Shown here: in pieces, positions 1 to 33,250 of the stretch
Numbering within the stretch: the stretch's first letter is position 1
Layout: each line of letters starts with the position of its first letter
Source: a virus
IMG/VR virus record: IMGVR_UViG_3300009165_000016
Span: 1 to 33,250 of that record
DNA length: 33,250 nucleotides
Direction: 5' to 3' (one strand)
Translations under genes and position numbers: made by a program
The notes under the pieces: model-generated
Databases searched by the model: none
Seen by the model: the letters and a program-made list of their open reading frames with translations, nothing else
What the model was told of the DNA's origin: nothing

Positions 1-1
1 A

Positions 2-727
2 CCAATCGGAGTTGGTTTGACTGCAAAACAAATGAAGAGGAGAAAACCTCTAAGTTCTGAATATTTAATTGATATTGATCCTCTTACAGACAATCAAAAA
101 CGTTTGTTTGAATCATATGCTTCCGGAAAACATTTAGTTGCATATGGATGTGCAGGAACTGGTAAAACTTTTATTTCTCTTTACAATGCTCTTCAAGATG
201 TTTTAGATGAACATTCTCCTTATGAAAGAATCTATTTGGTTCGTTCATTAGTTGCCACAAGAGAAATTGGTTTTCTTCCTGGATCTCATGAAGATAAGGC
301 AGATATTTACCAGATTCCTTATAAGAATATGGTGAAGTATATGTTCCAGATGCCTTCTGATGCTGACTTTGAAATGCTTTATGGTAACTTAAAGTCGCAG
401 GAGACAATTAAGTTTTGGAGTACTTCATTCCTTCGTGGAACGACTCTTGACAATGCCATTATTATTGTGGACGAGTTTCAGAACCTAAATTTCCACGAAC
501 TTGATTCCATCATTACTCGTGTTGGTGAAAATACTAAAATTATATTCTGTGGTGATGCTTCTCAGTCAGACTTGCAGAAAACAAATGAGCGTAATGGTAT
601 TGTAGACTTTATGACGGTATTGCGTAAAATGCCTTCATTTGATATAATTGAATTTGGTGTAGACGATATTGTTCGTTCTGGACTTGTTAAAGAATACATC
701 CTTGCAAAAATGGAATCTGGTTTTTAA
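2..727 (+). CDS. phoH: PhoH-like P-loop ATPase (5' end outside window)
   Basis: Predicted cytoplasmic PhoH-family ATPase, common in marine cyanophages and often linked to host phosphate stress; its biochemical role in phages is unsettled. Numbering from the TTG at 17, a Walker A motif GCAGTGKT lies at residues 44-51, a Walker B strand ending IIIVDEF has D152-E153, and a third helicase-like motif CGDASQSD lies at 178-185. The frame stays open from 17 back to base 2 with no ATG or GTG codon that looks like a start, so the gene probably begins upstream of the window; TTG at 17 is only the first possible start in view. The stop TAA shares its last base with the next ATG (TAATG), implying translational coupling to the nuclease gene. 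Family call is firm, start is not. Confidence 0.93.
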   Translation, partial: PIGVGLTAKQMKRRKPLSSEYLIDIDPLTDNQKRLFESYASGKHLVAYGCAGTGKTFISLYNALQDVLDEHSPYERIYLVRSLVATREIGFLPGSHEDKADIYQIPYKNMVKYMFQMPSDADFEMLYGNLKSQETIKFWSTSFLRGTTLDNAIIIVDEFQNLNFHELDSIITRVGENTKIIFCGDASQSDLQKTNERNGIVDFMTVLRKMPSFDIIEFGVDDIVRSGLVKEYILAKMESGF

Positions 728-1407
728 TGTTTAATCATATTGATATTGAACTCCCTCAGTTGGAGCGTGAAACAATTGATGGTGTAAGGTACTATAAAGT
801 TCCCAACGAAGAAGAACTCATCCGACTGGTCTCCATCACTTCGGTGACCAGTCATTTTAATAAAGAAATCTTTGTTAAATGGCGTAAAAAAGTCGGAGAT
901 GTAGAAGCAGATCGTATTACAAAAGCGGCAACAAGTCGTGGAACAGATATGCATCTTTTGGTTGAACATCATCTTAAAAATGAAAAACTTCCAGAAGTCC
1001 AACCAATCTCAGATTTTCTCTTCAAAATTGCGAAATCAGAACTCAATCGCATAAATAACATTTACACCCTTGAAGGGTCCCTATATAGTAAGCAACTGGG
1101 TATTGCTGGGACTGTTGATTGTATTGCTGAATATAATGGCGAATTATCAATAATCGACTTTAAAACTTCTAAAAAACCAAAACCACGAGAGTGGATCGAA
1201 CATTATTTTGTTCAATGTATGGCATATGGATGTATGTTATACGAACTGACTGGTATTTCAGTCAAAAAACTTGTAATCATTATGGCTTGTGAAAATGGAG
1301 AATGCGTCGTCTATGAAGAATATGACAAATCAAAATACATCAAACTTCTCACCGAATACATTAGAAAGTTTGTTAGAGATAAATTGGAGCTCTATGGAAC
1401 CAAATAA
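727..1407 (+). CDS. PD-(D/E)XK exonuclease, RecB/Cas4-like
   Basis: 226-residue predicted DNA nuclease of the RecB/Cas4-like PD-(D/E)XK superfamily. Visible motifs are RGTDMH at 71-76 (H76 as the N-terminal metal ligand), E116, GTVD ending in D131, the signature IIDFKTSKK with D144 and K146, and the downstream Q163-x3-Y167 motif. These are in the order and rough spacing expected for a single-domain nuclease, so it looks catalytically intact. T4-like cyanophages often carry such a gene beside their replication genes; recombination, end processing or host DNA degradation are all possible. Start ATG overlaps the phoH stop by one base, and its 3' end overlaps the gp33 start by 14 bases, so it sits in one tightly packed operon. 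Confidence 0.88.
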   Translation: MFNHIDIELPQLERETIDGVRYYKVPNEEELIRLVSITSVTSHFNKEIFVKWRKKVGDVEADRITKAATSRGTDMHLLVEHHLKNEKLPEVQPISDFLFKIAKSELNRINNIYTLEGSLYSKQLGIAGTVDCIAEYNGELSIIDFKTSKKPKPREWIEHYFVQCMAYGCMLYELTGISVKKLVIIMACENGECVVYEEYDKSKYIKLLTEYIRKFVRDKLELYGTK

Positions 1408-1654
1408 AGAACTAGAACAGGCCATCGAGAATAAGTTTTTAACACCTTCTAAGTTTGCTCTTGAGATTGAAAGTATTGTAGCAACCGAAAGCATGAATTA
1501 TATTGATGCTATCGTTCACTATTGCGAAATTAATAGTCTTGAAGTAGAATCAATTACAAAACTTATTTCTAAACCTCTGAAAGAACGATTAAAGTGGGAC
1601 GCAACTCGTCTTAACTTTATGAAAAAAACTTCGAGAGCAAAACTTCCGCTATGA
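1394..1654 (+). CDS. 33: gp33-like late transcription co-activator
   Basis: 86-residue protein in the position of T4 gene 33, directly before gene 59. In T4, gp33 bridges host RNA polymerase and the gp45 sliding clamp so that gp55-directed late promoters fire. The sequence is short, helical and charged, with a basic C-terminus (MKKTSRAKLPL), and its shape matches cyanophage gp33 proteins. A longer frame starts at ATG 1289, but ATG 1394 is preferred because GGAG at 1386-1389 precedes it and it gives only a short overlap with the nuclease gene. Its stop overlaps the gp59 start (ATGA at 1651-1654). It is somewhat shorter than T4 gp33 (112 residues, from memory). The presence of late-promoter-like boxes elsewhere in the window fits this role. 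Confidence 0.78.
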   Translation: MEPNKELEQAIENKFLTPSKFALEIESIVATESMNYIDAIVHYCEINSLEVESITKLISKPLKERLKWDATRLNFMKKTSRAKLPL

Positions 1655-2241
1655 GTCCTTTTGAGACATATCAAACTTATCTTTCGATGAAAAGTCATTT
1701 TACTAATAGTAAATATGACTTTTTTAAGTATGGAGGCAAATCACGAGCAACAGTGACTTCTTTTAATAAACGTAAGGATAAGTATTTTTTCGAGAAAACT
1801 AGTCGCAAATATTCTGATAAAGAAATTGTAGACTTTCTAGTATCAAACTTTGTAGCAGCAGACACACCTGGCAATCTCTGGATCGGTGAGATCATCAATT
1901 CTGGAGAAAGGACTTACGCAGATTGGATGCGAAGACAGCAGAGTTTGACGTACTTGTTCAAAGAACAAAGTAATGAATTGTTGAATGAAAGCAACTTGGA
2001 GCAGGTTCTTGATGCTTCAAGGCAACATCCAGTCATTTTAAAAAAGTTCCTGAGCGGGAAGATTAGTATAGAAACCTTTACTATTTGGGATAGGATATTC
2101 CTGTTCGGGAATAAGTTTGATAAGCAACTTTTGGACCCGGTGTGGGAAACCGTCAGTCTAAAAATCAAAAAATATAATCCGTTTCTAAATATTGACGTAT
2201 TCCAGTTTAAACGTATTTTACGGGAAATTATAGATGAGTAG
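1651..2241 (+). CDS. 59: gp59-like loader of gp41 DNA helicase
   Basis: 196-residue protein recognised as the T4 gp59 family, which loads the replicative helicase gp41 onto gp32-coated single-stranded DNA at forks and recombination intermediates. It begins SPFETYQTYLSMKSHF, with features typical of the family: an N-terminal HMG-like basic segment (KYGGKSRATVTSFNKRKDKY) and a helical C-terminal half containing a conserved FLFGNKFD-like stretch. Length is close to T4 gp59 (217 residues). It overlaps gp33 by four bases upstream and the DUF1825 gene by eight bases downstream. The gp33-gp59-(x)-gp32 order mirrors T4 gene order 33-59-32 and supports the call. Confidence 0.9.
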   Translation: MSPFETYQTYLSMKSHFTNSKYDFFKYGGKSRATVTSFNKRKDKYFFEKTSRKYSDKEIVDFLVSNFVAADTPGNLWIGEIINSGERTYADWMRRQQSLTYLFKEQSNELLNESNLEQVLDASRQHPVILKKFLSGKISIETFTIWDRIFLFGNKFDKQLLDPVWETVSLKIKKYNPFLNIDVFQFKRILREIIDE

Positions 2242-2566
2242 ATTTTTCGATTCCGATATTATTCAAGAAGAACTGAGGGAAATCAATAAGTTGCAAGAAG
2301 AGATCTACGGAAGCATTCTGACTTTCGGTATGATGCCCCGTGAGACCAAACTGGAACACATTGAGAAACTTGAGATCTTGCTAGAAAAGCAGAAAGTGAT
2401 GTATACTAGGTTGTCCCTTTCAGACGACCCAAAAGCGGTTGAGATGAAAGAGAACCTACGCAAGTCAGTTGCCCTGATGGGATTCCCACCAGAGACTGAT
2501 ATGAATTTACTTTTCAATAGTATGAATAAGACTATTGAGTCCCTCAAACAATACATTGACAGGTGA
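2234..2566 (+). CDS. DUF1825 family protein
   Basis: 110-residue helical protein starting MSRFFDSDIIQEELREI, which resembles the DUF1825 family found in cyanobacteria and their phages. No catalytic motif is visible. The sequence is rich in Leu, Glu and Lys and probably forms helical bundles (for example EKLEILLEKQKVMYTRL). It lies between gp59 and gp32 and overlaps gp59 by eight bases, so it is probably translated with the replication genes; the gp32 promoter -35 box sits inside its last codons. Its function is unknown. Its restriction to cyanobacteria and cyanophages (family knowledge) suggests a host-related accessory role rather than a general T4 function. Confidence 0.8.
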   Translation: MSRFFDSDIIQEELREINKLQEEIYGSILTFGMMPRETKLEHIEKLEILLEKQKVMYTRLSLSDDPKAVEMKENLRKSVALMGFPPETDMNLLFNSMNKTIESLKQYIDR

Positions 2567-2584
2567 CTCGATTTTCGCTATACT
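2556..2584 (+). promoter_or_regulatory. sigma70-type promoter of gene 32
   Basis: TTGACA at 2556-2561 and TATACT at 2579-2584, separated by exactly 17 bases. The -35 box is a perfect consensus match and overlaps the end of the DUF1825 gene. Predicted start of transcription is near 2591, giving a leader of about 38 bases before the gp32 ATG. It would give gp32 expression independent of the upstream operon. Confidence 0.8.
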
Positions 2585-2626
2585 ATCCAAGTAATCCCCC
2601 CGAATCCAATTAATCCGAGGTAATCC
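2584..2626 (+). promoter_or_regulatory. gp32 leader with repeated ATCC motifs (candidate translational operator)
   Basis: Five copies of (T/A)ATCC occur at about 2585, 2593, 2603, 2612 and 2622, spaced 8-10 bases, in a G-poor and probably unstructured leader directly before the gp32 ATG. GAGG at 2617-2620 is the likely ribosome binding site and lies between the last two repeats. T4 gp32 represses its own translation by cooperative binding to an unstructured leader; a similar role here is inference. Confidence 0.5.
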
Positions 2627-2628
2627 AA

Positions 2629-3552
2629 ATGTCGTTTTCCGACCTTAAAAAGCAGTCCAAACTTGGCAATCTTACCGCCAAACTGGTCAAAGAAGTAGAA
2701 AAAATGAATACTAGTAGCGGTTCGAGTGATGACCGCATCTGGAAACTGGATGTAGATAAGAGCGGCAATGGTTATGCCGTAATCCGTTTCCTCCCTGCTC
2801 CCAACGGCGAAGACCTGCCGTTCGTGAAACTCTACAGTCACGCATTCCAAGGTTCTGGTGGTTGGTACATTGAGAACAGTCTCACCACTCTGGGTCAGAA
2901 GGATCCTGTGTCCGAACTGAACTCCGAACTGTGGAACAACGGCACTGATGCTGGTAAAGAACTGGCACGTAAGCAGAAGCGTAAACTGACTTACATTTCT
3001 AACATCTACGTTGTGAAAGATCCTGCAAATCCCCAGAACGAAGGTAAAGTTTTCCTGTATAAGTTTGGCAAGAAGATCTTTGACAAACTGACTGCTGCAA
3101 TGCAACCCGAGTTTGAAGATGAAGAAGCAATCGATCCGTTTGACTTCTGGCAAGGTGCCAACTTCAAACTGAAAGCAAAGAACGTTGCTGGTTATCGTAA
3201 CTATGATTCCAGTGAGTTTGCTGCACAAGGTGCTCTACTAGACGATGACGATGCAATGGAAGCAGTGTGGAAGAAGCAGTATTCTCTTGCCGAACTTGTC
3301 GCTGCAGATCAGTTCAAGTCCTATGATGAACTGAAGAAGCGTCTTGACTATGTGCTGGGTTCCAAAGGTTCTCGTCGTGTGGATGAGGAAGTTGCCGAAG
3401 AGGAAGATTACTCCCGTGGTCCTGCCCCGAGTCTTGGTGATGACCTTCGCATCGAACTTAGCAACCTGCAACCGGTCCGCCGTGCTGCTGCAGTTGAGGA
3501 AGATGAGGATGATGATGCCCTGTCGTACTTTGCCCGTCTTGCTGAAGACTGA
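2629..3552 (+). CDS. 32: gp32 single-stranded DNA-binding protein
   Basis: 307-residue replication ssDNA-binding protein that coats lagging-strand and recombination intermediates. It aligns by eye with T4 gp32: basic N-terminal cooperativity segment (residues 1-25), an OB-fold core with WYIEN, NIYVVKDPANPQNEGKVF, and FDFWQGANFKLKAKNVAGY, then a long acidic C-terminal tail (EEDEDDD near 293-299) used in T4 to recruit other replication proteins. The T4 zinc ligands are not kept: H71 remains, but positions matching the three Cys are Ser, Asp and Ser, and the protein has no Cys at all. Codon use is visibly more GC-rich, with many CTG Leu codons, than the late genes around it, consistent with strong early expression. 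ATG 2629 has GAGG eight bases upstream. Confidence 0.96.
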   Translation: MSFSDLKKQSKLGNLTAKLVKEVEKMNTSSGSSDDRIWKLDVDKSGNGYAVIRFLPAPNGEDLPFVKLYSHAFQGSGGWYIENSLTTLGQKDPVSELNSELWNNGTDAGKELARKQKRKLTYISNIYVVKDPANPQNEGKVFLYKFGKKIFDKLTAAMQPEFEDEEAIDPFDFWQGANFKLKAKNVAGYRNYDSSEFAAQGALLDDDDAMEAVWKKQYSLAELVAADQFKSYDELKKRLDYVLGSKGSRRVDEEVAEEEDYSRGPAPSLGDDLRIELSNLQPVRRAAAVEEDEDDDALSYFARLAED

Positions 3553-3560
3553 TTAAATTT

Positions 3561-3581
3561 GGGGAGAGTAAATCTCTCCCC
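3561..3581 (+). terminator. Rho-independent-type terminator after gp32
   Basis: Perfect 8-bp stem, GGGGAGAG at 3561-3568 with CTCTCCCC at 3574-3581, loop of five bases, followed by TTTC and an AT-rich tract. It lies eight bases after the gp32 stop and separates the plus-strand replication block from the convergent minus-strand gp53 gene. Confidence 0.85.
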
Positions 3582-3647
3582 TTTCAATTATAAAAAATCC
3601 TTATTAAAAGAGCAAAAGCAATGATTTTTGATAAGAACTTGAAACTC

Positions 3648-4295
3648 TTATGGAATTAGGTTACTTGTATTTTCAGTTTTAATAGTCCTTTCATCAACAT
3701 ATTGCGATGAAATATCATAGAGTAATAAGTTTCTTGTCTCATTCAAGATTTGTTGTAAATAAATCGGTTTAAGGACATATATGGTTCTTTTTTTATCATT
3801 TAATCTTACTTCGTGTTGATAGTTAGTAACTCCTATAACAGGAACGATTTTATTTTCTCTCTTATTTGGATCTGGTATTGAGAAGTTACTATCTACAACT
3901 TTTCCAGCAGGTAAAATTAATCTATTTTGAGAGTCTCTTACTTCTACTGTTTCATAATGGTGAATACCATTTAACTCTCCACCATAAATGTTTTCTGCAT
4001 ACTCGTAAAGTTGACTATCAGAAAGAGGCCATTCATCTCTGATTCTTGTAATTCCTGCAGAAATTAAAACAACCCAATCGTATTCAGAACTTCCATAAAT
4101 CTCTTCTGCAATTGTGTCTGGTCTTGAACCATCTGCAATTTGATACTTATTGAAGATTGTAAATACATTTTGCAAATCATCAGGAAGTTTAATCCTCCTG
4201 AATAGATTCTTTACCAAAACATAATTGTCAGATGCTTTTTTGTCTTTTAGGAATGACTGGTATTCTAAATCTGGTAGTTCTCTAAAGTATGACAT
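3648..4295 (-). CDS. 53: gp53-like baseplate wedge subunit
   Basis: 215-residue structural protein matching the T4 gp53 family, which joins the baseplate wedges to the central hub. The family signature is visible in the N-terminal half: the start MSYFRELPDLEY, a helix-rich segment, the stretch DTIAEEIYGSSEYDWVVLI (a LysM-like segment in which the wedge protein is specified as low-copy but processable) and IYGGELNGIHHYE. Length is close to T4 gp53 (196 residues). It is the last gene of a four-gene minus-strand operon and starts one base after the gp48 stop. T4 also places gene 53 next to gene 4, which supports the assignment. Confidence 0.9.
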   Translation of the reverse strand: MSYFRELPDLEYQSFLKDKKASDNYVLVKNLFRRIKLPDDLQNVFTIFNKYQIADGSRPDTIAEEIYGSSEYDWVVLISAGITRIRDEWPLSDSQLYEYAENIYGGELNGIHHYETVEVRDSQNRLILPAGKVVDSNFSIPDPNKRENKIVPVIGVTNYQHEVRLNDKKRTIYVLKPIYLQQILNETRNLLLYDISSQYVDERTIKTENTSNLIP

Positions 4296-4296
4296 C

Positions 4297-5193
4297 TTAG
4301 TATCCTACTCCTGTTAATCCTTCACGAGATGTTTCATAATCCTCGGCATAAATTGGAGACAATTCTTGAAACTGTAAAGTCATTTGCATATGAACTGGTG
4401 TTGCATCTGGATATGATGCATACTGTGCTGAACCATTATAATTAACACTCATTTGTGTTAACGCGCATGGTTTGAATTTGTGTAAAAATGGATGCACATC
4501 CTTACCACTCATATATTGTAGTTTGAATACGTTAGGTGCTTTTACGAAAAGACCTCCACCACTGGTATCTGTTGTTCCTTTTTTAGGAGTCATATTTATT
4601 TTAAAAGCTCTAATAATATCTTTAACCGTAGCAGATTCTGCTTGAGATCTTGGGACAATATCAAAACTAAAACTAAACGCTGGACGCATTGTAACACCAC
4701 TAAAAAGTAATTCAACGTTTTGGTTAAATACTTGCCCAGTTGCTCTAGAAATAATTTGATTAATATCTCCTTGTCCTAATGCTGCTTGTAATGCGGCACC
4801 TGCTGCTCCTGCAGCAGCTCCTTTCTGTCCCTCACCAGTTTGTATTGCGCTATCAATATTTGAGAATGCGTTTGTAACTGACTGTCCTATAGATCCCAAA
4901 AAATTAGAACTTAATACAGCACTATTTCCTGCGGTAGCAAGAGTTGCTACAATTGGATTCATACTTCCAGAAACCCAATCTGCAGCATTATTATCTTGAA
5001 TGTTCGCAGGCATTGGGAGTATAATTGTGGCAACAGGATTTTGAATGCTGTTCTGCAGTGCTGCTTCTGTAGTTCTTAATCCAAATCCACCAGTTAAATT
5101 AAGACCGGGAGGTTTGTATTCAATAACCTGAATCTTAAAATAATCATCCTGATCACCAATCTTTTTGATAGGGTATCGGTACGTCGGTGCCAT
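4297..5193 (-). CDS. 48: gp48-like baseplate tail-tube cap protein
   Basis: 298-residue protein resembling T4 gp48, which sits on the hub and starts tail tube growth. The conserved core is ELLFSGVTMRPAFSFSFDI followed by PRSQAESATVKDIIRAFK, then a C-terminal beta-rich half with KFKPCALTQMSVNYN, typical of tube-like folds. A middle stretch (about residues 85-150) is rich in Ala and Gly and may be a flexible or helical insert. T4 gp48 is a little longer (364 residues from memory). It is followed after one base by gp53 and preceded by a 22-base gap that contains a late-promoter-like box. gp54 lies on the other strand, so the two tube-initiation genes are not co-transcribed as they are in T4. Confidence 0.83.
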   Translation of the reverse strand: MAPTYRYPIKKIGDQDDYFKIQVIEYKPPGLNLTGGFGLRTTEAALQNSIQNPVATIILPMPANIQDNNAADWVSGSMNPIVATLATAGNSAVLSSNFLGSIGQSVTNAFSNIDSAIQTGEGQKGAAAGAAGAALQAALGQGDINQIISRATGQVFNQNVELLFSGVTMRPAFSFSFDIVPRSQAESATVKDIIRAFKINMTPKKGTTDTSGGGLFVKAPNVFKLQYMSGKDVHPFLHKFKPCALTQMSVNYNGSAQYASYPDATPVHMQMTLQFQELSPIYAEDYETSREGLTGVGY

Positions 5194-5206
5194 TTATTTT
5201 TTTAAT

Positions 5207-5214
5207 TATTTATT
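5207..5214 (-). promoter_or_regulatory. late-promoter-like box AATAAATA before gp48
   Basis: AATAAATA reads on the minus strand from 5214 to 5207, 14 bases before the gp48 start codon. It matches the T4 late consensus TATAAATA except for the first base. The leader would be very short (about 8 bases). The region is AT-rich, so chance is possible. Confidence 0.4.
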
Positions 5215-5215
5215 G

Positions 5216-5797
5216 TTAGTTTTGTACTAATTTACGATAAGGAACTGATTTTAAAGTTTCAAATTCTTGTTGACTTAGTTCATATAAACCACTAATTAAA
5301 CGATCACCATCTACTGTATTGTATTGTCTAATTTTTCCAAGGTGATAATTGAATCCCCTAAATCCTTTTGGTAACATATCCCCTGCCATGATTAAAGGAT
5401 GTCGATCATAAAGAATTTTTGGAGTTTTAGCATAATAAATGTATGTGTAATATCTTCCGGGTGATGGATACGATCTTTCACTATCACCCAGTCTTGATAG
5501 GATTTCATTCATGAGTTCCTCTGGACTCTCTGTTCCTAGAAGAGATTCTTTAAAATTTTTCAGTCGATTTATTAACTTTTTACCGTCTATCCTTCTAGGT
5601 TTTTTTGGATCTGAATTTATATAATCAGAATCATTTTTGATGATGTTGATTAATTTATCTTTTGTAAGTCTTTGATATCCACTAATTCGACCTTGCCCAC
5701 TTGCAGTAGTATAATAAATCTTATAAGATTCAGCAATTTCTACTAATTCTTTTTGTGTATATTGGTCTAATGGTTTTTCGTATCCTGTCAGTGCCAT
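5216..5797 (-). CDS. Conserved T4-like cyanophage protein, function unassigned
   Basis: 193-residue protein between gp4 and gp48. The N-terminal part (about residues 10-60) has helix-turn features like SAP/HeH or Rho-N domains (YTQKELVEIAESY ... LTKDKLINIIKN), a fold often linked to nucleic acid contact. The C-terminal part carries a pattern I recognise from many large phages but cannot name: YYTYIYYAKTPKILYDRHPL, then a glycine-rich segment and FRGFNYHLGKI. T4 has gene 2 (DNA end protector) near genes 4 and 53, so position would allow a gp2-like role, but I see no sequence basis to claim it. It starts directly after the gp4 stop, so it is translated as part of the same operon. Confidence 0.8.
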   Translation of the reverse strand: MALTGYEKPLDQYTQKELVEIAESYKIYYTTASGQGRISGYQRLTKDKLINIIKNDSDYINSDPKKPRRIDGKKLINRLKNFKESLLGTESPEELMNEILSRLGDSERSYPSPGRYYTYIYYAKTPKILYDRHPLIMAGDMLPKGFRGFNYHLGKIRQYNTVDGDRLISGLYELSQQEFETLKSVPYRKLVQN

Positions 5798-6235
5798 TTA
5801 CTTTATGTTTAATTCGTGTTCGGTGATGACTTTAAACTCATATCCACGATCAGCGCACCATTCTTTTGCTGCTTCCCACTTTGCCTGATTCTTAGCATAT
5901 TCATAGACTTCATTAATATATCTTTTAGTTTGTCTTTGAGGTTTGATTGGAGGAACAGTTTGTTTTTTGGGTTTGATTTCAATTACATATTTTTTAACTG
6001 AACCATCAGATTCTTTAACCTTAATGATAAAATCTGGGAAGTATCGATGAACTTTGCCGTCTATTGGAGATCTGTAAGCAATGCACTTTTCTTCTGATGC
6101 CCACTCTAAAATATTTTCATTCAAGTCACAATACACACAAAATTTACGTTCCCATAAAGAACGGTAAATGATATTTGTGGGATCACCCGAATACTTTTGT
6201 GGATATGATGGTTTATATTTTCCCTTGTATGACAT
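5798..6235 (-). CDS. 4: gp4-like head completion protein (nuclease-like fold)
   Basis: 145-residue protein strongly resembling T4 gp4 (150 residues, also called gp50), which finishes DNA-filled heads before tail joining. It shares the N-terminal pattern GKYKPSYPQKYSGDP, then YRSLWERKF, YFPDF and VIEIKPKKQTVPPIKPQ. The arrangement E29 (WER), D68 (YFPDF) and E86-x-K88 (EIK) is a PD-(D/E)XK nuclease-type core, so the head completion protein may trim or hold DNA ends. The motif residues all appear intact. It is the first gene of the minus-strand operon, with a late-promoter-like box 33-39 bases upstream, and it is divergent from gp54. Confidence 0.93.
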   Translation of the reverse strand: MSYKGKYKPSYPQKYSGDPTNIIYRSLWERKFCVYCDLNENILEWASEEKCIAYRSPIDGKVHRYFPDFIIKVKESDGSVKKYVIEIKPKKQTVPPIKPQRQTKRYINEVYEYAKNQAKWEAAKEWCADRGYEFKVITEHELNIK

Positions 6236-6242
6236 CTAAATA
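6236..6242 (+). promoter_or_regulatory. late-promoter-like box CTAAATA, toward gp54
   Basis: CTAAATA at 6236-6242, with TCTAAATA from 6235, in the 40-base gap between divergent gp4 and gp54. The same CTAAATA box precedes two other plus-strand late genes (17137 and 19400). Predicted transcription start is near 6248, about 28 bases before the gp54 GTG. Confidence 0.55.
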
Positions 6243-6267
6243 ATTATAGTAAGAAACTCATAATAGG

Positions 6268-6274
6268 TATTTAG
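6268..6274 (-). promoter_or_regulatory. late-promoter-like box CTAAATA, toward gp4
   Basis: CTAAATA reads on the minus strand from 6274 to 6268. It forms a perfect 8-bp inverted repeat with the plus-strand box (TCTAAATA 6235-6242 and TATTTAGA 6268-6275). Predicted start is near 6262, giving the gp4 operon a leader of about 26 bases. Transcripts from the two boxes would overlap at their 5' ends. Confidence 0.55.
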
Positions 6275-6275
6275 A

Positions 6276-7091
6276 GTGCCAGTTAGACCTCGTAGAATAT
6301 CAGAATTTAAACCGATAGTCACTAACCTTGCACAAACATCTCACTATGAGGTTAGGTTTGGTGGACTTCCATCGCAGTTAATATTCTATTTGGGGGAAAG
6401 AGGAGTCACACCAAGATTTATTTCTGAAGATGCTGGTCTTTTATGTAATAACGCAGTTCTTCCAACAACACAACTTGCAACTGTAGATATTGCTGGAAAC
6501 TATATTGGAATGACAGAAACATTTGCTCACCGTAGGCAATATCAGGATATAAGTCTTGAGTTTTATGTTGATAAAAATTATAATACGTTAAAATTTCTAG
6601 AGCATTGGATGGAATTCATTGCAAGTGGATCATCATATCCAATTAATGGAATTCATCCTCCAATTAATGCAAATGTTGATGAGGGATATTTCATAAGAAT
6701 GCAATATCCAGAATATTACAAATCAAATCGCACAAGAATTGTTAAGTTTGATCGTGATTATAATAGGGAAATAGAATATACTTTTATAGGACTCTATCCA
6801 TATTCAATTGCTTCGATACCTGTATCTTATTCGAGTTCTGATACTTTAAAAGTGCAAGCAACATTTAAAATGGATCGCTATGTTGTTGGTAAAGCATCTA
6901 GTTTGGATGTTTTCAATGTTCAAAATAATAACATAGTCCCAACACAACCACAAACTACTCCACCAGTAAGACGACCAGTTTTAGTTCCAAGGTCTCCCGG
7001 ATCTATTCCTGCAAATGGTGTCGAATTATTCCCACAAGGACAAACTTTATACGAGTCACTTTATGGAACTAACTTGCAAAAGTACAGATAA
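6276..7091 (+). CDS. 54: gp54-like baseplate tail-tube initiator
   Basis: 271-residue protein with a tail-tube-like fold, most like T4 gp54 (320 residues), the last hub protein added before tube polymerisation. The core resembles tube protein gp19 and its relatives: SHYEVRFGGLP, then DIAGNYIGMTETFAHRRQY, QDISLEFYVDKNY and FLEHWMEFI. The C-terminal 60 residues are rich in Pro, Gln and Arg and look extended. The start is GTG at 6276, because no ATG occurs in frame until well inside the conserved core; TAGG about eight bases upstream may serve as a weak ribosome site. gp19 itself is an alternative, but the length and the hub context favour gp54. Confidence 0.78.
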   Translation: MPVRPRRISEFKPIVTNLAQTSHYEVRFGGLPSQLIFYLGERGVTPRFISEDAGLLCNNAVLPTTQLATVDIAGNYIGMTETFAHRRQYQDISLEFYVDKNYNTLKFLEHWMEFIASGSSYPINGIHPPINANVDEGYFIRMQYPEYYKSNRTRIVKFDRDYNREIEYTFIGLYPYSIASIPVSYSSSDTLKVQATFKMDRYVVGKASSLDVFNVQNNNIVPTQPQTTPPVRRPVLVPRSPGSIPANGVELFPQGQTLYESLYGTNLQKYR

Positions 7092-7094
7092 ATA
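7087..7094 (+). promoter_or_regulatory. late-promoter-like box GATAAATA before gp26
   Basis: GATAAATA at 7087-7094 overlaps the gp54 stop codon and lies 26 bases before the gp26 start. It matches the T4 late consensus in seven of eight bases. Predicted start is near 7100. Confidence 0.55.
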
Positions 7095-7119
7095 ATTTTA
7101 TCTGATTTTGTAGGTGAAT

Positions 7120-7839
7120 ATGCCATTACCCCAAATTGCGACTCCTTCGTATACTTTAGAACTTCCATCAATTAAGAAGGAGATAAAATATAGACCATTC
7201 CTTGTCAAGGAAGAAAAAATCTTGATCATTGCGATGGAAAGTGAGGATTCTAAGCAAATTGCTGATGCAGTTAAAAATGTAATTAGCAATTGTATTCTTA
7301 CCAAAGGAGTTAAAGTCGATCAACTCTCTACATTTGATATTGAGTATTTGTTTTTGAATATCCGTGGAAAGTCTGTTGGTGAAACAGTTGATGTTTTAAT
7401 CACATGTCCAGATGATGGAAAAACTCAAGTTCCGATTAGCATTAATCTTGATGATATTCGAGTTGTTGTAAATGAGAATCATTCTAGAGATATTAAACTG
7501 GATGATAGTTTGACATTAAGAATGAAATATCCATCCATGCAAGAGTTTGTTAAAACCAATTTTGGAAATGACTTCAACATTACAGTCGATCAAACGTTTG
7601 ATCTGATTGTTTCATGTATTGAGCAAGTTTATAGTGAAGAAGAGTCTTGGACAGCATCTGATTGTACTAAAAAAGAACTTTCGGATTTCATTGAGCAGTT
7701 GAGTTCAAAACAGTTTAAGCAAGTTGAAAAGTTTTTTGAAACTATGCCAAAACTTTCTCACACATTAAAAGTGAAGAATCCAAACACAGGAGTTGAAAGT
7801 GAAGTTCTATTGGAGGGATTATCAAGTTTTTTCGCCTAG
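7120..7839 (+). CDS. 26: gp26-like baseplate hub / tail assembly protein
   Basis: 239-residue protein of the T4 gp26 baseplate family. The signature N-terminus MPLPQIATPSYTLELPS leads into KKEIKYRPFLVKEEKILI, followed by helical segments. In T4, gene 26 works in hub assembly and precedes gene 51, as here. ATG 7120 is preferred to GTG 7114 because the family normally starts at MPLP, although the TAGGTG sequence at 7111-7116 is close to it. The last codons hold a slippery heptamer T TTT TTC (7827-7833), with an upstream GGAGGG and a downstream hairpin, so a fraction of ribosomes may shift to -1 and make a 298-residue gp26-gp51 fusion. This resembles the paired tail assembly chaperones (gpG/gpGT) of other tailed phages. 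Confidence 0.92.
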   Translation: MPLPQIATPSYTLELPSIKKEIKYRPFLVKEEKILIIAMESEDSKQIADAVKNVISNCILTKGVKVDQLSTFDIEYLFLNIRGKSVGETVDVLITCPDDGKTQVPISINLDDIRVVVNENHSRDIKLDDSLTLRMKYPSMQEFVKTNFGNDFNITVDQTFDLIVSCIEQVYSEEESWTASDCTKKELSDFIEQLSSKQFKQVEKFFETMPKLSHTLKVKNPNTGVESEVLLEGLSSFFA

Positions 7840-7866
7840 GGATGGCTCATGAAAATCTTGAGTCAT
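7812..7866 (+). promoter_or_regulatory. Predicted -1 programmed ribosomal frameshift signal (gp26 to gp51)
   Basis: Three elements are arranged as in E. coli dnaX. GGAGGG at 7812-7817 is an internal Shine-Dalgarno sequence. Nine bases later comes the heptamer T TTT TTC at 7827-7833, in the gp26 frame as X XXY YYZ. After an 8-base spacer, a hairpin pairs 7842-7849 with 7859-7866 (8 bp, one G-U pair, 9-base loop). A -1 shift reads TTT TTT CGC CTA GGG ATG and enters the gp51 frame without meeting a stop. Confidence 0.75.
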
Positions 7867-8015
7867 ATTATAAAACTAACTTTGCTCTCATTCAGCACCA
7901 TAAATATTCATTGACTGAAATCGAAAATATGATACCGTGGGAGAGAGAAGTTTATATTGCCCTTCTTAAACAATACATCGAAGAAGAAAACATAAAGAAC
8001 GGTACAAATGGCTGA
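7842..8015 (+). CDS. 51: gp51-like hub assembly protein, likely made as gp26 frameshift extension
   Basis: 57-residue frame resembling the small protein annotated as gp51 (baseplate hub assembly catalyst) in T4-like cyanophages; characteristic parts are LIQHHKYSLTEIENMIPWER and a helical acidic C-terminus. The PWER-x-xY pattern also recalls the T domain of tail assembly chaperones. ATG 7842 is a poor independent start: the nearest purine-rich stretch (TAGGG) touches the ATG, and GGAGGG lies 24 bases away. The upstream frame is joined by the -1 frameshift signal in gp26, so the main product may be a gp26-gp51 fusion. Its 3' end overlaps the next gene by eight bases. T4 gp51 is much longer (249 residues from memory), so homology to the T4 protein is uncertain. 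Confidence 0.8.
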   Translation: MAHENLESYYKTNFALIQHHKYSLTEIENMIPWEREVYIALLKQYIEEENIKNGTNG

Positions 8016-9735
8016 ACAAGTAGCTCCCGAAAATGTTGAAAGATCTGGAATTGATCCAACTAAGGGATCTATTTTGTCTCAAGATGCTAGAAATGATCTA
8101 TTCAGAAGATTTACAGTCGAATCTTCTGTTTTTAGAAATCAACTTACATCTTTAGAAAGTACAAAGAGAGAAGAAGACTTAAAAAATACTTCTGCTATTC
8201 AAGAGCAGGAACAAATCCTTGTTGGTGTTAATTCGAATATTCAGTCCCTAAGAGAAGACATTGGAAGATTAGGGACAGGTCTTGCTAGCATCGCACTTCT
8301 TCTCCAACAAGACAGTGCTGAAGAGCAATCAAGAACTAGAGCAGAACAAGAAAGGCAAAGAAGGTTAGCAGAACAACAAATAAGAATTGGAAAAGAAAAT
8401 GAAATAGAAGAAAGAATACAGAATGCTATTTTGGAACCTGTGCAGAGATTGGTTCCAAAAGTAGATGATATTTTTGGAAATATTGGTAGAGCACTTGGAA
8501 TTTTATTTGGTGGTTGGTTAACTAATCAAGTTGTCCAAGCAATAAGAGCATCTGAAGAAAATAATACAAAATTATTCAACGATATTAAATTCAATATTAT
8601 TAAGAATCTGGCAATTGTTGGTGGAGGTTTATTTGCAATCAGAGCAGGATTTTCTCTTATTGGTAGAACGATTAAATCTATTGCATCTGGACTAACCAGA
8701 TTACTCATTGCAAAACCACTTGCGATTGCTGCAGCATTACTTCCTCGGGTTGGATCTGGCGGTGGAGGAGGAAAACCTTCTGGTGGAAAACCTTCTGGTG
8801 GGGGAGGAATGCTTGGATTAATTGGTAGTGTAATAACTGGGGTCACTGGAGCACTGAATTTTTTAAATGGTGAAAATGTTGATGCTGCTCTTGCTGCATT
8901 GTCATTTGTTCCTGGTGGTGGAATATTTAAACTTGCTAGAGTTGCTGCTGGAACTGTATTTACACTTGATCAAATTGCAGAAGCACTTGGTAAAAACTTT
9001 ACTGGTGCAGATCCAAAACTTTTAGAACAAAAAAAGAAAGAATTAGAAGAAGCAAAAAATAAAGAAAAACAAAAACCCACTTCTTCACCTAAAATAACGC
9101 CTACTTCAACTCCTACACCACCAGCACCTGCTCCATCATCAACTCCCACATCATCAGAACCTGCAGCAGCACCAACTCCTACACCACCAGCACCTACAGC
9201 ACAACCTCAGACACCAATGATGGGTGAGCAGAAACCATCAACTCCTGCTCCAAGTCCTGATATGGTTTCTAAGTTTGAGCAAGCATGGCAATATAGAAAC
9301 AATCCTTTTGCTAGAGGAAGAATTGAAGATGCTTGGGGCAAAATGACTCCTGACCAAAAACGACAAGCAAAAGAATGGGCATCATCAAAGGGATATGATT
9401 GGAAAGAAATGAAATTGCCAGATGCTCCAGCAGCTGCTATGGCAACACCTGCAACTCCTGCAATGATATCTGGTCAATCTGAGTCTAAACCACCTGAACC
9501 AACTGGAGCATCTCCAGCACAGATGACTCCACCTTCTAAAGAACCCACACAGGTTGGACAATTACCAGAACCAAAACCATCTTTGACAATGATTGCAACA
9601 TCAAATAATGCAAATCAAAATGCTAATCCACCAATAACAAATGGTGCATTAACTGATGTTCCATTTATCAATTCTTCAAACCCTGATAACTTCTATGTTT
9701 TATATTCACAACTAAGTTATAATGTGGTAATGTAA
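8008..9735 (+). CDS. Tape-measure-like virion structural protein
   Basis: 575-residue protein, not firmly assigned. Residues about 20-145 are charged and probably coiled-coil (QEQEQILVGVNSNIQ, RAEQERQRRLAEQQIR). Residues about 150-250 hold hydrophobic helices (IGRALGILFGGWLTNQ, NLAIVGGGLFAIRAGF), and 275-330 another Gly/Ala-rich hydrophobic segment. A Pro/Thr/Ala-rich linker follows (about 350-405), then a small charged module ending WASSKGYDWKEM. Length is near T4 tape measure gp29 (590 residues), and the gene sits where T4 has genes 27-29, so a tape measure or tail-lumen protein is the best guess. The next protein shares a similar FGGWL / FAGWI hydrophobic motif. It overlaps gp51 by eight bases and ends two bases before the next start. 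Confidence 0.85.
   Translation: MAEQVAPENVERSGIDPTKGSILSQDARNDLFRRFTVESSVFRNQLTSLESTKREEDLKNTSAIQEQEQILVGVNSNIQSLREDIGRLGTGLASIALLLQQDSAEEQSRTRAEQERQRRLAEQQIRIGKENEIEERIQNAILEPVQRLVPKVDDIFGNIGRALGILFGGWLTNQVVQAIRASEENNTKLFNDIKFNIIKNLAIVGGGLFAIRAGFSLIGRTIKSIASGLTRLLIAKPLAIAAALLPRVGSGGGGGKPSGGKPSGGGGMLGLIGSVITGVTGALNFLNGENVDAALAALSFVPGGGIFKLARVAAGTVFTLDQIAEALGKNFTGADPKLLEQKKKELEEAKNKEKQKPTSSPKITPTSTPTPPAPAPSSTPTSSEPAAAPTPTPPAPTAQPQTPMMGEQKPSTPAPSPDMVSKFEQAWQYRNNPFARGRIEDAWGKMTPDQKRQAKEWASSKGYDWKEMKLPDAPAAAMATPATPAMISGQSESKPPEPTGASPAQMTPPSKEPTQVGQLPEPKPSLTMIATSNNANQNANPPITNGALTDVPFINSSNPDNFYVLYSQLSYNVVM
8770..8799 (+). repeat. 15-bp tandem repeat, two copies
   Basis: GGAAAACCTTCTGGT occurs at 8770-8784 and again at 8785-8799, coding GGKPSGGKPSGG in the Gly-rich linker of the tape-measure-like protein. 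Likely expanded by slippage and length-neutral for the frame. Confidence 0.9.
9108..9195 (+). repeat. 22-bp direct repeat in Pro/Thr-rich linker
   Basis: An identical 22-base unit (AACTCC followed by TACACCACCAGCACCT) lies at 9108-9129 and 9174-9195, 66 bases apart, in frame. It encodes the PTPPAP-type linker. Such in-frame duplications allow easy linker-length change. Confidence 0.85.
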
Positions 9736-9737
9736 TC

Positions 9738-11615
9738 ATGGCAGCAGTATCAGAGTCTTTAAAAAAATCATCGATTAGCGTTGAAAATATTTCTAAGTCT
9801 TTATTGTCTACAAGAAAGACTGTTTCTTCAGTAAATGATTCTGTAAATAATATATCTAAGATTATTTCAACTAATACTAGAATTAAAAGAGAACTATTTT
9901 CCACATCAGAAACCATTGATGCCAGAAGAAGAGAGGCATCTAAGAGAAGGGAAATGGAAGATCAGATTGAAGCTTCAAAATTATCTTACTCTCCCGGATC
10001 TGCTATTTCTTTTGCATCCAAAGGTCAGGGTGGTCCTTTGAGTAGATTATTAGGATTTTTGGGATTTACATTTGCTGGTTGGATAGTAGAAAATTTACCC
10101 ACTTGGATTTTTATGGGTAAAGAATTTATTTCAAGAATTCAAATATTTGGTAGATCAATGTATGATATGGTAGATAATATGAGATCAATCATACAATCAT
10201 TTGGATCAGTTTTAACTAATTCATTTGATGCTATTCTGAGACTTGATTTCAATGAATTTAGTGAAGGAAGTGTTGCTAGATCTTTTGATGAATTAAATCT
10301 TGCAGTTCAGGGTTTGGGTGATGATATTACTGAAACATTTAGACTTTTCACAACACCACTTAATGAATCTGTAGAAACTGGAGAACAAGCACCCGGACTT
10401 GAAGAGGAAAGACCAGAGACAATGTTTCCTCCTATTTCTCAACCGCAAGGATCTCAACCACAAGGATCAATTACATTTACTGGACCTGAGACAACTTCTT
10501 CTGGGGTTTTAAACCCACAAGCAGCATATGCTCATCTAAGACAACTTGGAGTTTCTCATATACATGCTCTTGGCATTTTAGCAAACATAGAGGGGGAGAG
10601 TAGTTTTAAAATAGGTGCAGATGAAACTGGGAAAGGAACAGCAGGAATAGGATTATTTCAGTACACATTCCCAAGTAGAAAAAATAGATTCTTACAAGCA
10701 GTTCCTGATTATAAAACTAATTGGAAAGCGCAAATAAATTATGCCATAAAAAATGATGAAAATACTCCATTGTATTTGAAAAAACAATTCAGCACTCCTG
10801 AAGAAGCGGCTGACGATTTTATGAGAAACTGGGAAAATCCATCTAAAAGTGTTTACACTGAAAGAAGAAGAAAACATAATCAATTTATTAAGAATTTTAA
10901 AACACCAACTGATCAACAACAAAAACCTATAGTTACTCCACAAACTCAAACTTCCCCACCACCACCTTCTCCTATACCATCTATTCCAGTCAATCCAATG
11001 ATTGGTGATCGTCTTGGTGCAGGAAGAAATCATGGTGGTGTTGACTTACAAGTAGAAGAGGGAACACCATTAAGAGCAATTTCTGATGGAACTATTGTTG
11101 ATTCGGATTTTGAAAAAAATTGGGGAAACTTTTTAGTAATGAAAGACAATATGGGAATTTATCATTTATATGGGCACATGCAGTCTGGTTATAAGCGTGG
11201 AGGACCAGTTAAAAAAGGTGAAATAATAGGTAAAGTTGGAATGACTGGAAGAACTACCGGACCTCACTTGCATTGGGAAGCAGGTACTGGATGGAATCGT
11301 AGTGTAATAACGGGAAGATTTGATGCCCTTAATAAGTATAGTAAATTTGCACCATTCAATACCCAACCAAGTAAGGATGGTAAAACAGAAACTCCTGCAC
11401 AAATCTCAGCATTACCAAAAGCGGGACAACCTGCTGCTGCAATGACTCCTGAAAGAAAAGGGTCTGAAGTTATGTTTATTGATGCTACTCAACCACAAGC
11501 ACCTCAAGTATCATATCCAGCACAGCAAGCAGGTCCACAAATTCAAGTTGATCAGTCTAAGATGTTAAATAACTTTATCAAGAAAAAACTTCTGCTAGAT
11601 TTAGCTTATACGTAA
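9738..11615 (+). CDS. Tail-associated murein hydrolase: lysozyme plus M23 peptidase domains
   Basis: 625-residue structural protein with two cell-wall enzymes. Residues 1-75 are coiled-coil; 100-135 hold a hydrophobic FGGWL-like segment (FTFAGWIVENLPTW). Residues about 258-387 resemble a phage tail lysozyme domain, with LANIEGESSF (E285, E287 candidate catalytic acids) and GIGLFQYTFPSRKNRF. A Pro-rich linker leads to an M23 (LytM-like) zinc peptidase at about 418-525: HGGVD (H432, D436), YGH (H480) and GPHLHWE (H510, H512) are all present, so it looks active. It probably opens peptidoglycan during DNA injection, a job done in T4 by the lysozyme domain of gp5. It ends TAATG, overlapping the gp27-like gene. 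It could alternatively be a second tape-measure protein. Confidence 0.88.
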   Translation: MAAVSESLKKSSISVENISKSLLSTRKTVSSVNDSVNNISKIISTNTRIKRELFSTSETIDARRREASKRREMEDQIEASKLSYSPGSAISFASKGQGGPLSRLLGFLGFTFAGWIVENLPTWIFMGKEFISRIQIFGRSMYDMVDNMRSIIQSFGSVLTNSFDAILRLDFNEFSEGSVARSFDELNLAVQGLGDDITETFRLFTTPLNESVETGEQAPGLEEERPETMFPPISQPQGSQPQGSITFTGPETTSSGVLNPQAAYAHLRQLGVSHIHALGILANIEGESSFKIGADETGKGTAGIGLFQYTFPSRKNRFLQAVPDYKTNWKAQINYAIKNDENTPLYLKKQFSTPEEAADDFMRNWENPSKSVYTERRRKHNQFIKNFKTPTDQQQKPIVTPQTQTSPPPPSPIPSIPVNPMIGDRLGAGRNHGGVDLQVEEGTPLRAISDGTIVDSDFEKNWGNFLVMKDNMGIYHLYGHMQSGYKRGGPVKKGEIIGKVGMTGRTTGPHLHWEAGTGWNRSVITGRFDALNKYSKFAPFNTQPSKDGKTETPAQISALPKAGQPAAAMTPERKGSEVMFIDATQPQAPQVSYPAQQAGPQIQVDQSKMLNNFIKKKLLLDLAYT

Positions 11616-12937
11616 TGTCAACTAAAAAGTCTCTATATCAAAAAGCAATTTTAGAATCAACTGATCGATCTAGAACAATCGACATTACTCAAGGTATTAT
11701 TCTGCTTGAGTATTATGAAGATATATTTTCTCCAACAATCACTGCAAAAATTAAAATCGTTAACAATGGGAACGTAATTTCTCCTGCTGGGGGTGGTGGA
11801 GCTTCTGGAAAACAAAGTATCTACAATGGTTTACCTCTAAGAGGTGGGGAAAGAATCTCCTTAAAAATTTCTGGAAATTCATCTACAAATCCAGGATTAG
11901 ACTTTTCAAAAAAAGATGACTATCTTTATGTTTCGAGTATTACTGATGTAATTTCCGAAACTAACAGAGAATCGTTCACATTACATTTAGTTTCAAGAGA
12001 AGCAATCAGTAATGAAACTGCAAGAGTTTATGAAAAATTTCCAACTGATTTTAAAATTAATCAGTCGGTAACTAAAATACTAACAGAAACTTTAAAGACA
12101 AGAAAGATTGGAAAAATTGATACTTCATCAAACAAATATGGATTTATTGGCAATTTAAGAAAACCTTTTACTGTTTTAGTTTGGTTAGCATCAAAAGCAG
12201 TTTTTGCAAAATCTGCAGGATTTTTGTTTTATCAAAATAAAGATGGATTTCAGTTTAGGGCAATTGATGAATTAATTAAACAACCTGCAAAAGCAAGTTA
12301 TACCTATACCGAAGCGCAAGCATCTTATGATGATAGTGGCAACAAAATCAATAATGATTTTAAGATTCTAAATTACTACACTGATAAAAATCAAAATCTA
12401 CTTGAAAATCTTAGATTAGGAACTTATTCCAGTTATGGACTATTTTTTAACCCACTGAATGGAAAGTTGGTTACACCTACTTATGATATAGATGATTATT
12501 CTGGTTCTAAAAGTGAAAGTTTAGGAAATCGTATTTCTAAAAATAAACTTTTACCTCCACTATCTGATAACTCATCTAAAAACTTAGGTGAGGTCCCAAC
12601 AAGAATTATAACTGCGGTTCTTGATGTTGGATCCATGGAAAAAGGAGTGTCTAGAAAATTAAATGCAAATCCTGCTGAGTTCCAATCACAATCACTTAGA
12701 AGATACAATATGTTGTTGACGCAGGTTTTGAATATCATAGTTCCATCTAATACAAACTTAAGAGCAGGTGATATTATTCAATGTTATTTCCCAAGAATTA
12801 CTGAAGGAGATCAAAAAGAATTTGATCGTGAAACAAGTGGTCTATATATGATAAAGGAGTTATGTCATCACTTTGACGTAGAAAAATCATATACATCATT
12901 AAAATTAGTAAGAGACACTTTTGGTCAAAGGAAATAA
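11615..12937 (+). CDS. 27: gp27-like baseplate hub protein
   Basis: 440-residue protein resembling T4 gp27 (391 residues), the trimeric hub that joins tube to spike. The start KKSLYQKAILESTDRSRTIDITQGI fits the family style; the N-terminal half is beta-rich with FSPTITAKIKIVNNG and ESFTLHLVSREAI (tube-like domain), and the middle holds KPFTVLVWLASKAVFAKSAG followed by FLFYQNKDGFQF. The C-terminal part (VLNIIVPSNTNLRAGDIIQC) is a typical hub beta domain. It follows the hydrolase with a one-base overlap and precedes the gp5-like gene by three bases, so the hub genes are adjacent, unlike T4 where gene 5 and gene 27 are far apart. A short Gly-rich loop (GGGGASG, about residue 55) is unusual. Confidence 0.85.
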   Translation: MSTKKSLYQKAILESTDRSRTIDITQGIILLEYYEDIFSPTITAKIKIVNNGNVISPAGGGGASGKQSIYNGLPLRGGERISLKISGNSSTNPGLDFSKKDDYLYVSSITDVISETNRESFTLHLVSREAISNETARVYEKFPTDFKINQSVTKILTETLKTRKIGKIDTSSNKYGFIGNLRKPFTVLVWLASKAVFAKSAGFLFYQNKDGFQFRAIDELIKQPAKASYTYTEAQASYDDSGNKINNDFKILNYYTDKNQNLLENLRLGTYSSYGLFFNPLNGKLVTPTYDIDDYSGSKSESLGNRISKNKLLPPLSDNSSKNLGEVPTRIITAVLDVGSMEKGVSRKLNANPAEFQSQSLRRYNMLLTQVLNIIVPSNTNLRAGDIIQCYFPRITEGDQKEFDRETSGLYMIKELCHHFDVEKSYTSLKLVRDTFGQRK

Positions 12938-12940
12938 CCT

Positions 12941-15064
12941 ATGTTAGATCAATCATTACTTCAAAGTCATTTTATAGGAAGAGATGGATTCCGTTGGTGG
13001 ATCGGTCAGATTCCCCCAATTGATGCTTGGAAAGAGCAAAGTGAAGATGGTTGGGGATTAAGATATAAAGTTAGAATACTTGGTTATCATCCTATAGAAG
13101 ATGCAAAATTAAAGAATGATGATCTACCATGGGCGCAAGTTATGCTTCCAACTACCGCTGGAAGTGGAGGAGCAAACTACGCACAGAATCCTAAATTAAG
13201 TCCCGGTGATATTGTAATTGGATTCTTTGTTGATGGTGATAATGGTCAAATTCCCATGATCATGGGATTGATGGGAAGAACAGATCAATGGTCAACTGGT
13301 AATTTTAAATATCCATTTGAATCTTTTACTGGTTACACATCTGAAGTTGAAAAACCAAATGGTAAATTAAATCCAGACCAAACTTTAGAACAAGGTGTTG
13401 GATCTCAACCAACTCCTATAATTGCAGATCCCGCTACAGTTCAAAAAGCAAATCAACGGAATAAAACTTCAACAGTTATCAGTGCTTTTTCTGCAGTTGG
13501 TCAGGAGATTGTTTTTGCTGATACGTGTGAAGACACTTCAATGAAAACAATCAAGAACGAAGTTAATAATCTACTAAAAACTCTACAAGATGTTTCAAAT
13601 AAACTGAATAGTTATAAAGAAAAAATTGATGCAGTTGCAGATATAATTACATCAAGTATTAGTTGGATTGTTGGTAAATTATTTGATGCTCTTTATAACG
13701 CTCTCATACCATTGATTCAGAAAGGACTTGATGCAATTTACAAGTCAGTATATGCATCTGTTTTTGCTGCATCTGGAAATCCCGGTGCAGCACATCAGGC
13801 AGGAGTTGCTTCAAACGCAGTATTTCTACTTCCAGTTAAAAAGTTGGAAGAAGCAATTGCATGTGTTGCTGCTAATGTGATTAATGGTCTCAAAGAATTA
13901 ATTAAAAAATTACTTTATTCTCTTCTAGAAAATGTAAAGAAGTTTGTTACATGTGCTGCTGAACAATTTATTGGATCACTCCTGAATTCAATCATTGGAG
14001 CAATTTCTGGAGGATTGTCTTCTGCTCTTGGGGCAATTTCTCAAATTGTATCCACAGGATTTAGTGTTGCTAATTTTCTGCGTAGTGGAGTTGACCTGAT
14101 TAAATCGATTGGTGGATTGTTTGATTGCAATCAGTCGAAGGGTAAGTGTTCTGGAAAAACAAAAGAGTGGGTAATTGGAAGAGGACCGAAAGATACTTTA
14201 AATACTGACAATGTTTTCAAAAATATCTTAGATAAGGCAAATACAGCAGCTTATGCTGCACAAGATCTTGTAGGAGAAGTTTCTAAATTTCCACAAACAT
14301 TTAATGATATCAAAGACTCATTTGATATTTTTAATGGCAAATCCGAATTTCAAAGAGCAGTTGGATCGGTCAATAAATGTTTTACTGGATTTCCAACCAG
14401 TTGTGGTCCTCCCAAAATTAACATATTTGGAGGAGGTGGAGCAAATGCTACCGCAATTCCTGTCTTTGGATTTATAGAAGAAGCAAAACAAGTTATCAAT
14501 AATGTAAGAAGAACTGCAAGTGTAATTGGAGCAGTCGTTACAAATAAAGGATCTAAATATGAGTTTCCTCCATTTGTAGAAATTACTGATGAATGTGGAA
14601 ATGGATATGGTGCAATTGCAAGATCTGTAATTGATGATAAAGGGCAGGTTGTATCAATTTATATTGTTGTTCCAGGCCAAGGATACCCTGTAGGAGATAC
14701 CTTCCCATCTGGTGTAACCGACGTGTACGTTGATTCTCCCGGAATTGGATATTCTGATGGTGATACTGCATATGATAACTTAGGAAATACTTATTCATTA
14801 AAAATTGATGAAGGTGGTTCTGTCCTATCTGCAACGCCAATAAATATAATTGAAGCAACAGAACTACCAATCATCAGGATCAATAGTGAAACTGGAGTTG
14901 GTGCAATTCTAAAACCAATATTTGGATCTTTTGAAGACTTAAAGAATTCTAGAAACGAAAGAACCATGATGGACACTGCAGGAATAGAAGGTTCTGAAAT
15001 TGAATCACCCAAGATTAATAATATTCCAAGAAAAATTAAGAAAACGGTAGATTGTCCAATATAA
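12941..15064 (+). CDS. 5: gp5-like baseplate hub protein with OB fold, lacking lysozyme
   Basis: 707-residue protein. Residues about 1-130 match the gp5 N-terminal OB-fold domain: DGFRWWIGQIPPID, RYKVRILGYHP, LPWAQVMLPTT, LSPGDIVIGFFVDG and PMIMGLMG are all conserved features. No lysozyme-like domain follows. Instead residues about 210-400 form long hydrophobic helices (for example IISSISWIVGKLFDALYNA-like stretch and LLNSIIGAISGGLSSALGAI), and the C-terminal part (about 530-690) has beta-rich repeats with VVPGQGYPVGDTF and DSPGIGYSDGDT. In T4 the same polypeptide carries OB fold, lysozyme and beta-helix; here the lysozyme is in the 9738 gene and the spike in the 15066 gene. Stop and next start are one base apart. 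Confidence 0.85.
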   Translation: MLDQSLLQSHFIGRDGFRWWIGQIPPIDAWKEQSEDGWGLRYKVRILGYHPIEDAKLKNDDLPWAQVMLPTTAGSGGANYAQNPKLSPGDIVIGFFVDGDNGQIPMIMGLMGRTDQWSTGNFKYPFESFTGYTSEVEKPNGKLNPDQTLEQGVGSQPTPIIADPATVQKANQRNKTSTVISAFSAVGQEIVFADTCEDTSMKTIKNEVNNLLKTLQDVSNKLNSYKEKIDAVADIITSSISWIVGKLFDALYNALIPLIQKGLDAIYKSVYASVFAASGNPGAAHQAGVASNAVFLLPVKKLEEAIACVAANVINGLKELIKKLLYSLLENVKKFVTCAAEQFIGSLLNSIIGAISGGLSSALGAISQIVSTGFSVANFLRSGVDLIKSIGGLFDCNQSKGKCSGKTKEWVIGRGPKDTLNTDNVFKNILDKANTAAYAAQDLVGEVSKFPQTFNDIKDSFDIFNGKSEFQRAVGSVNKCFTGFPTSCGPPKINIFGGGGANATAIPVFGFIEEAKQVINNVRRTASVIGAVVTNKGSKYEFPPFVEITDECGNGYGAIARSVIDDKGQVVSIYIVVPGQGYPVGDTFPSGVTDVYVDSPGIGYSDGDTAYDNLGNTYSLKIDEGGSVLSATPINIIEATELPIIRINSETGVGAILKPIFGSFEDLKNSRNERTMMDTAGIEGSEIESPKINNIPRKIKKTVDCPI

Positions 15065-15065
15065 T

Positions 15066-15623
15066 ATGGCACGTAAGAAAGTTAATCAAGAAGCAAGGCA
15101 AATCTTTAGTTTGGGTCCAAACTTTAGAATTGATGTAAATAATGCCGCAGACACTGGCAATGAAGGCATGAATGTGTATGCTCAATATGCATACAACAAA
15201 GATAATGATGTCAATTTGCAAGCATTCACTGAGACTGGATCATTCAAACTCTATAACGATAGAGGAATTGAAATCATTGCCGGAAATAAAAAAACAAATG
15301 GTAATGTAGATATTGTCATTGCGGGAATGAATGGTGATGTTACAATCACCGCAATGGGAAATGGTGCTATAAGAATTAAAGGTAAAAATATTATGATTGA
15401 AGCAGTTGAAGATTTGGATCTTAAAGCGGGAAGAAATATCACTGCATCATCAGGATCTGGAAGAATTCTTCTTAAGGGAAATAAAATAGATCAGGATGCT
15501 TTATCTGGAAATGCAATTGCAAATACATTTGGTGTAAGAGCATTTGCTAAGTCGCCAGTTGGAGCACTTAGAGTCACTGATGTATTTGTTGGAAATGCTA
15601 CTCAAATCATAGGTATCGGATAA
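15066..15623 (+). CDS. Beta-helical spike protein (gp5 C-terminal-like)
   Basis: 185-residue protein whose middle (about residues 60-150) is a run of short beta strands with alternating small and hydrophobic residues: VDIVIAGMNGDVTITAMGNG, AIRIKGKNIMIEAVEDLDLK and ITASSGSGRILLKGNKI. This is the pattern of the triple-stranded beta-helix at the C-terminus of T4 gp5 and of VgrG spikes, so it is probably the membrane-piercing needle, working as a trimer at the tail tip. It directly follows the gp5-like gene, which lacks such a region. No PAAR-like tip protein is visible. The N-terminal 40 residues (QIFSLGPNFRIDVNN) may dock on the hub. Stop overlaps the next ATG (TAATG). Confidence 0.75.
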   Translation: MARKKVNQEARQIFSLGPNFRIDVNNAADTGNEGMNVYAQYAYNKDNDVNLQAFTETGSFKLYNDRGIEIIAGNKKTNGNVDIVIAGMNGDVTITAMGNGAIRIKGKNIMIEAVEDLDLKAGRNITASSGSGRILLKGNKIDQDALSGNAIANTFGVRAFAKSPVGALRVTDVFVGNATQIIGIG

Positions 15624-16420
15624 TGGCAATTTCGGACGCTATAAAATTAGTCAAAACTTTAACGTCTTCAATTAGTAAAGGTCCTTCAATTAATGAAAGA
15701 AAATATTATGCAGAAGATTCCATTTTTAACAAAGACGTTACTATTGCGGGAAATTCAATAACGAATGGATCTGCTTTAATTTTAGAAGAGGTTGCAATTT
15801 GTGGAGATACTTACTTATCCCCAAGTCCACTTAAAAAACCACCTAAAAAACCAAATCTTTTTGTAAGTGGAAATATTGTCGGATTTGCACGACTACTTAT
15901 ATCAAAATTATCCATTTTTAATGGTAATGTAATCGCAAACCGAAGAGTTGTAATTAATGGTCCTCTTGTTCTTGCGGGACTTGGTAATGTAGCAAATTAT
16001 TCACTACGTACCAGAGTAATTGCACAATCTAAAAAATCATTTGATATCCCACATCCATCAAAAGATGATTATAGACTTAGATATGTTTGCTTAGAGGGAC
16101 CAGCAGCAGAGGTTTATATTAGAGGTAAATTAGAAAATGAGAACACTATTTCTCTGCCAGAATACTGGACTGATTTAGTAGATAAAGAAACTATAGGAGT
16201 AACTTTAACGCCAATTGGATATCATCAAGCATTATTTGTTGAAAAAGTAGAATCAGAATCTAAAATTATTATTCAGAATAACTTTGGGGATGCAATTAAC
16301 TGCTATTATACTGTTACTGCAGAGAGAAAAGACACACCAAAAAATATTCCTGAGTATGAGGGGTTGACATCTAATGACTATCCAGGAGATAATGATTCAT
16401 ATAGTGTAAATGGTTTGTAG
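15623..16420 (+). CDS. Virion protein with fibre-type chaperone-like C-terminal domain
   Basis: 265-residue structural protein. The N-terminal half has short beta repeats (SIFNKDVTIAGNSITNGSA, KLSIFNGNVIANRRVVINGP), as in fibre shafts. The C-terminal half starts with KKSFDIPHPSKDDYRLRYVC, LEGPAAEVYIRGKLEN and LPEYWTDLVDKETIGVTLTP, a module I recognise from the C-terminal region of many cyanophage fibre and structural proteins and which resembles an S74-like intramolecular chaperone head, although no catalytic residues can be confirmed. It follows the spike gene with a one-base overlap, so a tail-tip or short fibre role is plausible. The stop TAG shares its G with the following GTG start. Confidence 0.8.
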   Translation: MAISDAIKLVKTLTSSISKGPSINERKYYAEDSIFNKDVTIAGNSITNGSALILEEVAICGDTYLSPSPLKKPPKKPNLFVSGNIVGFARLLISKLSIFNGNVIANRRVVINGPLVLAGLGNVANYSLRTRVIAQSKKSFDIPHPSKDDYRLRYVCLEGPAAEVYIRGKLENENTISLPEYWTDLVDKETIGVTLTPIGYHQALFVEKVESESKIIIQNNFGDAINCYYTVTAERKDTPKNIPEYEGLTSNDYPGDNDSYSVNGL

Positions 16421-17097
16421 TGAATAAAGTACATGAATTATTTCCTCTGGTAATTTATCAGGGGTCGGTAGACTGTCACAATGAGTTTAAAAAAAAGAAT
16501 ATAGATTCTTTACGTGATTATTGGTTTGATGGATATCAAAATGAAAGTCCAGAATACTCTGGAAGAATATTTGTTCATCATAACGAAAACTATAAAATGT
16601 TCTTTAATGATCTGAAGAAAAATTTAGATCAATATATGGATCATCTAAACGTTGATCATACTAAATTAAGTTATCATATAATCAAAGCGTGGGTTGGATA
16701 CCACAAAGATAATGAGACACCATCTATTCAACCTCATTATCATAATGAATCGAATATTAGTTTTGTATATTATCTAAAAACCGATAATACTTCAGATAAA
16801 CTTTGCATTCAGCAACAGACAAATCGCAATGAGGTTGCTGGTGGTTTGTTTGAAGTTGCTCAACAAAGAAATACTTTACTTGGATATAATAAGTATAATT
16901 GTAATTACTATACAATTACTCCAACAGAGGGGACTGTAGTAATGTTTCCGAGTAATGTTTATCATTTTACTCAAAAAATAACAGAAAGAAAAAGTGAAAG
17001 GATTGTGATTCCCGGTGATATTCGTATAACTTTAAAGACTGATAATCCAGATTATCATCAAGGATCGACACATCCATCTCAGTGGTTGGAGTTGTAA
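16420..17097 (+). CDS. 2OG-Fe(II) oxygenase family protein
   Basis: 225-residue predicted 2-oxoglutarate and iron dependent dioxygenase of the type frequent in marine T4-like phages. Metal ligands fit H108-x-E110 within IQPHYHNESNISFVYYL and H182 in GTVVMFPSNVYHF; the 2OG-binding Arg is probably R194 or R202 in ERIVIPGDIRI. All key residues appear present. The substrate is unknown; hydroxylation of virion proteins, host proteins or nucleic acid are possibilities. The start is GTG at 16420, sharing a base with the previous stop, and no in-frame ATG gives the full N-terminus (HELFPLVIYQG, a usual family start). The location inside the structural block suggests late expression and maybe a virion-protein target (inference). 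Confidence 0.85.
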   Translation: MNKVHELFPLVIYQGSVDCHNEFKKKNIDSLRDYWFDGYQNESPEYSGRIFVHHNENYKMFFNDLKKNLDQYMDHLNVDHTKLSYHIIKAWVGYHKDNETPSIQPHYHNESNISFVYYLKTDNTSDKLCIQQQTNRNEVAGGLFEVAQQRNTLLGYNKYNCNYYTITPTEGTVVMFPSNVYHFTQKITERKSERIVIPGDIRITLKTDNPDYHQGSTHPSQWLEL

Positions 17098-17104
17098 TTT
17101 TATA

Positions 17105-17112
17105 TCTAAATA
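17105..17112 (+). promoter_or_regulatory. late-promoter-like box TCTAAATA
   Basis: TCTAAATA at 17105-17112, followed by an AT-rich tract, lies 25 bases before ATG 17137. It is identical over eight bases to the box before gp54 (6235-6242). Confidence 0.5.
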
Positions 17113-17136
17113 ATTTTTACAATCTGTTTAATTACT

Positions 17137-17811
17137 ATGAGTGATCTAACCAATATTCTTTCAAATAAAATTACTGACAATACAGAATCTATTGAAGAAC
17201 TGAGGGAAAAACTTCCAGATGTACAACGTAATATTGATCTTTTCTCATCAGTTTGTCAGTCTGTAGATAATCAAATTTTATCAATTACTAATAGTATTAT
17301 AACTCTTGAAAATGAAATCGTAGTATTACATACAAATGCATACGCTGTTGGTTGTGGTACAACAACAGGTATGACAACCATGTATCCAGATAGTGTGACA
17401 GTTGAAAGTTATAATATATCATCAGGGGATTATTCTGGTGAAGATCCCTATGATGTGAATAGTGAATCAATCAGTTCTTCTAATGTTGGATTAGGAACTT
17501 TTATGATTCACGTTGCAAATGATAGTTCTAAAAGTGGTATAGGAATTTTATATGGAGATATAGGAAATTGTTATACTCCTCCTTGTGGAGATTGTGCGTC
17601 CTTTTCAGCATCAATTACTGCAAAACAGAATCAAATTGTAACTCTCAGAAATCAATTAACGCCTCTAATCACAGATGTGAATAAGATAAAAAGAGAGCGA
17701 GTTGATTATGAAATAGAAAAATATGGATATAATTATGTTATTAATGATGTGACAAAAGAGAACAGAAGGATAGGGGCAGCAATTACTTCGATTCAGACCT
17801 ACGAGACCTGA
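17137..17811 (+). CDS. Coiled-coil protein with Cys-rich centre, function unknown
   Basis: 224-residue protein, not recognised. Two predicted coiled-coil arms (about residues 10-65, IEELREKLPDVQRNIDLF and ITNSIITLENEIVVLH; and about 155-220, ITAKQNQIVTLRNQLTPL) flank a Gly/Ser/Cys-rich centre (NAYAVGCGTTTGM and CYTPPCGDCASF). The antiparallel-arm layout with a small beta-rich head suggests a fibrous or clamp-like virion part. The CxxxxxxPPCGDC arrangement could bind metal or form disulfides. It has its own late-promoter-like box and ends five bases before a strong sigma70-type promoter, so it closes the structural block on this side. Confidence 0.78.
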   Translation: MSDLTNILSNKITDNTESIEELREKLPDVQRNIDLFSSVCQSVDNQILSITNSIITLENEIVVLHTNAYAVGCGTTTGMTTMYPDSVTVESYNISSGDYSGEDPYDVNSESISSSNVGLGTFMIHVANDSSKSGIGILYGDIGNCYTPPCGDCASFSASITAKQNQIVTLRNQLTPLITDVNKIKRERVDYEIEKYGYNYVINDVTKENRRIGAAITSIQTYET

Positions 17812-17816
17812 CCCCC

Positions 17817-17845
17817 TTGACACGGTGCCCAAGACCCTCTATAAT
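17817..17845 (+). promoter_or_regulatory. Perfect-consensus sigma70-type promoter
   Basis: TTGACA at 17817-17822 and TATAAT at 17840-17845 with a 17-base spacer: a full consensus match at both boxes and spacing. Predicted start is near 17852, about 19 bases before ATG 17871. It would be recognised by the unmodified host polymerase, so it probably drives early expression. Confidence 0.9.
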
Positions 17846-17870
17846 ATGTGGGTAATCAAGAAAACCACCG

Positions 17871-18071
17871 ATGAGCACCGCACAAGAAACCGTTCAGGGC
17901 ATTGTGATTGATGTATGCACCCGCTCCTTCATGCTACTGAGTGATCAAGGAAATGAGCGTATGGTAGAATGTGAAACCGTTCAAGAGTTTATGAATGTCT
18001 TGGAAGTTGTAACTGCAAACCTTGAACCAGAACAAATCGAATATGCAGACCTTGCCATTTACGGCGAATGA
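17871..18071 (+). CDS. Small conserved cyanophage protein, function unknown
   Basis: 66-residue protein (ETVQGIVIDVCTRSFMLLSD at residues 6-25, acidic C-terminus ADLAIYGE). I recognise similar short proteins in other T4-like cyanophages but know no function. The first half looks like a small beta barrel (GIVIDVCTRSFMLL), the second a helix (VQEFMNVLEVV). It is driven by a perfect sigma70-type promoter and has more balanced base composition than the late genes around it, both fitting early, strong expression. A host-takeover role is a reasonable guess from this alone. No clear Shine-Dalgarno sequence precedes the ATG. Confidence 0.8.
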   Translation: MSTAQETVQGIVIDVCTRSFMLLSDQGNERMVECETVQEFMNVLEVVTANLEPEQIEYADLAIYGE

Positions 18072-18079
18072 TGCTACAA

Positions 18080-18087
18080 TATAAATA
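18080..18087 (+). promoter_or_regulatory. Perfect T4-type late promoter box TATAAATA
   Basis: TATAAATA at 18080-18087, identical to the T4 late consensus, in the gap between the 66-residue gene and the antitoxin-like gene. Predicted start is near 18093, 10 bases before ATG 18103. The antitoxin-like gene could thus be read early (from 17845) and late. Confidence 0.6.
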
Positions 18088-18102
18088 TCCTCAAAGAAAA
18101 GA

Positions 18103-18276
18103 ATGGAAATTTTCACAGTGGAAGAATTTCAGGAAAGATTTGACGAACTTGTAGGAAGAGTCGAAAACGGAGAGCATATAGGTATTGTCGATGATCGCGG
18201 GAAAGCAGCAGTTATGATTCCCGCTGACGATGATCTTATACGAATACACACTGAGTTAAACAACGAAGCACCCTGA
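18103..18276 (+). CDS. Orphan Phd/YefM-like antitoxin
   Basis: 57-residue protein (too short for many gene callers). It has the shape of the N-terminal DNA-binding part of Phd/YefM antitoxins: MEIFTVEEFQERFDELVGRV, then ENGEHIGIVDDRGKAAVMIP, ending in an acidic tail. In that family the N-terminal domain binds operator DNA and the C-terminal tail neutralises the toxin; here the tail is very short. No toxin gene is adjacent: the next features are a promoter and a tRNA. It may be a regulator, or a phage decoy that supports survival of hosts with toxin-antitoxin systems (inference). GAAAAGA before the ATG is a weak ribosome site. The stop codon overlaps the -35 box of the next promoter. Confidence 0.75.
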   Translation: MEIFTVEEFQERFDELVGRVENGEHIGIVDDRGKAAVMIPADDDLIRIHTELNNEAP

Positions 18277-18301
18277 CAAAGAGTTCCAGATCCTTTATAA
18301 T
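18273..18301 (+). promoter_or_regulatory. sigma70-type promoter before tRNA 1
   Basis: CTGACA at 18273-18278 (one mismatch) and TATAAT at 18296-18301, 17-base spacer. Predicted start is near 18308, seven bases before the first tRNA. Read-through would continue into the HNH gene and the second tRNA. Confidence 0.8.
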
Positions 18302-18314
18302 TGATCTGGTTAAA

Positions 18315-18402
18315 GCGAGTGAGACTTGGTAGTCAGAGGAGTCTTATAAACTCTTTCCGCCAGATTAGCGGCTTTGACCTGGTTCGAATCCAGGCACTCG
18401 TA
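18315..18402 (+). tRNA. tRNA with long variable arm, anticodon loop CTTATAA (identity uncertain)
   Basis: 88-base tRNA-like gene. Acceptor GCGAGTG (18315-18321) pairs with CACTCGT (18395-18401, closing G-U pair). The T arm is perfect: CCTGG, loop TTCGAAT, CCAGG (18378-18394). The anticodon arm GGAGT / ACTCT (18338-18354) holds loop CTTATAA, reading anticodon UAU by position. A 23-base variable region contains a 4-bp stem (CCGC / GCGG). The D arm is short (GACT / AGTC with a 4-base loop). Long variable arms mark Leu, Ser or Tyr tRNAs in bacteria, but UAU would be Ile, so the charge is unclear. No CCA is encoded. Confidence 0.7.
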
Positions 18403-18404
18403 TT

Positions 18405-18427
18405 GCTATTCGTTATTTGCGAATAGC
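18405..18427 (+). other. Hairpin after tRNA 1
   Basis: Perfect 8-bp stem GCTATTCG (18405-18412) with CGAATAGC (18420-18427), 7-base loop, two bases after the tRNA. No T-run follows, so it is more likely an RNA-processing or stabilising structure than a terminator. Confidence 0.6.
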
Positions 18428-18428
18428 G

Positions 18429-18465
18429 AATAACTCATAATTTATATAAATAGTTATGAGTTATT
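18429..18465 (+). promoter_or_regulatory. 12-bp inverted repeat enclosing a late promoter, ahead of HNH gene
   Basis: AATAACTCATAA at 18429-18440 pairs perfectly with TTATGAGTTATT at 18454-18465; the 13-base loop contains TATAAATA. Transcripts arriving from the upstream tRNA promoter would fold this hairpin over the HNH leader, while transcripts starting at the late box would lack the 5' arm. Confidence 0.7.
18445..18452 (+). promoter_or_regulatory. Perfect T4-type late promoter box TATAAATA in hairpin loop
   Basis: TATAAATA at 18445-18452. Predicted start is near 18458, after the ATG at 18456, so the HNH protein made from this promoter must begin at ATG 18477. Confidence 0.6.
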
Positions 18466-18476
18466 TACAATTTAAT

Positions 18477-18851
18477 ATGCCTAGAAAAAGAAAAACTTCT
18501 GCCGATTGTGATATAATACGAGAGTATCAACGCAATTGGTTGAGAGACAAACTTAAAAATGACCCCGAGTACAAAGCAAGGCATTATGCCAACAGGCAAA
18601 ATCGAGCAAAACAAAACAAAGAAAATTTAACTAATTTAAAAGAAAATATTTCTTGTTCTGCCTGTGGAGAATATCATCCCTCGTGTTGTATGGACTATCA
18701 TCATTTAGATCCAAATGTAAAAGAAAAGGGTGTGTCTCAAATGATACAAGCAAATTCTTGGCAAAAAATTGAAGAAGAAATTTCTAAATGTATTTTAGTA
18801 TGTTCAAATTGTCATCGTAAAATACACGAAGGTCTAATCACGCTCGTTTAG
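18477..18851 (+). CDS. HNH homing-type endonuclease
   Basis: 124-residue free-standing HNH endonuclease. The N-terminus is basic (MPRKRKTSADCD), followed by a charged helix. The HNH core is clear: zinc pair CSAC (C60, C63), MDYHHLDP with H75, H76 and D78, and VCSNCHRKIH with C109, C112, H113 and H117. It is likely an active nicking or cutting enzyme that spreads its own gene. The frame opens at ATG 18456, but that ATG lies in a hairpin stem and just before the expected late transcript start, so ATG 18477 is chosen. The last codons and stop overlap the 5' acceptor stem of the next tRNA. The gene sits between two tRNAs, a common landing place for such elements. Confidence 0.87.
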   Translation: MPRKRKTSADCDIIREYQRNWLRDKLKNDPEYKARHYANRQNRAKQNKENLTNLKENISCSACGEYHPSCCMDYHHLDPNVKEKGVSQMIQANSWQKIEEEISKCILVCSNCHRKIHEGLITLV

Positions 18852-18913
18852 CAATCTAGGAATGCAATCGTCTCATAAACGATCGAAGGTCGGGGCAGAA
18901 CCGACAACGAGCA
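18842..18913 (+). tRNA. tRNA-like gene, anticodon CAU (Met or Ile2), unusual T loop
   Basis: 72 bases fold into a full cloverleaf: acceptor GCTCGTT (18842-18848) with AACGAGC (18906-18912), perfect 7 bp; TA spacer; D arm GCA / TGC with a 9-base loop containing GG; anticodon arm ATCGT / ACGAT, perfect 5 bp, loop CTCATAA; 5-base variable loop; T arm GTCGG / CCGAC, perfect 5 bp. The T loop is GGCAGAA instead of the usual TTCRANN, so T54, T55 and A58 are lost. The closing G1-C72 pair rules out an initiator. The first ten bases overlap the HNH coding end. Either an atypical functional tRNA or one that is decaying. Confidence 0.68.
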
Positions 18914-18914
18914 C

Positions 18915-18943
18915 TTGACCACTACAACTCTTTGAGTTATAAT
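18915..18943 (+). promoter_or_regulatory. sigma70-type promoter before tRNA-Leu
   Basis: TTGACC at 18915-18920 (one mismatch) and TATAAT at 18938-18943, 17-base spacer. Predicted start is near 18950, six bases before the tRNA. The -35 box begins two bases after the CAU tRNA. Confidence 0.82.
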
Positions 18944-18955
18944 GGTCTCATACAC

Positions 18956-19028
18956 GGGCGTGTAGTCCAGCGGAAGAGACAGAGCACTTAAAATGCTTCC
19001 AGGGTCGGTTCGAATCCGACCACGCCTA
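18956..19028 (+). tRNA. tRNA-Leu(UAA), short variable loop
   Basis: 73-base cloverleaf: acceptor GGGCGTG (18956-18962) with CACGCCT (19021-19027, closing G-U pair); D arm GTC / GAC; anticodon arm GAGCA / TGCTT with loop CTTAAAA, anticodon UAA; variable loop of five bases; T arm GTCGG, TTCGAAT, CCGAC; discriminator A; no encoded CCA. The anticodon reads UUA, a common Leu codon in the late genes here. Bacterial tRNA-Leu normally has a long variable arm, so this short form is unusual. Confidence 0.88.
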
Positions 19029-19033
19029 TTAAA

Positions 19034-19041
19034 AATAAATA
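19034..19041 (+). promoter_or_regulatory. late-promoter-like box AATAAATA
   Basis: AATAAATA at 19034-19041, 19 bases before ATG 19061 and just after tRNA-Leu. Seven of eight bases match the T4 late consensus. A-rich surroundings lower the weight. Confidence 0.45.
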
Positions 19042-19060
19042 TAAGATATGGGAATTTCCT

Positions 19061-19366
19061 ATGTATTATCGTATCGATCACGCATACTGCTGGTACAATA
19101 ACGGCACTATGATTGTGAAAATGTATTTCATTAATCATATTCCGTTCACATTTGACGAACTTCCCGATGGTCATTTGTATGATGTAGATCTTTGTAGATT
19201 GGCAGACAAAGAAAGAACTTTTGAACCAGAAGATTTATACCGTAATTCTTTTTATCTAATAGATGAAGAAGTACATCCTTGCTTCTTTCCAGTTGAGTTA
19301 GAGAACCCAGAAGATCTCCCAGATGAGTTAGAATTTGATTATGATGAAGAAGATTTGACCAGCTAA
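19061..19366 (+). CDS. Small acidic protein, function unknown
   Basis: 101-residue protein, not recognised. The N-terminal half is probably beta-rich and aromatic (MYYRIDHAYCWYNNGTMIVK, FINHIPFTFDELP); the C-terminal third is very acidic (ELENPEDLPDELEFDYDEED), like DNA-mimic or chaperone-type tails, though no function follows from that alone. It is preceded by a late-promoter-like box and followed by another that overlaps its stop codon, so it is probably a single-gene unit between the tRNA island and the giant structural gene. ATG 19061 has no clear Shine-Dalgarno sequence; an ATG at 19048 is out of frame. Confidence 0.7.
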   Translation: MYYRIDHAYCWYNNGTMIVKMYFINHIPFTFDELPDGHLYDVDLCRLADKERTFEPEDLYRNSFYLIDEEVHPCFFPVELENPEDLPDELEFDYDEEDLTS

Positions 19367-19369
19367 ATA
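19362..19369 (+). promoter_or_regulatory. late-promoter-like box GCTAAATA before the giant structural gene
   Basis: GCTAAATA at 19362-19369 overlaps the stop codon of the small acidic gene and lies 30 bases before ATG 19400. Shares CTAAATA with the boxes at 6236 and 17106. Confidence 0.5.
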
Positions 19370-19399
19370 GAACATAATAAGGTCTAGAATCTATAGAAA

Positions 19400-22300
19400 A
19401 TGGCATTAAATAAGTTAGATAATTTTATCCGCAATACTGAAGGCCGTTTACTTTATGTTAATCCTAATGACATTAACTCTACAGATTCCATTACAAATGA
19501 TGGAACAAGTTTAACAACACCTTTTAAAACTATTCAGAGGGCCCTTTTAGAGGCAGCAAGATTTTCTTATGTAAAGGGTGATAATAACGATATTGTAGAA
19601 AAAACGACCATTCTTCTATTTCCCGGTGAGCATTTAGTTGATAACAGACCGGGATTTGCAATTTATGACAATGGTGGTTCTGCATACGCTGTTTCTAGAT
19701 CTGGTGGTGTAGGCGTACCAGCATCTGGCGTATTCTCTCTAGGATTAGAATCAACATTCGATCTAACACAAGAAGATAATATTCTTTATAAGTTTAACAG
19801 TTACTATGGTGGTGTGGTAGTTCCCAGAGGAACTTCTCTTGTTGGTTTAGATCTTCGTAAAACAAAAATAAGACCAAAGTATGTTCCCAATCCTACAGAT
19901 GACACTGTAAGTGTAGCATCAATTTTTAGAATTACTGGTGGTTGCTATTTCTGGCAATTCTCAATTTTTGATGCTGATGAAAATGCTATTGCATATACAA
20001 ATCCAGATAATTCAGGTGCTGCTTACCAATCTTTACCACTGTTCTCTCACCATAAACTCACTTGTTTTGAGTATGCTGATGGTGTTAACACTATTGGTAG
20101 TTATGGAATTACTGATCTTGACATGTATTATAGTAAGGTATCCAATGCCTATAATGCATATCGCAATCTTGATGAAAAGTTCCCAGCATCTCCACTTGGA
20201 TTCAAGAAAAGAAATCCAGAATGGGAAATTGTTGGAGCATTCTCACCTGATCCAATCACAATTGATTCGATTGTTTCTGGAAATGGATCTACTGCAAGTA
20301 CAGTAGTAACAGTTACAACTTCAACTGCACACAATTTAAATCAAGGAACTCCAATTAAAATTAAAGGAGTGAGTGGTTCTGGTGTTACATTCCCATATAA
20401 CATCTCAACAAAAGTTCAGAATGTTATTAACGCTACTACATTCACATACCTTTTACCTTCACTTGCATCATATCCAAACATCAACCCAAGTCCCAGTGCA
20501 TCAAGTGCTACTGTTACTGTAGAAACAGATACAGTTGGTGGCGCTTCTCCATACATTTTCAATGTATCTCTGAGATCTGTATGGGGTATGCAGGGTATGC
20601 ACGCTGACGGAAGAAAGGCATCTGGATTCCGTTCAATGGTTGTGGCGCAATTCACTGCAATTTCTCTACAAAAAGATGACCGTGCGTTTGTAAAATACAA
20701 TAAGAGCACAAGACTTTATGAAAGTGTAGTATATTCAACTGTTTATGGATCTGCTTTGCCTCAGGGTGCTGTTCAAACTGATTCTGAAAAGGTATATCAT
20801 TTAGATCCAGACGCAATTTACAGAAAAGGATGGGAAACAAGTCATATTAAAGTTAGTAATGACGCATTTATTCAGATTGTTTCTGTATTTGCAATTGGTT
20901 TTAACAAACACTTTGATGTTGAAAGTGGTGGTGATGCTTCAATTACAAACTCTAACTCAAACTTTGGTCAGATATCTTTAAATTCTTCTGGATTTAAAGT
21001 TGATGCATTCGATAAAGATGATAAAGCATACATCACTTCGATTGTAACTCCAAGATCGATATCCTCAACTGAGCAAGATATCAAGTGGTTACCATTAGAT
21101 GTTAATCTGACAGCAACTGTTGGAGTTTCTAGTCATCTTTATCTTTATGGATACACTTCAATTGATAATCCACCACCATCTCAGACACAAGGATATAAGA
21201 TTGGTGCAAGAGTAAGTGATAAACTTTATCTTAAGAAAAATCTTGATATTTATCCTGTACCCATTTATATGTGTGATAATGAAATCAGTACAACTGGTTT
21301 CACAACTGCATTAGGTACAACAAGTTCATATAAAACATATACGGTTACCGCTGGACCATCATCAGGTTCATTTACTATTGGCGCAAATACTCTAATAACT
21401 GGTGAAAAAGTTGTAATCATTAGTAATGATGGTGATCTGCCAGAAAATATAGAAGCACACCAAGTTTGCTATGTTATCAATAATGGTGATAACAATACGA
21501 TCAAACTCGCATCATCATATACTAATGCACAGACTGGTAAAAATATTGAAGTCTATGGTGGTACAAACCTTTACATCATCAGTAGAGTATCTGAAAAACT
21601 TTCTGGAGATTTTGGTTCCCCAATTCAATTTGATGCTCAAAACAAGAATTGGTTCATACATGTTGATCAAAATAACCCAATATTCAATGCATTTTTAAGT
21701 GGTGGCACAGAAACTTATGGAACTGCTTCTGATCTTGTTTATGTAAAGAGAGTCATTGACGAAAGAAGTCTTGATGAAAAACTTTATAAGTTTAGAGTTA
21801 TTGTTCCAAAAGAATCTATCAACGCTAGAAATCCAGAATCTGGATTTATAATTCAAGAAAGTAGCAAAACTGGGGCAAGAAATAATACAGATTTTTCTAG
21901 AACTAGTATTGGAAGCACCGACTATGATTACCAAAGAAATCCAAGATTCATTTCAACATGCTCTGTAAGCACAAGCACTGTAACTGTAGTATCTGAAATT
22001 CCTCATAATTTACAATCTGGAGATCTTGTTATTATTAAAAAAGTAACAAGTACTGATAACACCAGTGGTGCTGATAACGTTGGATATAATGGAAGATTTG
22101 AAGTTACTGGCATTGTCAATGAGTTTACATTCCAACATTCGACCACAGACGTTGATGGAAAAGGTCACACTCCCGGAACATTTACAAACAATGTAAATTC
22201 TAGAACAGTAGATCTTCCAAGATTTGAAAGAAATGATTTAAGATCAAATCTATTCATTTACAGAACTGAAGTTATTTCTGATTACAAATATGATTGGCAA

Positions 22301-25300
22301 GATGGAATTTATCATCTATATGTTTTAAATGCCGATAATGGAGTACCAACTGAGTTTACTAATTTAAAATATAGTCAGTTACCAACAGATCTCTATCCAC
22401 AGATAGATCGTGATAATGCTCATTCGAATCCACCTGCAGCAAAGTCGTTTGCAAAGAGATTCCCAATTGGTGAAGTCGTAACCAATGACTTAAAGAACAG
22501 TATTACTAGAGAAACTGCAGACCTTACACTGAAGAAAATTGGAATCGGTATTCCAGTTTCTTCTGCTACTCCTGCTTCTGCTGGAATCTCTACAATAACC
22601 TTTGTAAGAAGTCATGGATTATCTGGTATCGTTACTGGTTCAATCACTGGCGGAGCATCATATAATAATGGAACATATTATAATGTAAAACTACTGAATG
22701 GTTCATCAACAGGAACATGGAGAGGTGCTACAGCAAAAGTAACTGTTTCTGGTGGTGCTGTAACTTTAGTTGATGTTACATATTCAGGATCTGGATATAG
22801 TGCTGAGGCATTATACTTTGATCAAACCACCATTGGAGCAGGAAATGGTGCTGCAAGATATACAATTACATCTTCAGGAATTACTACACATCTTGGTGAT
22901 GTAGTTCAATTTACTGGTATCGGCACTGCATCGGATAGTTATCATAGAATTGTTTCTGTAGGATCAACAAATACTATTGCAATTGGAAGAACTGTAGGAG
23001 ATCCTCAGATTTATGGCAATCAGTATGCACTTGTTGTAGGACCATCTGCACAAATTAGCACATGTTTCTATAATTCCTCAACTGGAATTACAACATTTAC
23101 AACTTCTACTTCACATAGTCTTCTTGTTGGAAATCAATTCAGAGTTTTAGATGTAAATCATAACAATCTAGGTGATTACTTTGTAACAGATAAAACTAGC
23201 GTTTCTACGTTTGCTGCTCTCACAAATAATTCTAATACTACTAATGGAATTTATATCCTGAAGCATGGATTATCTGCAAACAGTGCATCATCCGATGTTC
23301 AAGGTGAGAACTTCGGAGTTCGTAACACTTGTTTCTATGATAATGAGAAATTTACATTAACTTCTTCAATAACAACTGGAACTACGATTAATATTAGTAA
23401 TTCTGGAATTGGAACTGCACAAAGATTGCCATTAGGTTGTTTCATTCAAATTGATAATGAGATTATGAAAGTTGTAAGTAGTAATAATACTACTTCAGCA
23501 ACTGTTCTCCGTGGTGTTATGGGAACAAGACAAGAATCTCATAGTGTAAATTCAATAATTCGTAGAATTAAACCAGTTTCTATTGAATTCCGTAGACCAT
23601 CTATCCTGAGAGCATCTGGACATACTTTTGAATATCTTGGATATGGTCCCGGTAACTATTCAACAAGTCTCCCACAAGTTCAAGTAAAGACTCTAAGCGA
23701 TCGTGAAAGTTTCTTAGCACAGTCTCAGGAACGCTCTGGTGGCGTTGTAGTATACACTGGTATGAATAACAATGGAGATGTCTTTAGTGGCAACACGAAG
23801 ACCTCAGCATCCAGTGGAGAGTCTATTTCCTTTGATATTCCTATTCCAACGGTTACTGGCGAAGAAAAGAGCAGTTTAAATTCAGTCTTTGATAAGGTCA
23901 CTGTTAAGAAAGGTATTATGGTTGAGGGAGGAACCTCAGGAACCGTTCTTTCTCAATTTGATGGACCTGTAACCTTTAATAATCAAATAAAGTCAACATC
24001 ACAAGCAACATTCAACAGAGTTGAAGTTGACACTGCAATTCGTGCTGAAACATATGAAAACTTCAAACTTAGTGATCTGCCAACGAGTGATGAAGTAACT
24101 TATGCTCCAGAACGTCTTCTAAAGACTAAAGCAGATGAAAGTGGATATGAGTTAGTTGATATTTTAGATCTTGATGTTTATAGAATCAGATCTTATGGAA
24201 TTAGTAATGATCCTACCGTATATGTTGGAATTGGTAGTACGGTTGCAAACAAACTTCAAATTAGTGGAATTTCAACCTCTAAACTATTTGTAGGGGAAAA
24301 AGTTAAAGTATTTGGTATTACCTCATTTACAGATTCCACTCTTGTTCCAAATCCAATTACAGGATCTTCATCAGCATCAAAAGTCGGAACATCTTCTACA
24401 GTATCAACATATCGTTATTGGATAGCACAATATCATTTAAGAAACGGTAAAGTTGGTCCTGCTGGACAAATATCTCCAATCGCTGGTATTGGAATGACAT
24501 CACTTGGTAACTTTAATGATCAAAATCATGTTGCTTTAACATTAGCAAGAACAGATACTAATCATGGTATTCTCGTTTATCGTCAAGTTGGAGTTAGTAC
24601 AGATATATCTCAAGCAAAACTTGTCGGCATTCTTGGACCAAAAGAACTATCTGCATCTACTTCTGGAATAGTATGGAGAGATTATGGAACTTATGAGCAA
24701 ACAGAATGGTCCACTAAAGGGACATCGAATGAGTATAACGATAATCAAATTCACTTCCCCAATATCGCAACAACTGGTCATAGAAGAGGATGGTCAATTG
24801 ATCAGATCATTTCAATAGGACCAAATAGAGTTGTTCTAAATGGACAATATTCAACTAATACTGGAATTGGAACGACAAATGCGGTTAAACTTGTTCATGA
24901 TAACACTTATGCTCTCAGCAGATTAATCGATGCATCGGCAGCATCTGGATTTAACGCTATTGATTTGCCAAGTGGAACTTACCTAACAAACAAGTTTATT
25001 GTTCCATCTGGATTCAGTATAAGAGGTGGAGGAAAGAATACTGTAATTAAATTGCAGTACTTTGCAAATGATTTAACCGATGGTGGTGGAAATTCATTAT
25101 CTCTTGACGGAAACTTAGTTGGTATTTCAACTTTATATCCATCTGATATTACAATTGAAGATTTAACTATTGATGGGAATAGTGGTAACAATATTCTGTT
25201 TGAGGGTGAACTGGACAATTATCTTGTCTATCTTGAAAATATTAATTCTTCTCTGATAAAAGATGTTGAGATAAGAAACAGTCCCGGTCATGGTCTCTAT

Positions 25301-26272
25301 GCATATAATTCCAGAAGACTATCAATTCAAAATAGTTCTTTCGTTGATGGTTCTCTTACTGATAGATATTCTTTCCAACCACTAAATGCTCAAGAGTCTG
25401 ATACTTTAAGAATCAATGACTCACTCTTTGAAAATTATCCTGGTCCTGTGGATCTATCTGTTTGCACAGTTGTAACCACGAATGGTAATATTATTAGAAA
25501 CTGTGGAACTGGATTAAGAACTTATGCAAGTAGTAAGATAACTACAACCGAAAATATTATTCTTGGACCATCTGATGAATGGATTCCTTCTCCAGATATC
25601 TATGACAGTGATTATAATTCAATAAACCTTAATATTCAAAGAGGAAATACATTTGCTGGACCTGTTCTTCAGTATATTGAAGCAGGAAATCCAAAAGATA
25701 TTAGCAGCAATAAAGTCCATATTATCTCTGCTGGTATCGGTACAATCGTTGGTCAAGGAACAACTAATGAAACTCTTGGAACTAAGTTCCTCAGTTTCAA
25801 TATTCCAACTCCAGATACTGGGGAATTTGGAAGACAGAATGGATACCTTCAACTTACATTAACCTCTACACAAACTTCAACGCTTGGAATAGGATCTGCT
25901 CTTGGTTATGATATTATTGCTAAAGAATATCTACCTATTCCAGTTGGATTGACTACATATCTTGCCATTGGAATTGGAACATGGAATGTTCTTGGCGCTG
26001 GTGCAACAACTTATATAATCACATTAAATGATTCTTCCCAATTCACTGGAATTTCGACAGGTGATGTGGTTAAACTTGTAAATCATGCAGTATCACCAGA
26101 TCTATCTGCCTTTGAACTTACAGTTTCACAGAAACTTGATGTAAGTGCTTCAGTGAAGAAACTTGTACTCACAGGTATTACAACAACATCTCTATCTAAC
26201 GGTTCTCAAACTGGATATATATCTATAAGGAACATCTTTACAATCGCAAAAGGACGAGTCGGAGTCATCTAA
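19400..26272 (+). CDS. Giant virion surface protein with right-handed beta-helix domain
   Basis: 2290-residue structural protein, one fifth of the window. The N-terminus (GRLLYVNPNDINSTDS, TPFKTIQRALLEAARFSYVK) looks like the entry of a pectate-lyase-type beta-helix and is typical of large cyanophage fibre or baseplate-edge proteins. Repeated beta modules of the form TTSTAHNLNQGTPIKIKGV occur near residues 305, 860 and 1235. Around 1400 is FRRPSILRASGHTFEYLGYG, a module shared with other phage structural proteins. A second right-handed beta-helix spans about 1810-2085 (GGGKNTVIKLQYF, DITIEDLTIDGNSGNN, NSPGHGLYAYNSRRLSIQNS). A host-surface binding or polysaccharide-contact role is likely; catalytic residues cannot be assigned. 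It ends directly before the next ATG. Confidence 0.92.
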   Translation: MALNKLDNFIRNTEGRLLYVNPNDINSTDSITNDGTSLTTPFKTIQRALLEAARFSYVKGDNNDIVEKTTILLFPGEHLVDNRPGFAIYDNGGSAYAVSRSGGVGVPASGVFSLGLESTFDLTQEDNILYKFNSYYGGVVVPRGTSLVGLDLRKTKIRPKYVPNPTDDTVSVASIFRITGGCYFWQFSIFDADENAIAYTNPDNSGAAYQSLPLFSHHKLTCFEYADGVNTIGSYGITDLDMYYSKVSNAYNAYRNLDEKFPASPLGFKKRNPEWEIVGAFSPDPITIDSIVSGNGSTASTVVTVTTSTAHNLNQGTPIKIKGVSGSGVTFPYNISTKVQNVINATTFTYLLPSLASYPNINPSPSASSATVTVETDTVGGASPYIFNVSLRSVWGMQGMHADGRKASGFRSMVVAQFTAISLQKDDRAFVKYNKSTRLYESVVYSTVYGSALPQGAVQTDSEKVYHLDPDAIYRKGWETSHIKVSNDAFIQIVSVFAIGFNKHFDVESGGDASITNSNSNFGQISLNSSGFKVDAFDKDDKAYITSIVTPRSISSTEQDIKWLPLDVNLTATVGVSSHLYLYGYTSIDNPPPSQTQGYKIGARVSDKLYLKKNLDIYPVPIYMCDNEISTTGFTTALGTTSSYKTYTVTAGPSSGSFTIGANTLITGEKVVIISNDGDLPENIEAHQVCYVINNGDNNTIKLASSYTNAQTGKNIEVYGGTNLYIISRVSEKLSGDFGSPIQFDAQNKNWFIHVDQNNPIFNAFLSGGTETYGTASDLVYVKRVIDERSLDEKLYKFRVIVPKESINARNPESGFIIQESSKTGARNNTDFSRTSIGSTDYDYQRNPRFISTCSVSTSTVTVVSEIPHNLQSGDLVIIKKVTSTDNTSGADNVGYNGRFEVTGIVNEFTFQHSTTDVDGKGHTPGTFTNNVNSRTVDLPRFERNDLRSNLFIYRTEVISDYKYDWQDGIYHLYVLNADNGVPTEFTNLKYSQLPTDLYPQIDRDNAHSNPPAAKSFAKRFPIGEVVTNDLKNSITRETADLTLKKIGIGIPVSSATPASAGISTITFVRSHGLSGIVTGSITGGASYNNGTYYNVKLLNGSSTGTWRGATAKVTVSGGAVTLVDVTYSGSGYSAEALYFDQTTIGAGNGAARYTITSSGITTHLGDVVQFTGIGTASDSYHRIVSVGSTNTIAIGRTVGDPQIYGNQYALVVGPSAQISTCFYNSSTGITTFTTSTSHSLLVGNQFRVLDVNHNNLGDYFVTDKTSVSTFAALTNNSNTTNGIYILKHGLSANSASSDVQGENFGVRNTCFYDNEKFTLTSSITTGTTINISNSGIGTAQRLPLGCFIQIDNEIMKVVSSNNTTSATVLRGVMGTRQESHSVNSIIRRIKPVSIEFRRPSILRASGHTFEYLGYGPGNYSTSLPQVQVKTLSDRESFLAQSQERSGGVVVYTGMNNNGDVFSGNTKTSASSGESISFDIPIPTVTGEEKSSLNSVFDKVTVKKGIMVEGGTSGTVLSQFDGPVTFNNQIKSTSQATFNRVEVDTAIRAETYENFKLSDLPTSDEVTYAPERLLKTKADESGYELVDILDLDVYRIRSYGISNDPTVYVGIGSTVANKLQISGISTSKLFVGEKVKVFGITSFTDSTLVPNPITGSSSASKVGTSSTVSTYRYWIAQYHLRNGKVGPAGQISPIAGIGMTSLGNFNDQNHVALTLARTDTNHGILVYRQVGVSTDISQAKLVGILGPKELSASTSGIVWRDYGTYEQTEWSTKGTSNEYNDNQIHFPNIATTGHRRGWSIDQIISIGPNRVVLNGQYSTNTGIGTTNAVKLVHDNTYALSRLIDASAASGFNAIDLPSGTYLTNKFIVPSGFSIRGGGKNTVIKLQYFANDLTDGGGNSLSLDGNLVGISTLYPSDITIEDLTIDGNSGNNILFEGELDNYLVYLENINSSLIKDVEIRNSPGHGLYAYNSRRLSIQNSSFVDGSLTDRYSFQPLNAQESDTLRINDSLFENYPGPVDLSVCTVVTTNGNIIRNCGTGLRTYASSKITTTENIILGPSDEWIPSPDIYDSDYNSINLNIQRGNTFAGPVLQYIEAGNPKDISSNKVHIISAGIGTIVGQGTTNETLGTKFLSFNIPTPDTGEFGRQNGYLQLTLTSTQTSTLGIGSALGYDIIAKEYLPIPVGLTTYLAIGIGTWNVLGAGATTYIITLNDSSQFTGISTGDVVKLVNHAVSPDLSAFELTVSQKLDVSASVKKLVLTGITTTSLSNGSQTGYISIRNIFTIAKGRVGVI

Positions 26273-27046
26273 ATGCCAGACAATACCAATGTTAATAATA
26301 ATGCAGCAGTTGTAGTTGTTGGAAGAACTGCCCCAGTCCCACCGGGGCAACAAAAATCAGAGAAATCAATACCAGTTGTTATTGCAAGTGACCAACCAAC
26401 AATTCCAGTTGCTGAACAAAATAAAGTTCAATCTGAAGTAGCACTTTCTCTACTTGGTATTCCAAGATCTGAAGTTGCACTTGGTATTTTCGCTGATGTT
26501 AACACTTATGATGTAAACCCATCAGAATGGTCAGCAATTCCAGAACAGATTTCTACAATTAACAACACTGGAGTTTACGCAGGTGTTGGACAATCTATGA
26601 CATGGGGACTTACCCATGTACCTGAAGAATCTGGCGCACTTTTAGAAGCACCAGCAGATGAAACTGCCATTCTAACTTCTAAGAGATTTTTTAGATATCA
26701 ACCGGGTCGTGTTTCTTCAGCGACGTTTGGTGTTAAGACTACGACTATTAATGATGATGGATCTGCGGTTCAAAACCCCGCTGTCCGCAAATATGGTATT
26801 TTTGACAATTATGATGGTTACTATTGGGAATCCAGAAATAATGGTGAGGGAGATAACTTTTCTGTTGTTAGAAGAACTCAATCCATTATTTACGAAAATT
26901 CATTAACTTTTGGAACTGGTGGAAGTCAACAAACTCAAGATTATGGTAGAACAAATCCTACAGATCCATTAGCACCTAGAGGATCAGAATCCGATTCTAA
27001 CGGTACAGCATTATTAAACCCTGTCGCTGTTCTCAAGAAATTTTGA
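26273..27046 (+). CDS. Structural protein, N-terminal part of a UGA-interrupted gene
   Basis: 257-residue protein ending at UGA 27044. It matches the first half of the 29480 protein: LLGIPRSEVALGIFADVNTY versus LLGINRAETQLSLFSNVSSY, RFFRYQPGRVSSATFGVK versus RVFRYQPGRISGFTFGLR, and FSVVRRTQSIIYENSL versus FSIIRRSTVPLEKSVL. After the UGA the same frame runs on without another stop through DLVILRDNLLMTHAAVYDP, so this and the following gene form one 3204-base frame with a single interruption. In cyanophage relatives as I remember them the join reads FGDLVILRD, so GGA to TGA would explain it. It may be a real gene split, a read-through site or a sequence error. Starts directly after the giant gene stop, with AAGGAC-like sites inside that gene. 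Confidence 0.85.
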   Translation: MPDNTNVNNNAAVVVVGRTAPVPPGQQKSEKSIPVVIASDQPTIPVAEQNKVQSEVALSLLGIPRSEVALGIFADVNTYDVNPSEWSAIPEQISTINNTGVYAGVGQSMTWGLTHVPEESGALLEAPADETAILTSKRFFRYQPGRVSSATFGVKTTTINDDGSAVQNPAVRKYGIFDNYDGYYWESRNNGEGDNFSVVRRTQSIIYENSLTFGTGGSQQTQDYGRTNPTDPLAPRGSESDSNGTALLNPVAVLKKF

Positions 27047-27058
27047 GATCTTGTCATT

Positions 27059-27077
27059 TTAAGAGATAATCTCTTAA
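27059..27077 (+). other. Hairpin abutting the start codon at 27077
   Basis: TTAAGAGA (27059-27066) pairs with TCTCTTAA (27070-27077), 8 bp with a 3-base loop, and the last base is the A of the ATG. The only Shine-Dalgarno-like sequence (AAGAGA) is inside the stem, so independent initiation at 27077 would be hindered unless ribosomes from upstream open it. Confidence 0.55.
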
Positions 27078-29476
27078 TGACGCACGCTGCAGTGTATGAT
27101 CCATCACTTCTTCAAGATGAGTATCAAGTTGGAATTACATCCGTATTTGGTGGCAATATAATTTCAATGGCAGGTCTTGCTAAGACCGTTTCAAATGCTA
27201 CTTACAACATTGATACTGGTTTGATGGTCATCACGACTTCAACCGAACATGGATTTGCTGAAGGTAAATTTGTAACTTTGACAGGTATTGGAATGACCTG
27301 TTATCTGAACCCCACAACTCCTATAAATTATCCAAATAGAACAACTGGTTATAATGTTTTAATAGTTAATTCAAGTACATCATTTACCGTTAATATTGGT
27401 ATTTCTACGGTTCCTACATTCTATAATAGTGGTGGACATGTAGTTGGACTTTCTACGGGTCAATATGTTTCTTACTCCAAAGGAACTAATGTAGGTGTTA
27501 TTACTGGATTTACCGATACTGCAATTTATCAAGTTAATACTGTAGGTGTTAATACACTAACAGGTATTAGTAATGTTACACTTAGAAATCTGGACGGAAC
27601 TTCTTTAGGAAGTTTAACTTCAGTGACTGGTATTTCATCACATGTATTAATTACTCCTGTTCCTTTTGTTCAACCAGTTAATGGTTCTTTAGTTAATGGT
27701 GCTAGAACAAAATATAGTATTATCAAATCAACGGGCATGTTCCCATACATGTATCTTGATGATGATGGAAATAATGAAGGATACATTAATACTGCACTAA
27801 CCATTGCAAATACCCCGACTCTCAAAGATCAAATAGATGCTGTAAACAGTTATTATAATAAGTGGGTAAACCAAAATGTAAAGAAAGAATACTGGAATGT
27901 TTATGAGTATCGTATTCCACGTTCTAGATTTAGTGGAGATAGATTAGATGGGATAGAAGATACTCTACTTTATAGTGACGTAATTAGTGATAAAAGAGCA
28001 GGTCAAGTTGTTACAGATCCAGATACTAATGAAGAACTAACTGATATCAGTATCTGGGATATTGATCTGACCAAGGTTACCATGTATAAGATTGAATTCT
28101 CTTGGTATGGTGCTGTTGGTGCTTTATTCCTTGCATATGTGCCCGTAAGTAATGGCGAAGCAAGATGGGTACGTGTTCATCACCTTAGAGCATCTAACCA
28201 ACTTAAGGTATCATCTCTTGGTAATGCAACTCTTCCAATTACATATCTTGTCTATGGGGGTGGAGGAGCAAACCGTTATGGATATGCAAATAGTAAGAGA
28301 TCTGCATCTACATTCTCCTATGGTTCTTCATCAGAACATATTGTTAAGTATGGTGCTTCCTACTATATTGATGGTGGAGATAGAGGTACGGTAAAACTGT
28401 TTAGTTATTCTACACCAATTTCTCAAAGTGTGTATGGATCTAAGAGAACTTTCTTCGTAAATAATGGTGGTGGAGTAGGCGTTGGTTCAACTGTAGTTGA
28501 TTTAACTAATGCAACCTCTGCAACTGATCCATACGTTATTGGTTCAGTTGGAATGTCAACTTCGTACTACGTTGGATCAAAAATTGTCACAGCAAATCCT
28601 CTAGATCAAAATATTGAAATTACTTATGTTGATGTAGGAAGTCAAAGACTGTACTTGAATGTACCATTAAATAGCACTTCACTATCATCTATTGTTGTTG
28701 TTCCTAATCGTCCAGTTCCTTTGGTAGGAATTAAATGTAGAGACTTTATTCAAAGCAGCACCGGTAAGTTAGTAAGAAATAGAACACAAATCTATCCAAC
28801 AAGACTATCTACAGGATCTACTGGGGTTATTAAACTGGATTTAATCAAGTCTCCTATTTTCCAAACTACTTCAGCAACAACGGGAACGATTGCTCTTACA
28901 ACAATTATAAACATTGGTAAGCGTGGAAAACCAACTCAACTTAATGTAACTAATTCTGGATATTTAACAGAAAATAATGGAGTTTATGGTTATTTCAGAG
29001 GGTATTATCAAAATGATCCTTCACAAAAACCAATTTCGGTCCTAGGATATCTTGAGAATAAAGGATCTGTATTGGGTTATTATTTCTACGCTATAAACTC
29101 TTCCACTGATAATATTATTTTAACGACTGCAAATAACTTCTTAAAGGAAGAGAACACAAATTCTATTGGAACTGTTGTTTCTGGAATCAGTACAGAGTTT
29201 ACTTTGGCACAACTTTCTTCAGTAAAAGTGAATCCACAAGTTAGAAGTCCAATTCCTGCAACGGGAACAGTTGTCGCAAGCATCTTTGTTCCAGCATCTG
29301 GACAAGAATACGATCTATCACCTTATTTCGATTATAACAAAGAATATCTTTCATTCCCATTAACAAATAAGGTTGAAAGTTTGTATTTGTGTGCATCAAC
29401 ACAGACAGATTATAATTTTACGACTCCTACAGCATCAGCGGATATTTCTGCAAGTCTTACATGGGAGGAGCAGTGA
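27077..29476 (+). CDS. Structural protein, C-terminal part of a UGA-interrupted gene
   Basis: 799-residue protein in the same frame as the preceding gene, with ten sense codons between that gene's UGA and this ATG. Residues about 35-150 contain the beta module TTSTEHGFAEGKFVTLTGIG, as in the giant protein. From about residue 330 it parallels the second half of the 29480 protein: VTMYKIEFSWYGAVGALF versus VTMYKIEFGWYGAIGARF, NGEARWVRVHHL versus NGDARWVVLHTL, and VKYGASYYIDGGDRGT versus YKYGASYYIDGGDEGT. About 340 extra residues lie between the shared N- and C-terminal blocks compared with the paralogue. Likely a baseplate-edge or fibre component. Independent start is weak because of the hairpin at 27059-27077. 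Confidence 0.87.
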   Translation: MTHAAVYDPSLLQDEYQVGITSVFGGNIISMAGLAKTVSNATYNIDTGLMVITTSTEHGFAEGKFVTLTGIGMTCYLNPTTPINYPNRTTGYNVLIVNSSTSFTVNIGISTVPTFYNSGGHVVGLSTGQYVSYSKGTNVGVITGFTDTAIYQVNTVGVNTLTGISNVTLRNLDGTSLGSLTSVTGISSHVLITPVPFVQPVNGSLVNGARTKYSIIKSTGMFPYMYLDDDGNNEGYINTALTIANTPTLKDQIDAVNSYYNKWVNQNVKKEYWNVYEYRIPRSRFSGDRLDGIEDTLLYSDVISDKRAGQVVTDPDTNEELTDISIWDIDLTKVTMYKIEFSWYGAVGALFLAYVPVSNGEARWVRVHHLRASNQLKVSSLGNATLPITYLVYGGGGANRYGYANSKRSASTFSYGSSSEHIVKYGASYYIDGGDRGTVKLFSYSTPISQSVYGSKRTFFVNNGGGVGVGSTVVDLTNATSATDPYVIGSVGMSTSYYVGSKIVTANPLDQNIEITYVDVGSQRLYLNVPLNSTSLSSIVVVPNRPVPLVGIKCRDFIQSSTGKLVRNRTQIYPTRLSTGSTGVIKLDLIKSPIFQTTSATTGTIALTTIINIGKRGKPTQLNVTNSGYLTENNGVYGYFRGYYQNDPSQKPISVLGYLENKGSVLGYYFYAINSSTDNIILTTANNFLKEENTNSIGTVVSGISTEFTLAQLSSVKVNPQVRSPIPATGTVVASIFVPASGQEYDLSPYFDYNKEYLSFPLTNKVESLYLCASTQTDYNFTTPTASADISASLTWEEQ

Positions 29477-29479
29477 TCT

Positions 29480-32400
29480 ATGAATGGCGGAAAAGATGTA
29501 AAATTTGGTGACGATAAACGCCAAGTTTCGATTATTCCTAGTAGTGCAGAAAGTCTTTATAATCTTATAAATGGTGAACTTTTAACAGATGAGTTTGGTG
29601 AACCATTAATCACTGAAAGTGATACTTTCTTTTTACAAGATGCGAGTAAAAAAAGATCCACTTCTATAGTTTTTGCATCCTCAGGCAATACTAACAGATT
29701 GGTAGAGGTTTCTGTTGGATCAACAACAGCAACATACAGTCAAGTTGGTACAAATAATGTAGGAATTGCAACTACTAGCAGTAGATATACTTTAGGTGTT
29801 GGTGATCTGGTTATAGGACCTTCTATTCCAGATGCTACTATTATTTCAAGGATTGGTATTGGAAGCATTTTCTTATCAAATTTTACTACAAACATAACGC
29901 CAAAAACTGAAGAGATTTTAATTAAACGAAAATATCAAGTCAGAATAAAATCTGACCCTGTTTGGAAAATTGTCGAAGATTTTAAAGAGACTAGTGAAGT
30001 AAGTACTACATTATTGGGAATAAATCGTGCAGAGACTCAATTAAGTTTATTCTCAAATGTATCTTCATATGGATTAGATCCAGATGAATTTGAATCTTAT
30101 AGTTTTAGATCTTCTGCTCCAAGATTTACTTCTTGGGATAATAGAAAAAATGAAATTTATGGGACAAGATATTATAATAGCACCACAGAGGAAATACAAG
30201 AATCTGCTATTAAAATTGCTGCTTTTCCAGTTCCATATACTTTCCCATTTGGACCAAAATTTACCAAACTTGGATATTATAATGCCACTTTATATACTAG
30301 GTATTTGAATTTTATACAATTAGGTAATGACTTATATGATTATTTCAGTACTGGGCCCGGATCTGGACATCCGCCAGATTGGAAGAATAAATTTTTATCA
30401 AAAGAATTTGTTTATCTTCAATCTGGAGATGTTGTTTATGGTGCTGGTATTGATCTTTCTTTTGCAAAAATTGATACATGGACTGATACTTGGAGAGATA
30501 TAAAAGATTCAGTATTGGTAGATCCTGTGTCTGGCAGAAAGTTTGATTTCCCCAGAGTAGCAGAACTTCTTGGTCCAATATATGATTCTACAAATACAAG
30601 ACCAGGATACTCTGACAGTGAAACTAGTTTCACCGCATTACAATCGAGAAGAGTATTTCGTTATCAACCAGGAAGAATCAGTGGATTTACATTTGGTTTA
30701 AGATCCTCCATCGAACCTGTTAGTGGTATTATCCGAGAATGGGGCATTGCTAATCCAACAGATCAATATGTATTCAGAATTAACGCAGGACAATTTTCAA
30801 TTATAAGAAGAAGTACAGTACCATTAGAAAAGTCTGTTCTTGAAAGAAATGGACTTACTCTTACTGATCAGTTTTCTGCTGGTAGTGGTGATCCATATGA
30901 TCCTCAGATATATTCTACAATTGTTATACCAAGTATAAAATTTAATGGGGATCCTTTAGATGCCAATGGAGATTCTGGGTATCTATTAAAACCAGAAAAT
31001 GTCACCATGTATAAGATTGAATTTGGTTGGTATGGTGCAATTGGTGCTAGATTTTACGCATATATTCCTACTGATAATGGAGATGCAAGATGGGTAGTTC
31101 TTCACACACTTGTAATTGAAAACTCTTTAGGAGCACCTTGTCTGCAGGATTCTTATTTTAGATTTAAATATTCCCTTGCAGTTACAAACACTGGAGACCT
31201 CAGACTACCACAGTTTCTTTATAAGTATGGTGCCTCTTATTATATTGATGGTGGAGATGAAGGTACTTCTCAAATCTATTCTGCAGCATCTAAACAAAAA
31301 AGAATTTTACCAAACAACTATAAAACATTGTTTGGAATTGTTCCAAAATCTTCTTTGGTCAATAGTGAAGGTACGCCAATTATAAACAAAAAATTAATCA
31401 TACCAACAGAATTAAATTTTTCAACAGATTCTTTGACTGAGGTAAAAGTTGTAACGTGTTCTGCTTGTCCTGGATTTGGTCATGTTTATACTCCGGGTGT
31501 AGCAACAACAGAATCTGGTAGATCAGTAGATATTACATTTACTGATGCAAATACAATTTCTGCATCTAGTGGTTCATATTTTTATCAGAGTTATATTGGT
31601 GCAAAGTTTATTGCGCCAACTATTTGGAACGCACATGTAGCGAGTGTTAGTGATCCTGTTGGTGTTGCTGGATCTTTCTTAACAGCAACAATTAAGGGTT
31701 ATATTCCTAGTGGATATGGAAATAGAGATATTGGTGGATCATTAGTTTACGATTCTATATTGGGAATTACAACAACCGTACCAATTAATTCAGCATATCC
31801 TTATCCAGTTAGATTAAGTAACTATAATGCATATGCAGCATCAGATTTTCCATTTACAGGATCAACAATTCAAATTCAATTTTTAAATCCATCTCCTTCA
31901 GATGATTATAACCATCTGGCAGATTATTTAATTGGAATTACTGATAGACCACCAAATGTTTCTCTTCCAAATACGTTAAATGGTTTCTTTGTTGGTGGAG
32001 CATCTACATCTGTACTTCCAGATTCGTCTATTTTATATGGAGATAGAATTCAACAATTAACAGCAGTCAATGAAGATGGTGTTGAAGTTGGAGAAGGTCT
32101 TTTTGATGAACCATTAGAAGTAGATCGAAGAATTCCTACAGTATCTGGATCTGGAGGTGGTATATGCTCATTACTTACTATAAATGTAAAGAATCCAACA
32201 TCTATTACGAATGTAAATGAATTAAATTATCAACCTAACACTGGTTCAACAACTCCAGATCCTCTTGGTAGAAGATGGATTCAAATACAAGGAATTTTTC
32301 CAAATATTGAATTCAATGGTGGACAAGTTGTAGTTCAAACTCTAGCAGGTTCTGCAAACATAACAAATTCGTTATATATCGGTGCTCCAGTTAGTTATAC

Positions 32401-32977
32401 CTCTGGTGGAAAAACATTTTCATACCTTCAAATATCTCAAACTCTTGGGGCAGTTGGATCTAACTTTACTATTTTAATAAGACCAATTGAAATAATCGGA
32501 GACACTGTAAGTAAATCTAAATTATTCAATTACAACCCATATCCTCTGTACTTAGTTGCAAAACTTAAGGATAATGCGAGCATAAACAACATTTCGATTA
32601 AAGAAGTTATTGGAAATTATCAAAGAACTATAACTCCAAAATGGTATGTTACCGCAAATGCATCTATTACTGATGCAGATGGTAATGCAGATATAACTGG
32701 TGCTCCACCAACAAACTTTATAGAGATTGGTAGAGCATCATCTGCATTAGTTGATGTTCAAAATGAGCAGAAGTTAAGACCCTACATTGAAAGAGATACA
32801 CTGTACATTGGTGCAAATACAACTAATACTGTTGATATGAAGAAAGGTTTTGGTGTTGATCGAAGAGTTATAACTCCAGATAATAATAATTTAGAAGCAA
32901 CGTTTTTAATTGCTAAAAAAATTGATGGTGGATCTTTTGGAACTATTGAATCATCTATTAACTTTAAGGAACAATAA
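29480..32977 (+). CDS. Large structural protein, paralogue of the 26273/27077 pair
   Basis: 1165-residue intact protein. N-terminal region with DEFGEPLITESDTFFLQDAS, a phrase seen in other cyanophage structural proteins. It carries both blocks that are separate in the upstream pair: LLGINRAETQLSLFSNVSSY and VFRYQPGRISGFTFGLR (about residues 175-400), and VTMYKIEFGWYGAIGARF with YKYGASYYIDGGDEGT (about 505-600). The C-terminal half is beta-rich with PTNFIEIGRASSALVDVQ near the end and a short C-terminal tail. A strong ribosome site GGGAGGAG (29463-29470) lies nine bases before the ATG, in contrast to the weak sites of most genes here, implying high output. Virion surface role inferred; precise T4 counterpart not identified. 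Confidence 0.9.
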   Translation: MNGGKDVKFGDDKRQVSIIPSSAESLYNLINGELLTDEFGEPLITESDTFFLQDASKKRSTSIVFASSGNTNRLVEVSVGSTTATYSQVGTNNVGIATTSSRYTLGVGDLVIGPSIPDATIISRIGIGSIFLSNFTTNITPKTEEILIKRKYQVRIKSDPVWKIVEDFKETSEVSTTLLGINRAETQLSLFSNVSSYGLDPDEFESYSFRSSAPRFTSWDNRKNEIYGTRYYNSTTEEIQESAIKIAAFPVPYTFPFGPKFTKLGYYNATLYTRYLNFIQLGNDLYDYFSTGPGSGHPPDWKNKFLSKEFVYLQSGDVVYGAGIDLSFAKIDTWTDTWRDIKDSVLVDPVSGRKFDFPRVAELLGPIYDSTNTRPGYSDSETSFTALQSRRVFRYQPGRISGFTFGLRSSIEPVSGIIREWGIANPTDQYVFRINAGQFSIIRRSTVPLEKSVLERNGLTLTDQFSAGSGDPYDPQIYSTIVIPSIKFNGDPLDANGDSGYLLKPENVTMYKIEFGWYGAIGARFYAYIPTDNGDARWVVLHTLVIENSLGAPCLQDSYFRFKYSLAVTNTGDLRLPQFLYKYGASYYIDGGDEGTSQIYSAASKQKRILPNNYKTLFGIVPKSSLVNSEGTPIINKKLIIPTELNFSTDSLTEVKVVTCSACPGFGHVYTPGVATTESGRSVDITFTDANTISASSGSYFYQSYIGAKFIAPTIWNAHVASVSDPVGVAGSFLTATIKGYIPSGYGNRDIGGSLVYDSILGITTTVPINSAYPYPVRLSNYNAYAASDFPFTGSTIQIQFLNPSPSDDYNHLADYLIGITDRPPNVSLPNTLNGFFVGGASTSVLPDSSILYGDRIQQLTAVNEDGVEVGEGLFDEPLEVDRRIPTVSGSGGGICSLLTINVKNPTSITNVNELNYQPNTGSTTPDPLGRRWIQIQGIFPNIEFNGGQVVVQTLAGSANITNSLYIGAPVSYTSGGKTFSYLQISQTLGAVGSNFTILIRPIEIIGDTVSKSKLFNYNPYPLYLVAKLKDNASINNISIKEVIGNYQRTITPKWYVTANASITDADGNADITGAPPTNFIEIGRASSALVDVQNEQKLRPYIERDTLYIGANTTNTVDMKKGFGVDRRVITPDNNNLEATFLIAKKIDGGSFGTIESSINFKEQ

Positions 32978-32983
32978 TAAATA
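32976..32983 (+). promoter_or_regulatory. late-promoter-like box AATAAATA before the last gene
   Basis: AATAAATA at 32976-32983 overlaps the end of the previous gene and lies 43 bases before ATG 33027. Seven of eight bases match the T4 late consensus. Confidence 0.45.
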
Positions 32984-33026
32984 AAGAAAAGTTATACTTT
33001 TACCTGCACCATGAGAGTCGGATAAT

Positions 33027-33250
33027 ATGTCACTTCAAAACAAAAGAATTTACGGATTAAACGTATTAAGTTTTCTTTCTGAAGTTGAAGATAAAGATGC
33101 AGCATTAAATGCATTAAATCTACCATTGAGTGATTTAGATATTATTAGAGGAACGTCAAATGCAGGTATATCGAGAGGTGATTGGATTTCTCTATCTAGA
33201 TTGAGTGTCCCTTTTATTAAAACTCTTGATAGATATCGAATTGAGGTAGG
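33027..33250 (+). CDS. Start of a further late gene (3' end outside window)
   Basis: Open frame of 74 codons from ATG 33027 to the window end with no stop. It begins SLQNKRIYGLNVLSFLSEVE and continues with a Leu- and Asp-rich helical stretch (LNALNLPLSDLDIIRG), then RGDWISLSRLSVPF. Context (after a large structural gene, with a late-promoter-like box upstream) suggests another virion structural protein. An earlier ATG at 33011 closes after four codons and is not the start. The family cannot be named from this fragment. Confidence 0.8.
   Translation, partial: MSLQNKRIYGLNVLSFLSEVEDKDAALNALNLPLSDLDIIRGTSNAGISRGDWISLSRLSVPFIKTLDRYRIEV

Follow-up and report, generated by a model that had tools for sequence, protein, structure and literature searches.

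Tail assembly chaperones produced by -1 frameshifting were reportedly described by Xu, Hendrix and Duda in 2004, and the slip heptamer of lambda is G GGA AAG. A frameshift in tail gene E/E+E' of the contractile phage P2 was reportedly described by Christie et al. in 2002, and the P2 slip site is a T run, T TTT TTG. The heptamer of E. coli dnaX is A AAA AAG, and the shifted product of dnaX is truncated. Frameshifted tail assembly chaperones are well known in other tailed phages and, according to papers citing the work (PMC10885494, PMC12846349), the chaperones of T4-like phages were identified in 2022 by Vladimirov, Gautam and Davidson (Virology 566:9-15). PMC3004832 counts T4 gp26 and gp51 among the hub assembly chaperones. 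The initial annotation of the DNA studied here knew of no accepted case for T4-type gp26/gp51, a view that was already out of date; a literature search for gp26/gp51 frameshifting itself found no direct report.

The window, which is the whole stretch of 33,250 nucleotides of viral DNA that was analysed (IMG/VR record IMGVR_UViG_3300009165_000016), contains a tail-tube-like gene, gp26, gp51 and a large ORF, in this order. The features of the locus are as follows.

6276..7091, + strand: tail-tube-like gene upstream of gp26 (phrog_45, PF23849)
7120..7839, + strand: gp26, predicted short chaperone form, 239 aa (Pfam T4_baseplate PF12322, phrog_150)
7812..7817, + strand: Shine-Dalgarno-like GGAGGG inside gp26, 9 nt 5' of the heptamer
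7827..7833, + strand: slippery heptamer T TTT TTC in the gp26 frame
7837..7839, + strand: gp26 stop TAG, end of the short form
7842..7866, + strand: candidate stimulatory hairpin, arms 7842-7849 and 7859-7866, 8 nt past the heptamer
7833..8015, + strand: -1 frame extension, 60 aa, which includes gp51 (phrog_634 match)
ATG 7842 to 8015, + strand: gp51 ORF, 57 aa
7120..8015 (7120-7833, then -1 from 7833), + strand: predicted fusion, long chaperone form, 298 aa; junction region SSFFRLGMAHENL
8008..9735, + strand: 575-aa ORF downstream of gp51, tape-measure candidate by position only

The gp26 gene starts at ATG 7120 and ends in AGT TTT TTC GCC TAG, which assigns TTT of the heptamer to the P site and TTC to the A site, two codons ahead of the stop. 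Read in the -1 frame, the same bases become TTT TTT CGC CTA GGG ATG and enter the gp51 ORF without a stop, giving a fusion of 238 + 60 = 298 aa. The initial annotation had proposed GGAGGG nine bases before an in-frame heptamer, an 8-bp hairpin eight bases past it and a stop-free reading into a 298-residue fusion, and all of these were recovered at the positions listed above. In profile searches, gp26 matched PF12322 (E 1.1e-76) and the window gp51 matched phrog_634 (E 1.4e-26). The 575-aa ORF found no match in a family search, and its identification as a homologue of T4 gp29 was rejected, as the comparison gave E 0.046 over 26 columns, which is no match; judging by its position, it may be a tape measure or hub protein. 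At 9738-11615, the window also contains a 625-aa ORF in which a phage tail lysozyme domain is joined to an M23 peptidase domain.

Taken together, gp26 and gp51 very probably constitute one tail assembly chaperone gene that is read in two ways through a -1 slip, similar to G/GT. Most ribosomes would stop at the gp26 TAG and release the 239-aa short form, and some would be held by the internal GGAGGG and, in the clade of the window, by the downstream hairpin, slip back by one base on T TTT TTC and go on to translate gp51, producing the 298-aa long form. The two forms would act like lambda G and GT in tail or hub assembly. The sequences themselves show the signal elements, their conservation, the -1 reading and the homology of T4 gp51 to the whole fusion; slippage, its rate and the chaperone function are predictions. 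The short gp51 that cyanophage genome records list as a gene of its own most likely forms the C-terminal end of a frameshifted protein.

A bare TTTTTTC heptamer is common in AT-rich DNA. The window contains 12 copies on both strands against 20.9 expected from its dinucleotide content, a deficit that would fit avoidance of slippery runs at other sites. The window has a single GGAGG followed by 10 nt and TTTTTTC, where 0.01 would be expected. All 80 close relatives among viral contigs possess T TTT TTC at the corresponding position and a -1 frame open to gp51. The junction set was widened with divergent queries and 16 named phages to 276 loci with 200 distinct junctions, 197 of which carry T TTT TTN in frame, between one and a few codons ahead of the gp26 stop, with C (157), A (20), T (18) or G (2) as the last base. 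T TTT TTN is retained in 18 of the 21 clusters at 50% protein identity, and its carriers include Kyanoviridae cyanophages, a Methylophilales phage, Sinorhizobium and Rhizobium phages, Cronobacter S13, Aeromonas AS-szw, Stenotrophomonas Ps15 and KVP40-type Vibrio phages, some with ~25% protein identity. In the distant Cronobacter S13, Aeromonas AS-szw, Vi01 and ORM_20, the -1 frame likewise leads into a gp51-like ORF. Alignment of the junction, which the initial annotation had put forward as a check, finds both the heptamer and the -1 phase conserved.

The base that precedes TTT TTN is invariably T, although the codon to which it belongs varies between AGT, TCT, AAT, GCT, GAT and GGT. TTT occupies the P site in 82 of 82 sequences, the highest conservation among the 55 two-fold codon columns, whose median is 0.76. 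NNT TTT is kept in all 63 heptamer-bearing clusters at 80% identity, for which log10 P given the amino acids is -21.9, with shared ancestry only partly removed by clustering at this level; at 50% clustering the same odds are 10^-5.5. Amino acid constraint alone does not account for this pattern, and the conservation goes well past what chance would give.

The lineages without T TTT TTN are Vibrio K355 (L091), Kuttervirus with related phages (L298-L315, L319) and Vibrio BX-1 (L316), which possess CTT TTC, R ATT TTC and GTT TTT, respectively, at the position of the heptamer, and in each the -1 ORF is conserved. NTT TTY is common to all of them, and the A-site Phe tRNA can re-pair there, as at the similar site of T7 gene 10. 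R ATT TTC, GTT TTT and CTT TTC are possible non-canonical slip sites.

Across 84 representatives, pairing to the anti-Shine-Dalgarno sequence forms a single sharp peak just 5' of the heptamer, with a mean of -6.8 kcal/mol, and the GGAGGG of the window sits at the offset of this peak. A Shine-Dalgarno-like element lies directly 5' of the heptamer in most relatives. Glutamate within this element is encoded by GAG in 46 of 68 cases, compared to 26% elsewhere (GAG 46 : GAA 22 versus 481 : 1365; Fisher p 2.6e-12). The hairpin of the window comprises 8 bp, including one G-U, and has an MFE of -10.1 kcal/mol, a folding stability that is unremarkable (z only -1.4). In 30 relatives from the clade of the window, 96% of cells are paired, and nine of the 30 exhibit a compensatory change from U-A to G-C; on the gene tree this pair underwent three changes with zero one-sided intermediates. 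Distant relatives show no common downstream structure, and the hairpin was rejected as a universal part. The deep part of the predicted signal is thus the heptamer with the Shine-Dalgarno-like element, and the hairpin is a local addition of the window's clade. Conservation of the accessory elements, which the initial annotation had proposed to check, holds for the upstream element in most relatives but not for the hairpin outside this clade.

A search for the phrog_150 family in 20 phage records, one of them T4-type, found two gp26-like genes in the T4-type record and one in each of the other 19, and in seven of these 19 the downstream gp51 gave a short match of its own as well. The T4-type genome encodes gp26 (208 aa) on the opposite strand, next to a separate gp51 gene (250 aa, one ORF). 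T4-type gp51 aligns to the frameshift fusion over its full length, junction included (hhalign E 2e-11, against 0.007 for the best of 200 shuffles and 0.18 for the reversed sequence), whereas T4-type gp26 aligns to the short form only. Similarly, T4 gp51 covers phrog_150 positions 13-281 (E 1e-87), T4 gp26 covers positions 14-235 only, and the window gp51 matches positions 239-278. At least 80% of the fusion was covered in 1334 phage records. T4 gp51 thus corresponds to the whole fusion and T4 gp26 to the short form, and T4 makes both forms from two genes. T4-type gp26 (L277:439-1065) also weakly matches phrog_1140, the family of the baseplate hub distal subunit T4 gp28 (E 1.4e-4), which hints at a third relative.

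The ancestral chaperone locus of the T4 supergroup may have been frameshifted, with a Shine-Dalgarno-assisted slip on T TTT TTN; this is a tentative reading, somewhat less than an even bet. Under it, T4 would be a derived exception in which the slip was replaced by a duplicated gene, and Ackermannviridae would have kept the -1 fusion with another site (R ATT TTC or GTT TTT). The broad distribution of the heptamer, rather than a tree, is the basis for taking the frameshifted state as ancestral. If true, one family would exhibit three routes to the same protein pair.

A free gp51 could be produced, in addition or exclusively, by termination at TAG 7837-7839 and reinitiation at ATG 7842, which we regard as unlikely. 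This ATG lies 2 nt past the gp26 stop and is retained in 52 of 53 members of the window's clade; L024, in this clade, has lost it. Public records give gp51 as a gene of its own. However, the ATG is also part of the hairpin stem, and across a wider range it is missing in over half of the relatives, where the heptamer and the -1 phase are still kept: 113 of 199 lack any ATG within eight codons of the heptamer, and 88 of 199 lack ATG, GTG and TTG alike over this distance. Fusion is therefore the sole obvious route to gp51 expression in those 113 relatives. Most Kuttervirus loci, with their different site, also have no ATG close to the gp51-like -1 ORF. Reinitiation also leaves both the silent-site conservation of T TTT TTN and the fused T4 homologue unexplained. 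In the public records, gp51 is sometimes truncated from an internal ATG, as in S-RIM12 and S-RIM8 (L083, L084), and sometimes missed altogether, as in S13, AS-szw, Vi01 and ORM_20 (L093, L090, L097, L318), where the -1 gp51 ORF is present and unannotated.

Slippage of RNA polymerase on the T run, leading to mixed mRNAs and hence to the fusion, is very improbable. The signal is a T run, and the run does reach eight T's in some relatives (Melnitz type), but six T's are short for this process, the run is no longer than that in most relatives (T6C in 157 of 197), and the Shine-Dalgarno-like element and hairpin act on ribosomes. That gp26 and gp51 are two independent genes, with a heptamer that reflects a Phe-Phe motif, is hardly credible even though both residues of the FF pair are conserved and TTT makes up ~70% of Phe codons, since the odds of an invariant preceding T with a P-site TTT are ~1e-22 (80% clustering) or 10^-5.5 (50%) given the amino acids, a fused protein exists in T4, and a chance heptamer is rejected by silent-site conservation.

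Frameshifting and a G/GT-like chaperone pair with a -1 fusion, as first proposed in the initial annotation, are thus supported by the conservation of the junction and its -1 ORF, the alignments to T4 gp51 and gp26, and a weak likeness in fold. A structure model of the window gp26 (pLDDT 86) was compared with the PDB, taking the fold of 2OB9, 3FGX and 3KLU as the chaperone fold. Among the matches listed, the only chains above a probability of 0.5 were two of 2OB9 (0.66, 0.69) and one of 3FGX (0.57), with E about 1; a second model, of KVP40-type gp26, had a best fold-match probability of 0.35. Both 2OB9 (HK97) and 3FGX are described as tail assembly chaperones (PMC9603447). Among those matches, the predicted gp26 fold thus weakly resembles only known tail assembly chaperones, which is suggestive only. 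A sequence comparison of gp26 with the solved chaperones gave no match. Weak Pfam matches to Phage_TAC_3 and Phage_TAC_7, the latter at E 0.02 in one of 56 members, were discounted, as 93 families matched at that threshold.

Cyanophage gp26/gp51 is, as a very well-supported prediction, a new example of frameshifted tail chaperones and not a new kind of system. It shares with E. coli dnaX the three-part layout of an upstream Shine-Dalgarno-like element, a heptamer and a downstream hairpin, and the element lies about 10 nt upstream as in dnaX. The dnaX comparison made by the initial annotation holds for this arrangement but not beyond it: the heptamer is T TTT TTC rather than A AAA AAG, the hairpin and its covariation are found within the window's clade only, and the shifted product is longer, unlike that of dnaX. 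P2 gpE/E+E' is likewise a frameshifted tail gene with a T-run slip site, with homology limited to the one weak Phage_TAC_7 match. Lambda G/GT and other -1 frameshifted chaperones likewise have a short form and a minor frameshifted long form, and in both the lambda type and the window the locus lies near a tail-tube-like gene and the slip a few codons before the stop. The gene order of the window resembles that of lambda, with the large downstream ORF a tape-measure candidate by position only. There is no significant sequence similarity to lambda G/GT or to HK97 gp13 (PDB 2OB9), and the window differs from the lambda type in its much larger N-terminal protein and its T TTT TTC heptamer. T4 gp26 and gp51 belong to the same family (PF12322, phrog_150) and form a short form and a long form, the latter being the short form plus a C-terminal part. 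T4 encodes them in two separate genes without a heptamer, whereas a single locus in the window would yield both by the predicted -1 slip, and, side by side, the two arrangements allow a natural comparison of the ways in which phages set the short-to-long chaperone ratio.
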